From NCBI RefSeq assembly GCF_029323795.1, contig NZ_CP119758.1:4464001-4528000 (forward strand): a DNA stretch of 64,000 nucleotides, in the 5' to 3' direction. This DNA is from Zobellia alginiliquefaciens (lineage in GTDB: Bacteria; Bacteroidota; Bacteroidia; Flavobacteriales; Flavobacteriaceae). The notes below the pieces were generated by a model. That model was not told the origin of the DNA. It searched no databases and saw only the letters and a list, made by a program, of their open reading frames with translations. How positions within the stretch are numbered: the stretch's first letter is position 1; the number at the start of each line of letters is the position of its first letter. The translations under genes and the position numbers were made by a program. Of this stretch, positions 1 through 64,000 are shown in pieces.

Positions 1-8
1 TTTTATAC

Positions 9-2849
9 TCAATCAGGAATATTCAATTCTGGTCTTAAATATTTAGCGGTATAGCTCTTTTTATCTTGAGCTACTTCTTCCGGTGTACCCTTGGCAACGA
101 CTTTTCCGCCACCACGTCCACCTTCGTATCCAATATCTATTATGTAATCAACCATTTTAATGACGTCCATATTGTGTTCTATAACTAAAATGGTATTTCC
201 TTTGTCTACTAAACGAGTCAAAACTTCCATTAATACACGAATATCTTCAAAATGAAGTCCAGTAGTAGGTTCATCCAAAATATAAAAAGTGTTGCCCGTA
301 TCTCGCTTAGAAAGTTCTGTGGCCAGCTTAATACGCTGAGCCTCACCTCCCGAAAGCGTGGTAGACTGCTGTCCTAAGGAAATATACCCCAAACCAACAT
401 CCTGTATGGTCTTTAACTTACGATAAATTTTGGGTATAGGTTCAAAAAAATCGACAGCTTCATTGATTGTCATCTCTAAAACGTCTGCTATGGACTTTCC
501 TTTATACCTAATTTCTAAGGTCTCACGATTAAAGCGTTTGCCATTACAGGTTTCACATTCTACATAAACATCCGGTAAAAAGTTCATTTCAATGACCCGA
601 AGACCGCCACCTTGACAAGTTTCACAACGCCCGCCCTTTACATTAAAACTAAATCTACCTGGCTTATATCCTCTAATTGCGGCTTCCGGTGTTTTGGAGA
701 ACAATGAACGAATTTCACCAAAAACACCGGTATATGTTGCAGGATTAGATCGTGGAGTTCTGCCTATGGGCGATTGGTTAATGTCTATTACCTTATCAAT
801 GTGTTCTAAGCCCGTAATCTTTTTATAAGGCATAGGCTTTTTAACGCCATTAAAATAATGTGCGTTCATAATAGGGTAGAGGGTCTCATTTATTAATGTG
901 GACTTGCCACTACCCGAAACCCCGGTAACACCGATCATTTTCCCTAAAGGAATAGTAATTGAGACATTTTTTAAGTTATTCCCTGTGCAACCGGAAAGGG
1001 TAATCTTTTTGCCATTGCCTTTTCTACGCTCGTCAGGAACCGCTATTTTTTTCTTTCCCGTAATGTAGTCTGCAGTAAGTGTATGTTCCTTTTTTAAATC
1101 TTTTGGAGCGCCTTGCGAGATAATTTGACCACCATGTTTACCCGCTCTTGGGCCTATATCGATAACATGGTCTGCACATTCGATCATATCGCGGTCGTGT
1201 TCAACAACAATCACCGAATTACCAATATCACGAAGGGATTCCAGCGATTTAATCAATCTAGTGTTATCCCGTTGATGCAAGCCAATACTTGGTTCATCAA
1301 GAATATAAAGAACACCTACCAATTGAGAACCAATTTGGGTGGCCAATCGTATACGCTGCGCCTCTCCACCAGAAAGCGATTTAGAACTTCGGTTTAAGGA
1401 AAGGTAATCTAGGCCTACGTCTAGCAGAAATTGAATTCGCGTTCTAATTTCTTTAATAATTTCCTCGGCAATCTTAAGTTGGTTGCCTTCTAACGTCTTC
1501 TCTAGTCCTTTAAAGAATTTTGCCAACTCTGCAATGTCTAAATGGGCCAGTTCCGCAATATTCCTTTCATCTATCTTAAAATTAAGGGATTCCTTTCGTA
1601 AACGAGAACCTTCGCACACCGGACAAACTATTTTGTCCATGTACTCTTTGGCCCAACGTTTCAAAGCTGTTGTACCGGCATCTTCATATTGACTTTTTAT
1701 AAAGTTGGCTATTCCTTCGTAGTCAATTTTATACGTGCGTTTTACACCCAAACTTTTTGAATCTACTTCAAAATTTTCTTGTCCGCCATTCAACAATACG
1801 TTGATAGCTTCATCCGAAATTTTGGAAATGGGGTCTGTGAGCTCAAAATTATAGCGTTGTGCAATAGTTTCAATCTGTTTGAAAGCCCATGATTTTTTAT
1901 AATCACCTAAAGGTGCAATCCCACCCGATTTTATGGATAATTGTTTATTGGGAAATATCTTCTTTTCATTTACTTCGTACACATGGCCCAAACCGTTACA
2001 GTTAGGACACATTCCTTTTGGGGAGTTAAATGAAAATGTATTGGGCTCGGGAACAGGGTAGGAGATGCCGGTTGTTGGGCACATTAAATCCCTACTAAAA
2101 TACCTAGCTACTTTTTGGCCTTCCTCGAGTACCATAAGAACATTGTCCCCGCTGTACATTGCAGTATTCAGCGTTTCGGAGAGGCGCTTGTCCATATCCT
2201 CTGAATCGACCACTTTTAACCGGTCAATTACAATTTCGATATCGTGTGTTTTGTAACGGTCTACTTTCATGCCCTTAACAATGTCTTTTACCTCACCGTC
2301 AATTCTAACCTTTACAAAGCCCTGTTTGGCAATCTGTTCAAAAAGCTCCCTATAATGTCCTTTTCTAGATTTGATGATTGGGGCAAGAATATTAATTTTC
2401 TTACCATCATAATCCTTTTTAATAAGGTCTTTTATTTGTTCATCACTATAACTTACCATTTTCTCGCCCGTATTGTAACTGTAGGCATCACCGGCACGGG
2501 CAAAAAGCAACCGTAGAAAATCGTAAATTTCAGTAATAGTACCCACGGTAGACCGAGGCGATTTTGAAGTGGTCTTCTGTTCTATTGCGATAACGGGAGA
2601 AAGTCCATCTATTTTATCCACATCCGGTCTTTCCAAACCTCCCAGAAACTGTCTTGCGTAGGCCGAAAAAGTTTCAATATATCGTCGTTGCCCTTCAGCA
2701 TAAATAGTATCAAAGGCAAGAGAGGATTTTCCGCTACCCGAAAGTCCGGTTATGACCACCAATTTTTCTCTTGGTATGGTAACATCAATATTTTTCAGAT
2801 TATGAACGCGAGCGCCCTGAACCTCAATATTTTCTTCGTAATTTATCAT
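9..2849 (-). CDS. uvrA: UvrABC system protein A (excinuclease ABC subunit A)
   Basis: ATP-binding damage-recognition subunit of nucleotide excision repair; with UvrB it scans DNA for bulky lesions. The 946 residues match the usual length. Seen in order: a first Walker A (GLSGSGKSS, near residue 35), a zinc module with CPNCNGLG, a first ABC signature (LSGGEAQRI), a second Walker A (GVSGSGKST), a second zinc module (CETCQ...CETCNGKR) and a second LSGGEAQRI. The gene starts with ATG and a TAnnTTTG-type -7 element lies just upstream. Two further repair-type genes follow upstream on the same strand, separated by about 190 bp, so it is probably transcribed on its own. Identification is secure. Confidence 0.98.
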
Positions 2850-2866
2850 TTTCTATAGCAAAGTGG

Positions 2867-2874
2867 CAAAGGTA
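2867..2874 (-). promoter_or_regulatory. putative uvrA -7 promoter element
   Basis: On the minus strand this reads TACCTTTG, matching the Bacteroidota sigma -7 consensus TAnnTTTG, about 18 bp before the uvrA ATG. A TTTG further upstream may serve as the -33 element, although the 16-bp spacing is shorter than usual. Prediction from sequence only. Confidence 0.45.
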
Positions 2875-3040
2875 CGTTTTTGACCTTTAACAAAGAAGTG
2901 ACCGGTACTTATATCTATGTTAAGGAAATCATGTGAACACCTGAATTAATAGGTTGTAGCACTCTTAGCATTTATATTTTATTCGATAGAAACCATGGTC
3001 TTAAAACTATTTACTATAAGCCCGTATACTTCGTAATATT

Positions 3041-3814
3041 TTACACCACCTTCTTCTCGCTTAAATATTTCCAATATCTTTTAGGAACGTGCTGTTGGTG
3101 TAATTTTAGGTTGATGCGGAATTTGATATTGGTGCTCTTAAAGTAGTTGTTCCAAAGGTCTTGGTAGTTGTATTCTTCCTCACCAAAGTGAACACTTTTT
3201 TTCAAACTATTCGTGTAGGCGGCCTCAAGTTCTAAAGTTATAATTTCAACCTGATTCATATCATAGAAAATACCGTACTTGCGTTTTACATCATAAATCA
3301 ACCATTGTTGGTCTGCATACCTTGACCTGAAATGTTTAGTAATTAACGGTAATACATCAAAATCCGGTTCTATATTGGAAAAGTAAATATTATCTTTTGT
3401 CAACTGAAACCGTACAAATGCTTCCATTCTATGTTTTTCCCTGCCTACGGACCTTGCCAATTGACTAATTTTTAAAACGGTACTATCTGAATAATCCGAA
3501 GAAATAGAAGAGGCCGAAGCAAACATTTTTCTAATATATCTATACAACAACAATTCAATGCCCTTAGTTTCGCTCAAATAGGCAAAATAGATGTCTTTGA
3601 TGGCGTTATGACTTTTCTTGTGAATACCGTTCCAGACTCTTTTTGCTTTGTCCATTTGAGTAAAAATAGTTTCAGTTTCTGAAAAAAGTCCGCTTTGTGA
3701 AGATGAGTTTTTTTGAATATCCACCACTTGGGCCTTTTCATCAAAAGCCACAAAAATGGCCGTTAGAAATCCATTAAAACTTCCGTCGTAAATTAAGGTT
3801 TTTGTAGCATTCAT
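3041..3814 (-). CDS. putative DNA metabolism protein, TIGR03915/DUF4130 family
   Basis: Partner of the radical SAM protein encoded just upstream on the same strand; the two families nearly always occur together and are thought to act in DNA repair or base modification, but no reaction is established. The N-terminus (TLIYDGSFNGFLTAIF) and the later YAD-type region (FRSRYADQQWLIYDVKRKYG) are typical of the family. I chose the ATG at 3814, giving 257 residues; a GTG six codons earlier is possible. The gap to the upstream gene is 46 bp, so they form an operon. Assignment to the family is confident; the biochemical role is not. Confidence 0.85.
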   Translation of the reverse strand: MNATKTLIYDGSFNGFLTAIFVAFDEKAQVVDIQKNSSSQSGLFSETETIFTQMDKAKRVWNGIHKKSHNAIKDIYFAYLSETKGIELLLYRYIRKMFASASSISSDYSDSTVLKISQLARSVGREKHRMEAFVRFQLTKDNIYFSNIEPDFDVLPLITKHFRSRYADQQWLIYDVKRKYGIFYDMNQVEIITLELEAAYTNSLKKSVHFGEEEYNYQDLWNNYFKSTNIKFRINLKLHQQHVPKRYWKYLSEKKVV

Positions 3815-3860
3815 AGTTTCATGTTTTTTCACTGTTCATATGGTCTTCCAGAAGGCACTA

Positions 3861-5129
3861 TCAACTAAATAACTGCAATTGATTACTGTATTCCTTTCTA
3901 AATTTCCCCACTGAATTCTGGAGAATCAGGCCTTTGATTTTTGTTCCTTCCCTATCTTTATGTTCCCAAGTATTAGAGTCGCAAACAATAAAATATTTTG
4001 CTCGGTTAAGGGCTACACCAATTTTCTTAAGGTGCTCCCAGTTCAACTTACGGTAGCGTCTAGCACTGATTATTTTATGAACCGATTTCATACCAAGACC
4101 CGGAACACGGGCCAAAACATTCTTATCCGCCTTATTGATGTCCACCGGAAAATACTCCATGTTTCTCAAGGCCCACCCCAATTTTGGGTCTACATCCATG
4201 TCCAAGTTAGGATGGTCGTTATTCAATAGCTCTTGAACGCCAAAACCATAAAATCGTAACAACCAATCTGTCTGGTATAATCTATTTTCCCTTAGCATTG
4301 GTACCTGTGTGCCAATAGCAGGTAATCTACTGTCTTCTGCAACAGGAACATAACCAGAATAATAGACCCGTTTCATGTTGTAATTTTTATAATAATGTGT
4401 TGCGGAATACATGATATCCTTATCAGATTCTCCTGTTGCACCCACAATCATTTGAGTGCTCTGGCCTGCAGGGGCATATTTGGGTGTACTTTTAATGATT
4501 TTTTTCTCTAACTTATATTGAATAATTTCATTCTTCACCTTTAACATGGGTTTTGTGAAATCTTCATGTTTTTTATCGGGAGCCAATAGCTTCAGTCCGG
4601 AAATGGTAGGCACCTCAATATTTACGGACAATCTATCCGCATACAATCCAGCTTCACGCATGAGCTCGTCACTAGCTCCGGGAATAGATTTAAGATGTAT
4701 ATAGCCATTGAAATTTTCTTCCAGCCGAAGCTTCTTAGCTACTGCCACCAAACGCTCCATGGTATAATCAGGACTTTTAAAAATTCCGGAACTCAAAAAA
4801 AGCCCTTCTATATAATTCCGCCTATAAAAATTTATGGTTAAATCTACTACCTCTTGAATCTTAAAAGCGGCCCGTTGTACATCATTACTTTTTCTAGTAA
4901 CACAATACGCACAATCAAAGATGCAATGGTTGGTCAATAGAATTTTTAATAAGGATACACATCTGCCATCTTCCGTATAACTGTGGCAAATGCCCATTCC
5001 GCTGCTGTCTCCCAAACCTTTTGAATTGTTTTTACGAACGCTTCCGCTACTTGAGCAGGAAACATCATACTTGGCCGCATCAGCCAAAATGTTCAATTTT
5101 TCTTTTATTCTATCAAAAGATGATGTCAT
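3861..5129 (-). CDS. putative DNA modification/repair radical SAM protein (TIGR03916)
   Basis: Radical SAM enzyme linked to the DUF4130 protein downstream. From the chosen start it has 422 residues. The Cx3Cx2C iron-sulfur motif is visible as CIFDCAYC, preceded by a CSSSG segment typical of this family, and a helix-hairpin-helix-like stretch (ARVPGLGMKSVHKI) near the C-terminus could bind DNA. Two earlier in-frame starts exist (TTG at 5189, ATG at 5171), but both lie inside a palindrome array, and family members begin near the ATG at 5129 (MTSSFDRIKEKLNILADAAK). It is divergent from an HTH-S24 regulator, which suggests damage-dependent control. Substrate unknown. Confidence 0.88.
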   Translation of the reverse strand: MTSSFDRIKEKLNILADAAKYDVSCSSSGSVRKNNSKGLGDSSGMGICHSYTEDGRCVSLLKILLTNHCIFDCAYCVTRKSNDVQRAAFKIQEVVDLTINFYRRNYIEGLFLSSGIFKSPDYTMERLVAVAKKLRLEENFNGYIHLKSIPGASDELMREAGLYADRLSVNIEVPTISGLKLLAPDKKHEDFTKPMLKVKNEIIQYKLEKKIIKSTPKYAPAGQSTQMIVGATGESDKDIMYSATHYYKNYNMKRVYYSGYVPVAEDSRLPAIGTQVPMLRENRLYQTDWLLRFYGFGVQELLNNDHPNLDMDVDPKLGWALRNMEYFPVDINKADKNVLARVPGLGMKSVHKIISARRYRKLNWEHLKKIGVALNRAKYFIVCDSNTWEHKDREGTKIKGLILQNSVGKFRKEYSNQLQLFS

Positions 5130-5149
5130 TACGGTATTTGTATTTATTC

Positions 5150-5157
5150 CAAAATTA
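5150..5157 (-). promoter_or_regulatory. putative -7 element of the radical SAM/DUF4130 operon
   Basis: Minus strand reads TAATTTTG (TAnnTTTG consensus), about 20 bp before the chosen ATG at 5129. It lies inside the TTCCA-N6-TGGAA inverted repeat, so a protein bound there would block this promoter. Confidence 0.45.
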
Positions 5158-5196
5158 TGGAAAAAATCCATACAATGGATATAATCCAAATAATAT

Positions 5197-5226
5197 TTTG
5201 GAGTATATCCAAATTGTGTATATTTG
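5197..5226 (+). promoter_or_regulatory. putative promoter of the HTH-S24 regulator gene
   Basis: TTTG at 5197-5200 (-33 type) and TATATTTG at 5219-5226 (-7 type, TAnnTTTG) are separated by 18 bp, close to the Bacteroidota standard. The -33 element lies inside the right arm of the TCCAAA-N6-TTTGGA palindrome, which fits autoregulation. Confidence 0.55.
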
Positions 5227-5297
5227 AGGATGAAAGGGTAGCAGAGTTTTTCTAATTCTGTTAATCACTTCGCTAACAGATGTAATTCTTGACCTCT

Positions 5298-6062
5298 ATG
5301 GAAAATGAAATAACTTTAAAGCGCTTTACGGATATACGTAGAGAACTGGGCTATACACAGGCAGAGTTTGCTAAATTGATTGGAGTGTCCAGTACTACTG
5401 CGGATATTGAACGTGGACGGACAAAACTGTCCGGTAAAGTGGTGATGGAACTTTTAAAGAAGTTTAAGATAAATCCGCTATGGTTGTTTGGTGACAGTGA
5501 TAATCAGTTTTTAGAGACTTCAAAGGTTAGCGTTATTCCTAAGGTAGTAACTGTTGACAATGCCGGAAACGATAATATGGTTTTAGTAAATGCCAAAGCT
5601 GCGGCGGGATATCCGCAGAATATAGCGGATACCAGCTGGTATGAACAACTTCCCGCTTTTGACCTTCCCATACCAGAGTTTAGAAATGCAACATACCGTG
5701 GTTTTCAGGTAGATGGGGATAGTATGTTACCCAATTTAAGGTCAGGGGAGTGGGTCTTAGCTAAAGCGGTGGAGCATATTGATGATGTTAGCCCTAATAA
5801 AATGTATGTTGTGGTTTTAGAAGATGCCGTTTTGGTGAAAAAGGTTGAAAAAAGACCTAATTCAAATAATGTCACGTTGGTCTCTCTGAATGAAACCTAC
5901 CCTCCGTATGATATTAAACCCTTTCAAATTCAGGAGATTTGGGAGGTGAGCAGTAGAATTACCTTTGGGGAGGATGCTACTACGGAAAAAGGACTACTAA
6001 GACAATTGCAGGAATCAATGGATGAACTAAAAAGTCAGCTACAGCATGTTAAAAAAGTGTAG
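5298..6062 (+). CDS. LexA-like XRE-HTH/S24 peptidase transcriptional regulator
   Basis: Repressor-type regulator with an N-terminal Cro/C1 helix-turn-helix (about residues 8-62, RRELGYTQAEFAKLIGVSS) and a C-terminal S24 domain. The Ser-Lys dyad is visible: Ser142 in GDSMLPNL and Lys181 in VLVKKVEK. An Ala103-Gly104 bond in KAAAGYPQ sits where LexA/C1 proteins self-cleave. A short coiled tail ends the protein. I use the ATG at 5298 (254 residues); a TTG three codons earlier is less likely. The divergent repair pair and the palindromes between them suggest a small, self-controlled DNA-damage regulon; this is inference. Confidence 0.88.
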   Translation: MENEITLKRFTDIRRELGYTQAEFAKLIGVSSTTADIERGRTKLSGKVVMELLKKFKINPLWLFGDSDNQFLETSKVSVIPKVVTVDNAGNDNMVLVNAKAAAGYPQNIADTSWYEQLPAFDLPIPEFRNATYRGFQVDGDSMLPNLRSGEWVLAKAVEHIDDVSPNKMYVVVLEDAVLVKKVEKRPNSNNVTLVSLNETYPPYDIKPFQIQEIWEVSSRITFGEDATTEKGLLRQLQESMDELKSQLQHVKKV

Positions 6063-6070
6063 TCCGTTTT

Positions 6071-6505
6071 TTAGGACTCCGCTAGTTTTAAATTGTAAAC
6101 TCCGCTTTCCCTTGTTGTAAAACCTAGGCTTTTATAAAGTTTGATTGCCGCTGTTCTGTGATGACCTGAAAACAAAATGATTTCATCTAGGTTTAAGTGC
6201 TCGGCCTCAGCAAGAAGCTTTTGCATCAATTTCCTTCCAATTCCTTTTCCACGATGTTCGGAATTGACCACCACATCTTCAATTAGACCTCTATACCCAG
6301 AAATAACCTTGTACGTTGCCAAAAGTGCTATTCCAATAATATGACCTTCGTGCTTGCAAGCTGCAAAAACTACGTGATTGTCATCTTGAAGTATTTGATG
6401 CAAAGGTCGCTGTTTGTTTTTGTCGTTCAGCTGTTTGTATAAGTCCTGAATTTCTTGTTGAACCTGATCGTTAAGATTGAATTTATGTAGAATTTCGATG
6501 GTCAT
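6071..6505 (-). CDS. GNAT family N-acetyltransferase
   Basis: Small acetyl-CoA-dependent acetyltransferase of 144 residues. The acetyl-CoA binding motif A is visible as VVNSEHRGKGIGRKLM (about residues 80-95), followed by a typical motif B region (AAIKLYKSLGF). The overall pattern resembles eukaryotic glucosamine-6-phosphate acetyltransferase-like GNATs, but substrate cannot be read from sequence. Its 3' end is only 8 bp from the 3' end of the convergent S24 regulator gene. Confidence 0.85.
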   Translation of the reverse strand: MTIEILHKFNLNDQVQQEIQDLYKQLNDKNKQRPLHQILQDDNHVVFAACKHEGHIIGIALLATYKVISGYRGLIEDVVVNSEHRGKGIGRKLMQKLLAEAEHLNLDEIILFSGHHRTAAIKLYKSLGFTTRESGVYNLKLAES

Positions 6506-6540
6506 GCCTAGTAATTTGAAAATTTTGAAGTAAACTACCT

Positions 6541-6621
6541 CGGGACGAGCCCACGAAGCATTAAAAAAAATAGTGTTTAATATCGAGGTAAGCCTCGAAG
6601 CAATTAATCTCGATTATCGAG
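6541..6621. repeat. REP-like intergenic hairpin cluster
   Basis: Non-coding stretch with TCGAGG-taag-CCTCGA at 6583-6598 and CTCGA-tta-TCGAG at 6609-6621, preceded by a related GC-rich CCTCGGGACGAG segment near 6539. Two neighbouring hairpins sharing a TCGAG core resemble dispersed palindromic elements of flavobacterial chromosomes. There is no T-run, so it is not an obvious terminator. Confidence 0.4.
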
Positions 6622-6717
6622 TAAAATTAAGAATATATTGGAAGCAAAAGTACGGGTATATCTTAAAATTGATACAAAAAACTGACTAACCAACCTTTGA
6701 AGTAACTGATTTTAGGA

Positions 6718-7095
6718 TTAATACATTGTATTAGGATTGGCCGATGTTTTAGGAATTTGCTGAATGGAATCCCAGTGTTCACAAATCTTCCCTTTTTCAT
6801 CAAACCGAAAGAAATCCATGGTGATGTATTGGTCATTATCTGGCCAGATTTGATGCGTATGTAGCGCAACCAAGTTTCCTTCTGCAACAGATCGCACAAA
6901 GTTGATGGACTTTTTTGGGTACTCACGGTGCATGCGCTCAAAATAATCAATAAAACCTTTTGGCCCGTTGGCTACATCAGGGTTATGTTGAATGTATTGG
7001 CCACCACAATACTTTTCAATAGCAGCTTTAGGGTTACCTTCATAAGCCATTCTGTAAAAGGCTATTGCATTTTTCTTGTTTTCTGCTGTGTTCAT
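6718..7095 (-). CDS. SnoaL-like/NTF2-fold protein (nuclear transport factor 2 family)
   Basis: 125-residue alpha+beta-barrel protein of the SnoaL-like group. Characteristic pieces are FYRMAYEGNPKAAIEKY near the N-terminus, the YIQHNPDVANGPKGF segment, and the C-terminal strand pattern ITMDFFRFDEKGKICEHWD. Family members are polyketide cyclases, isomerases or stress proteins of unknown substrate, so no reaction is assigned. It has its own ATG and stands alone between a GNAT gene and marC on the same strand. Confidence 0.82.
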   Translation of the reverse strand: MNTAENKKNAIAFYRMAYEGNPKAAIEKYCGGQYIQHNPDVANGPKGFIDYFERMHREYPKKSINFVRSVAEGNLVALHTHQIWPDNDQYITMDFFRFDEKGKICEHWDSIQQIPKTSANPNTMY

Positions 7096-7135
7096 AAATT
7101 ATAATTTTAAATGGAAGAAATTCATTCCCTATTAG

Positions 7136-7750
7136 TTATAGTGAAAATGATATTTTTATTCCCTGAATAATCATATCCGTACCAATTATAGCAATGATAA
7201 GTCCCATGAGTTTTCCGATTACCGATATGACGTTGTTTCCAATTTTTTTAATGAACATTTCGCTCAGCATAAATGTAAAATAGGTCATTAGGCACATGGC
7301 AGCAAAAATTAAGATAACAATTCCAATCTTAAGGTATCCCGCGTTGGAAACAAAGTTCATTCCGGTTACAATAGTACCTGGTCCTGCCAATATGGGAATT
7401 GCAAGTGGAGAAATCGCTATGTTTTCATCAATGTGTGTTTCTTTAAGATGCTTTACATTGGATTTTTTGGACTGGAGCATATCAAAACCTACAACAAAAA
7501 CCAAAATACCTCCCGTAATCTTAAAAGCTGGTATTGTAATTCCAAACAGGAGAAATATAAACTTCCCAAGCACCAGAAAAATGGTAACGATTATAAAGGC
7601 CGTAAAGGTGGCTCTTTTGCCAATGTTGCGTTGGGTTTGCCTATCGGCACCTTCAACTAAGGATAAAAAAACCGGCATGTTAGAAAGTGGATTCATTATG
7701 GCAAAGAAACCAGTGAACACGGTAATAGAAAAGGTAAGAAGGTTATCCAT
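7136..7750 (-). CDS. MarC family integral membrane protein
   Basis: 204-residue inner membrane protein with about six hydrophobic segments. The N-terminus (FFAIMNPLSNMPVFLSLVEG) and the later PLAIPILAGPGTIVTG motif are the two signatures of the MarC/UPF0056 family. Its transport function is unproven; the family was once linked to multiple antibiotic resistance but that link was withdrawn for E. coli MarC. Length is normal and both ends are intact. A sizeable antisense open frame over this gene is ignored as a shadow. Confidence 0.9.
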   Translation of the reverse strand: MDNLLTFSITVFTGFFAIMNPLSNMPVFLSLVEGADRQTQRNIGKRATFTAFIIVTIFLVLGKFIFLLFGITIPAFKITGGILVFVVGFDMLQSKKSNVKHLKETHIDENIAISPLAIPILAGPGTIVTGMNFVSNAGYLKIGIVILIFAAMCLMTYFTFMLSEMFIKKIGNNVISVIGKLMGLIIAIIGTDMIIQGIKISFSL

Positions 7751-8004
7751 TCAAAATTGAAATTTCTTTAGACCTCAGGATGAAAAAAGTGTTTCAAGCT
7801 ATATGGCGTAAAATTGCTATTCTCCAAGGCTTAGATTAAAACATAGTACGTACAAGTTAAACAAAAAAAGAAGACCAAATGAGGGAGACACTCCTCTAAT
7901 GAATGGGTTTTGGCTTAAGGTTCATTTTTTTGAACAAAGAACTCTATGAACATTCAATTTGAGGTAGCCTAGAACGGCGAATTGGTTTAACTCAATTTTC
8001 TAAT

Positions 8005-9216
8005 CTACAATCCCATTAATGGGGGAAAGCTACGTAAAAATGCTTCCTTAAAGCTGGCCGGCTCCGTTTTATGGATTAGAATACTGTTACAAGCATTGAA
8101 CTTCATAAACGATTCTAATTCCCTGCTTAAAGCATCTGCAAAGGCTTCGGTTTTTCTTAAACTAGGTTCTAAGGTTAACTGGTGAATGTGTAAAACTTTT
8201 TCTTTTCTATCGGCCTTGCTATCCATTCGGGCTACTAATTTACCGTCCCATAAAATAGGTAAGGTAAAATAGCCATGTTTTCTTTTGTGTTGGGGTACAT
8301 AGCACTCCAGGGTATAATCAAAATTAAAGAGGTCCGTCATTCTTTTTCTTTGAATGAGGAGATTATCAAAAGGAGATAAAATTTTAAGTTTCTTTCTGGC
8401 CAAAGGTTGGTTTAGGAGTTTTAGTGCTTCGGGAAGTACGTAATATGCAGTGTTGGAAACGTTTACCAGTTCTATTTCGCCAGTATTCAGCATGGTATCC
8501 AAAGCGTTCGTAACCAATGGTTTTACGTTTTTTAGCAAATAGGTTATTTCTGGGAGTGTTCCTAGTCCGTTTGTTTGTAAATATTTCTTAACCATAAACC
8601 GGCCATATTCATCTTCCGTAGGTATGACTGTACTGATATCATTAGGTAAAACCCGTTCGGTAAGGTCGTATACCTTATGAAAATTGATACGTTTGGTAAT
8701 CATTAAATCGCCCTGCATAAACAGATTTTCTAACGCTTGTTTTGTCGGTGCCGTTTTCCATTCTCCATGTTTCTTCCCCTTTTTATCAAAGTCCTTTGCC
8801 ATTAAAGGGCCTTCGTGTGTTATACGTTCAACAACTGCTTTCATGAGCTTCTCATCCCTTTTAAACCAATGTTTTTGTTTTCCGGAAGCAATGGCAGTTT
8901 TACGAGGAAGACTAAAGCGATATTCAGTCATAGGTAAAAAGGCGGCGGCATGAGACCAATATTCAAACACTTTTTTATCCGCAACTAAGGCTGACAGATG
9001 GTCGGCCTTATAGTTAGGATTGCGGTTATACAGGGTGTGATGGTGTGCCCGCTCAATTACCGAAATAGTATCTATCTGAATATACCCCAAGTGTTCAATT
9101 GCGAAGAGTGTGGCATTTTGGGTAGAACCAAGCTGTTTTTTAGCAGGTAATCGCTGGGAAAGCAATGCCAATTTTTGGGCTTCTTTAAGTGAAAGGCTTT
9201 GTTCTTTTAAACTCAT
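8005..9216 (-). CDS. YcaQ-type winged-helix DNA glycosylase
   Basis: 403-residue winged helix-turn-helix protein of the AlkX/YcaQ family, which unhooks alkylated bases and interstrand crosslinks. The catalytic Q-x-D motif is present as QID at residues 47-49 in YIQIDTISVIERAHHH, and the conserved FEYWSHAAAFLP segment follows. The C-terminal PFDNLLIQRKRMTDLFNFDY region is also standard. It is a monocistronic gene. With uvrA and the radical SAM pair it makes four DNA-repair-type genes within 9 kb, though they are not one operon. Confidence 0.9.
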   Translation of the reverse strand: MSLKEQSLSLKEAQKLALLSQRLPAKKQLGSTQNATLFAIEHLGYIQIDTISVIERAHHHTLYNRNPNYKADHLSALVADKKVFEYWSHAAAFLPMTEYRFSLPRKTAIASGKQKHWFKRDEKLMKAVVERITHEGPLMAKDFDKKGKKHGEWKTAPTKQALENLFMQGDLMITKRINFHKVYDLTERVLPNDISTVIPTEDEYGRFMVKKYLQTNGLGTLPEITYLLKNVKPLVTNALDTMLNTGEIELVNVSNTAYYVLPEALKLLNQPLARKKLKILSPFDNLLIQRKRMTDLFNFDYTLECYVPQHKRKHGYFTLPILWDGKLVARMDSKADRKEKVLHIHQLTLEPSLRKTEAFADALSRELESFMKFNACNSILIHKTEPASFKEAFLRSFPPLMGL

Positions 9217-9442
9217 GTATCTAATTCAGGTCAAATTTAATACGAAGATAAGGGCACTCCAATTTTTGTTTACTTTTTTATGGTATTTGTGAGATTCCCA
9301 TGAAAATTAAGGTGGATTATTGGATAATGTTAAAAACTACTTAAAAAGTGACTTAAAAACATAAGAAAAAGTGTATTTCATCCGTTATTTAAGCAATTCA
9401 TCCTATTTTCGTTCATCTCAAACAACCAAAGTCCCTTTCGTA

Positions 9443-10726
9443 ATGCAGAAATATAAAATTTTAATTGCTTCTGCGCTCATTGTTTTTACGCTGTCAGCGC
9501 TTACGTCCCGAGTATTTCGTTCAGAATCAGAAACTAAAGTCCAAAAAGCAGAAACCGCAGTTACCACTTCGGAAAAAGCTCCCCGAAATACAAAAGAAAT
9601 TCACCTTTACGCTTCCCGACAAAAGGATTTACAAACTGCCTTAAAGGCTTATTTTAAGAAAGCAATTGCCAAAGGAGATGTTGTTGGGGCAGGAGTGAGC
9701 ATTGTAAAAGGAGATTCTATATTAATCTCAGACGGATTTGGAAGAAAGAATAGTGTTGAGAATAATACCGTAAATGGCGAGACTGTTTTTAGGCTAGGTT
9801 CATTATCCAAAGGGTTTGCAGGTATGTTAGCGGCAAATATTAAGGACGAAGGAAAAATAAACTGGACGGACCGGGTAAGCGATTACCTTCCGGAGTTTGA
9901 ATTGGGCGATGGTTCCAATACCAAAAATGTTACCCTGGCCAATATTCTTTCGCATACTTCCGGGACACCGTACCACAGTTATACTAATTTGGTAGAAGCA
10001 GGCCTTCCTTTAAACGATATTGCCAAACGTTTTAAAGAGGTGATGCCCATTAGTAAGCCGGGAATTATGTATAGCTATCAAAACGCCATGTTCGCGCTTT
10101 GTGGCGAAATGATGAAAAAAGCTACGGGTAAAAAGATAAACACACTTTTAGATGACCGCTTTTTTAAGCCGTTGGAAATGTGTACTACCTCTACAGATTA
10201 TGAAACCCTAACGCACGAGCTTAATATTGCTATGCCACATGTAAAAATCAGACATGGTTGGAGAGCGGCTAAAATTAGGGACAACTACTACAATGCGGTT
10301 GCAGCAGGGGGAATAAGCTCTAACGCGCATGATATGGGCCGTTGGATGCGTTTTTTATTAGGACACAATCCTGATATTATGAAGAGCGATGCCATAAACG
10401 AGGCATTTAATCCGTTTATAGAAATTTCAGGACATAGTAAATACTACCAAAGATGGCCAGGCCACACTAGATCTTATTACGGATTTGGATGGAGAATCCA
10501 TAAATTCACCGAAGGCGATAGCAATTTTGAAAAAACCATCTGGCACCACGGTGGAAGCGTGAACAACTACAGGAATGAAATTGCCGTGTATCCGGAGGCC
10601 GATTTAGGTATCTGTGTGCTATTGAACAACAATTCGCCCATTGCCAAAACGGTGATTCCGGATTTGTACGAGATAGTAAAAGAAGTCTACAAAAAAGACG
10701 AAGTAGCCACTCAAAAGATGCTTTAG
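9443..10726 (+). CDS. serine hydrolase, beta-lactamase class C/PBP4* family
   Basis: Exported beta-lactamase-fold serine hydrolase of 427 residues, starting at the ATG at 9443 with a hydrophobic signal segment (MQKYKILIASALIVFTLSAL). The three active-site motifs are visible: SLSK (SxxK), YQN (YxN, in MYSYQNAMF) and HHGG (in WHHGGSVNNY). Such proteins include penicillin-binding proteins, esterases and D-aminopeptidases; beta-lactam hydrolysis cannot be inferred. A GTG 24 codons upstream would extend the frame but destroys the signal peptide. The 3' end meets the convergent alpha/beta hydrolase gene 4 bp away. Confidence 0.88.
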   Translation: MQKYKILIASALIVFTLSALTSRVFRSESETKVQKAETAVTTSEKAPRNTKEIHLYASRQKDLQTALKAYFKKAIAKGDVVGAGVSIVKGDSILISDGFGRKNSVENNTVNGETVFRLGSLSKGFAGMLAANIKDEGKINWTDRVSDYLPEFELGDGSNTKNVTLANILSHTSGTPYHSYTNLVEAGLPLNDIAKRFKEVMPISKPGIMYSYQNAMFALCGEMMKKATGKKINTLLDDRFFKPLEMCTTSTDYETLTHELNIAMPHVKIRHGWRAAKIRDNYYNAVAAGGISSNAHDMGRWMRFLLGHNPDIMKSDAINEAFNPFIEISGHSKYYQRWPGHTRSYYGFGWRIHKFTEGDSNFEKTIWHHGGSVNNYRNEIAVYPEADLGICVLLNNNSPIAKTVIPDLYEIVKEVYKKDEVATQKML

Positions 10727-10730
10727 CCCC

Positions 10731-11729
10731 CTATTCCTTTAAAAACTGAACCAAAGGTTTTATAAACCGCTCAAAACTCTCTATGTGAGGCAAGTGACCA
10801 ATGTTGTCAATTTCTACCAATTGCGCGTTGGGAATACGTTCTTGGGTTGTTTTGCCCAGTTGGCTGTAAAGCCCCATAGTTTTTCGGACTTCCTCCGAAA
10901 CCAAGGGTTTGCCCAAAGCCGTTCTGTCTCGCGTACCGATGATTAATAAGGTTTTAGCTTCTATATTTTTAAACTCGTATACTACGGGTTGGGTAAAAAT
11001 CATATCATACGTGAGGGCGGCATTCCAGGCTATTTTTTCATAATCGGCATTTTTGGTCCAGCCTGCCAAAAGGTTCACCCATTGGTCATATTCAGGCTTC
11101 CATTTGTTATCATAGTAACTTTCTAACTGGTATTTTTTGATGCTCTCGTAATCTTTCTTCAATTCATTCTTATACCACCATTCTACAGGTTTGTAGGGTA
11201 CTTTCAGTTTCCAGTCCTCTAGGCCAATGGGGTTTTCCAAAATCAATTTCTCCGTAGTATCGGGAAACATTAAAGCAAAGCGTGTAGCGACCATCCCTCC
11301 CATAGAATGCCCTAAAATGGCTGTTTTTGAAATGGATAAACTGTCCAACAAGCTTTTGGTGTTTTGTGCCAATTGCTGAAACGTATAATGAAAATGGTCG
11401 GGTTTTGAAGACTTTCCAAAACCTATTTGATCAGGAACAACAACACGGAACCCTTCTTTAGTCAATGCATCAATCGTCGTTTTCCAATAGGCACCGTTAA
11501 AGTTTTTACCGTGTAGCAAAAGAACGTTCTTACCGTTGTAGTCGTCCGGTTGCACATCCATATAGGCCATTTTTAAGGTCTGCTTCTGATTGTTCACCGT
11601 TATATCGGATACGGGAAGAGGATACTCATAATTAGCCAGTTCAATATCTAGCCATTGCAGTTCTTCCGATTGCGCGTTTGTAAACTGAAAGGCTATGGTT
11701 ACAAGCAGTAGGATATATATTTTCTTCAT
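10731..11729 (-). CDS. secreted alpha/beta fold hydrolase
   Basis: 332-residue hydrolase with an N-terminal signal peptide (MKKIYILLLVTIAFQFTNA). The nucleophile elbow GHSMGG, an oxyanion-hole HGKNFNG segment, an acid in GTRDRTALG and the catalytic His in DNIGHLPHIE make a complete catalytic triad. The sequence resembles haloalkane dehalogenase/epoxide hydrolase-like members acting on small esters or ethers; substrate unknown. The ATG at 11729 is preferred over a start 20 codons earlier because it begins the signal peptide. Confidence 0.87.
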   Translation of the reverse strand: MKKIYILLLVTIAFQFTNAQSEELQWLDIELANYEYPLPVSDITVNNQKQTLKMAYMDVQPDDYNGKNVLLLHGKNFNGAYWKTTIDALTKEGFRVVVPDQIGFGKSSKPDHFHYTFQQLAQNTKSLLDSLSISKTAILGHSMGGMVATRFALMFPDTTEKLILENPIGLEDWKLKVPYKPVEWWYKNELKKDYESIKKYQLESYYDNKWKPEYDQWVNLLAGWTKNADYEKIAWNAALTYDMIFTQPVVYEFKNIEAKTLLIIGTRDRTALGKPLVSEEVRKTMGLYSQLGKTTQERIPNAQLVEIDNIGHLPHIESFERFIKPLVQFLKE

Positions 11730-12051
11730 AGATGAGAGTTTTGATAATTGTCTAAAAGTAAACCTGTAAAGGCTTGCGCAAAAGTACAAGAAGGGAATTC
11801 AAAAATTGGTTGCTATCAAAATGAATTTGAACCAAATACCACATATTCAAAACATCTATACATCTGAACCCCTGTAATGTTATACTATGGATGAAAAACG
11901 CCAGGCTATAAAAAAGAACTTACCATCTGGAATACATATGTATTGTATTAAACCAAAAACGTTTTAGGTCAAATTAAATAGATAGCGGTGTTTAAATTAG
12001 TTTCGATTTGTTAGACAATAATTTTCCGACAGGATATAAAATATACATGCT
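11730..12051. other. intergenic region with divergent promoters
   Basis: 322 bp between the alpha/beta hydrolase (minus) and P450 (plus) start codons. It must hold promoters for both genes. I see no coding frame and no strong palindrome; the sequence is AT-rich with no clear TAnnTTTG element at standard distance from either start. Confidence 0.4.
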
Positions 12052-13287
12052 ATGGATAGTACTTTAGGAATTGCAATAAGTGGATACAATAATTTTTTAC
12101 GTCAGTTCAATAAAGAAAATACAGACGTTATAAATACAACTATATTATTTCAGAATACCCATGTTATAAGAGGGGAGAAGGCCGCGGAACTTTTCTATGA
12201 CCAAGATAAGTTTACTAGGGAAGGGGCGACCCCTGATCGATTCAAAAAAACATTGTTTGGTAAAGGTGGGGTTCAAGGTCTTAACGGAGAAGCGCATGTA
12301 CATCGTAAAAACCTGTTTATGCGTGAAATGACACCGGAATCCATTACTATATTTAAACAACATTTTATTAGAATATGGCACCAGTATCTAGAAAACTGGC
12401 AGAAAACTGAGGAAATTGTACTGTTCAGCGAAATGGAAAAAATTCTGACCGAGGCAGCTTGCTTATGGGTTGGTGTACCATTGCCCGATGAGGAAGTGGA
12501 CTTGAGAGCTGAAGAACTGCATCATATGATCGATGGTGCCGGTGCCCTGGGTACACGGCATTACAAAGGCAAAGCGAGTAGAAAGAAAGCTGAGGATTGG
12601 ATAACGTCTTTGGTAGAAGAAGAACGAAAGAAAGCTCCGGAGAATAATAATCCAGAAAACCAGACCATTTTACAGCGTTTTAGTGAATATAAAGATTTGG
12701 AAGGCAATCTGTTGGATGCCCAAACGGTAAGTGTTGAGTTACTGAACCTAATACGTCCTATTGTAGCGATAGCAAGATACATTGTTTTTATTGGGAAAGC
12801 CGTACACGAAAATCCGCAGTACTTGGAAAGATTACGAAAGAACGAAGATAACTTTCAGTGGCTGTTCGTGCAGGAGGTGAGACGTTTTTACCCATTCTTC
12901 CCCTATACCGCCGCAATAGTAAAAAATACCTTTACTTGGCAGGATACTGAATTTCAAGAAGGTTCTAGGGTATTGTTAGATTTGTATGCTACCAACCACG
13001 ACCCCAAAAGGTGGAACGAACCTTCCGTTTTTAATCCGGACCGTTTTAGTTCGTGGAGTGGTTGCCCTTATGATTTTGTGCCCCAAGGTGGCGGTGACCA
13101 CGAGCATAACCACAGATGTGCCGGCGAATGGGTTACCATAGATATTATGAAGTCCGCTTTGGACTTTTTGGTGAATACCATAGTTTACAGGGTTCCAGAA
13201 CAGAATTTAAATATGAATCTTGCTCGTTTTCCCGCTATCCCGCAAAGTCGCTTTAAAATGACCGAAATATCAAGGAGAGTATCGTAA
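12052..13287 (+). CDS. CYP152-family cytochrome P450 (fatty-acid peroxygenase)
   Basis: 411-residue soluble P450 that closely follows the BS-beta/OleT pattern: Arg235-Pro236 in IRPIVAIARY (carboxylate-binding Arg), QEVRRFYPFFPY (ExxR helix) and the haem Cys356 in HNHRCAGEW after QGGGDHEH. CYP152 enzymes use H2O2 to hydroxylate or decarboxylate fatty acids, with no reductase. At the position where decarboxylating OleT has His85 this protein has Gln75 (GGVQGLNG), as in BS-beta, which favours alpha/beta-hydroxylation. It stands alone, with no reductase or ferredoxin neighbour, consistent with a peroxygenase. Confidence 0.92.
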   Translation: MDSTLGIAISGYNNFLRQFNKENTDVINTTILFQNTHVIRGEKAAELFYDQDKFTREGATPDRFKKTLFGKGGVQGLNGEAHVHRKNLFMREMTPESITIFKQHFIRIWHQYLENWQKTEEIVLFSEMEKILTEAACLWVGVPLPDEEVDLRAEELHHMIDGAGALGTRHYKGKASRKKAEDWITSLVEEERKKAPENNNPENQTILQRFSEYKDLEGNLLDAQTVSVELLNLIRPIVAIARYIVFIGKAVHENPQYLERLRKNEDNFQWLFVQEVRRFYPFFPYTAAIVKNTFTWQDTEFQEGSRVLLDLYATNHDPKRWNEPSVFNPDRFSSWSGCPYDFVPQGGGDHEHNHRCAGEWVTIDIMKSALDFLVNTIVYRVPEQNLNMNLARFPAIPQSRFKMTEISRRVS

Positions 13288-13332
13288 CAATCAATTAGCC
13301 ATACATCAGGTGACAGCCCAAAACAATATAGG

Positions 13333-14145
13333 TTATTGCTTTGGGCAGTCGCCCATGATTAACGGATAAGTAGAGGTGAACGTTATGACGGAACGGTCTT
13401 TGAACTTTGTTCCGGTCTCATCCATAGGACCATAACCTTCAATAAGGGCATTGTCTTTTATCATAAAAGCGACTTCACGTATGCTTTTCTTTCCTTCCGA
13501 TTGAAATGTATAGTCTCCAATCAATTTATTGTCTTCTACCTTTCCTGAAAAATGACCGGTATTGGCATCTTTTTCATGTAAAACATAGTTGAGTTCGCCC
13601 TTTACTTTATTTCCCTTTACCTCGGTAATGTTGAATGCCAAACTGTTGTTGGTATCACTAAACCCGTAACAACCAGGTTGAAGGCTATCGCTTGTATTTG
13701 CTGAGGCATTGGCTGAACCATTTTCAACCGGTTTAAACCGCATCATAGAAACATCGCCCATCAAAAGGTTCAGTTTACCTTCATCATCCATACGGTAGGC
13801 CGTTATTTGTTTTATGGTTTTCAAAAAGAACGATTCCCCTTGGCCACAGAACATCATTGTAGTGGGGCCTGGTTCACCAAAAGAAAGTTTGTTGCCATTA
13901 ATGGTAAATGGGGCGGAGTAGCCATTACAACTGTTGGTACCCTGAACACGACCTGTTGCTTCTACAAATGTAATCCGCGGCTTACGGTCTGGGTATAGCC
14001 CCTGAAAAGCAATACGGGGCCCGAAAAGATATTCCAGCTCCCAAAGGGTGCCGTAGAGTTTATTGTCTACCGTTTTTTTAGTGGATGAACAGGAGGTAAG
14101 AACAATGGTAAGGACTGCTATAAATAGGGCAGTGGGTTTTTTCAT
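13333..14145 (-). CDS. META domain-containing lipoprotein
   Basis: 270-residue lipoprotein with lipobox LTSC at residues 16-19. Residues about 30-140 form a META/HslJ-like domain (GTLWELEYL, a later GRVQGTNSCNGYSAPF motif and METs-type TMMFCGQ). The C-terminal 120 residues are a separate beta-rich region (PGCYGFSDTNNSLAFNI...) seen in other flavobacterial lipoproteins and lacking a known function. META domains are linked to heat-shock-type outer membrane stress. It is convergent with the P450 gene and likely monocistronic. Confidence 0.85.
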   Translation of the reverse strand: MKKPTALFIAVLTIVLTSCSSTKKTVDNKLYGTLWELEYLFGPRIAFQGLYPDRKPRITFVEATGRVQGTNSCNGYSAPFTINGNKLSFGEPGPTTMMFCGQGESFFLKTIKQITAYRMDDEGKLNLLMGDVSMMRFKPVENGSANASANTSDSLQPGCYGFSDTNNSLAFNITEVKGNKVKGELNYVLHEKDANTGHFSGKVEDNKLIGDYTFQSEGKKSIREVAFMIKDNALIEGYGPMDETGTKFKDRSVITFTSTYPLIMGDCPKQ

Positions 14146-14262
14146 GGAATTGCTAGTTAGGGTTTGTAAGGTGAAAAATAACCTATTTCAAAGAAAGTCA
14201 ACCAACAATACGATCAAAGACTTTGTTAATTTTCCGATACTATTTTTAAAGTGTTATTGTTG

Positions 14263-14337
14263 AAGGTTTTGTTAAAAACCTTACAGATTTCTGTAAGATA
14301 GATTTTGTTAATAGGTGTATCTTACAGGTCTTGTAAA
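14263..14337. promoter_or_regulatory. cluster of CTTACAG inverted repeats
   Basis: AAGGTTTT-gtta-AAAACCTT (14263-14282) overlaps CTTACAG-attt-CTGTAAG (14280-14297), and a related CTTACAG with degenerate partner TTGTAA occurs at 14321-14336. The cluster lies between the META lipoprotein (minus) and the accessory gene at 14395 (plus). The repeated half-site suggests an operator for an unknown regulator; a hairpin role in RNA is equally possible. Confidence 0.35.
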
Positions 14338-14394
14338 AGAGATATAAAGCAACTTGTTGCTTGATATGATTGTTAGCAAATATTATGACAAAAT

Positions 14395-15552
14395 ATGGAA
14401 CATGAAAAATACTTTCAATATTTCGACAGAGCCGTATTAAATTACTATCGAGCAAATTCCCATGCTTATCATTTAATTGAAGATGATATGGGCGGAGAAA
14501 TTCGCATTTCAGATAATTGGGATGAAAATTTAAGTGAAGAACATCCATATATTGAATTCAAATTTGCATTTAGAAAATTAGAAAATAATTTCGTTTGTAT
14601 TGCAGCATTCATGCCTTCTTTTAAAGATAAAATTTCTGAGAAAGACCACGCAAAATGGATTGCTTTTTATATTAAAAACCCATCGTTTCATAAAGTAAAC
14701 AAAGGATTTGAGAGATGGACAAAACGATATTTGGATGGTTCTTGGGATGTAATGGATGGTCCAAAAATTGGAATTCAACGAGAATTAAAACTTATTAATT
14801 CAATTACCGAAACTAAACTGAACCACAAATTATTTAAGCAAGATGAATATAGGTTAGTAAACTATCCAGCTGCTGAAAATAGTGAAGAATACACGAAATC
14901 AATATTAGAACTTTATAGACTGGTTATCGATGGAATAGAAAAGAACTGCCTAATTAAAATTGCAAAAGAACAAAACATTACTCTGAAAGATGAGGGAAAA
15001 CGTTTAAATAGTTTTAAAGAAATAATTCCTAGTAATCTACAATCCGAAATATATACGCCATTCCACAAAATAAATAGAAAGAGAATGCCCATTCATGGTA
15101 TCCCTTCCAAAGGCATAACTCCTTATGCTGCATTTGAAACATTTAATTCTGATTTAGAAGATATATTTAGTGCTTTAAAAGAATTAAAAAATCTATTTGA
15201 AATAGTTTTTGATTTGGATTCAGAATCATGCTTACAAAGACTAGAGTCTTTGTCAATATTTCCAAAATTTGACAAACCACCAAGGCCTGAATTTAAGTTA
15301 GAGGAAGCTTTAAAAATGAAAGGAAAAACAATTGAAAGCATTGAATTTGGAGAAACTAAATTCCATAAAGATGTACATGCGGGAGAAGGTATAAATATAT
15401 ATTTTACTGATGGTACCGCTGTTAGTTTACAAATTGGTTCAAATGCATACAATATTGCGTCCAAGTACAACGAGATAAATCCGCCAGATATTCATACCGA
15501 TATTATGTTGTTTTGGGCGGAAAAATTACGCAAGAAGAACGAAAAAAAATAA
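14395..15552 (+). CDS. hypothetical protein of an AT-rich accessory segment
   Basis: 385-residue soluble protein that I do not recognise. The N-terminal part is acidic and aromatic (HAYHLIEDDMGGEIRISDNW), the middle is helical and charged, and the last 70 residues hold a beta-rich block (IESIEFGETKFHKD, EGINIYFTDGTAVSLQIG). No signal peptide or membrane segment. The coding sequence is visibly more AT-rich than the flanking genes, and a ~113-bp repeat follows 30 bp after its stop, so it may be a laterally acquired cassette gene. No function is proposed. Confidence 0.75.
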   Translation: MEHEKYFQYFDRAVLNYYRANSHAYHLIEDDMGGEIRISDNWDENLSEEHPYIEFKFAFRKLENNFVCIAAFMPSFKDKISEKDHAKWIAFYIKNPSFHKVNKGFERWTKRYLDGSWDVMDGPKIGIQRELKLINSITETKLNHKLFKQDEYRLVNYPAAENSEEYTKSILELYRLVIDGIEKNCLIKIAKEQNITLKDEGKRLNSFKEIIPSNLQSEIYTPFHKINRKRMPIHGIPSKGITPYAAFETFNSDLEDIFSALKELKNLFEIVFDLDSESCLQRLESLSIFPKFDKPPRPEFKLEEALKMKGKTIESIEFGETKFHKDVHAGEGINIYFTDGTAVSLQIGSNAYNIASKYNEINPPDIHTDIMLFWAEKLRKKNEKK

Positions 15553-15581
15553 CGCTTGCCAACACAGATGCTAAACGTAAT

Positions 15582-15695
15582 GGCGACTTCAGGGCAGAAC
15601 CGAAAGCTCTGAGTACATTTATTGTGTCGCTAAATCTTATGGATTTAGCTTTGGACAAGAAGAAATAAAACTAAACAATACGCTTTAACCTCGGT
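15582..15695. repeat. cassette-type intergenic repeat, copy 1
   Basis: Aligns with copy 2 at 16502-16614 over about 113 bp with one 1-bp indel; an exact 34-bp core lies at 15617-15650. Within the core GCTAAATC-ttatg-GATTTAGC (15629-15649) forms a perfect 8-bp stem with a 5-nt loop. The copies are 920 bp apart and bracket a single CPBP protease gene. Confidence 0.8.
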
Positions 15696-15712
15696 AATAG
15701 AAAATACCTTGT

Positions 15713-16471
15713 ATGGATAAAAAATCTATAAGAAAAGACTATTTTAATTTTTTGCGAAATCCTACGTATGAGAAAAAGATTGAGGTAACCCCTTCTCGTA
15801 AATTAGTTATTTTATTTAAGGTTTTTGTATTGACTTACTTAGGAATATTTATTGTTACAATCCCGGAAACGATTCTGGTACACTTTGAAGTGTTTAAACC
15901 AGTTGAGATGAAATCAATTAAGATTTATGATTCCATAGTACAGCAAAGCAGTTATAAACCATATTTTCTCTTACTATCTGTTATCATTTATCCAATCTTA
16001 GAGGAGATTTCATTTAGACTACCATTAACTAATTTTAATGTAAGAAATTTTAAAATTTCGTTTTCGGTACTTAGTGGACTGCTAATTTCTTTTTTACTTG
16101 TTGATATTCTATGGTGGCCTTCCACTAACATTACATTTTTTTTACTCGGGATCTTCTACATTTTAGTTATAAGTTGTATTGTTTTCATTTTATTGAACTA
16201 CAAACGTGATGCATTTGTTAATTTAAAAATAAGATGGAATCAGAAACCAAATATTATATTTTATTCAAATGCAACTTTATTTGCATTCATGCATATCTTC
16301 AACTTAGACTTAGATATTTATGACGTAATTTTTTTACCTCTAATTTTGCTGCCTTTTTTTATATTTGGTATTAATTTCGGCTATGTTCGAATTCGATTGG
16401 GATTAAAATATTCTATTTTATTGCATATGGTAATCAATGGGTTAGTGCTTGGTCTAAGAGAGCTGGCATAG
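15713..16471 (+). CDS. CPBP family intramembrane glutamic endopeptidase
   Basis: 252-residue membrane protein with about six to seven hydrophobic segments. The CPBP/CAAX-protease motifs are visible: EExxxR as Glu97-Glu98...Arg102 (EEISFRLPL), a His in FAFMHIFNLD and a third motif in LLHMVINGL. Such proteases mature peptides or serve in bacteriocin self-immunity. The gene lies precisely between two copies of a hairpin-containing repeat and is strongly AT-rich, so it looks like one unit of a cassette series. Substrate unknown. Confidence 0.85.
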   Translation: MDKKSIRKDYFNFLRNPTYEKKIEVTPSRKLVILFKVFVLTYLGIFIVTIPETILVHFEVFKPVEMKSIKIYDSIVQQSSYKPYFLLLSVIIYPILEEISFRLPLTNFNVRNFKISFSVLSGLLISFLLVDILWWPSTNITFFLLGIFYILVISCIVFILLNYKRDAFVNLKIRWNQKPNIIFYSNATLFAFMHIFNLDLDIYDVIFLPLILLPFFIFGINFGYVRIRLGLKYSILLHMVINGLVLGLRELA

Positions 16472-16501
16472 TACTATGAGTTAACTAAACTTAAACCCAA
16501 T

Positions 16502-16614
16502 TCGGACTTTAGGGCTAAACCGAAAGGTCTGCGTATATTTATTGTGTCGCTAAATCTTATGGATTTAGCTCTGGATAAGAAAAATAAAACTAAACAATAA
16601 GCTTTAGCTTCGTG
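16502..16614. repeat. cassette-type intergenic repeat, copy 2
   Basis: Second copy of the repeat at 15582-15695, with the same exact 34-bp core (16537-16570) and the same GCTAAATC/GATTTAGC hairpin (16549-16569). It follows the stop codon of the CPBP gene by 30 bp, as copy 1 follows the preceding gene by about 30 bp. Confidence 0.8.
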
Positions 16615-16696
16615 CTAAGACAGGAATGAAAGGTTTCCTTGCCAGCCTTCTTGCCATAGTCTCATTGACGTAAAACATTTGTCAAACGAAATCTGA

Positions 16697-17101
16697 ATGG
16701 AAATTTTCAATCAAACAGACATAAAAAAATACTATCAAATATTCGGATATGCAAACCTTATTTTCAGTATTCTTCTTGTCATTTTTTTAACTGACATTGA
16801 TTTTAAAGAACGGATTTTTGCTCTTATATCAATTAATGTTGGATTTCATATGCTCTATTGGTTTTTTTCAAGTCTTTCAAAGGACTCAACTCGAATGAAC
16901 AATAGTTTTAATAAAATTATGGGAACAGGAATGTTAAAGATTTTTGCTGTTTTTGGAATAATATGCTCATTCACAATAGTTTATTTTTTCATTACAAACG
17001 CCATTTCTGAAAAAGAATATGTTGGACTGTTTGGAATATGTATTCCCTTTGGACTTTTTCTCGGTGCATATAAATTATGGACTGATTTAAATAATGAATA
17101 A
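16697..17101 (+). CDS. small hypothetical membrane protein
   Basis: 134 residues with four hydrophobic segments (for example ANLIFSILLVIFLTDI, ISINVGFHMLYWFF, IFAVFGIICSFTIVYFF, GLFGICIPFGLFLG). No motif recognised. AT-rich like the two preceding genes on the same strand, and the last of this accessory series before the large minus-strand gene. Function unknown. Confidence 0.7.
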   Translation: MEIFNQTDIKKYYQIFGYANLIFSILLVIFLTDIDFKERIFALISINVGFHMLYWFFSSLSKDSTRMNNSFNKIMGTGMLKIFAVFGIICSFTIVYFFITNAISEKEYVGLFGICIPFGLFLGAYKLWTDLNNE

Positions 17102-17167
17102 AACACGTTTTAGAACATTGGTAACCGTTGCACAACCCCATAATCATTAAAATAACGACTCACATAA

Positions 17168-17193
17168 CCGCTTTTTAGGGCGGGATTTTTTTT
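17168..17193 (+). terminator. possible weak terminator
   Basis: CCGC and GCGG arms (17168-17171 and 17180-17183) around a short loop are followed by ATTTTTTTT. The stem is only about 4 bp, so the call is weak. A second hairpin, CGGTTTTT-ac-AAAAACCG (17257-17274), lies further on. Confidence 0.35.
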
Positions 17194-17304
17194 AAGCACC
17201 AGAACAAACCATTGTTCTCGCAGGACATAGAAACCCACTTTGCAGCTTGTGAAGTCCGGTTTTTACAAAAACCGACAAGACGGCCTTGCCTTCAATACAT
17301 AATA

Positions 17305-19866
17305 TCACTTCTCAACCTCCAACAGCGCTACTGACTCCAGCGCATTTTTAATAACTCTGCTCCAAATGGTATAGCCTTCTTTATTTAAGTGCAAGCCGTC
17401 CGAGAGATAGAGTTCCGGTATGGGCCGGTTGTCACTACTGATCATATGGCTAAATACATTTATAAACTGCGCGTTTAACTCGGAAATCACATATTTAGAC
17501 AACAGTAAATTGGTCTCTATAATCAACGGAATCATCTGTTCCCGTTCCACGCTGGGCTTCAAACTTATAAAAGCCAGTGCCACATCTGGGTATTTGGCTT
17601 TGACCATGCCCACCAATTCGTGGCAATCCGCTAGTACTTCTTGCGGTGTTCTACCTTGGCTTAGGTCGTTCTCACCTGCATAAAGCACAATTTTAGAAGG
17701 ATTTACCTCGGCAAAAATTTCATCAAAATAATGAATGCACCAAGCAAATGTAGAGCCTCCAAAACCAAGGTTCACAGTATGAAAGGGCTGTAAATCCTTC
17801 TGCATGTGTACCCATAAACGTACCGAAGAACTTCCATAAATGGCAATCAGATTTTCTTGGGTCTTCAGTTTTGAAACCCTTCTTTTAAGCCTTTTAATTT
17901 CATTGGCCCACATGGCAGGTGGTTCTTCATTAAGTACCGTGCCACCAGGAGATAGGAATAATTCTTCCGCTCTTTCTCTCGCCTTTTGAACATCAATTGT
18001 ATACTCCGCTTGGTATTGTTGTACAAACGCACGCAAGCCATCCTTGCTTTTTGATGCCACCTTTTCGCTTAATAAAAACGGTTGTCCAATCTTACAGTAA
18101 AACAAGGACCTACCGATTCGGTCATCAAAATTCACAAGAACTATGGGTACTATTAGCGGTTCTTTTTCTTGTGCGGCGGCCAATTTAAAAGCACCCATTT
18201 TAAAAGGACCGGGAGATTCTTCGGTTCGGTAAGACGTGCCTTCTGGACTAATAATTATATTGTAATTATTGTTCAGGTGTTTGGAGGCCTCTTCATAAAA
18301 AATGTTTCGCGCCTGTTTTACATTTTCGGAAGACGTGAGCTCCGAGTCTTTGGTATATACATTTATATGGCCTAAATTGTTGTAATAGTTTTGATGACCA
18401 TATTCCTGTCCGCGGCCAATGCGAACGGTTCTAATACCCGGTTCCCCATATTTTTCGAACAATACCTTAGCACTCAAAAAGTGGGAATCCAAGGTAATTT
18501 GAAAACTGTTGTTTAAGGTGTAGTGGGCATCATTGATTAAATGATTGTAGGTAAAAATATGACCTGCCGTTTCTGGTAGGTTTTCCCATCCTTCAATTAC
18601 ATACGGTACATTTTCAAAGACTTTATTGGTCAATCGGGCACATATTTTCCGATTCAAATCCAGGTCCGTTGTATCCCTTGCCGCTACGTTTGAATAGATT
18701 TCCTGTAATCCGTTTATAAAATTGCTCTCTTTTTGGTCTTCCGTTAGCAACTCCAAACTCAAAGAGGCGATATGTCTTTCCAAAGCAGTGCCATTTTCAA
18801 GCAAAGAGTTCAAAGCATCATAAGCCAGAGCTTTGGTGTTATTGCTTTTTAACAAATGGGGCACTTGGTGCAAAGAAGAAGAAACCGATAAGCGGGATTC
18901 ATTATTTTTGATCAGTTGAAAAACAGCCTGAAGATTATGCTTCCCAAGCAAGCCCACATATCTTATGAATGCTGCGTTCAGCTGGTTGCCCATCAGCCAT
19001 ATTAAACGTTGAAAAAACTGACCTTCGAACTGATCATCTTTTTGGAATAGCTTCATGAGGTCATGGTCATGAATAAAGTAGGCCGAAGTTCGGGTACGCG
19101 TAATGGCAGAACAGCTATCTTTTTGCTTCAGTAGACAAGACCAACCGAATACAAAACCTGAGTTTTTGATGGAACGCTGTTTAATTTCTATTGAATTTTC
19201 AATACGTTTTATGGATACTTCGCCATCGATCAGAATAAATAAGCCATTACTATAACCATCTTGGACATATAGTACTTCGTCCGGCTCGTATTCCCTACGC
19301 TCGGCCAATGTAGCCATAGCGGCCAATTGTTTTTCCTCAAAATAATCTAAAAAAGGGGAACGCCTCATTAACGAAATTACCGCTTCTTTTTCCGCTACGG
19401 GCGAAATATGAAACTTACGGTCTTCCACAAAAGGTTGAAAACGCACCGGATTTAACAGTTCCGATTGCTTTAATAAGGCCGTATGTAAAAGGTGGTATAA
19501 TTTTGAACCTATGTTCTTAAGAAGAATATTTTTATGTCCTTCCTGCAGGTATGTTTCTATCTGCTCAAAAGGAATTTCAAAAAAGACCGCTTTTTCGGAA
19601 GCCACCAATACCTTGTACACATAACGTTTGGGAGGCGTAAAGCCATTAAGTCCCAAAGTTGAAAACGGTTCGGAAGTTTGACAGACCAATATTTCTTTAT
19701 CAGGGTTTTCAATAGAAATGTAATAGGCTATACCACCTTCTAAAAGCCACCTAAACGTGGTTACTTTCTTATGTATGAAACATATGGTATGACCCTTTTC
19801 ATACGTTTCTGTTTTTCCGTTCGGAAACTTTTCCTGCAATTGCGAAATACTGATTTCTTCTTTCAA
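17305..19866 (-). CDS. four-domain cNMP-binding/acyltransferase/SGNH-hydrolase protein
   Basis: 853-residue soluble fusion. Residues ~10-115 and ~165-285 are two cyclic-nucleotide-binding-like beta barrels (VLYVQDGYSNGLFILIDGEVS in the second, split here by position 200-220). Residues ~310-395 are helical. Residues ~420-600 resemble PlsC acyltransferases: N441-H442...D446 (HX3D rather than the usual HX4D) and the EGTS block at 542-545. Residues ~670-853 are an SGNH hydrolase: GSSS at 678-681, GFGGS, N733 in GEND, and D823/H826 in SDGLH. No membrane segment is seen. The start is TTG with no in-frame ATG nearby. A role in nucleotide-controlled lipid acylation/deacylation is inferred. Confidence 0.85.
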   Translation of the reverse strand: MKEEISISQLQEKFPNGKTETYEKGHTICFIHKKVTTFRWLLEGGIAYYISIENPDKEILVCQTSEPFSTLGLNGFTPPKRYVYKVLVASEKAVFFEIPFEQIETYLQEGHKNILLKNIGSKLYHLLHTALLKQSELLNPVRFQPFVEDRKFHISPVAEKEAVISLMRRSPFLDYFEEKQLAAMATLAERREYEPDEVLYVQDGYSNGLFILIDGEVSIKRIENSIEIKQRSIKNSGFVFGWSCLLKQKDSCSAITRTRTSAYFIHDHDLMKLFQKDDQFEGQFFQRLIWLMGNQLNAAFIRYVGLLGKHNLQAVFQLIKNNESRLSVSSSLHQVPHLLKSNNTKALAYDALNSLLENGTALERHIASLSLELLTEDQKESNFINGLQEIYSNVAARDTTDLDLNRKICARLTNKVFENVPYVIEGWENLPETAGHIFTYNHLINDAHYTLNNSFQITLDSHFLSAKVLFEKYGEPGIRTVRIGRGQEYGHQNYYNNLGHINVYTKDSELTSSENVKQARNIFYEEASKHLNNNYNIIISPEGTSYRTEESPGPFKMGAFKLAAAQEKEPLIVPIVLVNFDDRIGRSLFYCKIGQPFLLSEKVASKSKDGLRAFVQQYQAEYTIDVQKARERAEELFLSPGGTVLNEEPPAMWANEIKRLKRRVSKLKTQENLIAIYGSSSVRLWVHMQKDLQPFHTVNLGFGGSTFAWCIHYFDEIFAEVNPSKIVLYAGENDLSQGRTPQEVLADCHELVGMVKAKYPDVALAFISLKPSVEREQMIPLIIETNLLLSKYVISELNAQFINVFSHMISSDNRPIPELYLSDGLHLNKEGYTIWSRVIKNALESVALLEVEK

Positions 19867-20120
19867 ATAGTGTTGATTTTAAGTCTGTTCTACATACTAA
19901 CTTATTAAAGTATTGCTATGAAAAGAAGTTTTGATTTTATTTAAATTGAATTATCATTTACCCTTATCTATTTTGTAAACATCCATAAAATTTGATAATG
20001 ATTTTCTTCAATTATGAAATGTGTTGATTGGATTGTAACAGTAGCTGTGGTATATGTATCTTGATATAGTATATATAGGAAAGTTGTGTCGCAAGAAGAA
20101 TGTATGGGCTCACAACTGTT

Positions 20121-20140
20121 TATTTAACAATAATTTACCT
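20121..20140 (+). repeat. duplicated upstream element, copy 1
   Basis: TATTTAACAATAATTTACCT lies 25 bp before the start codon at 20165. A copy with one mismatch lies upstream of the tandem paralogue at 21041-21060, showing that the duplication included leader sequence. Confidence 0.6.
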
Positions 20141-20164
20141 ACCAGTATCAACCACAGTCCGTAA

Positions 20165-21019
20165 ATGTTTTATAATTTTCTTCTAGATAAAACTAGAAGG
20201 TTGGTATCCAAAATTTTTTTCGGCTTTAGTTGCTTTTTCTGTCTGTTCTTAGGCCTAAACTCTGCTTTTGGACAAAATGGTGCCAAACTATTAAAAGGAA
20301 AGGTGCAAAACGCAGACAATGAGGTTAGGGACGTATTGGTGATAAACCTAAATTCAAAAGAAACCACAATTACAGATTCCTTAGGCCTATTTTCTATTGA
20401 GGTTAAAAAGGGCGATTTAATCCGGTTTACTGCCATTCAATATCTTACGAAGGATATTAATATTACCGATGCCATTTTAAATCTGAGCTTAGTTACTATA
20501 AACCTTGTTGAGAATGTCATCAATTTAAAGGATGTTACGGTTACCCCGTATAACCTGACAGGAGAAATAAACCGTGATTTAGACCGGTTAGGACTTGAAC
20601 CTTTGGTAACTTCGGGATCATTAGCATTGCCCAATGCAGATTTAGAGGTCATGAGCCAAAGCCAACGACTACTTTTAGAGGCCGATAGAGGTAAGTATAT
20701 TCGTTATTATGGTATTGGACTAATAATAAACACTCATAAAATAATGAACCGATTGTCCGGGAGAACTAAATCATTTGAGGATATGGTTCTTCGTGATGAA
20801 ATTATGGATATGGAAAGAGAGGTCATTACTAAATTCTCAAAGAAAACCCTAGCCGAAAGTTTTGATATCCCCGAAGCAAATGTTGATGGATTTCTAACCT
20901 ATTGTATGTCGCAAAACGATTTCACTTCATTGTCAGAAACGGCAAATACAACAGAGATTTGGGCATATTTAGAAGAGCGAAGTATTGAGTTCAAAGAAAA
21001 TGAATTCGCAAAAAAGTAG
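20165..21019 (+). CDS. exported carboxypeptidase-regulatory-like domain protein (tandem copy 1)
   Basis: 284 residues with a signal peptide (FFGFSCFFCLFLGLNSAFG). Residues ~42-120 form a CarboxypepD_reg-like beta sandwich (KLLKGKVQNADNEVRDVLVI, TTITDSLGLFSIEVKKGD), a fold common in Bacteroidota surface proteins and TonB-linked systems. The remaining helical part ends in a conserved block (DGFLTYCMSQNDFTSLSET). No catalytic motif is seen. The next gene is a clear paralogue with the same layout. Probably periplasmic; function unknown. Confidence 0.8.
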   Translation: MFYNFLLDKTRRLVSKIFFGFSCFFCLFLGLNSAFGQNGAKLLKGKVQNADNEVRDVLVINLNSKETTITDSLGLFSIEVKKGDLIRFTAIQYLTKDINITDAILNLSLVTINLVENVINLKDVTVTPYNLTGEINRDLDRLGLEPLVTSGSLALPNADLEVMSQSQRLLLEADRGKYIRYYGIGLIINTHKIMNRLSGRTKSFEDMVLRDEIMDMEREVITKFSKKTLAESFDIPEANVDGFLTYCMSQNDFTSLSETANTTEIWAYLEERSIEFKENEFAKK

Positions 21020-21040
21020 TTGAGCATATTTATAACAAGT

Positions 21041-21060
21041 TATTTAACAATATTTTACCT
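21041..21060 (+). repeat. duplicated upstream element, copy 2
   Basis: TATTTAACAATATTTTACCT matches 20121-20140 at 19 of 20 positions and lies 59 bp before the paralogue's ATG at 21119. Confidence 0.6.
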
Positions 21061-21118
21061 GCTGTTTTCATCCTCGATACTAATTTGTTCTCTATTTTGG
21101 TTTTAGAAAAAAACAAGA

Positions 21119-21988
21119 ATGTCTGTATGTAAACCCTATTTTGGAATTAGTTGTTTTTTATTCATTTTGTTAAATACACATTCTTGCTTTTCACAAGTCA
21201 ATACTAAATTACTCAAGGGTAAAATTCAAAATTTTGAGAATGAAGTTAGAGATGTTGTGGTTATGAACCTTAATTCTAAGAAAACCACAATTACGGATTC
21301 TTTAGGTCAATTTTCAATTGAGGTAAAATTGGGTGATTTACTAAGGGTAACAGCCGTTCAATACCTTACGAAGGATATTAATATTACCGATGCCATTTTA
21401 AGTCTGAGCTTAGTTACTATAAACCTAGTTGAGAATGTCATTAATTTAAAGGATGTAACGGTTACCCCATATAACTTAACTGGGCGAATAGATCAGGATT
21501 TAGACCGACTAAGTCTAGACCCTATACTCACTTCTAAAACGTTGGGTTTGCCCAATGCGAATTTAAAAGTTCTGTCTCATTATGAAAGACAACTTCTAGT
21601 AGCGGACAGGGGCACATATGCAAGATTGATGACTATAGAAGAGATGATGAAAGATGATAAAATCTTATTGGGGTTCTTTAAAATTGGTGCTGTAGTTAAT
21701 ACGGATAAGATTTTCAATAGAATTTCCGGTAAAACCAATTTATTGGAAACTATGGTGAAAGGAGATGTAAATACAGAGATGGAAAAGAAAATTCTTGCTA
21801 ATTTTTCGAAGGAAACAATGGCTGAAAGTTTCAATATCCCCGAAAGTAATATTAATGGTTTTCTCACCTATTGTATGTCGCAAAACGATTTCACTACATT
21901 ATCAGAAACGGCAAATACAACAGAGATTTGGAAATATTTAGAAAAGCGAAGTGTTGAGTTTATAGCAAGTGAAATAGTAAAGGAGTAG
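21119..21988 (+). CDS. exported carboxypeptidase-regulatory-like domain protein (tandem copy 2)
   Basis: 289-residue paralogue of the preceding gene. The N-terminal domain is very similar (AVQYLTKDINITDAILSL is nearly unchanged from copy 1), as is the C-terminal block (NGFLTYCMSQNDFTTLSET). The middle differs, with a short insertion around residues 163-180 (RLMTIEEMMKDDKILLGFF). Signal peptide present (FGISCFLFILLNTHSCFS). The pair looks like a recent duplication followed by divergence of the central region. Function unknown. Confidence 0.8.
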   Translation: MSVCKPYFGISCFLFILLNTHSCFSQVNTKLLKGKIQNFENEVRDVVVMNLNSKKTTITDSLGQFSIEVKLGDLLRVTAVQYLTKDINITDAILSLSLVTINLVENVINLKDVTVTPYNLTGRIDQDLDRLSLDPILTSKTLGLPNANLKVLSHYERQLLVADRGTYARLMTIEEMMKDDKILLGFFKIGAVVNTDKIFNRISGKTNLLETMVKGDVNTEMEKKILANFSKETMAESFNIPESNINGFLTYCMSQNDFTTLSETANTTEIWKYLEKRSVEFIASEIVKE

Positions 21989-22003
21989 GGTGAATGTACC
22001 AAA

Positions 22004-22384
22004 CTACACCAAACAAGCCTCACATTGCCCTTGAAGCAATATTTGGGAAGCTTCTACTTTACGATTGGGAATACTGGGAATACGAACATTTACGATTAGA
22101 CAATCCACTTTTCCACAGCTAAGACATTGAAAATGCGGATGTACATCATGGTGTTCGGAAGCCGAGCAACCAGAACACTTAGCGTACCATTTAATTCCTG
22201 TTTTTCCAAGAAAAGAATGTAGAATTCCATCTTCCTCTAGCCTGTCCAAAACCCTATAAACAGTAGTTTTATTAAAGCGAGAACTGAGTTGGTCCACTAA
22301 ACTGACCACCGAAATAGCACCCGAGTTCATTTTAAATTCCTCCAAAATAGCATCGACCGATTTTGTCCTTCTAACAATTCCCAT
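22004..22384 (-). CDS. Fur family metalloregulator (Fur/Zur type)
   Basis: 126-residue winged-helix metal sensor. The DNA-binding region includes SVVSLVDQLSSRFNKTTVYRVLDRLEEDG, here quoted in parts (SRFNKTTVYRVLDRLEED), and the metal-binding half has the HHDVHPHFQCLSCG segment with a Cys-x2-Cys pair. Metal specificity cannot be read from the sequence; neighbouring merC and folE, the latter a zinc enzyme, suggest zinc (inference). The ATG at 22384 is preferred (MGIVRRTKSVDAIL). A -7 element abuts this start, so the message may be leaderless. Confidence 0.85.
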   Translation of the reverse strand: MGIVRRTKSVDAILEEFKMNSGAISVVSLVDQLSSRFNKTTVYRVLDRLEEDGILHSFLGKTGIKWYAKCSGCSASEHHDVHPHFQCLSCGKVDCLIVNVRIPSIPNRKVEASQILLQGQCEACLV

Positions 22385-22388
22385 AGTA

Positions 22389-22451
22389 CAAATATAACGC
22401 AACATAGTTGCAACAACAAATTTTGTGTTTTACATTTGCAACACAGTTGCA
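22389..22451. promoter_or_regulatory. divergent fur/merC promoters with two palindromic operators
   Basis: Two inverted repeats with a common core: GCAAC-ata-GTTGC (22399-22411) and TGCAAC-aca-GTTGCA (22437-22451), centres 39 bp apart. Minus-strand TATATTTG (22389-22396) is the -7 element for the Fur gene. Plus-strand TACATTTG (22431-22438) is the -7 element for merC, overlapping the second operator; a TTG at 22408-22410 in the first operator is a fitting -33 element. Both promoters could be repressed by the adjacent Fur-family protein. Confidence 0.65.
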
Positions 22452-22465
22452 TTAATAATACATAC

Positions 22466-22870
22466 ATGATTGATATTACAAAAAAACCGGACGCTTTAGG
22501 TGCATTAGCAAGTTCTTTGTGTCTGGTACATTGCGTTGCCACTCCGTTTTTATTTGTTGCCCAAAGCGGCTTGGTAGTAAATCACCTTACTATGCCTTCA
22601 TGGTGGAAATTTCTAGATTATATTTTTCTTGCTATATCATTCTTAGCGGTCTACCGTTCAACTCAAACAACCACTATCAATTGGATAAAACCAGCCTTGT
22701 GGTTAAGCTATAGCGGCCTATTTTTTATTATTATGAATGAAAAAATGGGGCTTTTGCCCATACCTGAAGCAGTAATCTATATTCCTACCTTGGCGCTGAT
22801 AGTACTTCACCTTTACAATAAGAAGTACTGTAACTGTGCACCTAACGACCAATGCTGTGCACATGAATAA
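22466..22870 (+). CDS. MerC domain-containing membrane protein
   Basis: 134 residues with four membrane segments and the MerC signature LASSLCLVHCVATPFLFV near the N-terminus, where the paired cysteines bind metal in mercury transporters. A Cys-rich tail (KYCNCAPNDQCCAHE) may also bind metal. In Bacteroidota such MerC-like proteins commonly sit beside Fur-family genes, so zinc or another divalent metal rather than mercury is likely (inference). The ATG at 22466 is used. The last 8 bp overlap folE, so the two are translationally coupled. Confidence 0.85.
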   Translation: MIDITKKPDALGALASSLCLVHCVATPFLFVAQSGLVVNHLTMPSWWKFLDYIFLAISFLAVYRSTQTTTINWIKPALWLSYSGLFFIIMNEKMGLLPIPEAVIYIPTLALIVLHLYNKKYCNCAPNDQCCAHE

Positions 22871-23534
22871 CAAGAATAGGGAGCAGATTGAAATATTGGG
22901 AGATAACCATTTTTCTGCAAATACGGAAACTCCTTTACGTGCGGACGCTTTTGATACTTCCGATGATGAAAAAATTAAGAACATTCAACATCATTTTGGA
23001 ATGATAATGAAAGAAATGGGCTTGGATTTAACCGATGATAGCCTATCCGGTACCCCATATCGCGTTGCTAAAATGTATATAAAAGAGTTGTTTTATGGCT
23101 TAAACCCAGCCAATAGGCCCAAGCTTTCTACCTTCGACAATAAATATGGCTATCAGAAAATGTTGGTAGAGCAGAATATTACTATCGATTCTGCCTGTGA
23201 ACATCACTTTTTACCTATAGTTGGGCATGCTCATGTGGGTTATATTCCAAAGGACAAAGTAATCGGGTTGTCCAAAATTAACCGTCTGGTAGACTACTAT
23301 GCGCATCGTCCGCAAGTACAGGAAAGATTGGTTCTACAAATACGCAATGATTTGCAAAAGGTGTTGGATACAGAAGATGTTATCGTTTCCGTAAGTGCCA
23401 AGCATTTATGTGTCTCTTCAAGAGGTATTAAAGACAAGAACAGCTTCACTACAACTTTAGAATATGGCGGCTGCTTTGCAGATAAAGCATATAGGGATGA
23501 ATTTTTGACCATTATAGGCCAACAAGCCATTTAA
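22863..23534 (+). CDS. folE: GTP cyclohydrolase I
   Basis: 223-residue enzyme making 7,8-dihydroneopterin triphosphate from GTP, the first step to folate and tetrahydrobiopterin. The zinc ligands of the type I enzyme are present: Cys112 and His115 in ACEHHFLP, and Cys183 in KHLCVSSRG. The motif YIPKDKVIGLSKINRLV is also diagnostic. It overlaps the end of merC by 8 bp. A zinc-dependent FolE under a putative Zur-type operator is unusual, since Zur regulons normally carry zinc-independent FolE2. Confidence 0.96.
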   Translation: MNNKNREQIEILGDNHFSANTETPLRADAFDTSDDEKIKNIQHHFGMIMKEMGLDLTDDSLSGTPYRVAKMYIKELFYGLNPANRPKLSTFDNKYGYQKMLVEQNITIDSACEHHFLPIVGHAHVGYIPKDKVIGLSKINRLVDYYAHRPQVQERLVLQIRNDLQKVLDTEDVIVSVSAKHLCVSSRGIKDKNSFTTTLEYGGCFADKAYRDEFLTIIGQQAI

Positions 23535-23873
23535 AGATCTGAAATAAATATCTTAGAGAACCATTTGTTTTGATAAGGAAAATACCTGACAATGGTAATT
23601 CAACTTTAATCCATAACTGTTGCGGGAGTGAAACACTAGCACTATTTTCTTAGTAATACGAATGGATGTGCTATATATGAGAGAAAAGAAGCCCCTCTAA
23701 ATTTCATTATTCTAAAAATCCTACCCTTAAGAACACATAATATACAATTCTCTTTGATGTCCGTATTACAAATCATTGTAAAGCCCTATATTTAGTAAGG
23801 TCCAGGTTGGTTTAGTCAAATTATCACAATCTGGGTTTTCTCTAATTAATGTGATTTTTGTAAAACCGACCTT
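23535..23873. other. intergenic region without recognised features
   Basis: 339 bp between folE and the aminotransferase gene. It probably contains the promoter of the latter. No coding frame, strong terminator hairpin or repeat was seen. Confidence 0.4.
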
Positions 23874-25136
23874 ATGAAAAAACGTGATTTCCTCAAAAAT
23901 GTATCATTGGCTGCTTTGGGTGCACCATTCTACGGCAGTGCTTTGGCAAATTCGGCAGAAGTTGTTGCACAAACCCCTATACATAAACTAACTACAGATG
24001 AAGATTTTTGGTTGAAGGTACGTGATGATTATAAACTTAAACCGGATTATATTAACCTAGAAAGCGGGTATTACAATATTATTCCAACACCAACACTAGA
24101 AGGGCTTCACAAAAATATAGATAAGATAAATTACGAAGGGTCTTATTACATGCGTACCGTGCAATGGGAGAACAAAGCGCGGATGACCGAGAAGTTGGGC
24201 GAAATTATTGGCACAACTAATAAGAACATTATCATAACCAGAAATGCAACCGAATCGCTAGATATGGTAATTATGGGTATGGATTGGAAAACTGGCGATG
24301 AAGCGGTGTATGCCCTACAAGATTATGGAGCCATGAAACTCATGTTCGAGCAGGTGGCAAAACGTTATGGTGTTATAAATAAAGAAGTTTCAGTACCTAA
24401 TCACCCAAAATCAGATGAGGAAATTGTCGCCGTTTACGAGAAAGCTATAACCCCAAATACCAAATTACTGATGGTAAGCCACATGATCAATATTACAGGC
24501 CATATCTTACCCGTCAAAAAAATATGTCAGATGGCTCATGAGAAGGGCGTGCAGGTCTTGGTAGATGGAGCGCATTGTATTGGTCATTTTGAATTCGATA
24601 TTACGGATTTAGAATGTGATTACTACGGTTCAAGCCTCCATAAGTGGTTGGCAGTACCTTTAGGTACCGGTTTATTGTATGTCGCCGACGAGCATATAGA
24701 TACGCTTTGGCCCATTTTTGCAGAAGCAAAGAGAGAACCGGGTGATATTTCTAGATTGAACCATACAGGAACAATACCTGTATACCATGATTTGACCATT
24801 GAAAATGCCATAGATTATTATAATTTATTAGGTGGAGCAAAAAAGGAAGCACGCATGCGCTATCTTCAGGAATACTGGACCAGCAAAGTGAGAAACTTAC
24901 CCGGGATTTTATTGAACACTCCCCAAGAAACCTATAGAGCCTGTGGTATTGCCAATGTGGGTATTGAGGGTATGGAACCTGCCGACTTAGCAAAGAAATT
25001 GTTGGACGATTATCAGATTTTTACCGTCGCTGTTAAGTATGCCAATGTAAACGGATGTAGAATTACGCCCAACGTATTTACAACAACGGATGAACTAGAT
25101 ACGTTTGTAAAGGCTTTGAAAGAAATGGCGGCATAA
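23874..25136 (+). CDS. exported aminotransferase class V-fold PLP enzyme
   Basis: 420-residue PLP enzyme of the isopenicillin-N epimerase-like group. The N-terminus (MKKRDFLKNVSLAALGAPFY) resembles a Tat-type signal, with KRDFL standing in for the twin Arg. The cofactor Lys is in SSLHKWLAVPLGTG, preceded by LVDGAHCIGH. It probably acts in the periplasm on an amino group; the substrate cannot be inferred. Its stop codon directly abuts the stop of a convergent Lrp regulator. Confidence 0.85.
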   Translation: MKKRDFLKNVSLAALGAPFYGSALANSAEVVAQTPIHKLTTDEDFWLKVRDDYKLKPDYINLESGYYNIIPTPTLEGLHKNIDKINYEGSYYMRTVQWENKARMTEKLGEIIGTTNKNIIITRNATESLDMVIMGMDWKTGDEAVYALQDYGAMKLMFEQVAKRYGVINKEVSVPNHPKSDEEIVAVYEKAITPNTKLLMVSHMINITGHILPVKKICQMAHEKGVQVLVDGAHCIGHFEFDITDLECDYYGSSLHKWLAVPLGTGLLYVADEHIDTLWPIFAEAKREPGDISRLNHTGTIPVYHDLTIENAIDYYNLLGGAKKEARMRYLQEYWTSKVRNLPGILLNTPQETYRACGIANVGIEGMEPADLAKKLLDDYQIFTVAVKYANVNGCRITPNVFTTTDELDTFVKALKEMAA

Positions 25137-25589
25137 TTATAAACTATAGGCCGTACTATCCTTTACCGAGTCTAGAACAAAGGAAGTGTGTATGGTGGAA
25201 ATTCCGTCTATTATGGATAGTTTTTGGTTGATGAACAGATGAAACCCTGCGATATCGTCCACAGCAATTTTAAGTAGATAATCAAAGTTCCCTGAGACTT
25301 CGTGGCACTCCATTACTTCGGGTAATAAACGCATTTCACTTTTAAAGCTGTCCGCTAATTTCTTCTGCTGCTGTACTAAAGTAACCTGACAATAAGCAAT
25401 AAGTTTTTTTCCGATTTTATTTCTATCAAGCAAGGCAACATAAGATTTGATAATATCTTGTTGCTCAAGTTTTTTAATTCTCTCGTAGGTAGGCGTTACA
25501 CTAAGTCCGACTTTACCCGCTATTTCTTTGGTATTCTGTTTCGCATTCGCTTGAAGCTGCATGAGTATTTGGTAATCGATCGCATCCAT
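25137..25589 (-). CDS. Lrp/AsnC family transcriptional regulator
   Basis: 150-residue feast/famine regulator: an N-terminal helix-turn-helix (DYQILMQLQANAKQNTKEIA, VGLSVTPTYERIKKLEQQ) and a C-terminal RAM domain (EVSGNFDYLLKIAVDD). It is divergent from the histidine decarboxylase gene and convergent with the aminotransferase, so an amino-acid-responsive control of either is plausible. Ligand unknown. Confidence 0.9.
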   Translation of the reverse strand: MDAIDYQILMQLQANAKQNTKEIAGKVGLSVTPTYERIKKLEQQDIIKSYVALLDRNKIGKKLIAYCQVTLVQQQKKLADSFKSEMRLLPEVMECHEVSGNFDYLLKIAVDDIAGFHLFINQKLSIIDGISTIHTSFVLDSVKDSTAYSL

Positions 25590-25679
25590 ATTAGATTATT
25601 TTTCTACGGTTCAACTATTTATCCTTTCAAAAAGAATAAAAACACTTTCACAGCAAATATAATAGTTTATTATTCTGTA

Positions 25680-25728
25680 TTTGTAAAATTTACAGTATTT
25701 GGTTTTACTATTTGTAATTTTACAGTAT
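25680..25728 (+). promoter_or_regulatory. direct repeats upstream of histidine decarboxylase
   Basis: Two near-identical segments ending TTTACAGTAT, at 25680-25698 and 25711-25728, start 31 bp apart, about three helical turns. They lie just before the ATG at 25742, in the divergent region shared with the Lrp-family gene. Cooperative Lrp-type binding is a reasonable guess. Confidence 0.4.
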
Positions 25729-25741
25729 AAAATCAACGAAT

Positions 25742-26860
25742 ATGAATGATGAGCAACAGGTAGATGAACTGCTAACCAAACTGATTGAAGAAAAAAATAG
25801 AGTTTTAGGTTACCCAGTAGCGAAGGATTTTGATTATTCCCGATTGTACGAATTTTTAAAACACCCTATAAATAATGTGGGAGACCCTTATGAGGATACA
25901 ACCTATAAGGTTCAAACACATGAGATGGAAAGAGAAGTGGTGGATTTCTTTGCGAATTTATTTAGAGCCGACCCATCCGATTATTGGGGCTACGTAACCA
26001 ACGGAGGCTCTGAAAGTAACCTATATGGCTTGTATTTAGCACGGGAATCGCATCCAAAAGCAATGGTGTATTTCTCGGAATCTACCCATTATAGCGTAAG
26101 AAAGAATATTCATTTGTTGAATATGCAAAGTATTACTATTAGAGCACAAGAGAATGGGGAACTAGATTATGAAGACCTGGAAAATACGTTGCAACTCAAC
26201 AGGGATAAACCCGCAATTATTCTTACAACCTTTGGTACTACCATGACCGAGGCGAAGGATGATGTTTCTAGGGTAAAGCGGATTATAAAAAAGCTTGCTA
26301 TTCAAAATCACTACATTCATTGTGACGCTGCTTTAGCGGGTTCATATGGCCCTTTTATTGAACCTAGGATTCCTTTTGACTTTCAAGATGGCGCCGATAG
26401 TATTTCTATAAGTGGACATAAATTTATTGGGTCTCCTTTTCCTTCTGGAGTTATTATCGCCAAGCGCTCTTTAAGGGATAGAATTGCAAGGGGCATTTCG
26501 TATATAGGTTCGTTAGATACAACAATTACAGGCTCTAGAAACGGGCATAGTCCACTTTTTTTATGGTATGCTATAAAGAAAATGGGTGTAAAAGGGTTGG
26601 AAGAGCGTTACCGTCATAGCTTAGAAACAGCCGAATATTGTAAACAGGAATTAATTAAAATCGGAGTTAAAGCTTGGACGAATCCTGGTAGTATTACCGT
26701 AGTGTTTCCTAAAGTAGCCAAATCCATAAAGGACAAATGGCAATTGGCCACAGATGAGGCCACTCATATTATTTGTATGCCAAATGTAACTAAACCACAG
26801 ATTGATGAATTTATTCTAGATATGGTAAGTGAAAAGGAGGCTGTGGCCGGGGTAGTGTAA
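25742..26860 (+). CDS. hdc: PLP-dependent histidine decarboxylase
   Basis: 372-residue group II decarboxylase closest in pattern to the Morganella-type PLP histidine decarboxylase, which forms histamine from histidine. Seen: His116 in STHYSVRK (stacks on PLP), Asp195 in HCDAALAG and the PLP Lys227 in SISGHKFIGSPFPSG. The length equals the family standard (about 378). A related amino acid, such as serine, cannot be excluded as substrate. No antiporter for histidine/histamine lies nearby. An Lrp regulator is transcribed divergently. Confidence 0.85.
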   Translation: MNDEQQVDELLTKLIEEKNRVLGYPVAKDFDYSRLYEFLKHPINNVGDPYEDTTYKVQTHEMEREVVDFFANLFRADPSDYWGYVTNGGSESNLYGLYLARESHPKAMVYFSESTHYSVRKNIHLLNMQSITIRAQENGELDYEDLENTLQLNRDKPAIILTTFGTTMTEAKDDVSRVKRIIKKLAIQNHYIHCDAALAGSYGPFIEPRIPFDFQDGADSISISGHKFIGSPFPSGVIIAKRSLRDRIARGISYIGSLDTTITGSRNGHSPLFLWYAIKKMGVKGLEERYRHSLETAEYCKQELIKIGVKAWTNPGSITVVFPKVAKSIKDKWQLATDEATHIICMPNVTKPQIDEFILDMVSEKEAVAGVV

Positions 26861-26928
26861 ACGATTCTATTCAAAGTGATGTAAACATCACAAAGAAGTT
26901 ACTACTCAAATACCGGGTTGAAAATTGA

Positions 26929-26964
26929 TGCAGCAGAAGCTTTATGCTTTTGCTGCATTTTTTA
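26929..26964 (+). terminator. rho-independent terminator after hdc
   Basis: TGCAGCAGAAGC (26929-26940), loop TTTAT, then GCTTTTGCTGCA (26946-26957) form a 12-bp stem with one G-T pair, followed by TTTTTT. Confidence 0.75.
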
Positions 26965-27063
26965 TAAACCATTATTATAAAAAATTAATATCTAATCTTA
27001 CATCTTTTTGTAGGGTATATTCTATTAAAGGCCGTAAATTGGATATTATAAAACGAATATCCG

Positions 27064-27480
27064 ATGGAAACTGAAATAGAAAAGTTAATACCACATAGAT
27101 TTCCTTTTTTGTTTGTGGATAAAATTTTAATTGCGAACGAGAAAGAGGTAATCGGGCTACAAAGTTTTGATAAATCCGTGGATTCAATATTAACAGGAAG
27201 TTTTCCTGATTATGATTTCATACCCGGAATGATTTTAGTTGAATCTATGGCGCAATGTGGAGGTGCAGGTTTAAAGAAAGCCGGGCTCGCAGATGGTTTT
27301 TTTGGTTTAGTGAGTATGACAGATGTGAATTTTATGAAAGGTGTAACCTATGGAGAGGAAATTAAATATGTAATTCAAAATGTTAGAGTAAGCAATAGGA
27401 TAATTAAGCAAACAGGTATTGCATTTGCTCAGAATGAACCTATTGCTGAGGCAACTTGGGTTTGCGCTAGAATTGATTGA
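27064..27480 (+). CDS. FabZ-like hotdog-fold protein lacking the catalytic His
   Basis: 138-residue hotdog protein of the 3-hydroxyacyl-ACP dehydratase FabZ family. The N-terminal LIPHRFPFLFVDKI block and Glu60 in LVESMAQ are conserved. In active FabZ the His of GHFPG is catalytic; here the aligned segment reads GSFPDYDF, with Ser46 in its place and the following Gly lost. Either the protein is not a dehydratase or it uses a different mechanism. It stands alone, with no acyl carrier protein nearby. Real enzymes of fatty acid synthesis are expected elsewhere in the genome. Confidence 0.82.
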   Translation: METEIEKLIPHRFPFLFVDKILIANEKEVIGLQSFDKSVDSILTGSFPDYDFIPGMILVESMAQCGGAGLKKAGLADGFFGLVSMTDVNFMKGVTYGEEIKYVIQNVRVSNRIIKQTGIAFAQNEPIAEATWVCARID

Positions 27481-27555
27481 AAATGAAATAAACGCTTTTC
27501 TATCCTTTTGTCGTTTAAAATGGGCAGAAATGTATAATAATTTTAACCCAAAACA

Positions 27556-28017
27556 ATGAACATGAAAATTAGTCTAAGAAACCTCATTTTTGCCAATTTC
27601 AGTCTTTTACTACTAGTTTTATCCTCTTGTGGTTCAACAAGCTCCACAGCAGAAGCGAAAAATGCAACTCCCATAGATGGCGTGTGGGAGTTAAGCCATT
27701 TCTATAATCTTGGTAATGGAGATACGCTGATTACAGACACCTCTAAAGTGCAACATAAAATCTACATGGACGGTCATGTTATTTGGAATACAAACCCAGC
27801 TCCCGATGGTTCGGAGTGGCATGGTTATGGCAGGTATACTTTTAAGAACGATACAATTACCGAAACCTTGACATCCATGTCCAAATCCATGCAGAGTGAT
27901 GTGAACACCTACATCATTCCAATAGAACGTAGTACCAACAGTTACAAACAGGTAAATACGTACAGCCGTAATGACACTGTTTTTCAGAATATTGAGGTGT
28001 ATAAAAAATTGAATTAA
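27556..28017 (+). CDS. hypothetical lipoprotein
   Basis: 153 residues with a lipoprotein signal (lipobox LSSC near residue 24). The mature part has a lipocalin-like opening (IDGVWELSHFYNLGNGDTL) and a series of beta-strands (YGRYTFKNDTITETLTSM), similar to small flavobacterial lipoproteins of unknown role. A second ATG two codons on is an equally possible start. The next gene follows after 7 bp. Confidence 0.75.
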   Translation: MNMKISLRNLIFANFSLLLLVLSSCGSTSSTAEAKNATPIDGVWELSHFYNLGNGDTLITDTSKVQHKIYMDGHVIWNTNPAPDGSEWHGYGRYTFKNDTITETLTSMSKSMQSDVNTYIIPIERSTNSYKQVNTYSRNDTVFQNIEVYKKLN

Positions 28018-28024
28018 GTAATTT

Positions 28025-28402
28025 ATGAAAATTGATTTACTAGTAACCTTTAGCGTTACAAAGGAAGAAAACCCCGAAGCAAGCAGAGCAAAGATTGAAG
28101 ATATACTTATAGACGGAGAGGAAATAAACCTAGCATATTCTCATGTAAGGGATAAAGTTTGGTTTACTACAAAGCGAATAATTGCTATGGATGTTCAGGG
28201 ACTTACGGGCAGTAAAAAAGAATTTAAGTCTTTTCCGTATTCAAAAATTAGCTCCTTTTCCATCGAAACGGCAGGAACTTTTGATGGCGATAGTGATTTT
28301 AAAATATGGGTGAGTGGTGTTGGTGTTTTTGAAATTAAATTCAGAAAATCGTTAAACATCAAAAAAGTCGGGAGATTCTTGAGTGAAAAATTATTGAGTT
28401 AA
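28025..28402 (+). CDS. bacterial PH-domain protein
   Basis: 125-residue cytoplasmic protein with the YvbH-like/bacterial PH-domain pattern: DGEEINLAYSHVRDKVWFTT, then RIIAMDVQGLTGSKKEFKSF and a strand-rich end with a final helix (VGRFLSEKLL). Such domains form oligomeric barrels of unknown role. It begins 7 bp after the lipoprotein gene and is probably co-transcribed with it. Confidence 0.78.
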   Translation: MKIDLLVTFSVTKEENPEASRAKIEDILIDGEEINLAYSHVRDKVWFTTKRIIAMDVQGLTGSKKEFKSFPYSKISSFSIETAGTFDGDSDFKIWVSGVGVFEIKFRKSLNIKKVGRFLSEKLLS

Positions 28403-28438
28403 ACCTTTCCAAAACCATCCAAGGCTAAGAATTATCTC

Positions 28439-29155
28439 TCAATTATAACCTCTAACTTCCCCCATATCCAAAGTTATAGGTCCTAGTTTGTGAGAAGTAG
28501 GCAAGAAAGCCCCTGTTTCCATAATCTTCCAATACTCCCAGGTTGCTTTGACTCCACCTATGGGAATAATACTGACCCACATTTGGTAGCTTTCTGGTAC
28601 GCCATTAGCGCCTAGATGCCAGAGGTAGGAATCCCCAGGCGTGCTGCCTCCAGACGAGTACGTAATTAGTAAAGCTTTAGAACCGTTCTCTAGAGTAACT
28701 AAACTCCGTTCCGTTCCGAGGTCAAAAACTTTAAAAGGAGCTACCAGCCAAAAGGAATCATTATTAAAAAATCCTTCAGCTTTGTTAATCAGTTCATTTT
28801 TAGTATCACCTGTTACTTCAGAACCGTTTTCAAACACATTACTTTTTGACGATTGTTTTAAGTGCAAATGAACATGATAGTCATCCCATTTTACATCAAC
28901 TTTACCATTCGTTTTATCCCATTTATAATGGTGTGCCCCATTGGCAAAACTCCATTCCAAATAATTGGTTTTTGTATAGGCTTCATTATTTATCGCTTCT
29001 AACATTTTATTTGCAAGAGCATCGGCCTCAACTCCTGGGGTTCCTTCTGGTAATGGCTCATTGTAGATTAGATAGAGAACCCCAAAACCGATAAGAAGAA
29101 TAGCGGCAAGAATTAAAACGCCTTTTCCAATAATTTTCAATAGTCTTTTTATCAT
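28439..29155 (-). CDS. hypothetical membrane-anchored protein
   Basis: 238 residues: one N-terminal membrane anchor (GVLILAAILLIGFGVLYLIY) and a beta-rich periplasmic domain with aromatic motifs (YLEWSFANGAHHYKWDKTNG, DSYLWHLGANGVPESYQMW). I recognise it only as a conserved flavobacterial type. It lies 11 bp downstream of a gamma-glutamyltransferase gene on the same strand and is likely in its operon. Confidence 0.75.
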   Translation of the reverse strand: MIKRLLKIIGKGVLILAAILLIGFGVLYLIYNEPLPEGTPGVEADALANKMLEAINNEAYTKTNYLEWSFANGAHHYKWDKTNGKVDVKWDDYHVHLHLKQSSKSNVFENGSEVTGDTKNELINKAEGFFNNDSFWLVAPFKVFDLGTERSLVTLENGSKALLITYSSGGSTPGDSYLWHLGANGVPESYQMWVSIIPIGGVKATWEYWKIMETGAFLPTSHKLGPITLDMGEVRGYN

Positions 29156-29166
29156 CTACAATTCTA

Positions 29167-30870
29167 TTAAAAACCAACCGCAGTATCATCACCACGGTGA
29201 TCGGCACCACCTTCCAAAGTACCATCGGCTAACACACGAATGGCATCTACTTTTCCGATAATAGGCGTCCGGTCTTCATTAATGTTATAACCTTTGGATT
29301 TCAGTTCGTTCTTTAATTCATCAGAAAAACCATCTGGCTCAAAAATAACCATATCCGGTAACCATTGGTGATGGAAACGTGGTGCGTCAACGGCCTCCTG
29401 CATACTCATATTAAACTCATACCCGTTTAAAATGGTCTGTGCCACAGCGGTAATGATAGTAGAGCCTCCCGGTGTTCCCACAACCATCCACAGTTGACCT
29501 TCCTTTTCCACAATAGTAGGTGTCATACTACTTAACATACGTTTTCCCGGGGCAATGCTATTGGCTTCGGCTCCAACAAGCCCAAACATATTAGGTACTC
29601 CGGCTTTGGCGCTAAAGTCGTCCATTTCATTGTTTAAGAAAAATCCGAGCTCGTCACAATAGAGCTTTGATCCATAGGCTCCGTTTAAAGTAGTGGTAAC
29701 AGAAACGGCATTACCCTTTGCATCAACAATAGAGTAGTGGGTGGTCTCCATACTTTCCGCCATTTGCGGATTTCCTTCACGAACATCTACAGACTTAGTT
29801 GCTTTATCAAAGGAGAAATCGTCCATTCTTTCTTCAATATAAGCATCGCTCAAAAGGTCTTCCATTGGTATACTTACAAAATCAGGATCACCCAGCCAAT
29901 AATTACGGTCCGCATAGGCACGGCGTGCAGCTTCTGTAAACAATTGAACGGTCTTTTCGGAATTATGGCCAAACTCAGCCACATCATATGGCTCCATCAT
30001 TTTTAATATTTGGTTGATAGTGACTCCACCGCTACTTGGGGGGCTCATAGAAATAATATGAAGATCTTTGTAGCTAAAAGAAACCGGTTCTCTCCATTGT
30101 ACTTGGTATTGCTCTAAATCTTCTTCGGTAACGAAACCTCCATTTTCTTGGATAAAACTTGCCAGTACTTTTGCCGTTTCACCTTTGTAAAATCCGTCTC
30201 GGCCATCTTTGGCTATCCGGCGCAGGGTGTTTGCAAGAGCGGGATACTTTACCAAATCGCCAGCTTTACAACCAATGGGAAAGGTTGTAACGCTATCATT
30301 TACTTCAAGAATAACATCACGTACATTTTCAAATCGGGCTGCTTGCTTTTCGGTAACGATAACGCCGCTATCTGCGAGTGCAATTACGGGAGCGAGAATG
30401 TCCGCTAAGGGCATAGACCCAAACTTTTTGTGTACCTCAATGATTCCGGCCACCGTACCTGGCACGCCCACGGCAGTTGCACCTTTGGTACTCATACCCG
30501 GAATAACATTGCCCAACGAATCCAGATACATATCCTTTGTAGCTGATAAGGGTGCTTTTTCCCGATAATCCAAGGCTCCAACAGAACCATCCGCTTTGCG
30601 ATAGACCATAAATCCGCCACCACCAACATTACCTGCAAAAGGGTAGGCTACCACTAAGGCCATTTCAGTAGCCACCATAGCATCAAAAGCATTGCCTCCT
30701 TGTTTTAAAATAGTTGCACCAATAGTAGAAGCTTCTTCGCGGGCAGAGACCACCATTGCTTTTTCGGCCACTACACCGGTAGGTCTTGCCGGTTTAGCGG
30801 GTGTGCTTTTGCAATTTACAAAGAGAAGAAGTAAAAGGAACTTGAGCAGGATTAAACGTGTTGGTTTCAT
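29167..30870 (-). CDS. ggt: gamma-glutamyltransferase, lipoprotein form
   Basis: 567-residue precursor of gamma-glutamyltranspeptidase, which cleaves glutathione and other gamma-glutamyl compounds outside the cytoplasm. The signal region ends in a lipobox (FVNC, Cys20). The autocleavage and catalytic Thr376 is in METTHYSIVDAKGNAVSVT, and the GGxT-type substrate loop (GTPGGSTIIT) is present. Length and both subunits are intact. A small membrane-anchored protein gene follows after 11 bp. Confidence 0.95.
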   Translation of the reverse strand: MKPTRLILLKFLLLLLFVNCKSTPAKPARPTGVVAEKAMVVSAREEASTIGATILKQGGNAFDAMVATEMALVVAYPFAGNVGGGGFMVYRKADGSVGALDYREKAPLSATKDMYLDSLGNVIPGMSTKGATAVGVPGTVAGIIEVHKKFGSMPLADILAPVIALADSGVIVTEKQAARFENVRDVILEVNDSVTTFPIGCKAGDLVKYPALANTLRRIAKDGRDGFYKGETAKVLASFIQENGGFVTEEDLEQYQVQWREPVSFSYKDLHIISMSPPSSGGVTINQILKMMEPYDVAEFGHNSEKTVQLFTEAARRAYADRNYWLGDPDFVSIPMEDLLSDAYIEERMDDFSFDKATKSVDVREGNPQMAESMETTHYSIVDAKGNAVSVTTTLNGAYGSKLYCDELGFFLNNEMDDFSAKAGVPNMFGLVGAEANSIAPGKRMLSSMTPTIVEKEGQLWMVVGTPGGSTIITAVAQTILNGYEFNMSMQEAVDAPRFHHQWLPDMVIFEPDGFSDELKNELKSKGYNINEDRTPIIGKVDAIRVLADGTLEGGADHRGDDTAVGF

Positions 30871-30933
30871 AAGCGGTCCGGTTTAAAATTTTAATCTATT
30901 TTTAAAGTGAATCCTATAAGCTTGTATATTATA

Positions 30934-31518
30934 TTAAAGTGATATAAATTTTTGTTTTGAAAAGACCATAAGCTCCTCAAAGAAAGCGGTAAACTCTTCT
31001 TCAAATTTATCATAGTGCTCCTCAAGATCTAGAATGGCAAAATTCATTTTGGATTTATTTTTCGTTCTCCGGTTCATGCCATTCAAAACTTTGGCTATAC
31101 CTTCCATTTTGGAATAGTTGTATATCCAATTGTCAGAAATCATATACGGCATCATCCGTTGCACGCCTGCAGGCAGAATGGTATAATTGTCTTCTAGCAA
31201 GTCGTAAAAATTCTCCACATAAATATCCAAAGGCGTGTCACTATAGGTACTCCAATTTTTGGCCAGGTAATGATCATAGAATATATCCACGATTACCCGG
31301 CTATAGTGGCTATAATTTTTATGCAACCGTTTACTACTTATTTTAGGAATATCATGTGTATCCGTAAAAGTGTCAATTTCGCGGTGTAAAATAATTCCCT
31401 GCTGCACCCGTTCTGGTAAATGCTTGTATTTATTGGCGCGAATACTGTCCGCTATAAAGTTTCCCAAGGTAATTTCTTGGTCTCCAAAGGAGAGGTAAAT
31501 ATGTGCAAGAAAATTCAT
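30934..31518 (-). CDS. acyl carrier protein phosphodiesterase family protein
   Basis: 194-residue HD-type hydrolase of the AcpH family, which removes 4'-phosphopantetheine from holo-ACP. Family hallmarks are MNFLAHIYLSFGDQEITLGN, the metal-binding HREIDTFTDTH block and DIFYDHYLAKNW. The ATG at 31518 starts this conserved beginning; two earlier in-frame codons would add an unlikely extension. It is divergent from glmM. Confidence 0.88.
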   Translation of the reverse strand: MNFLAHIYLSFGDQEITLGNFIADSIRANKYKHLPERVQQGIILHREIDTFTDTHDIPKISSKRLHKNYSHYSRVIVDIFYDHYLAKNWSTYSDTPLDIYVENFYDLLEDNYTILPAGVQRMMPYMISDNWIYNYSKMEGIAKVLNGMNRRTKNKSKMNFAILDLEEHYDKFEEEFTAFFEELMVFSKQKFISL

Positions 31519-31564
31519 AAGTCCGAATTTACAAATTGCAAACATAGTATTAGCCCTAGACCTG

Positions 31565-31572
31565 TATATTTG
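31565..31572 (+). promoter_or_regulatory. putative glmM -7 promoter element
   Basis: TATATTTG matches the TAnnTTTG consensus and lies 28 bp before the glmM ATG. Confidence 0.5.
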
Positions 31573-31599
31573 CATAAACTATTTAGAATTTAGAAAAAA

Positions 31600-32988
31600 A
31601 TGACATTAATAAAATCGATTTCAGGAATACGTGGTACCATCGGCGGCCGTTCTGGTGATAACCTTACCCCAATTGACGCTGTAAAATTTGCAGCAGCTTA
31701 TGGAATATGGCTTAAAGAATATTCAAAAAAAGACAAGTTGAAAGTGGTAATTGGTCGTGATGCCCGTCTTTCTGGTGAAATGATTCAGAACCTTGTAGTT
31801 TCTACCTTGGTAGGATTAGGTATAGACGTTGTTGACTTGGACCTTTCCACAACACCTACAGTGGAGATTGCCGTTCCTTTGGAAAAAGCGGACGGTGGTA
31901 TAATTTTAACGGCCAGTCACAACCCAAAACAATGGAATGCACTAAAACTTTTGAATGAAAAAGGCGAGTTTTTAGATGCCGCGCAAGGGGCTAAAATTCT
32001 AGACATTGCAGATAAAGAAGATTTTGATTTCTCTGAAGTAGATGATTTAGGGAGTATTACCAGAAACGATTCATATATAGATATCCATATTGATGAAGTA
32101 TTGGATCTTCCCTTAGTGGATGCAGATACCATCCGAAAGGCAAAATTTAAAGTTGTGGTAGATGGCGTGAATTCTACCGGAGGTATCGCTATTCCTAAAC
32201 TCTTGGAAGAGCTAGGAGTGGAAGTTGTAAAATTATACTGTGACCCAACAGGCCATTTCCCACACAATCCAGAACCTTTAAAGGAGCATTTAGGAGATAT
32301 CTGTGACTTGGTAATCAAAGAAAAGGCGGACTTTGGAATCGTAGTAGATCCAGATGTTGACCGTTTGGCATTTATTGACAATACAGGTGAAATGTTCGGA
32401 GAAGAGTATACACTAGTGGCTTGTGCGGATTATGTTTTGGGCAAGACCAAAGGAAATACGGTTTCTAACCTATCTTCTTCCCGTGCATTACGTGATATTA
32501 CCCAAAAGCATGGTGGCACGTATGAAGCTGCAGCAGTAGGAGAAGTAAATGTGGTTACAAAAATGAAAGCGAACAACGCCATTATTGGTGGTGAAGGCAA
32601 CGGAGGAATAATCTATCCAGAGAGCCATTATGGTCGTGATTCACTGGTTGGTTCTGCTTTGTTCTTAATGTTAATGGCCGAAAAAGGGGGTACTGTTGCA
32701 GAATTACGAGCAAGCTATCCTTCTTATTTTATGAGTAAAAAGAAAATACAATTAACACCAAGTTTGGACGTGGATGGTATTTTGAAGGCTATGGCCGATA
32801 CATATAAAGACGAAGAAATATCTACTATAGACGGAGTGAAAATAGATTTCGCAGAAAATTGGGTACACTTGAGAAAATCCAATACGGAACCTATTATCCG
32901 TATTTACACCGAAGCAAAAAGTCAGTCTGAAGCAGATGAACTTGCCGATCGCGTTATTGGTGAGATCAAAGAGGTAGCGGGGTTGTAA
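31600..32988 (+). CDS. glmM: phosphoglucosamine mutase
   Basis: 462-residue alpha-D-phosphohexomutase converting glucosamine-6-phosphate to glucosamine-1-phosphate for peptidoglycan and LPS. Visible motifs: the phosphoserine loop TASHNPKQWN (Ser106), the Mg-binding DPDVDRLAF, the sugar-binding GEGNGGIIYP and the C-terminal phosphate loop RKSNTEPIIRIY. In Bacteroidota this clade is annotated as GlmM although phosphomannomutase activity is possible. A strong terminator follows. Confidence 0.92.
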   Translation: MTLIKSISGIRGTIGGRSGDNLTPIDAVKFAAAYGIWLKEYSKKDKLKVVIGRDARLSGEMIQNLVVSTLVGLGIDVVDLDLSTTPTVEIAVPLEKADGGIILTASHNPKQWNALKLLNEKGEFLDAAQGAKILDIADKEDFDFSEVDDLGSITRNDSYIDIHIDEVLDLPLVDADTIRKAKFKVVVDGVNSTGGIAIPKLLEELGVEVVKLYCDPTGHFPHNPEPLKEHLGDICDLVIKEKADFGIVVDPDVDRLAFIDNTGEMFGEEYTLVACADYVLGKTKGNTVSNLSSSRALRDITQKHGGTYEAAAVGEVNVVTKMKANNAIIGGEGNGGIIYPESHYGRDSLVGSALFLMLMAEKGGTVAELRASYPSYFMSKKKIQLTPSLDVDGILKAMADTYKDEEISTIDGVKIDFAENWVHLRKSNTEPIIRIYTEAKSQSEADELADRVIGEIKEVAGL

Positions 32989-33034
32989 CAAGACCACCCT
33001 TAGACTAGGCTCAGGGTTGTGCTTTAAGACTTAA

Positions 33035-33086
33035 CGCTTGGAATGTTTAATGAGGTTACTCTCATTTATATTCCAAGCGTTTTTTT
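33035..33086 (+). terminator. rho-independent terminator after glmM
   Basis: CGCTTGGAA... (from 33035) pairs with ...TTCCAAGCG (to 33079) in a long hairpin with an inner AATGAG/CTCATT stem, followed by a run of seven T. Confidence 0.8.
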
Positions 33087-33169
33087 GTGTATAAGCTCAC
33101 TTGGAGCTTGGCCATAATTAAACACCCCTTTCAGCGCACAGTCAGTTTGAAACTATTGGTTATAACTGC

Positions 33170-33193
33170 CCCTTCCTGAGCACAGCCGAAGGG
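33170..33193. repeat. REP-like palindromic element
   Basis: CCCTTC, twelve bases including CTGAGCACAGCC, then GAAGGG. The CTGAGCRCAG..CGAAG pattern resembles the dispersed palindromes scattered through flavobacterial chromosomes. A degenerate sister (TTTCAGCGCACAGTC) lies near 33129. Confidence 0.45.
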
Positions 33194-33198
33194 AGGGG

Positions 33199-34086
33199 TT
33201 ACTGAAACTCAACAGGAACCTTGTTTCTATGCTTCCATCGCCTATGGGTCCACAAATAATATTCTGGTTTTTCTTTAATCTGTGCTTCCGCAAGACGAAT
33301 AAAAGTGTCCGTAATCTCGTGTTTTGCGGTAGAAGCCCCAGAGGTGGTTATAGGAATAAATTCAGCTTTATAGTAGCCTCTTTTTACTTTGGATACTTTT
33401 AGAAAAACTACGGCAAGGTCCATTTTTCTAGCTAGGCTTTCCGCTCCATTAATCACAGGAACTTTAACGCCCATAAATTCTGTCCAATACTGTGCACGTG
33501 ACATTTGAGGAGTTTGGTCGCTTACCATGCCAAAAATTCCCTTCACATTATTCTTGTAGTTTACAAGAACAGTTTTAGCAGTTTCTTCTTTGGTAATTAA
33601 AGTCGTATTCCAACGTGCGCGTACTTTCCTTACCCATTTATCAAAATATCGATTGCTTACTTTTTGATAAACGGCATAGCCTTTAGATTCCACATAATTG
33701 TTAATACTAACGTTCCATTCCCAATTGGCATAGTGGGAACATACCACGAGAATGGTTTTTTCTTTTTCAATTTCTTGGATGAGCTCAATATTTTGTACAT
33801 CATACCGTTTTTGGACATCTTCTTTAGAAAGGTTCATTGTCTTTACCATTTCCAAAAAAGCATCGCACATATGGTGATAGAATCGCTTTTGAATGTCTAA
33901 TATTTCTTTTTGAGACTTTTCTGGGAACGCCAATTCTAAATTGGACTTAACAACCTTTTTTCGGTAACCGAACACATGAAATACCAAAAAGAAAACAAAA
34001 TCGGAAAATCCATAAAAAAGGCGATAGGGAAGTATAGAAATTAACCATAGCAACGGATACGCCAAAACAAAAACAAGCAACTGCAT
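33199..34086 (-). CDS. lipid A biosynthesis (KDO2-lipid) acyltransferase, LpxL/HtrB family
   Basis: 295-residue inner-membrane acyltransferase adding a secondary acyl chain to lipid A or an aminolipid. An N-terminal membrane segment (FVLAYPLLWLISILPYRLFY) precedes the catalytic HX4E motif (HYANWEW) and the family motifs VSDQTPQMSRAQYW and EYYLWTHRRWKHRN. Length is standard. It is a single gene with a REP-like element beyond its 3' end and is divergent from the rhomboid gene. Confidence 0.9.
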   Translation of the reverse strand: MQLLVFVLAYPLLWLISILPYRLFYGFSDFVFFLVFHVFGYRKKVVKSNLELAFPEKSQKEILDIQKRFYHHMCDAFLEMVKTMNLSKEDVQKRYDVQNIELIQEIEKEKTILVVCSHYANWEWNVSINNYVESKGYAVYQKVSNRYFDKWVRKVRARWNTTLITKEETAKTVLVNYKNNVKGIFGMVSDQTPQMSRAQYWTEFMGVKVPVINGAESLARKMDLAVVFLKVSKVKRGYYKAEFIPITTSGASTAKHEITDTFIRLAEAQIKEKPEYYLWTHRRWKHRNKVPVEFQ

Positions 34087-34142
34087 GAAAACATTTTAAT
34101 GCACAAATATAGCTATATTTGACACTAAATTAACTTCACAAT

Positions 34143-34793
34143 ATGAACAACCTAGATATTGCCACCATTGTGGTAATCGCTGCCAATGTTTTAGTCTCCT
34201 TAAAAGGATTTAATGATACCGCTTTCTTTGAACGTTATAAATTTGGCATAGGTCAGATTCAAGCCGGACAAAAGGATAGGATGTTAACCTCTGGTTTTTT
34301 GCATGTAGATATTGCCCATCTTTTTTTCAATATGTTTACGCTTTACTTTTTTGCGCCTGTGGTAGTGAACTGGTTTGGGTCCGGAAAATTTATCGGCATC
34401 TATTTTATTAGTTTGTTGGCCGGAAGTTTATTGGCTCTCTTTTTCCATAAAAATGAATCGTATTATAGTGCCGTTGGTGCTAGTGGAGCGGTAACCGGCA
34501 TACTTTATGCGGCAATCCTTCTGCAACCTAATATGCAATTGGGTATTATGTTCATTCCAATACCTCTCCCGGCTTATGTTTTTGGTATTGGTTATTTATT
34601 GTATTCCATTTATGGAATGAAAAGCCGTTTAGGTAATATTGGCCATACGGCCCATTTTGGGGGAGCCATTGGTGGGTATGTAAGTATGCTTCTCTTTATG
34701 CCTCGATTATTGGTCAATGAGCCACTTATGGTAGGGTTGCTGGCATTGCCCATTATTATACTTCTTGTGATGGCAAAATTGGGAAAAATATAA
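34143..34793 (+). CDS. rhomboid family intramembrane serine protease
   Basis: 216-residue membrane protein with six hydrophobic segments. The catalytic Ser114 lies in VGASGAVTGI and the His171 in GHTAHFGGAIGG; the LTSGFLHVDIAHLFFNM segment supplies the oxyanion-stabilising His and Asn. Both dyad members are present, so it should be active. Substrate unknown; divergent from the lipid A acyltransferase gene. Confidence 0.92.
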   Translation: MNNLDIATIVVIAANVLVSLKGFNDTAFFERYKFGIGQIQAGQKDRMLTSGFLHVDIAHLFFNMFTLYFFAPVVVNWFGSGKFIGIYFISLLAGSLLALFFHKNESYYSAVGASGAVTGILYAAILLQPNMQLGIMFIPIPLPAYVFGIGYLLYSIYGMKSRLGNIGHTAHFGGAIGGYVSMLLFMPRLLVNEPLMVGLLALPIIILLVMAKLGKI

Positions 34794-34974
34794 GGTGCCG
34801 TTTATCTATATTCCTTAATAAATCTCCTAGTTAGCGTATTAATATTTCGGTAAAAAGGCAGGAAAATCCCGTTATATAGGTATTTCATCGAAAAAATATA
34901 AGATAGGTATACACTTGAACGTAGTTTTACGTTCTGTTAGAACCCAAATCTAATAGCTTTTAAACCTACTTATA

Positions 34975-36612
34975 ATGAAAAGACTTTCCCTAGCTGCATT
35001 AGCAGCTGTTGTATTTGCTACATCTTGTAGTGATGAGACAACCGTTTTTAGCGATACTGAAGATGATATTGCTATAGAAGCCAAAGAATCTGTATTAAAA
35101 AATAGTATTCTTTATGATGATGCCGGTGTATTGGATATTAATAATACCGAGAGTTCTTCCGGTAAAACCTCAAAGACAATTGAGGAAATGGCAGGCGATT
35201 ATCCATTAACGTTAATTGCCCGTGTTCATCCACCTTCATATGCTGGTGCAGAAAACCTTACCGCTTCCCATGTAGATGTTGATGGTAACTACGCCTATGT
35301 ATCTTATAATACAGTTGAAGATGGTTATGCGGGCGGTATTGATATTATAGATGTAAGTGACCCAAACAATCCTCAAGTAACTTCTAGATTGTACTATTCC
35401 AATGCAGATATTAACGCCATTGCCTATGATAATGGATATGTATATGCTGTGGGTGGTGTAGATGCAGAAAAGTCGGTGAGAGCTACGGCAAACTCATTTG
35501 TGGTTAAAATTCCTGCTTCTGGAGGAAGATTGGATACAAGTGGTGACTTGGTATATGGTTTTCAAGAAGGATTTACGGCCAATGATGTAAAAATATCATC
35601 TGATGGCGTTTTGGTTACAAGTGGTAAAGATGGTTTGTTGACGTCTTATAAGAGCACTGACCTTTCTACTCAAAACGATGTTTCTTTTTCCGATTTACGT
35701 TCTGTGGCACATAATAATGGAACTATTGCAGTTTTAGATGCCAGTAATGGTGTGAGTATTATGGATACCGATTTTACGGTAAGTCAGGAAATTTCAATTA
35801 GTTCGGATTTTGGAGATAATAGTAAGAGAACGTTGGATTTTTCAGGAGATAGATTATTTGTTTCTGAAGGTGCTAAAGGTGCTGGAGTTTATAATATGAC
35901 CAGTGGAGATTTGGTACAATATATTCCTATTCTATTGAATCCTGAAGGAACCGAAAGTGAAAACATCGTAACCAACGCTGTAGCAATTAACGAAGATGTG
36001 TTGCTTATGGCCAATGGTGGTGCGGGCTTGTGTCTTTCCGAAGAAAAAGATGGTCAGACAAATATTATAGGGGTTGTAGATTTAGACGGGTCTATAAACT
36101 TTGTAGCCTCAAAAGGCGATTATATTTTTGCCGCTTCCGGTAAAGCCGGTCTGCAGATAGTTAAATTAAATAGACCTGACGAAAGCTTAGAAGCTCGTTG
36201 TTCTGATTTGCTATATTATTCCGGTAGTTCTAACCTCTCCGTAAATGAAGGTGAAACTAAAGAATACAAAGGGTCTAAATGGTTCAATACCCTTAATGTA
36301 AACGGTTCTTTGTTATTATGTGGTACCTGGGCAGTGAAAAACAGTAGCTACATCAATAGTGGTGGATTATTTGAAATGAACGGTACGTTGTATATCGGTA
36401 GAAATAATTCTAAAAAAAATATTACAGTTAATAAAGATGCTACCCTTAGAATTGAAGGTAACTTTACGGTCTACGGAGATATAATTCTTAATGATGGTGC
36501 TACCCTTGAATTTATAGGAGATGATTCTGTAGCTAATGTCTTTGGAAGTGTTAAAAAACTCGGAAGCGCTAAAGTTATAGGTGAGTTTAGAGATGTAAGA
36601 AACAAGTTCTAA
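34975..36612 (+). CDS. LVIVD-repeat lipoprotein with C-terminal beta-stack
   Basis: 545-residue lipoprotein (lipobox ATSC, Cys18). Residues ~80-400 form repeated beta blades (GGIDIIDVSDPNNPQVTSRL, GVSIMDTDF, GLQIVKLN) typical of LVIVD/YVTN-type propellers. The last ~115 residues differ: they are rich in Gly, Asn and Thr (NVNGSLLLCG, GGLFEMNGTLYIG, DATLRIEGNFTVYGDIILND) and look like a short right-handed beta-helix. Probably displayed at the cell surface. The IS3 element begins 8 bp after its stop codon. Confidence 0.82.
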   Translation: MKRLSLAALAAVVFATSCSDETTVFSDTEDDIAIEAKESVLKNSILYDDAGVLDINNTESSSGKTSKTIEEMAGDYPLTLIARVHPPSYAGAENLTASHVDVDGNYAYVSYNTVEDGYAGGIDIIDVSDPNNPQVTSRLYYSNADINAIAYDNGYVYAVGGVDAEKSVRATANSFVVKIPASGGRLDTSGDLVYGFQEGFTANDVKISSDGVLVTSGKDGLLTSYKSTDLSTQNDVSFSDLRSVAHNNGTIAVLDASNGVSIMDTDFTVSQEISISSDFGDNSKRTLDFSGDRLFVSEGAKGAGVYNMTSGDLVQYIPILLNPEGTESENIVTNAVAINEDVLLMANGGAGLCLSEEKDGQTNIIGVVDLDGSINFVASKGDYIFAASGKAGLQIVKLNRPDESLEARCSDLLYYSGSSNLSVNEGETKEYKGSKWFNTLNVNGSLLLCGTWAVKNSSYINSGGLFEMNGTLYIGRNNSKKNITVNKDATLRIEGNFTVYGDIILNDGATLEFIGDDSVANVFGSVKKLGSAKVIGEFRDVRNKF

Positions 36613-36620
36613 AATAGATA

Positions 36621-36645
36621 TGACTCGTACTAAATAATCGATACA
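36621..36645. repeat. IS3-family left terminal inverted repeat
   Basis: Begins TGACTCGTACTAAATAATCG and pairs imperfectly with the reverse complement of 37987-38011. Confidence 0.7.
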
Positions 36646-36670
36646 GATTATTTAGGATTAAATTTATTAT

Positions 36671-37549
36671 TTAAATCTCATTGAAGCTAGCTTCAATGAG
36701 ATTTTTTGATTTGTATTGTTTCATTATGATTTTGTTTTGCCGATGCATGAGTTCCGGTGTTAGCATGTGGTTCGATAGATGTGGTCTTAAGTTGTTGTAA
36801 ATGCAAATAGCTTGTTCTACCAATTTTCTCTTCATAGGTAACGACTCCATAGGTTTTGCAACGTTGAACTCTTGTTTAAGTATACCATTGATCCTTTCTG
36901 CAATTGCATTTTCATAAGGATCGTATTTTTCGGTCATGCTGGATGTAATTGCGTGTTGCGACAATAGGCTCTGATATTCATTGGAACAATATTGCAACCC
37001 TCTATCGGAGTGGTGGATAAGTGGTCCATCTTTATACATCCTATTGTTCAAAGCCATCTCCAGAGCTTTTATGGTTCCATCAACTGCCAGGCTTTCCGAT
37101 ACGCTATATCCTATTATCTTTTTAGAATAAGCGTCCGTTATCAATGCTAGATAAGATGGGTTTTTCCTAGCCCCTAAATAGGTTATATCGCCAACCCATA
37201 CTTGTTCCGGTCGATTGATCTCAACATTGCAAACAATATTCTTATGCTTTCTAAATCGATGGTGCGAGTCTGTAGTTATGTGATATGATCTTTTAGGCTT
37301 TATAAGCAAATGATTTGCTTTGAGTATTCTAAAGAGTTTATCTCTGCCAACATTTAAAACAAAGAGTTTATCCTTCAATATATAATACAATTTTCTAGTA
37401 CCTATTTTAGGCATGACACTACGAATGCTGCGCACTAAAGCAATGACTTGTTTTACTATATGCTGCTTTTTCGTCCTAGATTTAACAGCTCTATAATATA
37501 CCTGTCTATTTAGCCCGAGTAAGTTACAGGTGGAAACTATTGTTTCTTT
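36671..37549 (-). CDS. IS3-family transposase OrfB (DDE integrase)
   Basis: Catalytic half of the transposase. The rve-type core shows Asp in WVGDITYLGARK, Asp in HHSDRGLQY and Glu in NAIAERINGILKQEF, a complete DDE triad. The frame is open upstream of the first possible start (GTG, 37435) into the 3' end of orfA, reading ERFKEEQKETIVSTC, a typical OrfB beginning. This indicates synthesis as an OrfAB fusion by -1 frameshifting at the CAAAAAG run (37546-37552). I place the 5' limit at the predicted shift site. Confidence 0.85.
   Translation of the reverse strand, partial: KETIVSTCNLLGLNRQVYYRAVKSRTKKQHIVKQVIALVRSIRSVMPKIGTRKLYYILKDKLFVLNVGRDKLFRILKANHLLIKPKRSYHITTDSHHRFRKHKNIVCNVEINRPEQVWVGDITYLGARKNPSYLALITDAYSKKIIGYSVSESLAVDGTIKALEMALNNRMYKDGPLIHHSDRGLQYCSNEYQSLLSQHAITSSMTEKYDPYENAIAERINGILKQEFNVAKPMESLPMKRKLVEQAICIYNNLRPHLSNHMLTPELMHRQNKIIMKQYKSKNLIEASFNEI
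36673..36710 (+). terminator. palindromic terminator at the 3' end of orfB
   Basis: A perfect 32-bp palindrome (36673-36704, centre GAAGCTAGCTTC) is followed on the plus strand by TTTTTT. It contains the last codons and stop of orfB. It would stop plus-strand readthrough from the lipoprotein gene into the IS. Confidence 0.65.
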
Positions 37550-37971
37550 TTGTTCTTCTTTGAAGCGTTCAATAACTCGGGCGTGTAATTTTTTCTGATA
37601 GCAATATCATATTCCTTTTCTGCCATATCTACTAACATATCAAAAATGATTACCTTTTTATCAGCTCTTTCGGCCAAGTGCTCGGCACGAGCCTTTTGCT
37701 TTTCCAAAAGTTTAACTTTAGCCTCTAGCTCAACGATTCTTTGTTCCGGTGTTTTTGCCACGGTTACTACGGATAGGTTTTCCCAATCAAAGGTACCATA
37801 TTTTCGTAACCATGAAGTAATTGTTGATCTGGCCTGTATGCCATATTTAAGGTGAGCGGAAAGTCTATCCTGCTTACCAGATTCAATTTCCTCTACTACT
37901 TGAAGCTTAAAAGAAAGCGAATAGTCTTTTTGGGTTCTTTTTATATAACCCGTCTTTACTGATGTATTCAT
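37537..37971 (-). CDS. IS3-family transposase OrfA (HTH)
   Basis: 144-residue DNA-binding component: a helix-turn-helix (SFKLQVVEEIESGKQDRLSA, ARSTITSWLRKYG) and a leucine-zipper-like coiled coil (RIVELEAKVKLLEKQKARAE). The end is Lys-rich (SKKNKKKQ), encoded by the A-rich run where the ribosome probably slips by -1 into orfB. Confidence 0.88.
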   Translation of the reverse strand: MNTSVKTGYIKRTQKDYSLSFKLQVVEEIESGKQDRLSAHLKYGIQARSTITSWLRKYGTFDWENLSVVTVAKTPEQRIVELEAKVKLLEKQKARAEHLAERADKKVIIFDMLVDMAEKEYDIAIRKNYTPELLNASKKNKKKQ

Positions 37972-37986
37972 TACACTAAATTTTAG

Positions 37987-38011
37987 TGTATCGCTATGTT
38001 AGGACGGGACA
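37987..38011. repeat. IS3-family right terminal inverted repeat
   Basis: Ends GTTAGGACGGGACA; its reverse complement TGTCCCGTCCTAACATAGCG pairs with the left end at 36621. Confidence 0.7.
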
Positions 38012-38028
38012 TAATATAAATATAAAAC

Positions 38029-38058
38029 GCCCTTGTCCATTAGGATAAGGGCATTTTT
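38029..38058. terminator. terminator of the cytochrome gene
   Basis: GCCCTTGTCC-atta-GGATAAGGGC hairpin with one mismatch, flanked by T-rich tracts on both strands (ATTTTT on plus; GTTTT on minus). It terminates the minus-strand gene at 38082 and may be bidirectional. Confidence 0.7.
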
Positions 38059-38081
38059 CATTGTTGTATTGCGTTAGACTT

Positions 38082-39566
38082 CTAAAGTGTTTTTAGGTAT
38101 TCTAAAAGTGCCAATCGTTGGGCGCTGGTTAGGTCGTCTCCAAAAGTGTGTCCTTGGTTTCCGTAGCCTTTTATGGTTGTATCATAGGTTTCCTTGTCTA
38201 CTTTACTAGTTTCCACGGTGTAGTTCCATCCTAAGTTTTCTTTATCATAATCGGTACTGTTAAAACTGCGGCTCCAATATTTAGGACGTTCAGAGCTATT
38301 TAGCACTTCTGCTATTGTTGCGACAGAACTGTTGTGGAAATAAGGGGCAGTTGCCCAAACACCATCCAACGGAGGAGCAATATATCCTCCTTCTGCTTTG
38401 AACTCCAGTCCCGTAGTTCCGGTGCCGAACCAACCTGTATTAAACCAATCTAAAAAATAGTCATTTACGGTTGAAGGTGTCGTGTATAGATTAGAAAGGG
38501 CCGGATCTGTTCCAATAGATGTAAGGGATACCAAGAGGTTGGGGTATTCTTCGGTTTCTCCATAAGAGCCGTGGCATTTTACGCAGTTTTCCTCAAAAAC
38601 GGGTTTACCCTGAGCTGCTAAATCGGTGTCAGTTTCAAACGGGTATTCCGGTGCTTCTATACTATAAATATAGGCTAGTACATCGGGCATTTTGGGGTCT
38701 ATCTCTTCCGCTTTCGTTTTATCGTCCAGTGTCAATAAACTAGAACCGATGAATGATTTACAAAAATCTCTTCGCCCTATAGCGTGGTAAAACATGGCAT
38801 TTTTCTTCTTTAATAACCACCAGGCAGGCACGTCTGTAGGAATTACCTCGTTACTGACATTTACATAGGGTGTGTCTGTCCACTCCAACGTGTTTTTGTC
38901 TCTATGGGCTGCTAGAACCCTAGTAATTTTATCCGCAGGGTTAACACCGCGGGTTTCCGTAACCGTTTTAGGACCTATAGCCTCAATGCCTTTTCTAAAC
39001 TGGTCGTAGGCTTCCCATTCATCACTATCCTGTCCACCATAAAGTAAAGAAATACCGGTACTGACCAGGCCAATATTATCAGCTCTGTTAATGGTAAAAT
39101 CGGCAACCTGACTTCCGAGGCCTACCATGAACTCATTATTTATAAAACTTGCGTGACATGACATGCAATTGGGAGAGACTATCCGAACACCATTTGCGGC
39201 ATCAATGGCTGTATATTCATAGCCAATATTGGCGTTGTCACCCGTGCGTTCCAATACGTTTGTATGGTCTTCTCCAAAGCCCTGTATAAAGGCGTCATAA
39301 GGTACACCGGAGCTCATGTAGTTTCCGCTAGTCAAAAACTCATACCCTTGGGCGGCGTTGCCTATTCTTTGGGTGGAGGCAGGGATTGCATCTAGCTCCA
39401 GAACTACTTCAGGTTCAGTTACCGGCTCTGGATCGGGATCAGGAGTTGGAGATTCCGTGTCTGGGTCAGGGACAGGCTCGTACTCGTTACTATCGCTAGA
39501 ACAGGCGTAACCGACTAACAATATAACTACTAATGCAAAGGATTTTAAGTGCTTCTTCACAATCAA
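38082..39566 (-). CDS. di-haem c-type cytochrome lipoprotein
   Basis: 494-residue exported lipoprotein (lipobox Cys22) with a proline/acidic linker (EPVPDPDTESPTPDPDPEP) and two haem-c motifs: CMSCH at 134-138 and CVKCH at 328-332. The layout resembles large di-haem cytochromes near the RoxA/peroxidase superfamily, but electron partner and catalytic role are unknown. The first codon is TTG; a GTG two codons later (39560) is an equally good start. It is separated from the upstream gene by a 500-bp non-coding stretch. Confidence 0.85.
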   Translation of the reverse strand: MIVKKHLKSFALVVILLVGYACSSDSNEYEPVPDPDTESPTPDPDPEPVTEPEVVLELDAIPASTQRIGNAAQGYEFLTSGNYMSSGVPYDAFIQGFGEDHTNVLERTGDNANIGYEYTAIDAANGVRIVSPNCMSCHASFINNEFMVGLGSQVADFTINRADNIGLVSTGISLLYGGQDSDEWEAYDQFRKGIEAIGPKTVTETRGVNPADKITRVLAAHRDKNTLEWTDTPYVNVSNEVIPTDVPAWWLLKKKNAMFYHAIGRRDFCKSFIGSSLLTLDDKTKAEEIDPKMPDVLAYIYSIEAPEYPFETDTDLAAQGKPVFEENCVKCHGSYGETEEYPNLLVSLTSIGTDPALSNLYTTPSTVNDYFLDWFNTGWFGTGTTGLEFKAEGGYIAPPLDGVWATAPYFHNSSVATIAEVLNSSERPKYWSRSFNSTDYDKENLGWNYTVETSKVDKETYDTTIKGYGNQGHTFGDDLTSAQRLALLEYLKTL

Positions 39567-40067
39567 AAGGGTTTTATTCGCTTGAGGGACAGCGTTATGA
39601 AACTAGGGGAAGTTACTAATAAAGGTAAATAAAAGTATTGCTTATGACATGAAAAACATAAAAACTAGATAAACCGAAAAAATGAATTCCGTAACGCCTT
39701 TTACTCGATAATAAAGATTAGGTGTTCCGGGCTTACCACGAAATCAAAGTGTATTCCTTTTTATTCCTAGTAGGCTTGCTCCGAGGAAGTTTACTACCTC
39801 TCTACTTTGAAATTACAGCTTCATGATATGGGTTCGTAGTCGTTCAAAATGGTCGGTTCTCTGTCATGCAGGTCAAAAAGCCACTATTTAGAATGTTTTT
39901 GAATTTCAATTAATATATTTAATATATTGTTTTTCAATTAATTGTATCGATTGTTTAAATGATAAGTTCATGTTAAGGTCTCTGGTGTTTCTTAACATGG
40001 AAATCAAAATAAAATCAAAATTATTTCGTACCTTATCCTCCTAATTTTAAAACAAGAAAAATACCGA
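39567..40067. other. long intergenic region
   Basis: 501 bp between the cytochrome (minus) and cold-shock (plus) genes. No convincing coding frame or repeat was found. The AT-rich part near 39900-40060 may form the leader of the cold-shock gene, whose relatives often have long regulatory 5' leaders; I see no defined structure. Confidence 0.4.
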
Positions 40068-40523
40068 ATGGCTAAATCTCAGCAAACTTATAATAAGACT
40101 GAAAAAGAGAAAAAACGTTTAAAGAAACGCGAAGAGAAACAAAAGAAAAAAGTTGCGCGTAAAGCTGCTGCAAAAGAAAATGACGAAGGAATTCCGTTTG
40201 CCTATGTAGACTTCAATGGCAACCTAGTGGATACTCCGCCAGATCCATCACAAAAAGTTCAAGTTGATGCCGAGGATATTGTTCTTGGTATTCCTAAAAA
40301 AGAAGAGGGAGACGAAGAAGAATTTGACCCGGTACGCAATGGAAAAGTATCTTATTTTGATTTCTCAAAAGGTTTCGGTTTCATCATCGATTCTGAGAAT
40401 CAGGAAAAATACTTTGTTCACGTAAGCGGTCTTATCGACGAAATTAACGAGAACGATAAAGTATCTTTTGAACTTGAAAAAGGTATGAAAGGTATGAATG
40501 CGGTTAGAGTAAAGAAAATATAG
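40068..40523 (+). CDS. cold-shock domain protein with basic N-terminal extension
   Basis: 151 residues. The first ~45 are very rich in Lys/Arg/Glu (KEKKRLKKREEKQKKK), probably an RNA-binding coiled segment. The last ~65 are a cold-shock domain with RNP1 KGFGFI and RNP2 YFVHVS. Such fused forms are common in flavobacteria and are thought to act as RNA chaperones. Single gene with a long upstream region. Confidence 0.9.
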   Translation: MAKSQQTYNKTEKEKKRLKKREEKQKKKVARKAAAKENDEGIPFAYVDFNGNLVDTPPDPSQKVQVDAEDIVLGIPKKEEGDEEEFDPVRNGKVSYFDFSKGFGFIIDSENQEKYFVHVSGLIDEINENDKVSFELEKGMKGMNAVRVKKI

Positions 40524-40594
40524 CACCTGTTGCTGTTCAACTTCCAATTGCATTGTTCTAATTGGGCATAATAATTTGTCCATTTCCAATATTT

Positions 40595-41278
40595 ATGAAA
40601 AAATATATTTTAGTTTTTTCTATAGTTTTTGCTACCCTTTGGTCATGCGCACCAAGAGCAAAAAATCTATTTAACGGAAAAGATTTAAATGGTTGGCATA
40701 TAGATGTGCCGGCTATGGATAGCACAGATGCAAGAAACCCTTTTATCATAAGAGATGGCATGTTGGTGAGCTTAGGCACTCCAGCAGGCCATATTATTAC
40801 AGATGCCACATACGAAGACTTTCGTTTAGATGTGGAATACCGTTTTGCCGGTGAACCTGGCAACTGTGGAGTTTTGGTTTTTGCTTCTACGCCACGCTCC
40901 CTATACAAAATGTTTCCAAAATCTATTGAGGTGCAAATGATGCACGAAAATGCAGGGGATTTTTGGTGTATTGTAGAGGATATAACCGTTGATGATATGC
41001 TGGCGCGTCGTGGACCTCAAGAAGAATGGGGTATTACCGAAGGTAAGAAACGGAGAATATTAAACCTGACCGATGATTCCGAAAAGCCGGTAGGCGAGTG
41101 GAACCACATGCAAATTGAGTGTCTAAAAAACGAAATTAAGGTTTGGGTCAATGGCGACTTGGTAAACCACGGTTATGATGCTACGGCACAGACGGGGCAG
41201 ATCGCTTTGCAAGCAGAAGGCTCGGAAGTTGAGTTTAGAAAGGTTGCGCTCACGCCGATCACTCAACTTACAGAATAA
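40595..41278 (+). CDS. DUF1080 (3-keto-disaccharide hydrolase-type) lipoprotein
   Basis: 227-residue lipoprotein (lipobox LWSC) of the DUF1080 family, a concanavalin-like beta sandwich linked to sugar hydrolysis or 3-keto-glycoside processing. Hallmarks are KNLFNGKDLNGWHID, the EYRFAGEPGNCGVLVF core and GQIALQAEGSEVEFRKV at the end. The ATG at 40595 begins the signal peptide; a start 11 codons earlier is unlikely. An NAD(P)-binding protein, a sugar isomerase-like gene and a PQQ-type dehydrogenase follow within 4 kb. Confidence 0.88.
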   Translation: MKKYILVFSIVFATLWSCAPRAKNLFNGKDLNGWHIDVPAMDSTDARNPFIIRDGMLVSLGTPAGHIITDATYEDFRLDVEYRFAGEPGNCGVLVFASTPRSLYKMFPKSIEVQMMHENAGDFWCIVEDITVDDMLARRGPQEEWGITEGKKRRILNLTDDSEKPVGEWNHMQIECLKNEIKVWVNGDLVNHGYDATAQTGQIALQAEGSEVEFRKVALTPITQLTE

Positions 41279-41293
41279 GTCTCAACTTATTTT

Positions 41294-41887
41294 CTATTCC
41301 AAATTCAATTCCTGTGGTAAATCAGGAAAATCGATTACATCCGATGGGTTCATACCTTCTAACGTAACCGACCCTATCCGAACGCGCACCAAACGCAGCG
41401 TTGGAAAACCCACTACAGCTGTCATTTTCCGAACTTGTCTAAACTTACCTTCCGTTAACGTAACGGACAACCAAGAATTTGGTCTATGCGTACCAACACG
41501 TAGCAAATGGTGTGGTTCAGGAAAATCCGGTTCTTCTGTAAGTAGTCTTGCGTTACAGGGCTTGGTCAAATATTTTTTCCCTTCAATCCCAATTTCAACC
41601 CCTTGTTGTAATTCAGCTATAGCTTCAGGGGTAATGATTCCATCCAATTGGGCATAGTATTCCTTTTCAATTCCGGAACGATTGACGGTATCGCTTAGTT
41701 TTCCATCCGTGGTCATTAAAAGAAGACCCTCGGACTTTAAATCCAAACGTCCTATGGCCATAACGCTATCATCAAATGGGTGAAGCTCGCTTATAAATCG
41801 CTTGGACCTTTTTTCCTTTCTATTATTACTTCCCATTTGACTTATAAATCCAAAGGGTTTGTACATTTTGTAATGTTGGTGGGCCAT
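41294..41887 (-). CDS. rluE: rRNA pseudouridine synthase, RsuA/RluE family
   Basis: 197-residue pseudouridine synthase without an S4 domain, which is the RluE/RluF-like form. The catalytic Asp49 is in GRLDLKSEGLLL, and the KEYYAQLDG and EGKFRQVRKM motifs are conserved. It probably modifies 23S rRNA. It is convergent with the DUF1080 gene, 15 bp apart. The precise target uridine is inferred from family only. Confidence 0.87.
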   Translation of the reverse strand: MAHQHYKMYKPFGFISQMGSNNRKEKRSKRFISELHPFDDSVMAIGRLDLKSEGLLLMTTDGKLSDTVNRSGIEKEYYAQLDGIITPEAIAELQQGVEIGIEGKKYLTKPCNARLLTEEPDFPEPHHLLRVGTHRPNSWLSVTLTEGKFRQVRKMTAVVGFPTLRLVRVRIGSVTLEGMNPSDVIDFPDLPQELNLE

Positions 41888-42056
41888 TTAAAAGATTATG
41901 GTGTAAAGGTAGTAAAGACTAACTTGTAAAACCTAGAGAGAAGTGTAGGATAAGATGGGAAAATCAAAGAAGTTCTTATGGGTTAAAAATCAATCAATCT
42001 GCATTAATAAAATAGCCTAGGGTAGCATAAGTTTGTAGTAACAAAAAAATGAAGAA

Positions 42057-42686
42057 ATGGAAAATGTATTAGTAGCGGGTGCCAATGGTACCACGGGAAA
42101 AAAAATAGTAACACTTCTAAACGAGTCTCAATATTTTACACCTATAGCCATGATTCGGGAAGAATCGCAGAAAGAACAATTTGAAAAAGACAATATCGCC
42201 ACGGTTATGGGCGATTTGGAAAAAGATATATCCCACACGGTAAAGAACATAGACAAAGTGATTTTTGCTGCTGGTTCCGGTGGAAAAAAGGTAGAGGCTG
42301 TAGATCAAGACGGAGCTAAAAAATTGGTAGATGCTGCAAAATCGGCAAATTTAAAGAAGTTTGTAATGCTAAGCTCTATGGGAGCCGAAAACCCAGATAA
42401 GGCAAGTGACCTAAAAGAATACTTACAGGCCAAGCATAATGCAGATGTGTATCTAAAAGATAGCAACCTTGTGTATACTATTGTTCGTCCGGGTTCTTTA
42501 ACGAACGATAAGGGAACAGGGAAAATTAAGGCCGAAGCAAGTTTAGAGCAATCAGGGTCAATTAGCAGGGATGATGTAGCCCAGACGTTGGTACGTTCTT
42601 TACATGATGATGCGGCTAAAAACGCCACTTTCGAAATTTTGGAAGGTGAGACCTTAATAGGAAAAGCTATAGATTCGGTTTCATAA
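42057..42686 (+). CDS. NAD(P)-binding SDR/NmrA-like protein
   Basis: 209-residue Rossmann protein of the atypical SDR group (YwnB-like). The nucleotide-binding GANGTTGKKI motif is at residues 7-16 and VMLSSMGAENP follows the beta-4 strand. Atypical members often act as quinone or redox sensors or as epimerase-like proteins; no substrate can be inferred. Followed by a strong terminator. Confidence 0.85.
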   Translation: MENVLVAGANGTTGKKIVTLLNESQYFTPIAMIREESQKEQFEKDNIATVMGDLEKDISHTVKNIDKVIFAAGSGGKKVEAVDQDGAKKLVDAAKSANLKKFVMLSSMGAENPDKASDLKEYLQAKHNADVYLKDSNLVYTIVRPGSLTNDKGTGKIKAEASLEQSGSISRDDVAQTLVRSLHDDAAKNATFEILEGETLIGKAIDSVS

Positions 42687-42728
42687 AATGTAGATATTTT
42701 CGGTCGTACGGAAAGATTGTAATATATT

Positions 42729-42761
42729 CGGGTTTGCCTTAAAAGGCAAACCCGTTTTTTT
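42729..42761 (+). terminator. rho-independent terminator
   Basis: CGGGTTTGCCTT-aa-AAGGCAAACCCG forms a perfect 12-bp stem, followed by seven T. Confidence 0.88.
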
Positions 42762-42792
42762 GTTCAATTTTTTGAAATTCCCCCATTAAAAT

Positions 42793-43686
42793 ATGCTTAG
42801 AAGAGACTTTATAAAACAGAGTGGTTTGGCTTCTGCCGCTACATTTTTGCCGGTAACTGGTTTTACCATGAAAAACAAACCCAAATTTAAAATGGGGCTG
42901 CAATTATTTACCATTCGTGATGCCATGAAAGCAGACCCGTTGGGTAGCTTAAAAAAAGCAAAGGCTATGGGCTATGAAGACTTGGAAATTTATGGTTTTG
43001 ACCCAGAGCAAATTGGATATTATGGCTATGAGGCAAAAGAATTTAAGTTGATATTAGATGACCTTAACCTCACCACTACCAGTGGCCATTATGACTTTTC
43101 GTCTTATTTTGATAAACCCGATGATGAACTAAAAAGGTATTTAAACTCTTGTATTCAAGGGGCTCACATTTTAAACAAGCCTTATATAACTTGGCCTTGG
43201 TTGGCTCCGGAATTTAGAACAATTGAAAATTTTAAAATTCTTTCGGAAAAACTGAATTGGATGTCGGAATATGTAAATGCCGCCGGATTAAAATTTGCGT
43301 ACCATAACCACGATTTTGAATTTACGGACCACAATGGGCAAACCGGATATGATATTCTATTAAAGGAAACTAACCCACAATTGGTAAAGTTACAGATGGA
43401 TATGTATTGGGTAATGCATTCCTCAAAAAAGACACCACAGCAACTTATTACGGACAATCCGGGCCGCTTTGTCATGTGGCACATAAAGGATATGGATAAG
43501 GAAAGCCGTGATTATACGGAACTGGGTAACGGCTCTATAGATTATAAAAAAATGCTTTCGGGTATAGATACGGATGCATTAGAGTATTATTACATAGAAC
43601 AAGGCAGTAATTTTGCCAAAAACTCCATGAAGAGTATCGCTGATAGCGCTAAATTTTTCAAAAAGAACTTGCAACAATATCTTTAA
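42793..43686 (+). CDS. exported sugar phosphate isomerase/epimerase-like TIM barrel protein
   Basis: 297-residue AP-endonuclease-2/xylose-isomerase-like barrel with an N-terminal Tat-like signal (MLRRDFIKQSGLASAATFLP). The metal-site landmarks include HNHDFEF, MDMYWVMH and WHIKDMD, plus a C-terminal YIEQ. Exported members occur beside DUF1080 and dehydrogenase genes in sugar-processing loci. Substrate unknown. It lies 9 bp before a PQQ-type dehydrogenase gene, probably in one operon. Confidence 0.87.
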   Translation: MLRRDFIKQSGLASAATFLPVTGFTMKNKPKFKMGLQLFTIRDAMKADPLGSLKKAKAMGYEDLEIYGFDPEQIGYYGYEAKEFKLILDDLNLTTTSGHYDFSSYFDKPDDELKRYLNSCIQGAHILNKPYITWPWLAPEFRTIENFKILSEKLNWMSEYVNAAGLKFAYHNHDFEFTDHNGQTGYDILLKETNPQLVKLQMDMYWVMHSSKKTPQQLITDNPGRFVMWHIKDMDKESRDYTELGNGSIDYKKMLSGIDTDALEYYYIEQGSNFAKNSMKSIADSAKFFKKNLQQYL

Positions 43687-43695
43687 ACCAATCTC

Positions 43696-44898
43696 ATGAA
43701 AAACAACACAATTAAAACATTAGTAATCGCTCTGGCGGTTGTAGGTTTTACCGCTTGTAATGAAAAAAAGCAGAAAGTAGAGGAGAAGGAACCTATGGTA
43801 AACTATGATGAGCCAGTTTCTGAACTGCCCGTTGACCGTTTGAACTTGCCCGCTGGTTTTAAAATAGAAGTATATGCAGATGGTATAGATGGTGCGCGTT
43901 CTATGGCTATGGGAGACAACGGAACCTTGTTTGTAGGTACAAGAAATGAAAAACGTATTTATGCCGTCCAAGATCGGGATAAAGATTTTAAAGCGGATCA
44001 TATAATTGAACTGGATTCTACCTTGGAATCTCCCAACGGAGTGGCATTTAGAAATGGGTCGTTGTATGTGGCAGATGTGAGCAAGCTCTTTAGATATGAT
44101 AATATTGAGGAAAATCTAGACAGTCTTCCTGAGCCCAAATTGATTTATGAAGATTATCCTGAAAATTTTCACCATGGATGGAAATACATTGCTTTTGGAC
44201 CGGACGATAAGCTGTACGTGCCCGTAGGCGCGCCTTGTAATATTTGCGATTCTACTTCCGTAGATGAGCGTTTTGCTTCTATTACCCGTATGGATCCAGA
44301 CGGAAGCAATCGTGAAGTGTATGCCCGTGGGGTTAGAAATACCGTGGGTTTTACATGGCACCCAGAAACAAAGGAAATGTATTTTACGGATAACGGTAGG
44401 GATATGATGGGTGATGATATTCCCCCATGTGAGTTGAACCGTGTTACGGAAGCTGGCCAGCATTTTGGCTATCCGTTTTGTCATGGTGGCACAATTAAAG
44501 ACCCTGAGTTTGGCGACCAACACCCTTGCTCGGATTTTGTTTCCCCTGTGCAGACCTTAGGTGCCCATGTTGCGCCGTTAGGGGTCAAGTTTTATACGGG
44601 CGATATGTTTCCTGAAAAGTACAAACAGTACGCCTTTATAGCTGAACATGGCTCTTGGAACCGCTCCAAAAAATCTGGATATAGAATTTCTTTGGTAAAG
44701 TTTGAGAACAATGAGGCTGTAGCCTATGAAACCCTTATTGATGGCTGGTTGGATGACGAAACCCAAGAGCAATTTGGTAGACCTGTAGATTTATTATTTC
44801 TAAAAGATGGTTCATTATTAATTTCCGATGATTTTGGAGATGCTATTTATAGACTGAGCTATGATGATGGGAGTAGTCAAGTGGCTAGTGTGGAGTAG
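43696..44898 (+). CDS. PQQ-dependent sugar dehydrogenase-like lipoprotein (sorbosone dehydrogenase family)
   Basis: 400-residue lipoprotein (lipobox FTAC, near residue 20) with a six-bladed propeller of the L-sorbosone/soluble glucose dehydrogenase type. Visible elements: LNLPAGFKIEVYADG, HGWKYIAFGPDDKLYVPVG, GVRNTVGFTWHPETKEMYFT and EHGSWNRSKKSGYRI. PQQ biosynthesis genes are not in the window. Catalytic activity on an aldose or ketose is inferred. Probably co-transcribed with the upstream isomerase-like gene. Confidence 0.85.
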   Translation: MKNNTIKTLVIALAVVGFTACNEKKQKVEEKEPMVNYDEPVSELPVDRLNLPAGFKIEVYADGIDGARSMAMGDNGTLFVGTRNEKRIYAVQDRDKDFKADHIIELDSTLESPNGVAFRNGSLYVADVSKLFRYDNIEENLDSLPEPKLIYEDYPENFHHGWKYIAFGPDDKLYVPVGAPCNICDSTSVDERFASITRMDPDGSNREVYARGVRNTVGFTWHPETKEMYFTDNGRDMMGDDIPPCELNRVTEAGQHFGYPFCHGGTIKDPEFGDQHPCSDFVSPVQTLGAHVAPLGVKFYTGDMFPEKYKQYAFIAEHGSWNRSKKSGYRISLVKFENNEAVAYETLIDGWLDDETQEQFGRPVDLLFLKDGSLLISDDFGDAIYRLSYDDGSSQVASVE

Positions 44899-44952
44899 TT
44901 TTACGTATGAGGCGTTTAAGAATTTATGATCTTAGTGTGCATTTAATCAGGA

Positions 44953-44969
44953 TAGCATCAATGATGCTA
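44953..44969. repeat. short palindrome after the dehydrogenase gene
   Basis: TAGCATCA-a-TGATGCTA is a perfect 8-bp inverted repeat between the dehydrogenase and the HEPN-like gene. There is no T-run, so a regulatory or processing role is as likely as termination. Confidence 0.4.
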
Positions 44970-45017
44970 CCCAATTATGGTGTTGCATTAAAAGGATGAC
45001 GAAAAACTAACAGAACA

Positions 45018-45947
45018 ATGGAGAATGAGATTTTAGACTTGTGTAATACTCTAAACAGGGTAATACACGAACCATTGTATCATAATTTCTATAATATACC
45101 GAACGAATTGGTGTATAATCAGAAATTTACTTCAATCGACTTAATTGAAGATAGTCAAATAGCAATAGAAGAATTTGAAAGTATTAAGTCAATTGGCCAG
45201 CAAGGAAGAAGTACATTACTAATTTATGGGCTCTTACAATCTCTTTTTCTCCAGCAAGACGGACTGTATCATTTGTACAAATGTGTTGTAAATGAAAATA
45301 TAAAACAAACGGAATTTTTTGAGGCATTCTCTTTCGACAAGGAAATAAGAGATGTTCGAAACGATATTGCGGGACACCCAACAAACAGAAAGAAGACAGA
45401 GTTCTATTTTATCGCAAAAGGCCCGATTTCTAAAGATAGATTTACATATGCAGGATATACACCGGAATTCAGAAAGGTTGAAGTTGATTTAAAAACATTC
45501 ATATGCAAACAATTAGATTTTACTAGAAATGTTCTTCAAAATGTAAACGAAGAAATTTTGAAAAAGATTGAAATGAAAAAGAACGAACATAAAACCAAAT
45601 CTCTTCAAGAAATGATGGTTGGAACAGGTAGAAATATCCAACTCATTTATCGCGGAATAAGAGATACAACAAGGAATTTTCAAGGTGAGTTGGGAGTTAC
45701 CACCTTAAAAGCATCTGTTGACGAGATAAGAAGCAATTTAAATATACGGTATAATGATAATTTACCTAGTGGAATATCTGAAGCATTCCGACTGATTGAT
45801 TATATCCTTAAACGATTCGATCAATGGTGGGCAGAAAAGACTTTGTTTGGAAATGATGATGCAGAAATATTCCTCGATAGCTTAAGAAACCAACTAAACG
45901 AACTAGAAGAAATGTTAATAGAAATTGACGAAGAGTTTAACAATTGA
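45018..45947 (+). CDS. HEPN-like helical protein, function unknown
   Basis: 309-residue soluble, almost fully helical protein. Residues 114-120 read RNDIAGH, matching the HEPN ribonuclease motif RX4-6H with the usual polar residue after Arg. The preceding region (LIYGLLQSLFLQQDGLYHLY) also looks like the HEPN helix bundle. The C-terminal ~100 residues form acidic coiled helices. HEPN proteins act as toxins or defence RNases, but no antitoxin is apparent. The gene is AT-rich and isolated, as expected for an accessory gene. The motif match alone is suggestive, not proof. Confidence 0.65.
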   Translation: MENEILDLCNTLNRVIHEPLYHNFYNIPNELVYNQKFTSIDLIEDSQIAIEEFESIKSIGQQGRSTLLIYGLLQSLFLQQDGLYHLYKCVVNENIKQTEFFEAFSFDKEIRDVRNDIAGHPTNRKKTEFYFIAKGPISKDRFTYAGYTPEFRKVEVDLKTFICKQLDFTRNVLQNVNEEILKKIEMKKNEHKTKSLQEMMVGTGRNIQLIYRGIRDTTRNFQGELGVTTLKASVDEIRSNLNIRYNDNLPSGISEAFRLIDYILKRFDQWWAEKTLFGNDDAEIFLDSLRNQLNELEEMLIEIDEEFNN

Positions 45948-46020
45948 AAACGCACCACAACAACACCAATACGCAATGCCCTTTGGGACACTGCGCATAG
46001 CCAAAAAGTTATAAAACATT

Positions 46021-46512
46021 TTGAAAAAAGTTATCTCTATAATACTGCTCACCGTAATATTAGTAAGTTGTTCTGACGGTAATCACACGAAACGAACAGT
46101 TTCTGAAACAAGATTTCTTTCTGGAATTTCAAATGATTCCTTGAAAATCAGAACGGAATATCAGCTCATTAAAACAATTGGTGATTCGGTTATCGAATAT
46201 GAATACTTAAGTAAAATAGACACTACAAGAAATTTTAAAGCACACTATAACAAGTCTCAATCGGAGCTAATCCTAGGATTTACAGGTTATAAAAAGGAAG
46301 AAGATAATCGTTTAATTAATCGAGATATTTCAAATTATGGATTTGATAGTTATGTCCATATAAAACCCGAAATAGACGGAATGGGTCCAATTTTATTTAA
46401 TAAGAAATATGGGATTTTAGCCATTGGAAACCCACTTGGGCCAGCGGCAGCTTTTACAGATAATAAACCTGAATTTAATGTGGTCTATCGGATTTTTGAA
46501 AGGCTATATTGA
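46021..46512 (+). CDS. hypothetical lipoprotein
   Basis: 163-residue lipoprotein with a short signal (VISIILLTVILVSC) and TTG start codon; no ATG lies in a suitable place. The mature part is charged and beta-rich without recognised motifs. It lies in the accessory segment, 73 bp after the HEPN-like gene, and is followed by GC-rich hairpin repeats. Confidence 0.65.
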   Translation: MKKVISIILLTVILVSCSDGNHTKRTVSETRFLSGISNDSLKIRTEYQLIKTIGDSVIEYEYLSKIDTTRNFKAHYNKSQSELILGFTGYKKEEDNRLINRDISNYGFDSYVHIKPEIDGMGPILFNKKYGILAIGNPLGPAAAFTDNKPEFNVVYRIFERLY

Positions 46513-46521
46513 AAAAAAACC

Positions 46522-46627
46522 CGCTAGTGCGAGGGTCACGCTCGTACCCACAACTAATAGGGCAAAATAGCATAAAAGCATGAGGACAATTCGGCACAAA
46601 CAATATGCCTACGCTAGCGCGAAAAAA
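46522..46627. repeat. GC-rich hairpin repeats of the accessory segment
   Basis: Two elements: GCTAGTGCGAGGGTCACGCT...ACCCACAAC (46522-46554) and ATATGCCTACGCTAGCGCGA followed by A-run (46603-46627). The first recurs in shorter form at 48187-48212, the second at 47378-47400. They contrast with the AT-rich genes around them. Confidence 0.5.
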
Positions 46628-46784
46628 ATGTAACCTAAGAGTTTGTATATTAACTATTTAGCGAAAACTCTTTAAGGAAAATAGTTTCAAATCTACCCAG
46701 GCTATTGGAGGCATCATTCTCGCAACTGATTACTACCCCATAAAAGCGTATTTTAGTCTAGTAACCTAGAACAGGACTATTCAA

Positions 46785-47321
46785 ATGCATAAGTTAACAG
46801 TAGACCTATATTTAAAACCTATTACGATAGGTGAATATCAACAGCTATATGATTTAATGTGTACTATATATCCGCCTGCTTATTCACATTTGTGGCCGGA
46901 TAAGGGAGCTTCGTATATAAACAGTTTATACGCTAAAGAGAATTTAGAGAAGGAGCTTGGTCAACCAAATTCCGAATACTTTTTCATCACCTATAAAAAT
47001 GAAAAAGCGGGAATTTTAAAAGTACTTCTAAATGAATCTTTGCCTCCTGACCATACAGTTAACGGAACCAAACTACAACGTATTTATTTAGACCAGTCAC
47101 TACAAGGAAAAGGTATTGGCAAAGCGCTCATCCTTTGGGTAGAGAGGGAATACAGAACTACGGAAAAATCAACCTTATGGCTAGAAGTGATGGATACGCA
47201 AGATCAAGCACTTCGGTTTTATGAGAAATTGGGTTTTAAAAAGGTGAATAGTTTTAGTTTTGATTCGGACTTTATGCATGAAGCTATGAGAGGTATGTAC
47301 CGAATGGCTAAAGAGATTTGA
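46785..47321 (+). CDS. GNAT family N-acetyltransferase
   Basis: 178 residues. Acetyl-CoA motif A is IYLDQSLQGKGIGKALILWV (residues ~105-125, partly quoted), followed by LWLEVMDTQDQALRFYEKLG typical of motif B. It resembles YitH/spermine-type small-molecule acetyltransferases. Part of the accessory segment on the plus strand. Confidence 0.85.
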   Translation: MHKLTVDLYLKPITIGEYQQLYDLMCTIYPPAYSHLWPDKGASYINSLYAKENLEKELGQPNSEYFFITYKNEKAGILKVLLNESLPPDHTVNGTKLQRIYLDQSLQGKGIGKALILWVEREYRTTEKSTLWLEVMDTQDQALRFYEKLGFKKVNSFSFDSDFMHEAMRGMYRMAKEI

Positions 47322-47377
47322 TGTGAGCTGTAGATTATTAAAATTATCAGTAGTTAAAAAGAGGAAAAGTAAAAGAA

Positions 47378-47400
47378 ATATGCTTGTGCTAGCGTAAAAA
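47378..47400. repeat. accessory-segment repeat, second type
   Basis: ATATGCTTGTGCTAGCGTAAAAA is a diverged copy of 46603-46627 and lies just before the CPBP gene start. Confidence 0.45.
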
Positions 47401-47422
47401 TACCATCAAAGATGAAGAAAAA

Positions 47423-48166
47423 GTGAAAGCTGAACTCAAACCATTTTGGAATAGGTATTTTAAATTCGATTGGAAATTCGGGTTGTTTCTTCTTATACTG
47501 ATTTGTGTACCACGTTTTCTACTGGTTTTACAAGCCAACCAAACGGGTAATTATGGTCCTATTGGTGCTATTATGCTTGTTTCTGCACTAGTCCCATTTA
47601 TTTTCTTAAATAAAAGAGGAAGATATAAGATTGGTTTTAGAGCAACTAAGAAATGGGGTGCATTGGCATTGGCTTTAGGAGTAGGGGCTGCTTTTAGTTT
47701 TTTACTTTACTTTTTAGGTCAGGAACTATATGGCAATTCTTTTCAAAACTGGTATGAATATATTGGTAAATCATACCAAATTCCTGCTATAATTTCAGCT
47801 GAAGATAAGCTTGTCCTGTTCTCAATTATGGCAAGTACGGGTATGATGTTTAGTCCTATTGGAGAGGAGTTATTCTTTAGGGGCATTGTTCATGGAGCTT
47901 TCGCGAAGTCCGTTGGAGAAAGAAAAGCATCGCTAATAGATAGTTCAGCTTTTGCGCTTACATATATAGCTCATTTTGGATTGTTGTATATAGATGGTAG
48001 ATGGCAATTTTATATTATTCCCACACTGATATGGGTTTTGGGAATGTTTGTTGTCAGCCTCATTTTTTTTAGAATGAAAACCTCATCAGATTCTTTGTGG
48101 GGTTCTATAATTTGTCATGCTGGGTTCAATTTAGGTATGATTTATAGTATATTTTACTTGCTGTAA
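47423..48166 (+). CDS. CPBP family intramembrane glutamic endopeptidase
   Basis: 247-residue membrane protein with about seven segments. The CPBP motifs are Glu148-Glu149...Arg153 (GEELFFRG), His in TYIAHFGLL and His in IICHAGFNLG. It begins with GTG; no ATG is available. It is a second, diverged CPBP protease, again in an AT-rich cassette-like segment, as at 15713. Such proteases often mature or degrade peptides or protect against bacteriocins. Confidence 0.83.
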   Translation: MKAELKPFWNRYFKFDWKFGLFLLILICVPRFLLVLQANQTGNYGPIGAIMLVSALVPFIFLNKRGRYKIGFRATKKWGALALALGVGAAFSFLLYFLGQELYGNSFQNWYEYIGKSYQIPAIISAEDKLVLFSIMASTGMMFSPIGEELFFRGIVHGAFAKSVGERKASLIDSSAFALTYIAHFGLLYIDGRWQFYIIPTLIWVLGMFVVSLIFFRMKTSSDSLWGSIICHAGFNLGMIYSIFYLL

Positions 48167-48186
48167 TCTACTGAAAACAAAGGCTT

Positions 48187-48212
48187 TCTAGTGTCACGCT
48201 CGTGCCCATGAC
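48187..48212. repeat. accessory-segment repeat, first type
   Basis: CTAGTGTCACGCTCGTGCCC followed by ATGAC is a shortened copy of the element at 46522-46554, found after the CPBP stop codon. Confidence 0.5.
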
Positions 48213-48318
48213 AAAAAGAGTAAACCTCAATAAAACATAACTACTTCGTTCAGAAAAAACAGGGTATTTACCTTCTTAGGAGCTAATAAAATTAGCTTGT
48301 AATTGGTTTTTTCCTAAC

Positions 48319-49242
48319 CTAGGAAGCCGATTTAGGTAGAACAATGGAAAACCGAGCGCCTTTAACAGGGTCGCTTGTAATTTCTAGCCTACCCTTATTC
48401 TTCTTTAAATAATCCAAACAGGCGTTTAATCCAAAACCTGTTCCTTTTTCATCAAACGTTCCCAATTGGGTAAAGAGCTGTTCACCCTTAAAGATGGTAT
48501 CTATTTCCTCTTTGGAAAGGCCTGTGCCTGAATCTTGGACTATGGTATGGACTTCATCCTCTTTAACCTTCACGGAAATATGTATTTTACCTTTTTCTGG
48601 GGTGAACTTAATGGCGTTGTGCAGAATGTTCCGAACAACAAAAGCATAATTTTGTTCGTCGGCATAGATAGTATTATCAATACCTTCCATAGTAAAATCT
48701 ATTTGTTTTTCCAGTAGCATACCTTCAAACAAACCGCCCATTTGGGTAATGGTATCTTTGCACATGAATAGGGTGAAATTAGCGGGTTTATTCTGGATTT
48801 GATCTTGTGACCATTGTAGTAGATCCGTTAGGAATAGATCTAGATTACCAATATGTTTTGATAATCGCGCTAAATACTCCTTTTCTGTTTCTTTGTCAAA
48901 ATCATTGCACGCCATAGAATGTACCAACCCCTCAAGAGTGGCAATAGGACTTCTTATATCATGGGATATTAAAGTAAAAAGCTTTTTGTTGATGGTATTT
49001 AGCTTGGTAAGTTCCTGTTTTTGTCTTTTTATCTTTCGGGTGTAACCAATCACCACTAGAGATATGGGATATGAAATGATAATGGGCATTACAAAAGCAA
49101 GCGTAAAACCGTAAACAAAATTAGCAACCTTAATGAAACAAGCGGATAGTAGAAATAAAGAGATGGAAAATAGTACGGAAACTACCACAATTCTATGTGG
49201 TTTGCTTAAAATACGCTCTAATTTTTCAATAGGTAGGGACAT
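48319..49242 (-). CDS. membrane sensor histidine kinase
   Basis: 307 residues from the ATG at 49242 (a TTG twelve codons earlier is possible). Two N-terminal membrane helices enclose almost no periplasmic loop (VVVSVLFSISLFLLSACF, LAFVMPIIISYPISLVVIGY). A linker leads to a HisKA domain with the phosphoacceptor His94 in LISHDIRSPIATLEG, then a HATPase domain with N-box NAIKFTPEKG and a GTGFGLNACLDYL lid. No response regulator gene adjoins it, so it is an orphan kinase. Input signal unknown. Confidence 0.9.
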   Translation of the reverse strand: MSLPIEKLERILSKPHRIVVVSVLFSISLFLLSACFIKVANFVYGFTLAFVMPIIISYPISLVVIGYTRKIKRQKQELTKLNTINKKLFTLISHDIRSPIATLEGLVHSMACNDFDKETEKEYLARLSKHIGNLDLFLTDLLQWSQDQIQNKPANFTLFMCKDTITQMGGLFEGMLLEKQIDFTMEGIDNTIYADEQNYAFVVRNILHNAIKFTPEKGKIHISVKVKEDEVHTIVQDSGTGLSKEEIDTIFKGEQLFTQLGTFDEKGTGFGLNACLDYLKKNKGRLEITSDPVKGARFSIVLPKSAS

Positions 49243-49664
49243 TCTATAAAACTTCTTCAGGGGTTTTAATTCCTTCAATATTAATTATCAAAAATTGAAC
49301 GTACACCGCACAGTACAAATTAATTGCCTTGAACGGATTTACTATCAAGCTAGAATTAAACGGATTGTAAATTAGCATTATTGTCTTTACAATAGATGAT
49401 AAACACCCTATTCTTATTAAAAATGGCATTCTTTAACATAAAGCGTGTGCATTTGTTAGTGTGGTAAAGGTTTGAGTTGATTTTCTTTAGCTAAAATTGT
49501 TTCTAGCGGTTTTTCACTGTAGTGGATAGAAATCATTGAAGAGAAATACTGCCGGCTGGCTTTAAGATTGTTTTATAAGCCGGTTACCGTTGGTTTTAAT
49601 GTAACCTGAAGTTATTCGCTAAACTCCAAATTGACTATTTTCGAGAATTAAAAGAGAAGCAGAA
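49243..49664. other. intergenic region without recognised features
   Basis: 422 bp between the kinase gene (minus) and the DUF4269 gene (plus), which must hold both promoters. No coding frame, repeat or terminator was recognised. Confidence 0.35.
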
Positions 49665-50219
49665 TTGATCATCGATTTTAAAAATATTGATTACCTGAAA
49701 CAAGGTAACAGCAGACAACAATCGGCATATGCTGTACTAGTAAAACACCAGGTTTTTGAGAAACTAGAAAAGTATAGCCCTCTTTTAACGGGTACTATTC
49801 CGATTGAAATAGATCTGCCGGAAAGTGATTTGGATATAATTTGCCAGTGTACGGACCATAGGGAGTTTGAGGGTTTTTTAAAGAAGCATTTTGGAAAGGA
49901 AAAAGATTTTAGTTTGACCACTGCAACGCAAAACGGAATGGACACCACGGTAGCAATATTTAAATTGGATAACTTTGAAATTGAGATTTTTGGTCAAAAC
50001 CTACCCACTGAAAAACAAAATGCCTACCGGCATATGATAATTGAGCATAGACTGATACTTAAAAAGGGCAGTGATTTTAGACAGGCCATTATAGAGCTAA
50101 AATCAAAAGGTCTAAAAACGGAACCTGCTTTTGCCAAACTCTTGGGAATTAAAGGAGATCCGTATGTAGAGTTGCTAAAACTGGAAGATAATTTAAACTG
50201 GAAACATGAATCAAAGTAG
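49665..50219 (+). CDS. DUF4269 (nucleotidyltransferase-fold) protein
   Basis: 184 residues of the DUF4269 family, distant nucleotidyltransferases. The diagnostic core is LLTGTIPIEIDLPESDLDII with the acidic pair typical of the Pol-beta metal site, followed by FEIEIFGQNLPTEKQNAYRH. The start is TTG, giving IDFKNIDYLKQGNSRQQ as the usual N-terminus. The 3' end overlaps the next gene by 14 bp. Substrate unknown. Confidence 0.8.
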   Translation: MIIDFKNIDYLKQGNSRQQSAYAVLVKHQVFEKLEKYSPLLTGTIPIEIDLPESDLDIICQCTDHREFEGFLKKHFGKEKDFSLTTATQNGMDTTVAIFKLDNFEIEIFGQNLPTEKQNAYRHMIIEHRLILKKGSDFRQAIIELKSKGLKTEPAFAKLLGIKGDPYVELLKLEDNLNWKHESK

Positions 50220-51006
50220 AGCCCTCATCTTAATTTTAATCACTTGTTTTCTTTCATTTTCTGTATTTGCGCAGGATACAATTTTTACGGATTATACGGT
50301 AAAGGAATTCTCTTTTAAAGGTCGTGATGCCAAAATTGTATTTCCAAAACAAGCACACGCCAACCACTACTGGATTTGGCGAGCAAGATTCTGGGGGCAT
50401 GAGCCACAATTAGATAAAGCGTTGTTAAATAAAGGTTTTCATGTGGTTTATGTGGACGTTGCCAACTTTTTCGGAAATAATGAAGCGGTAGAATTGTGGA
50501 ACGACTTTTATGAATTTTGTGTTTCCACGTACGATTTAAACCGAAAAGCGGTTTTAGAGGGAATGAGTCGCGGTGGATTGATCGTTTACAACTGGGCCTC
50601 GAAAAACACGGATAAAGTTTTTAGCATTTATGCGGATGCTCCCGTTTGCGATATTAAAAGTTGGCCAGGAGGAATGTACAATGGGGAAGGTAGTCCAGAG
50701 GCTTGGAAACTTTGTTTGGCAGCGTATCAACTTGATAGCGTTTCAGTTAAAGACTTTACAGATATTCCTATCAACAATGCAGTAGAAGTTGCCAAGGAAG
50801 GTATTCCCGTAATGCATGTGTATGGAGATGCAGATGTAGTGGTTCCCTATGATGAAAATACCGCTAGGCTTTCGGAAAAGTTTAAAGAGGCGGGAGGTTC
50901 TATTGAACTCATCGGAAAAAAGGGGGTAGGGCATCACCCGCATAGTTTAGAAAATCCATCCCCAATTGTAGATTTCATTTTAGAAAGCGTAGGATACCAT
51001 AAGTAG
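50206..51006 (+). CDS. secreted alpha/beta hydrolase (prolyl oligopeptidase-like)
   Basis: 266-residue exported hydrolase with a signal peptide (LILILITCFLSFSVFA). The nucleophile Ser121 is in GMSRGG, the acid probably in DADVVVPYDEN and the His in GVGHHPHSLENP, giving a full triad. Related proteins act as esterases or glycoside-linked deacetylases. It overlaps the end of the DUF4269 gene by 14 bp, implying coupled translation. Confidence 0.87.
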   Translation: MNQSRALILILITCFLSFSVFAQDTIFTDYTVKEFSFKGRDAKIVFPKQAHANHYWIWRARFWGHEPQLDKALLNKGFHVVYVDVANFFGNNEAVELWNDFYEFCVSTYDLNRKAVLEGMSRGGLIVYNWASKNTDKVFSIYADAPVCDIKSWPGGMYNGEGSPEAWKLCLAAYQLDSVSVKDFTDIPINNAVEVAKEGIPVMHVYGDADVVVPYDENTARLSEKFKEAGGSIELIGKKGVGHHPHSLENPSPIVDFILESVGYHK

Positions 51007-51266
51007 CTAATAGAATCTGCAGCTTCAGCTTTCAATCTCAAAAAAAAGAAGTAAATAAAGTGGGTATCCGGTTAAACTTTAAACAAAAATAAACGTCCAA
51101 TAAGAGATTTGGTTTCGGCTTTTTCAGCACCTCTTACCTTAAATAGTAGAAGGTTTTGGTTTTACTTTATATCTGTAGGAACCCAGAACAGATGATTGAA
51201 TATTGGTGTGCTTGTAATACGGTGTTGATAATCAGTAGATTGGTGTAAGTATAGGCGATTTTACCT

Positions 51267-52016
51267 ATGAATCTAAAAAAAAAGAATAGAATGGGATTAG
51301 TGGAAACCCTTATTAAAAAGGTACTTGAAAAAGGAATGATTGTACAGAAGACCCAACTGTCGGAATCTGTTTTTAAAATTAGGATACGGAGTGAGCACAT
51401 AAAAAATGTGGATTTTGTTCCTGGATATTTTATCCGATTAGGAGTAGGTATCGGTAAGGATGAAATTGGACTTAAAGATAAAGTAAGAAGTTATTGTATT
51501 TGGTATATAGACCGGGAAAATGAAACCATAGACCTAGCCATTGCCACTCATAGTGGAGGTATTGGGGCCGAGTGGGCCGGAAATTGCCAAGTAGGCGATG
51601 AAGTATATTTTAAATGGAAAAAAGGGAACTTCCTTCTGGATGATACAGCGGACAGTTACCTCATGATCGGTGATTTATCGGCATTGTCCCACCTCTATAT
51701 GATTAACCGCCATTTGAGTAATGCGAAGCAGGTAGAGAGCCTTATTTATACTTCAGACCTGAGTGAATTGTTTTCAGATGTAGATGGAACCGTCCCTTTC
51801 GATTTTTATGAAATGGACCAAAACCCAACAGCAGTTCTTAGTGAGGTGTTGCAAAAACTGCTCCCTAATATGTCCGGTAAAAAGATGGTCTATATTGCAG
51901 GAGACAGTAGGGTTTGTGTGGCTTTGAACAAATATTTTAGAAAGGAACTGAACTGGAATACCAAACAAATTAAAACAAAACCTTTTTGGAATCCTGGTAA
52001 AAAGGGGTTGGAATAG
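51267..52016 (+). CDS. siderophore-interacting/ferric-chelate reductase-like flavoprotein
   Basis: 249-residue protein of the SIP family (FAD-binding ferredoxin reductase type), which releases iron from ferric chelates. Family features: KVRSYCIWYIDRENETIDL (FAD-binding RxYS/T-like), the GGIGAEWAGNCQVGDEVYFK block and the end TKPFWNPGKKG. The family lacks the usual NAD(P)H C-terminal aromatic. It is followed by a DUF4405 membrane protein, so together they may form an electron-transfer path; inference. An alternative ATG eight codons in is possible. Confidence 0.85.
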   Translation: MNLKKKNRMGLVETLIKKVLEKGMIVQKTQLSESVFKIRIRSEHIKNVDFVPGYFIRLGVGIGKDEIGLKDKVRSYCIWYIDRENETIDLAIATHSGGIGAEWAGNCQVGDEVYFKWKKGNFLLDDTADSYLMIGDLSALSHLYMINRHLSNAKQVESLIYTSDLSELFSDVDGTVPFDFYEMDQNPTAVLSEVLQKLLPNMSGKKMVYIAGDSRVCVALNKYFRKELNWNTKQIKTKPFWNPGKKGLE

Positions 52017-52186
52017 TTTTCTGTATTCAATTTGCAGTAGGGGTGTACTGATCATTATTGTCTAAACGAACCCCTGGTTACAGATTTACCATCTGTGACC
52101 GTTTTTTGACCTTTATTCCAATGTTATTAAGGCACATCTTTGCAGGTTCGATCAAAAACCTTAAGTAAAAACTAATACATAAAAAA

Positions 52187-52852
52187 ATGAGTGAAAATCC
52201 AGTAAAGAAGAAAACTTCTAAAGTAAGGGTATATGTAGATATTTTCTTTTTTGCCTTGATGATTCTTGTGTTAATTCCTCAAACTACGGGTGTACCTATT
52301 CATGAATGGGCAAGTTTTATCATTATTATGCCTTTCTTTTTGCATCTTATTATTAATTGGGAATGGATTCGTGCAAATTCCAATAAATTTTTCAAGAAAC
52401 AGCCTAATAAGACTCGTTTTGACTATGTTTTCAACTGGATTTTATATCTATTTATGGTGGTTGTTACCGTTTCCGGAATAGTAATATCGGAATCCGCCTT
52501 ACCATTGGTGGGTATCCATTTTGAACCGGATGCATTTTGGTCTAAAATTCACGATGTGAGTGCTACATTATTTATGGCCTTACTAGGTGTACACATTGCC
52601 CTGCATTGGAAATGGATTGTTGGAGCCTTTAAGAAACTTAAGTTTAAAAGCGATATACATCATTTAACAGATGTCAAACGAATTCTAGGTACGAGTTCGC
52701 GCCAATTGATGTATATAATTGTATTCAGTATTTTTATGTCTTTTGTGATCTATATTTTAGATTATAGCGAGTGGGCAGATAGCCTGCGAATCACAAAAGA
52801 AGTGACGGAAAGAGCGCAAAATGAAACTTCTGAGGGTCGTCCTAAAACTTGA
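52187..52852 (+). CDS. DUF4405 cytochrome b-like membrane protein
   Basis: 221 residues with four membrane helices. Conserved His residues in three of them (VPIHEWASF, FFLHLIINWEW, KIHDVSATLF, GVHIALHWKW) could ligate haem b, as expected for DUF4405/cytochrome b561-like proteins. It probably moves electrons across the inner membrane. It lies between the SIP-like reductase and a micropeptide frame and ends directly at the next start codon. Confidence 0.85.
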   Translation: MSENPVKKKTSKVRVYVDIFFFALMILVLIPQTTGVPIHEWASFIIIMPFFLHLIINWEWIRANSNKFFKKQPNKTRFDYVFNWILYLFMVVVTVSGIVISESALPLVGIHFEPDAFWSKIHDVSATLFMALLGVHIALHWKWIVGAFKKLKFKSDIHHLTDVKRILGTSSRQLMYIIVFSIFMSFVIYILDYSEWADSLRITKEVTERAQNETSEGRPKT

Positions 52853-52957
52853 ATGAGATACGTGCTTCCCATGGTGAAGGTTACGGTTCTAATGACTATT
52901 CCAGCATTGATTACGGGAGGTATTCTTAGACTTAAGAAGAGAATAAAAAGGGCTTAA
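52853..52957 (+). CDS. putative 34-residue small membrane peptide
   Basis: A short open frame begins with ATG immediately after the stop codon of the DUF4405 gene (TGA-ATG, zero gap). It encodes 34 residues: a hydrophobic middle (VTVLMTIPALITGGIL) flanked by a strongly basic tail (RLKKRIKRA). The layout, one possible membrane helix with positive C-terminus, is like small subunits of membrane complexes. It could be translated by reinitiation. Too short for confident calling; expression unproven. Confidence 0.45.
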   Translation: MRYVLPMVKVTVLMTIPALITGGILRLKKRIKRA

Positions 52958-53025
52958 TTCTATACCTAAGCACAATAGATTTATAAAGTACATTCTATAA
53001 AGACGTCTTTTTTTAGATAATTTAT

Positions 53026-53069
53026 GTAACCAGTTACGATATTATTTTTATATTTGAGTAACCAGTTAC
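53026..53069 (+). promoter_or_regulatory. MarR-type operators and promoter of the marR-ygjV pair
   Basis: Two identical 12-mers GTAACCAGTTAC (inverted repeat GTAAC-ca-GTTAC) at 53026-53037 and 53058-53069, starting 32 bp apart (about three helical turns). Between them TATATTTG (53049-53056) is a perfect -7 element. A regulator bound at both sites would cover the promoter of the MarR gene starting at 53074. Confidence 0.7.
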
Positions 53070-53073
53070 ATAT

Positions 53074-53562
53074 ATGACTATGGATGACTATTTATCAGAG
53101 ATAGAATTTGCAGGATTAATAAGTAGAATCAAGCGATTGAGTGATGAAATCCTTTATAGCACAAGAGATTACTACAAAACGGTGGGTTTGGATATTGAGC
53201 CTAATTGGCATTTGATATTCTTATTGTTAGAGGAGCATGAGTCCATGACCATTACGGAAATAGCGCAAGAGTTGAGAATGTCACATCCCGCATGTGTCAA
53301 GATTATCAACAAAATGAAGAAAAAGGGATATGTAACCACCAGAACAGATGATCGCGATTTGAGAAGACAATTGCTAGAGCTGTCTGAGAAATCCAAAAAA
53401 CAGCTACCTCTTTTCCATAAACACTGGAACGCTGGAATGAAAACGACCGAAGAGCTGGTAGCCAACAGTCCGCATTTTATTAAGGAATTAAAAGAGATGG
53501 AAATTAAGATAAGTAAGAAAAGTTATAAGGAACGAACATTAAACAATTTAGATTTGAGATGA
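53074..53562 (+). CDS. MarR family transcriptional regulator
   Basis: 162 residues with a winged helix-turn-helix (SMTITEIAQELRMSHPACVK) and the wing motif GYVTTRTDDRDLRRQLLELS. Helical ends form the dimer domain. The two identical palindromes around its promoter indicate autoregulation. Its stop overlaps the start of the next gene by 4 bp (ATGA). Ligand unknown. Confidence 0.9.
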   Translation: MTMDDYLSEIEFAGLISRIKRLSDEILYSTRDYYKTVGLDIEPNWHLIFLLLEEHESMTITEIAQELRMSHPACVKIINKMKKKGYVTTRTDDRDLRRQLLELSEKSKKQLPLFHKHWNAGMKTTEELVANSPHFIKELKEMEIKISKKSYKERTLNNLDLR

Positions 53563-53795
53563 ACCTGCTTGCTGAAATATTGGGATATATTGCGATTGGT
53601 ACGGGATTTTTTGCGGCAACCAAAAAAGAAATGGGGTCATTTAGAATATGGCACCTGGTTTCCAGCTTTTTCTATATTATTTACGGACTATTCTTAAAAT
53701 CCGGCCCGTTAATTATTGCCGGTGTTGTTTTCTGTATTATTCATGTGTACCATTTAAAGAAGTTAAAAGACAATCATATAAATAAAACCCATTAA
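53559..53795 (+). CDS. small YgjV-like inner membrane protein
   Basis: 78 residues with two to three membrane helices (ILGYIAIGTGFFAATKKEMG, LVSSFFYIIYGLFLKSGP, IIAGVVFCIIHVYHLKK) resembling half of the YgjV family, whose members are about twice as long. Translationally coupled to the MarR gene by a 4-bp overlap. Role unknown. Confidence 0.75.
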   Translation: MNLLAEILGYIAIGTGFFAATKKEMGSFRIWHLVSSFFYIIYGLFLKSGPLIIAGVVFCIIHVYHLKKLKDNHINKTH

Positions 53796-53846
53796 GACTA
53801 ACTTGCGGAACAAGCTTTAAAATATAGGTAAAGCCAAAATGAGATT

Positions 53847-54416
53847 ATGACCGCCGAGAACCAGTTAAGGAAGCATATTGAGGAAGTAGTACACTTAACA
53901 GATGAGGAGTACAGATTTGTGCTATCTCATTTTTTGATTGAAAACTATAGAAAAAATGATTTTCTTATCCGTTCAGGGGATAAAACAACACAATGTTATT
54001 ATGTGGTGTATGGCTTGTTAAAACTGGTTTTAGAGGATGAAGACGGAAAGCAACATATTGCATCTTTTGCCATGGAAGACTGGTGGGAAAGCGATTTTTC
54101 TGCGTTTTTCTCTGGAAATAGGGCCAAGTTATCTTTACAATGTATTGAGGACAGTAAGGTGTTTGTCATCTCATTAAAGAATTATAATAAACTCGCTGCG
54201 GGTTTGCCTAAAATGGAGCATTTCTTTTTAAAGAAGTCTCATTCTGGTCATATTGCTTTACAAAATAGAGTCTTATCTTTTCTAACTTCTAACGCTACGG
54301 AAAGGTACGAGCAGCTTCTAAAACAACATCCGGTCTTGTTTCAACGCGTACCTAAAACTCTTTTAGCATCTTATTTGGGGGTTTCTCGGGAAACGCTCAG
54401 TAGGCTTTCTTCTTAA
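53847..54416 (+). CDS. Crp/Fnr family transcriptional regulator
   Basis: 189 residues: a cyclic-nucleotide-binding-like N-terminal barrel (NDFLIRSGDKTTQCYYVVYG, LLKLVLEDEDGKQHIASFAM) and a C-terminal HTH (VPKTLLASYLGVSRETLSRL). No Cys cluster for an iron-sulfur sensor is present, so it is not a true Fnr. A CRP-type palindrome follows at 54436-54451, before an exported RidA gene. Effector unknown. Confidence 0.9.
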   Translation: MTAENQLRKHIEEVVHLTDEEYRFVLSHFLIENYRKNDFLIRSGDKTTQCYYVVYGLLKLVLEDEDGKQHIASFAMEDWWESDFSAFFSGNRAKLSLQCIEDSKVFVISLKNYNKLAAGLPKMEHFFLKKSHSGHIALQNRVLSFLTSNATERYEQLLKQHPVLFQRVPKTLLASYLGVSRETLSRLSS

Positions 54417-54435
54417 TTCTTCCATTGAATGTAAT

Positions 54436-54451
54436 TGTGATGTTTGTCACA
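54436..54451 (+). promoter_or_regulatory. CRP/FNR-type palindrome
   Basis: TGTGA-tgtttg-TCACA is a perfect match to the CRP consensus half-sites with 6-bp spacing. It lies between the Crp/Fnr-family gene and the RidA-family gene, 52 bp before the latter's ATG, where it could act as activator site. Confidence 0.65.
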
Positions 54452-54503
54452 TGTTAACCCTTTTCTTGTTTGAATCTTTGTAATAGGATTTTAATGAATA
54501 GGT

Positions 54504-54965
54504 ATGAACTATAAAAGCGGAATGTTGGCAATTCTAACGCTAAGTGGAATGTCATTGGCCGCACAAAACATTGCAATGGAAAAAAGAACAATTAACCCTT
54601 GGGAGTGGCAAGACCAAAGAAGTTATGTACAGGCTGTTGAAGTAACAGATGTTCATGGAACCCTTTATGTATCTGGTCAAACCGCCATAGATGCCGATGG
54701 TAATACAAGCACGGCCGATATGAAAAGTCAGCTTAAACAATCAATTCAAAACTTAGAAAAGGTTATAGAGGATGCTGGTTATAGCTGTGAAAATATAGTA
54801 AGGCTAAATGTTTATACAACCTCTACGGAGGAGCTTTTTAGCTGTTTTGATATTTTCCAAGATTGGGTAAACGAGCAAGGTATGAAACAGGCAAGTACGT
54901 TATTAGAAGTGAAAAGTCTATTTGAAACGCTGAAAGTAGAATTAGAAGCAACAGTAGTAAGGTAG
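54504..54965 (+). CDS. exported RidA family protein
   Basis: 153 residues with an N-terminal signal-like segment (GMLAILTLSGMSLAAQN) and a RidA/YjgF domain. The imine-deaminase landmarks are VSGQTAIDADGNT and the Arg in IVRLNVYTT; a Glu near the C-terminus completes the pocket. Cytosolic RidA removes reactive enamines; export is unusual and suggests another role or a mis-set start (an internal ATG at residue 25 would give a cytosolic form). A strong terminator follows. Confidence 0.82.
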   Translation: MNYKSGMLAILTLSGMSLAAQNIAMEKRTINPWEWQDQRSYVQAVEVTDVHGTLYVSGQTAIDADGNTSTADMKSQLKQSIQNLEKVIEDAGYSCENIVRLNVYTTSTEELFSCFDIFQDWVNEQGMKQASTLLEVKSLFETLKVELEATVVR

Positions 54966-54974
54966 CATAAAAAC

Positions 54975-55008
54975 AAAAAAGCTTACTGATAAACCAGTAA
55001 GCTTTTTA
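54975..55008. terminator. bidirectional terminator between ridA-like and pfpI-like genes
   Basis: AAAAAAGCTTACTG-ataaac-CAGTAAGCTTTTT forms a long stem with A-run and T-run on the two sides, serving the convergent genes on both strands. Confidence 0.85.
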
Positions 55009-55027
55009 CTATTGGGGGAACTACAAT

Positions 55028-55705
55028 TTAGTTTAGGCTAGCCAAAAGTTTTTCGGCTACTAGTTCAGATGATGCAGGGTTTTGACCTGTTATCAAATTG
55101 CCATCTTGTAAAGCATAAGCGGCCCAATCCTCTTTTTTAGAATAGATTCCGCCATTTGCTTGTAACATATCCTCTACCAAGAAAGGAACAACATTAGTAA
55201 GCTGCACTGCTTCTTCTTCCGTGTTTGTGAATCCGGTTACTTTTTTACCTTTCACAATTGAGTTACCGTCTTTTCCGTTTACTTCTTTCAAAGCAGCAGG
55301 GGCATGACAAACAAAAGCAATAGGTTTATCCTGCGTATTGAATTTTTCGATCAGGGCTTTAGATTGAGCATCTGTTGCTAAATCCCACAACGGACCGTGA
55401 CCACCAGGGTAGAAAACCGCATCAAAATCATCGGCATTCATATCCGCCAATACCTTTGTATTCTTGATTTTTTCTTGAGCAACGGGGTCATTGTTAAAAC
55501 GCTCGGTATCCGCAGTACTCGCATCCGGAGCATCACTACTGGGATCAATAGGAGCTGCACCACCTTTTGGAGTGGCCAAAGTTATTTCGGCTCCTTTATC
55601 CAATAAAGTATAGTACGGGTTGGCAAATTCTTCTACCCAAAATCCTGTTTTTTTCCCTGTATCTCCCAATTTATCATGAGAGGTCAAAACGAATAATATT
55701 TTCAT
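55028..55705 (-). CDS. DJ-1/PfpI family (Hsp31-like) glutamine amidotransferase-fold protein
   Basis: 225-residue protein. The nucleophile Cys133 followed by His134 lies in FVCHAPAAL, with acid Glu near residues 25-26 (FWVEEFANPYY). This matches Hsp31/glyoxalase III-like members that detoxify methylglyoxal or act as chaperones. It ends a minus-strand run of redox enzymes led by a TetR gene, which fits removal of reactive aldehydes. Confidence 0.88.
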   Translation of the reverse strand: MKILFVLTSHDKLGDTGKKTGFWVEEFANPYYTLLDKGAEITLATPKGGAAPIDPSSDAPDASTADTERFNNDPVAQEKIKNTKVLADMNADDFDAVFYPGGHGPLWDLATDAQSKALIEKFNTQDKPIAFVCHAPAALKEVNGKDGNSIVKGKKVTGFTNTEEEAVQLTNVVPFLVEDMLQANGGIYSKKEDWAAYALQDGNLITGQNPASSELVAEKLLASLN

Positions 55706-55733
55706 GTATATAGTTTTTAAGTTACTGTTATGG

Positions 55734-56894
55734 CTAGTATGCCATTTTTACGATTTTCTCTGCATCTTTTGGGGTTAATGCTTGACGCTCGCCAAGACCT
55801 TCCCAACCACGATCGGTAAATCGTTGGGCAATTTTTTCAGCGGTACCTTCGTACTCCGAAGTATAATCGGATAATTTGGTATCGATACCCAACTCTTTAA
55901 AGAAAGCTTCGGTTTTTTCTATAGCCGCATAGGCTTTATCGTCAATGCTACCTTCTGTAATATTCCAAACACGTTCACCGTACTGGGCCAATTTTTCCTT
56001 TTTAGCCTCAAAATTGTACTTGTAGTGACTTGGGGCAACAACGGCTAATGTTCTAGCGTGGTCTATCCCGAACAAGGCAGTAAGCTCGTGGCCCATCATA
56101 TGAACGGCCCAATCACCAGGAACCCCTTGTTGGATAAGTCCGTTTAATGCCAAGGTACAACTCCACATAAAGTTAGCTGCAGCTTCATAGTCGCTAGGGT
56201 CTTTGATCACTCTTGGAGCTATCTCAATAAGCGTCTGTAAAATACTTTCGGCAAAACGGTCTTGCAAAAATCCACCTACCGGATAGGTCATGTACTGTTC
56301 AAGAACATGGGTAAAAGCATCCGTTATACCGTTTACCAATTGTCTTTCTGGAATGGAAGTAATCACCTGTGGGTCAAGAATGGAAAACTGCGGGAATAGG
56401 GCAGGTCCTCCAAACGCTAATTTCTCTTGAGTTTCCTTTCTAGAGATTACGGTACCGGAATTCATTTCAGAACCCGTAGCCGGTAAGGTTAAAACGGTAC
56501 CAAAAGGCATCCCTTTTTTCATAGGCTCTCGTTTTCTTACAAAATCCCACGGTTCCTCACCTTCATAAACTGCAGCAGCAGATAAAAATTTAGTTCCATC
56601 AATTACGGAACCTCCACCAACGGCAAGAAGATAGGTGATGTTTTCTTCTTTGATGACCTTTAGGGCATCCATTAAAACAGCGTATTCCGGGTTGGCAGGA
56701 ATTCCACCGAACTCAACAACATCAGCTTCGCTCAGTGCAGCTTTAACTTGGTCGTAAACCCCATTCTTTTTGATGCTTCCACCTCCATAAAGCAGTAATA
56801 CTTTAGCATCGGATGGAATCTCATCGGTTAATTTTTGGATAGTATCTTTCCCAAATATAATTTTAGTGGGATTCTTAAATTCAAAATTATTCAT
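55734..56894 (-). CDS. iron-containing alcohol dehydrogenase (YqhD-like)
   Basis: 386 residues. The nucleotide region LLLYGGGSIKKNGVYDQV and GGGSVIDGTK are visible, and the metal ligands are in DAFTHVLEQYMTYP and MGHELTALFGIDHARTLAVV. YqhD-type enzymes reduce aldehydes with NADPH. It lies in the TetR-led gene run and is probably co-transcribed with its neighbours (gaps about 30 bp). Confidence 0.92.
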   Translation of the reverse strand: MNNFEFKNPTKIIFGKDTIQKLTDEIPSDAKVLLLYGGGSIKKNGVYDQVKAALSEADVVEFGGIPANPEYAVLMDALKVIKEENITYLLAVGGGSVIDGTKFLSAAAVYEGEEPWDFVRKREPMKKGMPFGTVLTLPATGSEMNSGTVISRKETQEKLAFGGPALFPQFSILDPQVITSIPERQLVNGITDAFTHVLEQYMTYPVGGFLQDRFAESILQTLIEIAPRVIKDPSDYEAAANFMWSCTLALNGLIQQGVPGDWAVHMMGHELTALFGIDHARTLAVVAPSHYKYNFEAKKEKLAQYGERVWNITEGSIDDKAYAAIEKTEAFFKELGIDTKLSDYTSEYEGTAEKIAQRFTDRGWEGLGERQALTPKDAEKIVKMAY

Positions 56895-56925
56895 AATGTA
56901 TTCTCTTTTTCAATAGTTTCTGTCG

Positions 56926-57933
56926 TTATATTTTAACGACCATTTTTCCTTTATTTTTTCCATCGAATAAATCGATGAATGCTTGAGGGATATTATCAAA
57001 ACCCTCTACGATAGTTTCACTGTAGGTCAATTTTTCTTCACCTAACCAAGTAGCCAGTTGTTTGATAGCTTCTGGGAATTTCTCCGCATAATTTGAAACA
57101 ATAAAACCTTGCATAAGCGCACTGTTCTTTACTAAAAAGGGTTGCACACTAACACTCTTGGGCAGTTCAGTATTGTTATAGACCGAAATGGCCCCACAGA
57201 TAATTATTCTCGCAAATCTGTTGATGCTGAACAAAACGGCATCCGAAATAGGTCCGCCAACATTATCAAAATAAATATCAACTCCGTCAGGAGCCGCCTC
57301 TTTGATAGCTGCGGTCATATCTTCGGTAGTGTTGTAGTTAATACCTTCATCAAAACCGAATTTCGTTTTCAGTAGGTCTACCTTTTCATCGCTACCAGCA
57401 ATACCAATGACCTTAAGACCTAGAATCTTTCCTATTTGGCCCACTACGCTACCCACGGCGCCAGCTGCACCGGAAACCACTAAAGTTTCCCCGGCTTTGG
57501 GTTTTCCTATTTCTGTAAGACCCAAGTATGCCGTTAATCCTGTCATACCCAAAATTCCTAAATAGGCGCTCAAGGGTGCTTTATTGGGGTCTACTTTATT
57601 AAGACCTTCTCCAGTGGAAACCTGTTGGGTCTTCCAATCTAGCATGCCGGAAAGGTAGTCGCCCTCTTTATGCTCATTGTGCTTAGATGCAACAACTTTT
57701 GCCACTATACCTGATTGAACGGGTTTGTTCAATTCAAAAGGAGGAACGTATGATTTGCTGTCATTCATTCTGCCACGTAAATAGGGGTCTACTGATACGT
57801 AAACGGTTTCCAAAAGAACTTCCCCATCCGTTATGTCTAATGCGACATCCTCTTCAACAAATTCAAAATCCGATACCGAAGGTTTTCCCTTTGGTCTATT
57901 TTTTAATAAAATTGTTTTCATGTTTTTCTTCAT
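56926..57933 (-). CDS. NADP-dependent alkenal/one oxidoreductase (MDR family)
   Basis: 335-residue medium-chain reductase, zinc-free, of the leukotriene B4 12-hydroxydehydrogenase/CurA group, which reduces the double bond of reactive alkenals. Features are VDPYLRGRMND, the NADP motif GAAGAVGSVVGQIGKILG and IYFDNVGG. Start is ATG at 57933; an ATG four codons later is also possible. It is placed 2 bp after the nitroreductase gene. Confidence 0.92.
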   Translation of the reverse strand: MKKNMKTILLKNRPKGKPSVSDFEFVEEDVALDITDGEVLLETVYVSVDPYLRGRMNDSKSYVPPFELNKPVQSGIVAKVVASKHNEHKEGDYLSGMLDWKTQQVSTGEGLNKVDPNKAPLSAYLGILGMTGLTAYLGLTEIGKPKAGETLVVSGAAGAVGSVVGQIGKILGLKVIGIAGSDEKVDLLKTKFGFDEGINYNTTEDMTAAIKEAAPDGVDIYFDNVGGPISDAVLFSINRFARIIICGAISVYNNTELPKSVSVQPFLVKNSALMQGFIVSNYAEKFPEAIKQLATWLGEEKLTYSETIVEGFDNIPQAFIDLFDGKNKGKMVVKI

Positions 57934-57935
57934 TT

Positions 57936-58568
57936 TTAGTCCAAAACTGTTACTAAATCTTCAGTGCTCTTTCTTACTTTTACTAAGTCGGATAACCAAT
58001 CTTCTTTTGCATCTCTATACCCTATTGGCAACAGTACACAGCTGCGCAGGCCTTTTTTGCGTAGTCCAAGAATTTTATCGACCGCATCTGCGTCAAAACC
58101 TTCCATTGGTGTAGAATCGACTCCCTCAAAGGCGGCAGCGGTTATAGCCTGTGAAAAGGCAATGTATGCCTGTCTTGCTGCATGTTGAAAGTTTTCTTCG
58201 GCATCTCTCTGTGGATATATACCTAACAATTGTTTTCTATAATTCTCCCAACCTTCGTTCTTAAAACCACGAATCTCATTGGTGAGGTCGAACATTTTAT
58301 TGATACGTTCCTCGGTATACGTATCCCAAGCGGCAAATACCAATAGATGTGATGCATCCGTAACTACGGATTGGTTCCAAGCTACAGGCTTGATTTGTTC
58401 TTTTAATTCTTGATTTTTTACTACAATAATCTCAAAAGGTTGTAGACCACTAGAAGTAGGGGCAAGGCGCGCCGCTTCTAAAATACGGTCAACTTTTTCC
58501 TGCGGAACGGTTTTTCCGTTCATTGCTTTTGTAGCGTATCTCCAATTTAATTTATCAAGTAATTCCAT
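57936..58568 (-). CDS. NAD(P)H-dependent oxidoreductase, nitroreductase family (NfsB-like)
   Basis: 210-residue FMN enzyme. FMN and substrate features are NWRYATKAMNG, ARLAPTSSGLQPFEIIV, QAYIAFSQAITAAAFEGVDS and the C-terminal LLPIGYRDAKEDW. NfsB-like enzymes reduce quinones, nitro compounds and aldehydes. The ATG at 58568 is used because the family begins MELLDKLNWR. It follows the TetR gene by 26 bp. Confidence 0.92.
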   Translation of the reverse strand: MELLDKLNWRYATKAMNGKTVPQEKVDRILEAARLAPTSSGLQPFEIIVVKNQELKEQIKPVAWNQSVVTDASHLLVFAAWDTYTEERINKMFDLTNEIRGFKNEGWENYRKQLLGIYPQRDAEENFQHAARQAYIAFSQAITAAAFEGVDSTPMEGFDADAVDKILGLRKKGLRSCVLLPIGYRDAKEDWLSDLVKVRKSTEDLVTVLD

Positions 58569-58594
58569 TTTATCGTATTTTAAGATAGTTGTAT

Positions 58595-59173
58595 TTATTT
58601 TTTTATACTGCTCCAAGCCGACTGAAAAGCTTCTTCTAAATGTTCCTCCGTCAGTTGAAAAGAGCCTCGTTTTTGTGTGATCATCAGAAAAGAAAGCGGG
58701 TTAATGGCGTATGCATATAAGATGTAATCATCTAAGGGTTTAATAGAGCCTTCCGCCTTGCCACGAGCCCATAGATCCAACAAAGGTTGTAGATGTTTAA
58801 TACCTTCCATACGGCTAGGTTCATCTATTATAGGAGTGTTGTCACATTGAGCAAGGAACATAGCTTCTTCACATTCCTTAAGTTTAAAATCGGCTATGCG
58901 TTTCCAAATGAGTTCAAAGCCCTCCGCAACATCCATTGTTTCATCAAAAGTGGCGAATGCGTATGCTGTAAAGGCTGCTTTTACTTCTATATACACCTGA
59001 TTTACCAAATCTTGTTTATTCTCAAAATAGAGATAAATAGTAGCAGGGGACACATTGGCCATCTTAGCTATTTTGGACATAGGTGCCGCATGAAAACCAC
59101 TGTTGTTTACCAACTCTATGGTAGCTTTTACCAGTGCATTTCTCTTAATTTGACTCTTTGTTAATTCTGCCAT
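58595..59173 (-). CDS. TetR/AcrR family transcriptional regulator
   Basis: 192 residues with an N-terminal HTH (AAPMSKIAKMANVSPATIYL, YFENKQDLVNQVY) and a helical ligand domain. A perfect palindrome lies just upstream of its promoter. It heads a minus-strand run with nitroreductase, alkenal reductase, aldehyde reductase and Hsp31-like protein and probably controls them in response to an electrophile (inference). Confidence 0.92.
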   Translation of the reverse strand: MAELTKSQIKRNALVKATIELVNNSGFHAAPMSKIAKMANVSPATIYLYFENKQDLVNQVYIEVKAAFTAYAFATFDETMDVAEGFELIWKRIADFKLKECEEAMFLAQCDNTPIIDEPSRMEGIKHLQPLLDLWARGKAEGSIKPLDDYILYAYAINPLSFLMITQKRGSFQLTEEHLEEAFQSAWSSIKK

Positions 59174-59190
59174 GATTTCTAATTCTGGTC

Positions 59191-59220
59191 CAAAGGTAAG
59201 AACAAAAATGAACGTTCATT
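59191..59220 (-). promoter_or_regulatory. tetR promoter with palindromic operator
   Basis: Minus-strand -7 element TACCTTTG (59191-59198) and, immediately upstream in the direction of transcription, the 14-bp palindrome AATGAACGTTCATT (59207-59220). A TetR dimer bound there would cover the -33/-7 spacer and shut off the whole run. Confidence 0.65.
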
Positions 59221-59363
59221 CTTTTTTAACAAAGGTTTAGTTTTTAAGTCCAGAATGGCAGGCTCATGCTTCCGTTTACTTTGTTAAATTTGTAGGGCAA
59301 GGGTTTTAATAATTCAATTGCCTTTTATAAATACACTAATCTATTTTTTGAAAATACCAGATT

Positions 59364-59834
59364 ATGAGGACAGGATTAAGCGTAGCGACTATTTTATCAG
59401 ATTTGAAGCAAGGAAGCGTAGATTGGCAAGAATTGCTAGAAAATGTAATAACAAGTTTTGATTGCAGTACGGGTACTGTTCATTTTCTAGATCAAGAAAC
59501 ATCGCTTTTAAAAATACAGGCACATAAAGGAATTCCACCGTTTTTAATCCCAAAGTTATCTACTATTCCTATTGGAAAAGGAATGGCGGGAATTGCTGCT
59601 GAGCGGAAGGAAGCCGTAGAAATGTGTAACCTCCAGACGGATGATTCCGGAGTGGCACGTCCTGCAGCTAAAGAAACTAAAGTAGAAGGCTCCATTGCAG
59701 TGCCTATGTTGCTCAATGGAAAACTTTATGGAACATTGGGCATTGCCAAGCCCGTACCGTACGATTTTACAGAGGAAGAGCGTAAAAATCTACTAAAAAT
59801 AGGGGAGGGGATGAGCAAGGTTTTAGCGGACTGA
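59364..59834 (+). CDS. GAF domain-containing protein
   Basis: 156-residue single GAF domain (free-standing), with the strand IPIGKGMAGIAAERKEAVEM and ending GKLYGTLGIAKPVPYDFTEE. Such proteins bind small ligands or act as methionine sulfoxide reductases; the sulfoxide reductase cysteines are not evident. It is divergent from the TetR gene and convergent with the DUF481 gene. Confidence 0.85.
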   Translation: MRTGLSVATILSDLKQGSVDWQELLENVITSFDCSTGTVHFLDQETSLLKIQAHKGIPPFLIPKLSTIPIGKGMAGIAAERKEAVEMCNLQTDDSGVARPAAKETKVEGSIAVPMLLNGKLYGTLGIAKPVPYDFTEEERKNLLKIGEGMSKVLAD

Positions 59835-59850
59835 TCTATTTTGGGTATTA

Positions 59851-60612
59851 TTAAAGGGATAAGGTGAGACCTAATTTTAGATTGGATGAACGGTCGCTTT
59901 CAGAAGAAGTAGAGAAGCTGCTGTAGAAATAATTATACAGTGCGGAAATGCTAAGGTGTTCCGTTAGTGGCATTTCGGCCTTAACTTGTCCCAGTATTCT
60001 ATGATTGGCCATATAACGGTACAAAGGCTGATAGTATACGGTTCCCGTAAAGTCTAATCGGGTTTTAGGGAAGGCATATGTAGCGGATAAGTAACTGCTA
60101 TTTCGGTGGTTATATAGGCGTACCTCCGAGTCTACCAGCTTTTCTATCTCGTACATATAGGCATTCCCAAAATAGACTTTTGCGTTCTCCTCGGAAATTA
60201 GTTTTAAGCGAATTCCCGCACCGGCTAAATTCCTGTTGGAAATGGTAAGTAGGGTATTATTCTGATTTTGTATAAAACCTTCCAGTCTAAAGAAGTCCGT
60301 TATTTTATGGTTGTATCGTAGGTGAAAGAAATAAGAGTTTTGAAAGTCTTCGTCCTTACTTCTAATAAGATTATAGTTGCCAATAAAAAAGAGAATTTTC
60401 TTCAGGTCCTTAGACTTTAATTGGGTTGTAAGGTTTGAACCAATTTGAAGAATATAGGCGCCATTATTATCGGTGTAATTAAAGAGTAAATCGCTTTTAA
60501 GGGCAAAACGAACCGAATCTTTTTGCATTCGTTTAGATTCAATATTGACCAACTGGGCATTGGAATTGTATATGAAAAGGAGAATTATGGTAATAGATAC
60601 TATGAATCGCAT
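59851..60612 (-). CDS. DUF481 outer-membrane beta-barrel-like protein
   Basis: 253-residue exported protein (signal VSITIILLFIYNSNA) with alternating aromatic strands over its full length (YFFHLRYNHKITDFFRLEGF, AEMPLTEHLSISALYNYFYS), the pattern of DUF481 beta-barrel proteins. Probably outer membrane; function unknown. Confidence 0.8.
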   Translation of the reverse strand: MRFIVSITIILLFIYNSNAQLVNIESKRMQKDSVRFALKSDLLFNYTDNNGAYILQIGSNLTTQLKSKDLKKILFFIGNYNLIRSKDEDFQNSYFFHLRYNHKITDFFRLEGFIQNQNNTLLTISNRNLAGAGIRLKLISEENAKVYFGNAYMYEIEKLVDSEVRLYNHRNSSYLSATYAFPKTRLDFTGTVYYQPLYRYMANHRILGQVKAEMPLTEHLSISALYNYFYSSFSTSSESDRSSNLKLGLTLSL

Positions 60613-60851
60613 TCAATAAACTGTTTTTTCAAAATGCAAAACTATCCAATTTATACATTAAACAGAATCTACTGTGGGGATAATCTTATGAAATGAATAA
60701 TTTTAATATAAAAATGAGTTTCAGCGAAAAAAATAAAAACAAAAATTGTATTATTGAAGTAATAGATTACAGGCATACGGCCATTTCTTGGTTAAATTAT
60801 ATGGTAAAGTAATCAGGGTAAAAGTTAGTTTATTATATAGTATTTATTTTG

Positions 60852-62066
60852 ATGAAGATAATTGGTCCCTTACAGAATGATATTGAAGACATTCAGTCAA
60901 TAAGCATTGTGCCCACAATTTTAGATGTGGTTTGCAGAGCTACCGGAATGGGGTTTGCGGCTATTGCTAGGGTAACCGAAGACACTTGGGTAACGTGTGG
61001 TGTTCTGGACAAGATTCCTTTTGGACTTTCTGTGGGTGATGAGTTGGCCATAGAAACTACATTTTGTAAGCAGGTTCGGGAAAGTGATAAATTAGTGGTA
61101 ATGGATCATGTTGATACCGATGAAGTTTATCACAACCATCCAATACCGGCGCAGTACGGATTTCAGAGTTATATTTCCGTGCCTATTATCCGAAAAAATG
61201 GTGAATTCTTTGGAACGCTTTGTGCGTTGGACCTTAAACCAAACAAGGTAAACAATCCGCAAATTATTGACATGTTCTCTATGTTTACAGAGTTGATAGC
61301 ATTTCACCTAGATGCTATTGAAACCATGCGTAAACAAGATACGGCTATAAAAAAGAAAGATAATGAGCTCGCTGCCTATGATTTTATTTCTAGTCATGAT
61401 TTGCAGGAACCCCTTAGGAAAATCCAAATTTTAACTAGTACCATTGAAGAGCAGGAGCATCAAAACCTTTCGAATAAGGGTAAAAAATATTTTAAATCGA
61501 TAAAAAAGGCAGCAACCAGAATGCGGCGTATTCTCAATGACCTTTTAACCTATTCAGAGACCGAATTTAAACCTAAAAGTTTCAAGGAACAAGACTTAAA
61601 AGTTCTTGTAGAGCGCGCAAAATCCAGGCTAAACAAACAAATAGAGGAAACCAACACGGTCATAGATATTGATACGCTATGTACATTAAATGTGGTGCCC
61701 ATACAAATAGAACAGCTTTTTTATAACCTTTTTGCAAATAGTCTAAGTTTTAAGAGTTCTAAAAGACCTCTTTTAATTGAAGTGAGTAGTGCTAAAGGAT
61801 TGGGTAAAACGTTTGGGATGGAAGGTTTGGAGGATAACGTTATGTATTGTGAGATTATAGTAAAAGATAACGGAACAGGTTTTGATCAGCAATACAGCCA
61901 AAAAATATTTGAAATTTTCCAACGTCTCAAATTTAAAGAAGACGATAAGTCTACAGGAATTGGACTTTCCATTGTTAAACGCATTGTAGAAAACCACCGA
62001 GGGGAAATTATTGCTCTGGGTAAGCCTGATCATTATGCTATTTTTAAAGTGTACTTGCCTTTATAG
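60852..62066 (+). CDS. GAF-domain sensor histidine kinase
   Basis: 404 residues without membrane segments. Residues ~20-155 form a GAF domain (GFAAIARVTEDTWVTCGVLD, GFQSYISVPIIRKNGEFFGT). A HisKA domain follows with phosphoacceptor His182 in FISSHDLQEPLRKIQ, and a HATPase end with the DNGTGFDQQYSQKIFEIFQR lid. The HDLQEPLRKI form is that of phytochrome-type kinases, though no bilin Cys is evident. No response regulator adjoins it. Cytosolic sensor of unknown ligand. Confidence 0.92.
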   Translation: MKIIGPLQNDIEDIQSISIVPTILDVVCRATGMGFAAIARVTEDTWVTCGVLDKIPFGLSVGDELAIETTFCKQVRESDKLVVMDHVDTDEVYHNHPIPAQYGFQSYISVPIIRKNGEFFGTLCALDLKPNKVNNPQIIDMFSMFTELIAFHLDAIETMRKQDTAIKKKDNELAAYDFISSHDLQEPLRKIQILTSTIEEQEHQNLSNKGKKYFKSIKKAATRMRRILNDLLTYSETEFKPKSFKEQDLKVLVERAKSRLNKQIEETNTVIDIDTLCTLNVVPIQIEQLFYNLFANSLSFKSSKRPLLIEVSSAKGLGKTFGMEGLEDNVMYCEIIVKDNGTGFDQQYSQKIFEIFQRLKFKEDDKSTGIGLSIVKRIVENHRGEIIALGKPDHYAIFKVYLPL

Positions 62067-62578
62067 AGAAATAGGTTTGGCAAAAAATTGACATGGATTG
62101 TTCTACAACTCCGTTTATAATTCTACTTAAATCTTCTATAGGAGTTCAGTAATTTATTCTTCGAATATAAAATAGTATTCATTCCAGTGGGTAATTTAAA
62201 AGGATGGAAAGATTCTTTCTTTTTTCATCGATAGCCTTGGACTATTTTAATCATTTAGGAAGGAATAGGTAGCTTTTGGGCTTTTATGTCATAAAAATCT
62301 ACACGTTTTTCATCTTTTTGGTCATTTATTGACGAAATCTACCATACCCTCTAAAGGGGATAATATATTCTTAATTGTACGAATAAGGGATTTTTATCTG
62401 CAATAAGTTAGTGTGTTGGCGATTATCAGGGTAAATAAGTACGATTTTACCTGATATCATAGCATAGCATACAAATTTTTTTTTGAAAAAACCTTTATTT
62501 GTACCTTTAAAACCTTTAGATATACTTAACTTAAACTTGCGAGAGTATTGCGTTATATGTAATATAAAATGTCTAATG
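62067..62578. other. long intergenic region
   Basis: 512 bp of AT-rich sequence before the thioredoxin-like gene. Part of it (62483-62578) could be read as an N-terminal extension of that gene, but the sequence is low-complexity and I regard it as leader. No repeat or terminator was identified. Confidence 0.35.
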
Positions 62579-63196
62579 ATGGACAGAGAGTCCCCTAATA
62601 CTATAACTATGGCATTCGTATTATCCAGTATGATGGAATTGGGAAAGAAAGCCCCGGAGTTTAAATTGCCGGATGTGGTTTCAGGAGAGTTATTGTCTTT
62701 AGAGCAATTAAAATCCGACAAAGCAACCGTTATAATATTTATTTGCAATCATTGCTTATTTGTGAAACATATAAATTCAAAACTTGTTGAAATAGCTAAT
62801 AAATACCAAGCTTTGGGCATGCAGTTTATAGCTATTAGCAGTAATGATGTAAAACAGCATCCAGAAGACACTCCCTTTATAATGTCTCAAGTGGCTAAGT
62901 ACCATAAATACCCTTTTCCTTATCTCTATGATGAATTCCAAGATGTGGCATTGGATTACGGTGCAGAAAGCAATCCGGATTTATTTGTTTTTGACCATAA
63001 TTTGGAATGTGTTTATACAGGAAGGTTTGATATGACCCGACCCAACATTCAACCAGCTACAGGAGCTGACCTTATTTTGGCCTTGGATCGACTTTTAGAA
63101 GGAAAAAGTGTTTGTTCTAATCAATACCCAAGTATGGGGACCAGTATAGCTTGGAGAAGAGGGGTGCATAGAAACGATAATGATATGTTCTACTAA
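62579..63196 (+). CDS. thioredoxin-like (AhpC/TSA-type) redox protein
   Basis: 205 residues from the ATG at 62579. The thioredoxin fold is visible with FICNHCLFVKHINSKLVEIA, a family form of the CxxC motif in which Cys-x2-Cys is FICNHC, plus FIAISSNDVKQHPED and FPYLYDEFQ. The usual proline of the CNHCPFV family motif is Leu here. The protein is probably a cytosolic thiol-disulfide or peroxide enzyme. An earlier in-frame start at 62483 is less likely. Confidence 0.85.
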   Translation: MDRESPNTITMAFVLSSMMELGKKAPEFKLPDVVSGELLSLEQLKSDKATVIIFICNHCLFVKHINSKLVEIANKYQALGMQFIAISSNDVKQHPEDTPFIMSQVAKYHKYPFPYLYDEFQDVALDYGAESNPDLFVFDHNLECVYTGRFDMTRPNIQPATGADLILALDRLLEGKSVCSNQYPSMGTSIAWRRGVHRNDNDMFY

Positions 63197-63207
63197 AAGC
63201 AGCTCTT

Positions 63208-64000
63208 TTATAGCTGTGCGGTAGGAGCAGCGCAATTTTTATTGCGTTTTAAAAGCATGTATTCTCCGTTGCTTTTAAAGTCACGTATAGATGTTCCTGC
63301 GTATCGCTTAAATGTTTTAGACAGATGGCTCACATCCGTGAAACCTAGGTCATCCGCTATTTGGGTCAATGTAAAATCCGAATTCAATAAGCGTATTTCT
63401 ACTAATTTCAGCTTTGCTTTAATAATATATTCCCGCAAAGAGATGCTAACCTGTTTTTTAAAAAATTCACTTACATAGGTAGGGGACATCATAAATACCT
63501 CCGCTAAATTTTCAACTTTTAATAGCTCTGGTTTATCAATATTTTCGTTGATGAAAGTCAACATTTTTGTAATACGATCATCCATATTACTTTCTGGGAG
63601 TTCATAAAAGCTACCCTTTTTTATATTTCTGATCAATATTTCCATTACGGAAATCATCAAACTTTTTATTAAGGCCACAGATTCATTCCCAAAACTTCTA
63701 GATTCCTGTAAGATCATAGAAATCAGATTTAACAAATACTGTCTGTCGGTTTCATTTTTAATTATATCTCCCGGTAATTGATTGTAATTGGATAAAATGT
63801 AGGAAGCCTCCTTAAACCATTCATTTTTCTCCATTACCGATCCGTTTTCATTTTTGAAAAATGAATCAGTGAATTTTAAGAATACAAATTTAGTAGTTTT
63901 TTCAATGGTAAATGAGTGACACTTTAGAGGGGGAAGCAGAAACATGTTGCCCTTTCCGTAGTTGTGGTCATTATAGTTTATGCACTGCGAACCTTGTCCT
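63208..64000 (-). CDS. AraC family transcriptional regulator, 5' part beyond the window
   Basis: The frame is open to the right edge, so the N-terminus is missing. The visible part has the end of an N-terminal beta-rich sensory domain (YGKGNMFLLPPLKCHSFTI) and a C-terminal AraC DNA-binding domain (LAEVFMMSPTYVSEFFKK, LTQIADDLGFTDVSHLSKTF with the canonical second helix FKRYAG). Ligand unknown. It is convergent with the thioredoxin-like gene, 11 bp apart. Confidence 0.88.
   Translation of the reverse strand, partial: GQGSQCINYNDHNYGKGNMFLLPPLKCHSFTIEKTTKFVFLKFTDSFFKNENGSVMEKNEWFKEASYILSNYNQLPGDIIKNETDRQYLLNLISMILQESRSFGNESVALIKSLMISVMEILIRNIKKGSFYELPESNMDDRITKMLTFINENIDKPELLKVENLAEVFMMSPTYVSEFFKKQVSISLREYIIKAKLKLVEIRLLNSDFTLTQIADDLGFTDVSHLSKTFKRYAGTSIRDFKSNGEYMLLKRNKNCAAPTAQL

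Follow-up and report, generated by a model that had tools for sequence, protein, structure and literature searches.

The window analyzed here is a stretch of 64,000 nucleotides (positions 4,464,001 to 4,528,000) from the genome of Zobellia alginiliquefaciens, which consists of one contig of 5.07 Mb. The minus strand of the window carries, at positions 17305 to 19866, the gene of an 853-residue protein with four domains. The gene starts with a TTG codon at 19866, its stop codon ends at 17305, and its 853 codons form a single open frame; frame 1 of the plus strand across the same positions contains many stops. The flanking listed open reading frames are both on the plus strand, at distances of 203 and 298 bases.

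In the AlphaFold2 (AF2) model of the entire protein (mean pLDDT 79.7, pTM 0.63), two beta-rolls (residues 18-99 and 189-266) are followed by helices to about residue 395, by an alpha/beta part to about residue 638 and by a last alpha/beta part from about residue 652. The first cNMP-binding-fold domain comprises residues 1-135 (19462 to 19866, minus strand), with the AF2 strands at 18-99 and helices reaching residue 135; the Foldseek matches of the whole model to tandem CNB proteins are consistent with it. The second comprises residues 160-305 (18952 to 19389, minus strand) and contains the best stretch, 190-277, of a match to Pfam cNMP_binding (PF00027), which scores 47.9 bits against a cut-off of 27.5 and falls into two stretches of the protein. 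A helical linker (residues 306-395; 18682 to 18951, minus strand), modeled as helices at 311-395 and free of Pfam matches, leads to a PlsC/GPAT-type acyltransferase (AT) domain at residues 396-640 (17947 to 18681, minus strand). Pfam Acyltransferase (PF01553) is matched here with 27.2 bits against a cut-off of 23, the best stretch covering only profile positions 74-131. The C-terminal SGNH/GDSL hydrolase domain (residues 650-853; 17308 to 17919, minus strand) matches Lipase_GDSL_2 (PF13472) with 42.4 bits against a cut-off of 32.9. All three families are matched by each of the 26 orthologues scanned (E up to 1).

The initial annotation had read the protein as a fusion of two cNMP-binding-like domains, a PlsC-like acyltransferase and an SGNH hydrolase, and had suggested a domain-library search segment by segment and structure prediction of the N-terminal blocks. 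With all three families over their cut-offs and two beta-rolls in the model, both lines of inquiry bear out this architecture, as do Foldseek and the orthologue scans. No hydrophobic N-terminus was seen by eye, and the protein is apparently soluble.

Predicted active sites of the acyltransferase and SGNH domains

The predicted fold of the AT domain is that of an acyltransferase. A separate AF2 model of the domain (251 residues, mean pLDDT 76.8, pTM 0.82) finds as its three best Foldseek matches PlsC 5kym (E 1.4e-6), the plastid GPAT 8ia1 (5.6e-6) and human GPAT1 8e4y (2.8e-5), and hhalign aligns the AT profile with PlsC-like proteins of the same genome at a probability of 93.9 and E 1.6e-7. 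The cut-off of TIGR00530 (1-acylglycerol-3-phosphate acyltransferase, PlsC) is not reached, the score being 23.7 against 102.95 bits.

Among the long forms, as the four-domain proteins are called here, the AT residues H442, D460 and 541-PEG-543 are invariant. H442, N445 and D460 are unchanged in all 40 long forms and in all 10 members of a shorter family described below, and E542 and G543 are the same in all 50. The annotation had read an altered HX3D box, H442 to D446, in ACYLTRANSFERASE. D446, four residues after the histidine, is Asp in 24, His in 15 and Asn in one of the 40 long orthologues and His in all 10 short homologues, and the next position is occupied by six different residues across the 40. 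A conserved Asp is absent at both positions, and the invariant one is D460. On these counts in long and short forms, HX3D is rejected as the catalytic pair.

In PlsC-type folds, the Asp of the HX4D box is found where the helix after the box strand begins. D460 takes this place in the two AF2 models (helix 459-473 of the whole protein, which is helix 64-78 of the AT model). We infer from the models that box I is interrupted by about 13 inserted residues, with D460, 18 residues after the histidine, serving as the box Asp. This proposed split box would extend from H442 to D460 (18487 to 18543, minus strand); the loop residues 451-455 have a pLDDT under 50. In the hhalign alignment with the genome's own PlsC-like proteins, the 'FLSAKVL' stretch falls on the strand that comes after the helix, contrary to the order in the AF2 models. 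As D460 is invariant, the two models are provisionally preferred to this placement. The activity of the AT domain is itself uncertain because box I is so unusual.

A second departure concerns block II, the Arg of which contacts the phosphate in glycerol-phosphate acyltransferases. Its position is occupied by Thr (T505) in 40 of 40 long forms and by Ser or Ala in the 10 short forms, while the Arg is present in all five of the genome's own acyltransferases that were aligned (five of the seven other loci). The earlier statement that the protein carries all motifs of an acyltransferase is thus too strong. To judge from the sequences, the missing Arg would fit a non-phosphorylated acceptor.

In the SGNH domain, as the annotation had stated, the esterase motifs are complete: the Ser, Gly, Asn and Asp-His residues (S679, G704, N733, D823 and H826) do not vary among the 40 long and the 10 short forms. 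Its matches in the PDB include 4iyj, the sialate O-acetylesterase 6njc and the platelet-activating-factor acetylhydrolase subunit 1fxw (E 1.8e-5). The best natural relatives are GDSL hydrolases and, designed proteins aside, most are named hydrolases or esterases. A tree of 69 SGNH domains sets off the 40 long forms by one branch (support 100/99) and the 10 short forms by another (97/90), both apart from 19 stand-alone proteins; the tree carries a long-branch warning. As the SGNH residues and H442, D460 and E542 are unchanged in both forms, the two active sites look kept under selection.

Long and short forms and the trehalose genes

All 39 related loci encode nearly full-length proteins (57-92% identity, Flavobacteriaceae), which rules out a fusion by chance or artefact. 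Among named species, Zobellia uliginosa (92%) and Z. barbeyronii (89%) have the nearest orthologues; further hosts are Maribacter, Muricauda/Allomuricauda/Flagellimonas, Leeuwenhoekiella, Kriegella, an isolate labeled Aquimarina and others. Five of nine Zobellia genomes carry the fusion, the present one counted, and the remaining four match over the SGNH part only.

The joined domains are uncommon, as the annotation had supposed. Among 395 genomes across the phylum, nothing besides the present genome scores above 33 bits with the AT profile. An AT-SGNH profile applied across the order at E 1e-30 matches 71 of 336 genomes, this one included; apart from the gene in the window, the listed matches begin at profile position 211 or later, and all but one at 256 or later, which is the SGNH part. 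Within the family, 20 of 397 Flavobacteriaceae genomes are strong carriers, defined by an AT-profile match of over 100 bits: nine have the long form, 10 have a short form and one (G027) has a broken copy.

The short form consists of 451-467 residues and comprises the AT and SGNH domains without the sensor domains. The 10 short forms match Acyltransferase and Lipase_GDSL_2, as do all 13 rows of the alignment scanned (A8; E up to 1), and in one short form (L118) PF01553 is matched from profile position 2 to 131. A further locus (L198), having no complete frame of 200 residues, was left out. The assemblies of the short-form carriers are 1.3-2.0 Mb in size.

The two forms have different surroundings. 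Six of the 10 short-form genomes, belonging to four genera (G577, G601, G746, G764, G564 and G486), have the gene immediately 3' of OtsAB and on its strand. The two genes overlap by 4, 4, 4 and 8 nt in four of these genomes and are 3 and 5 nt apart in the other two, and the upstream gene encodes 733-773 residues. In the two loci scanned (L166 and L168), the upstream protein combines GT20 with a trehalose-phosphatase (OtsAB), and a divergent GH15/TREH_N gene adjoins it; the other four neighbors were recognized as OtsAB because 732-738 of their residues align with the L166 protein at 65-78% identity. The pairing of GH15 with OtsAB is general, being present in the Z. alginiliquefaciens genome (L171) as well as among both carriers and non-carriers. 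Three of the remaining short-form carriers (G592, G656 and G688) have OtsAB on a different contig; in the fourth, G759, which gives no OtsA match, it was not found. The long form has no conserved neighbor: the most shared cluster occurs in 14 of 40 loci, and an OtsAB or GH15 gene in none of the 40 neighborhoods (about 6 kb on each side, shorter in L042).

With OtsA presence taken as a match to PF00982 over cut-off, in apparently the same 397 family genomes, 18 of the 19 genomes with an intact AT-SGNH protein have OtsA (nine of nine long, nine of 10 short). In the whole sample it is present in 131 of 397 (Fisher p 1.3e-8). Counted by genus, the figures are 13 of 13 carrier genera and 83 of 237 with any match (p 6e-7). 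The genome with the broken copy is also OtsA-positive. These statistics are inflated by the relatedness of the genomes, since AT-SGNH-negative members of the long-form genera (G005, G008, G559, G637 and G760) have OtsA too. For the long form, the co-occurrence is weak evidence, and it is therefore the short forms and the adjacency that count most; the adjacency may itself be one event kept in four genera. A comparison restricted to small genomes, nine of 10 against three of 27, was set aside as biased, being made among the genomes listed only. An intact AT-SGNH protein is missing from 113 of the 131 OtsA genomes, and small OtsAB genomes without a match also exist (G596, G737 and G588); the enzyme is therefore not needed for making trehalose.

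Proposed acyl remodeling on one chain and its alternatives

By combining these observations, it is possible to propose a function for the protein. Tentatively, the most likely one is the remodeling of acyl esters by one protein with two active sites, a trehalose-linked sugar ester or glycolipid being the most likely acceptor. With acyl-ACP or acyl-CoA as the donor, the PlsC/GPAT-like domain would acylate trehalose or a sugar ester or glycolipid derived from it, and the SGNH domain, covalently attached, would remove acyl chains from molecules of that class. The long form would place this pair behind a tandem cNMP-fold sensor with a ligand that is probably other than canonical cAMP; the short form would be controlled through the predicted trehalose operon instead of the sensor. 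A sugar-type acceptor, with trehalose first, is favored by the adjacency, by the co-occurrence and by the missing block II Arg. For the lipoprotein substrate considered in the initial annotation no support was found; the short-form neighborhood and the co-occurrence point to trehalose instead. It is possible, and can be put forward with low confidence, that such proteins form a so far undescribed class of single-chain acyl cycles in Flavobacteriaceae, in which a PlsC-type transferase with its box I split and an SGNH esterase share trehalose or one of its lipids as substrate, with an operon form beside OtsAB and an allosteric form gated by a tandem cNMP-fold sensor for something other than cAMP.

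The main rival of the trehalose reading is phospholipid remodeling, which is kept in play by the likeness of the AT domain to PlsC and the GPATs and by the lipid-ester relatives of the SGNH domain, the acetylhydrolase subunit in particular. The protein would then run a Lands cycle on one chain: the SGNH domain would deacylate membrane (lyso)phospholipids or aminolipids, the LPLAT-like domain would reacylate them, and the link to trehalose would reflect shared regulation under osmotic or cold stress and not a shared substrate. In 2022, the PlaF paper (PMC9132575) described the swapping of acyl chains on finished bacterial lipids as an open question and the bacterial acyl-remodeling pathway as unknown, PlaF having been found and its partner acyltransferase not. 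The absence of the block II Arg from all 50 proteins, however, speaks against this reading, the short form adjoins genes of sugar synthesis, and nothing near the long form, which lacks a conserved neighbor, indicates phospholipids. A Lands cycle is a serious though somewhat unlikely explanation.

Only one of the two domains might be at work, in which case the AT domain would be a pseudo-enzyme, degenerate and lipid-binding, by which the SGNH esterase is directed to its substrate. The misfit of box I to HX4D, the loss of the block II Arg and the match of PF01553 to the second half only in the window's protein are what would be expected of such a relic. A domain freed from catalysis would hardly have kept H442, D460, E542 and G543 invariant in 50 of 50 proteins, however, nor would the short form L118 match PF01553 from profile position 2 to 131, and the pseudo-enzyme appears rather improbable.

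The initial annotation had further suggested that the protein may be controlled by cyclic nucleotides, as a cAMP- or cGMP-gated acyltransferase-esterase with a logic similar to that of mycobacterial Pat. Tandem CNB proteins, among them PKA-R, PKG and Epac2, make up nearly all of the 50 Foldseek rows shown for the whole model (lowest E 1.5e-13 over 281 columns, aligned ranges not given). Three matches to PF00211, the class III cyclases, are present in the genome, and cyclic nucleotides may therefore exist in it. In the same 50 rows the TM score normalized to the target is at most 0.42, and the two cNMP-fold domains therefore seem to be arranged differently from those of PKA-R/PKG/Epac2-type tandems. 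The profile of domain 1 finds nothing significant in the PDB (best E 0.12), with CRP/FNR-type or cNMP names on 23 of the 25 listed chains, and that of domain 2 finds 18 chains with E from 8.1e-6 to 9.5e-3. The first domain is accordingly supported by structure prediction, the second by sequence and structure together. Their origin by tandem duplication is unsupported, the hhalign probability between the two profiles being 0.5%.

In cAMP receptors such as CRP, the phosphate-binding cassette contacts the ligand through a Glu and an Arg. When the sequences are placed by hand on the CRP cassette, W242 and C252 occupy these positions in domain 2 of all 40 orthologues. In domain 1 the Arg is retained as R81, which all 26 orthologues aligned share, and the hydrophobic L73 stands in place of Glu. 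The cNMP fold alone says little about the ligand, because the 17 other cNMP-like proteins of the genome that were aligned also have no canonical cassette by eye. For the two nucleotide-binding-like domains that had been claimed, the fold is borne out (AF2, PF00027), and canonical cAMP contacts are missing by the hand placement. By its residues the protein is not built like a standard cyclic-nucleotide receptor, the putative sensor probably has a ligand other than canonical cAMP, and gating by cAMP or cGMP, which is left unsupported, is improbable.

SGNH-fold transferases are known in OatA-type proteins, where their partners are membrane AT3 domains. A relay of this type, with the SGNH domain itself passing on an acyl group that the PlsC-like domain loads or supplies, would explain the strict pairing of the two domains in both forms, but it is the least probable explanation, as no AT3 match is listed for the 853-residue protein, its orthologues or the short forms, and most PDB relatives of the SGNH domain, designed proteins aside, bear hydrolase or esterase names.

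With both halves of the reaction on a single chain, the question of how bacteria swap acyl chains on lipids could be addressed by purifying one protein and deleting one gene. Were trehalose the acceptor, the protein would point to acyl-trehalose chemistry in marine Flavobacteriaceae, and if the proposed class of acyl cycles is real, lipids or esters of acyl-trehalose should occur in Bacteroidota. The AT-SGNH pair, with and without the tandem sensor, may be regarded as a natural experiment on the addition of allosteric control.

Comparison with known systems

The component families are known. In the literature searched, by title and the beginning of the abstract, the fusion is not described, nor were the combination of domains, the split box or the link to trehalose met there.

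The AT domain resembles the PlsC/LPLAT superfamily (PF01553; Thermotoga maritima PlsC 5kym, 8ia1, 8e4y) in its invariant His, its PEG motif and its Foldseek and hhalign matches, and the order of strands and helices in the AF2 models is that of the PlsC fold. It differs by the proposed split of box I, by the absent block II Arg and by its SGNH partner. The SGNH domain shares all catalytic residues with the SGNH/GDSL hydrolases (4iyj, 6njc and the stand-alone proteins L002 and L008) and is 24-37% identical to the stand-alone proteins. The latter have no AT domain, and one of them (L002) begins with a signal-like stretch that, by eye, the fusion does not have. OatA-type AT3-SGNH proteins also join an acyltransferase to an SGNH domain, the acyltransferase being a membrane AT3 domain there and of the PlsC type here.

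The N-terminal half recalls several other proteins. Two consecutive N-terminal cNMP-fold domains are also found in the tandem CNB regulators, namely PKA-R, PKG, Epac2 and the cAMP-independent kinetoplastid PKA-R (6ftf/6flo), from which the fusion differs by the lipid-type enzymes joined to the tandem, the missing canonical contacts and the poor superposition of the whole tandem. Residues 162-283 alone match the Family 2B encapsulin model NF041163, at 19.7 bits against a cut-off of 400 for this shell-domain family. Mycobacterial Pat (NCBIfam ActPatMycb56) likewise joins a cNMP domain to an acyl-transferring domain, but its catalytic domain is a GNAT protein acetyltransferase, and only the cNMP part of the fusion matches (11.9 against a cut-off of 460 bits). 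Neuropathy target esterase (PNPLA6) carries cNMP-fold domains ahead of a lipid esterase, a patatin domain, and has no acyltransferase. The fusion, among the Pfam matches of which patatin does not appear at E up to 10, follows the same order of cNMP-fold domains before an esterase and has an acyltransferase in addition.

Neighbours of the gene, and cyclase and cNMP-fold matches

Upstream of the 853-residue gene lie two adjacent and similar proteins of secreted type (20165-21019 and 21119-21988 in the window, recognized by eye), which are apparently the product of a tandem duplication. About 4 kb from the gene, a P450-like protein is encoded (window 12052-13287, also recognized by eye), which may be of the fatty-acid peroxygenase type.

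In the genome of Z. alginiliquefaciens, class III cyclases account for three matches and the cNMP fold for 20. Judged by eye, a canonical phosphate-binding cassette is present in none of the 17 cNMP-fold proteins of this genome that were aligned.

Small genes near the short form and OtsAB

One family of small open reading frames has members at L161 3981-4472, L169 6125-6631 and L164 397-891, the first two sharing 47-51% identity with the third; the L161 copy has no Pfam match. The family directly follows the short acyltransferase-SGNH gene in genomes G592 and G759, and is found close to the trehalose synthesis gene OtsAB in G601. At three loci of small-genome flavobacteria, OtsAB has a small cytidylyltransferase-like gene adjoining it or nearby: that of L162 (7461-7880) matches PF01467, and those of L181 (7740-8162) and L185 (1751-2158) resemble it by eye.

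A broken copy and other SGNH relatives

In genome G027, a broken acyltransferase-SGNH relative (L011 1459-2238) has lost a large middle portion, and the retained pieces, one with box I and the other the SGNH end, are in different frames. In another family of the same order (f7), the SGNH relatives form the N-terminal part of longer proteins with an extra C-terminal part, as at L199 1904-3499 (G1020), many of the frames being ~520-570 residues long. An SGNH relative in the Z. alginiliquefaciens genome itself (L002 745-2265, at about 600 kb) adjoins an alpha/beta hydrolase; as this neighbour matches BD-FAE and Abhydrolase_3, the pair suggests work on carbohydrate esters.
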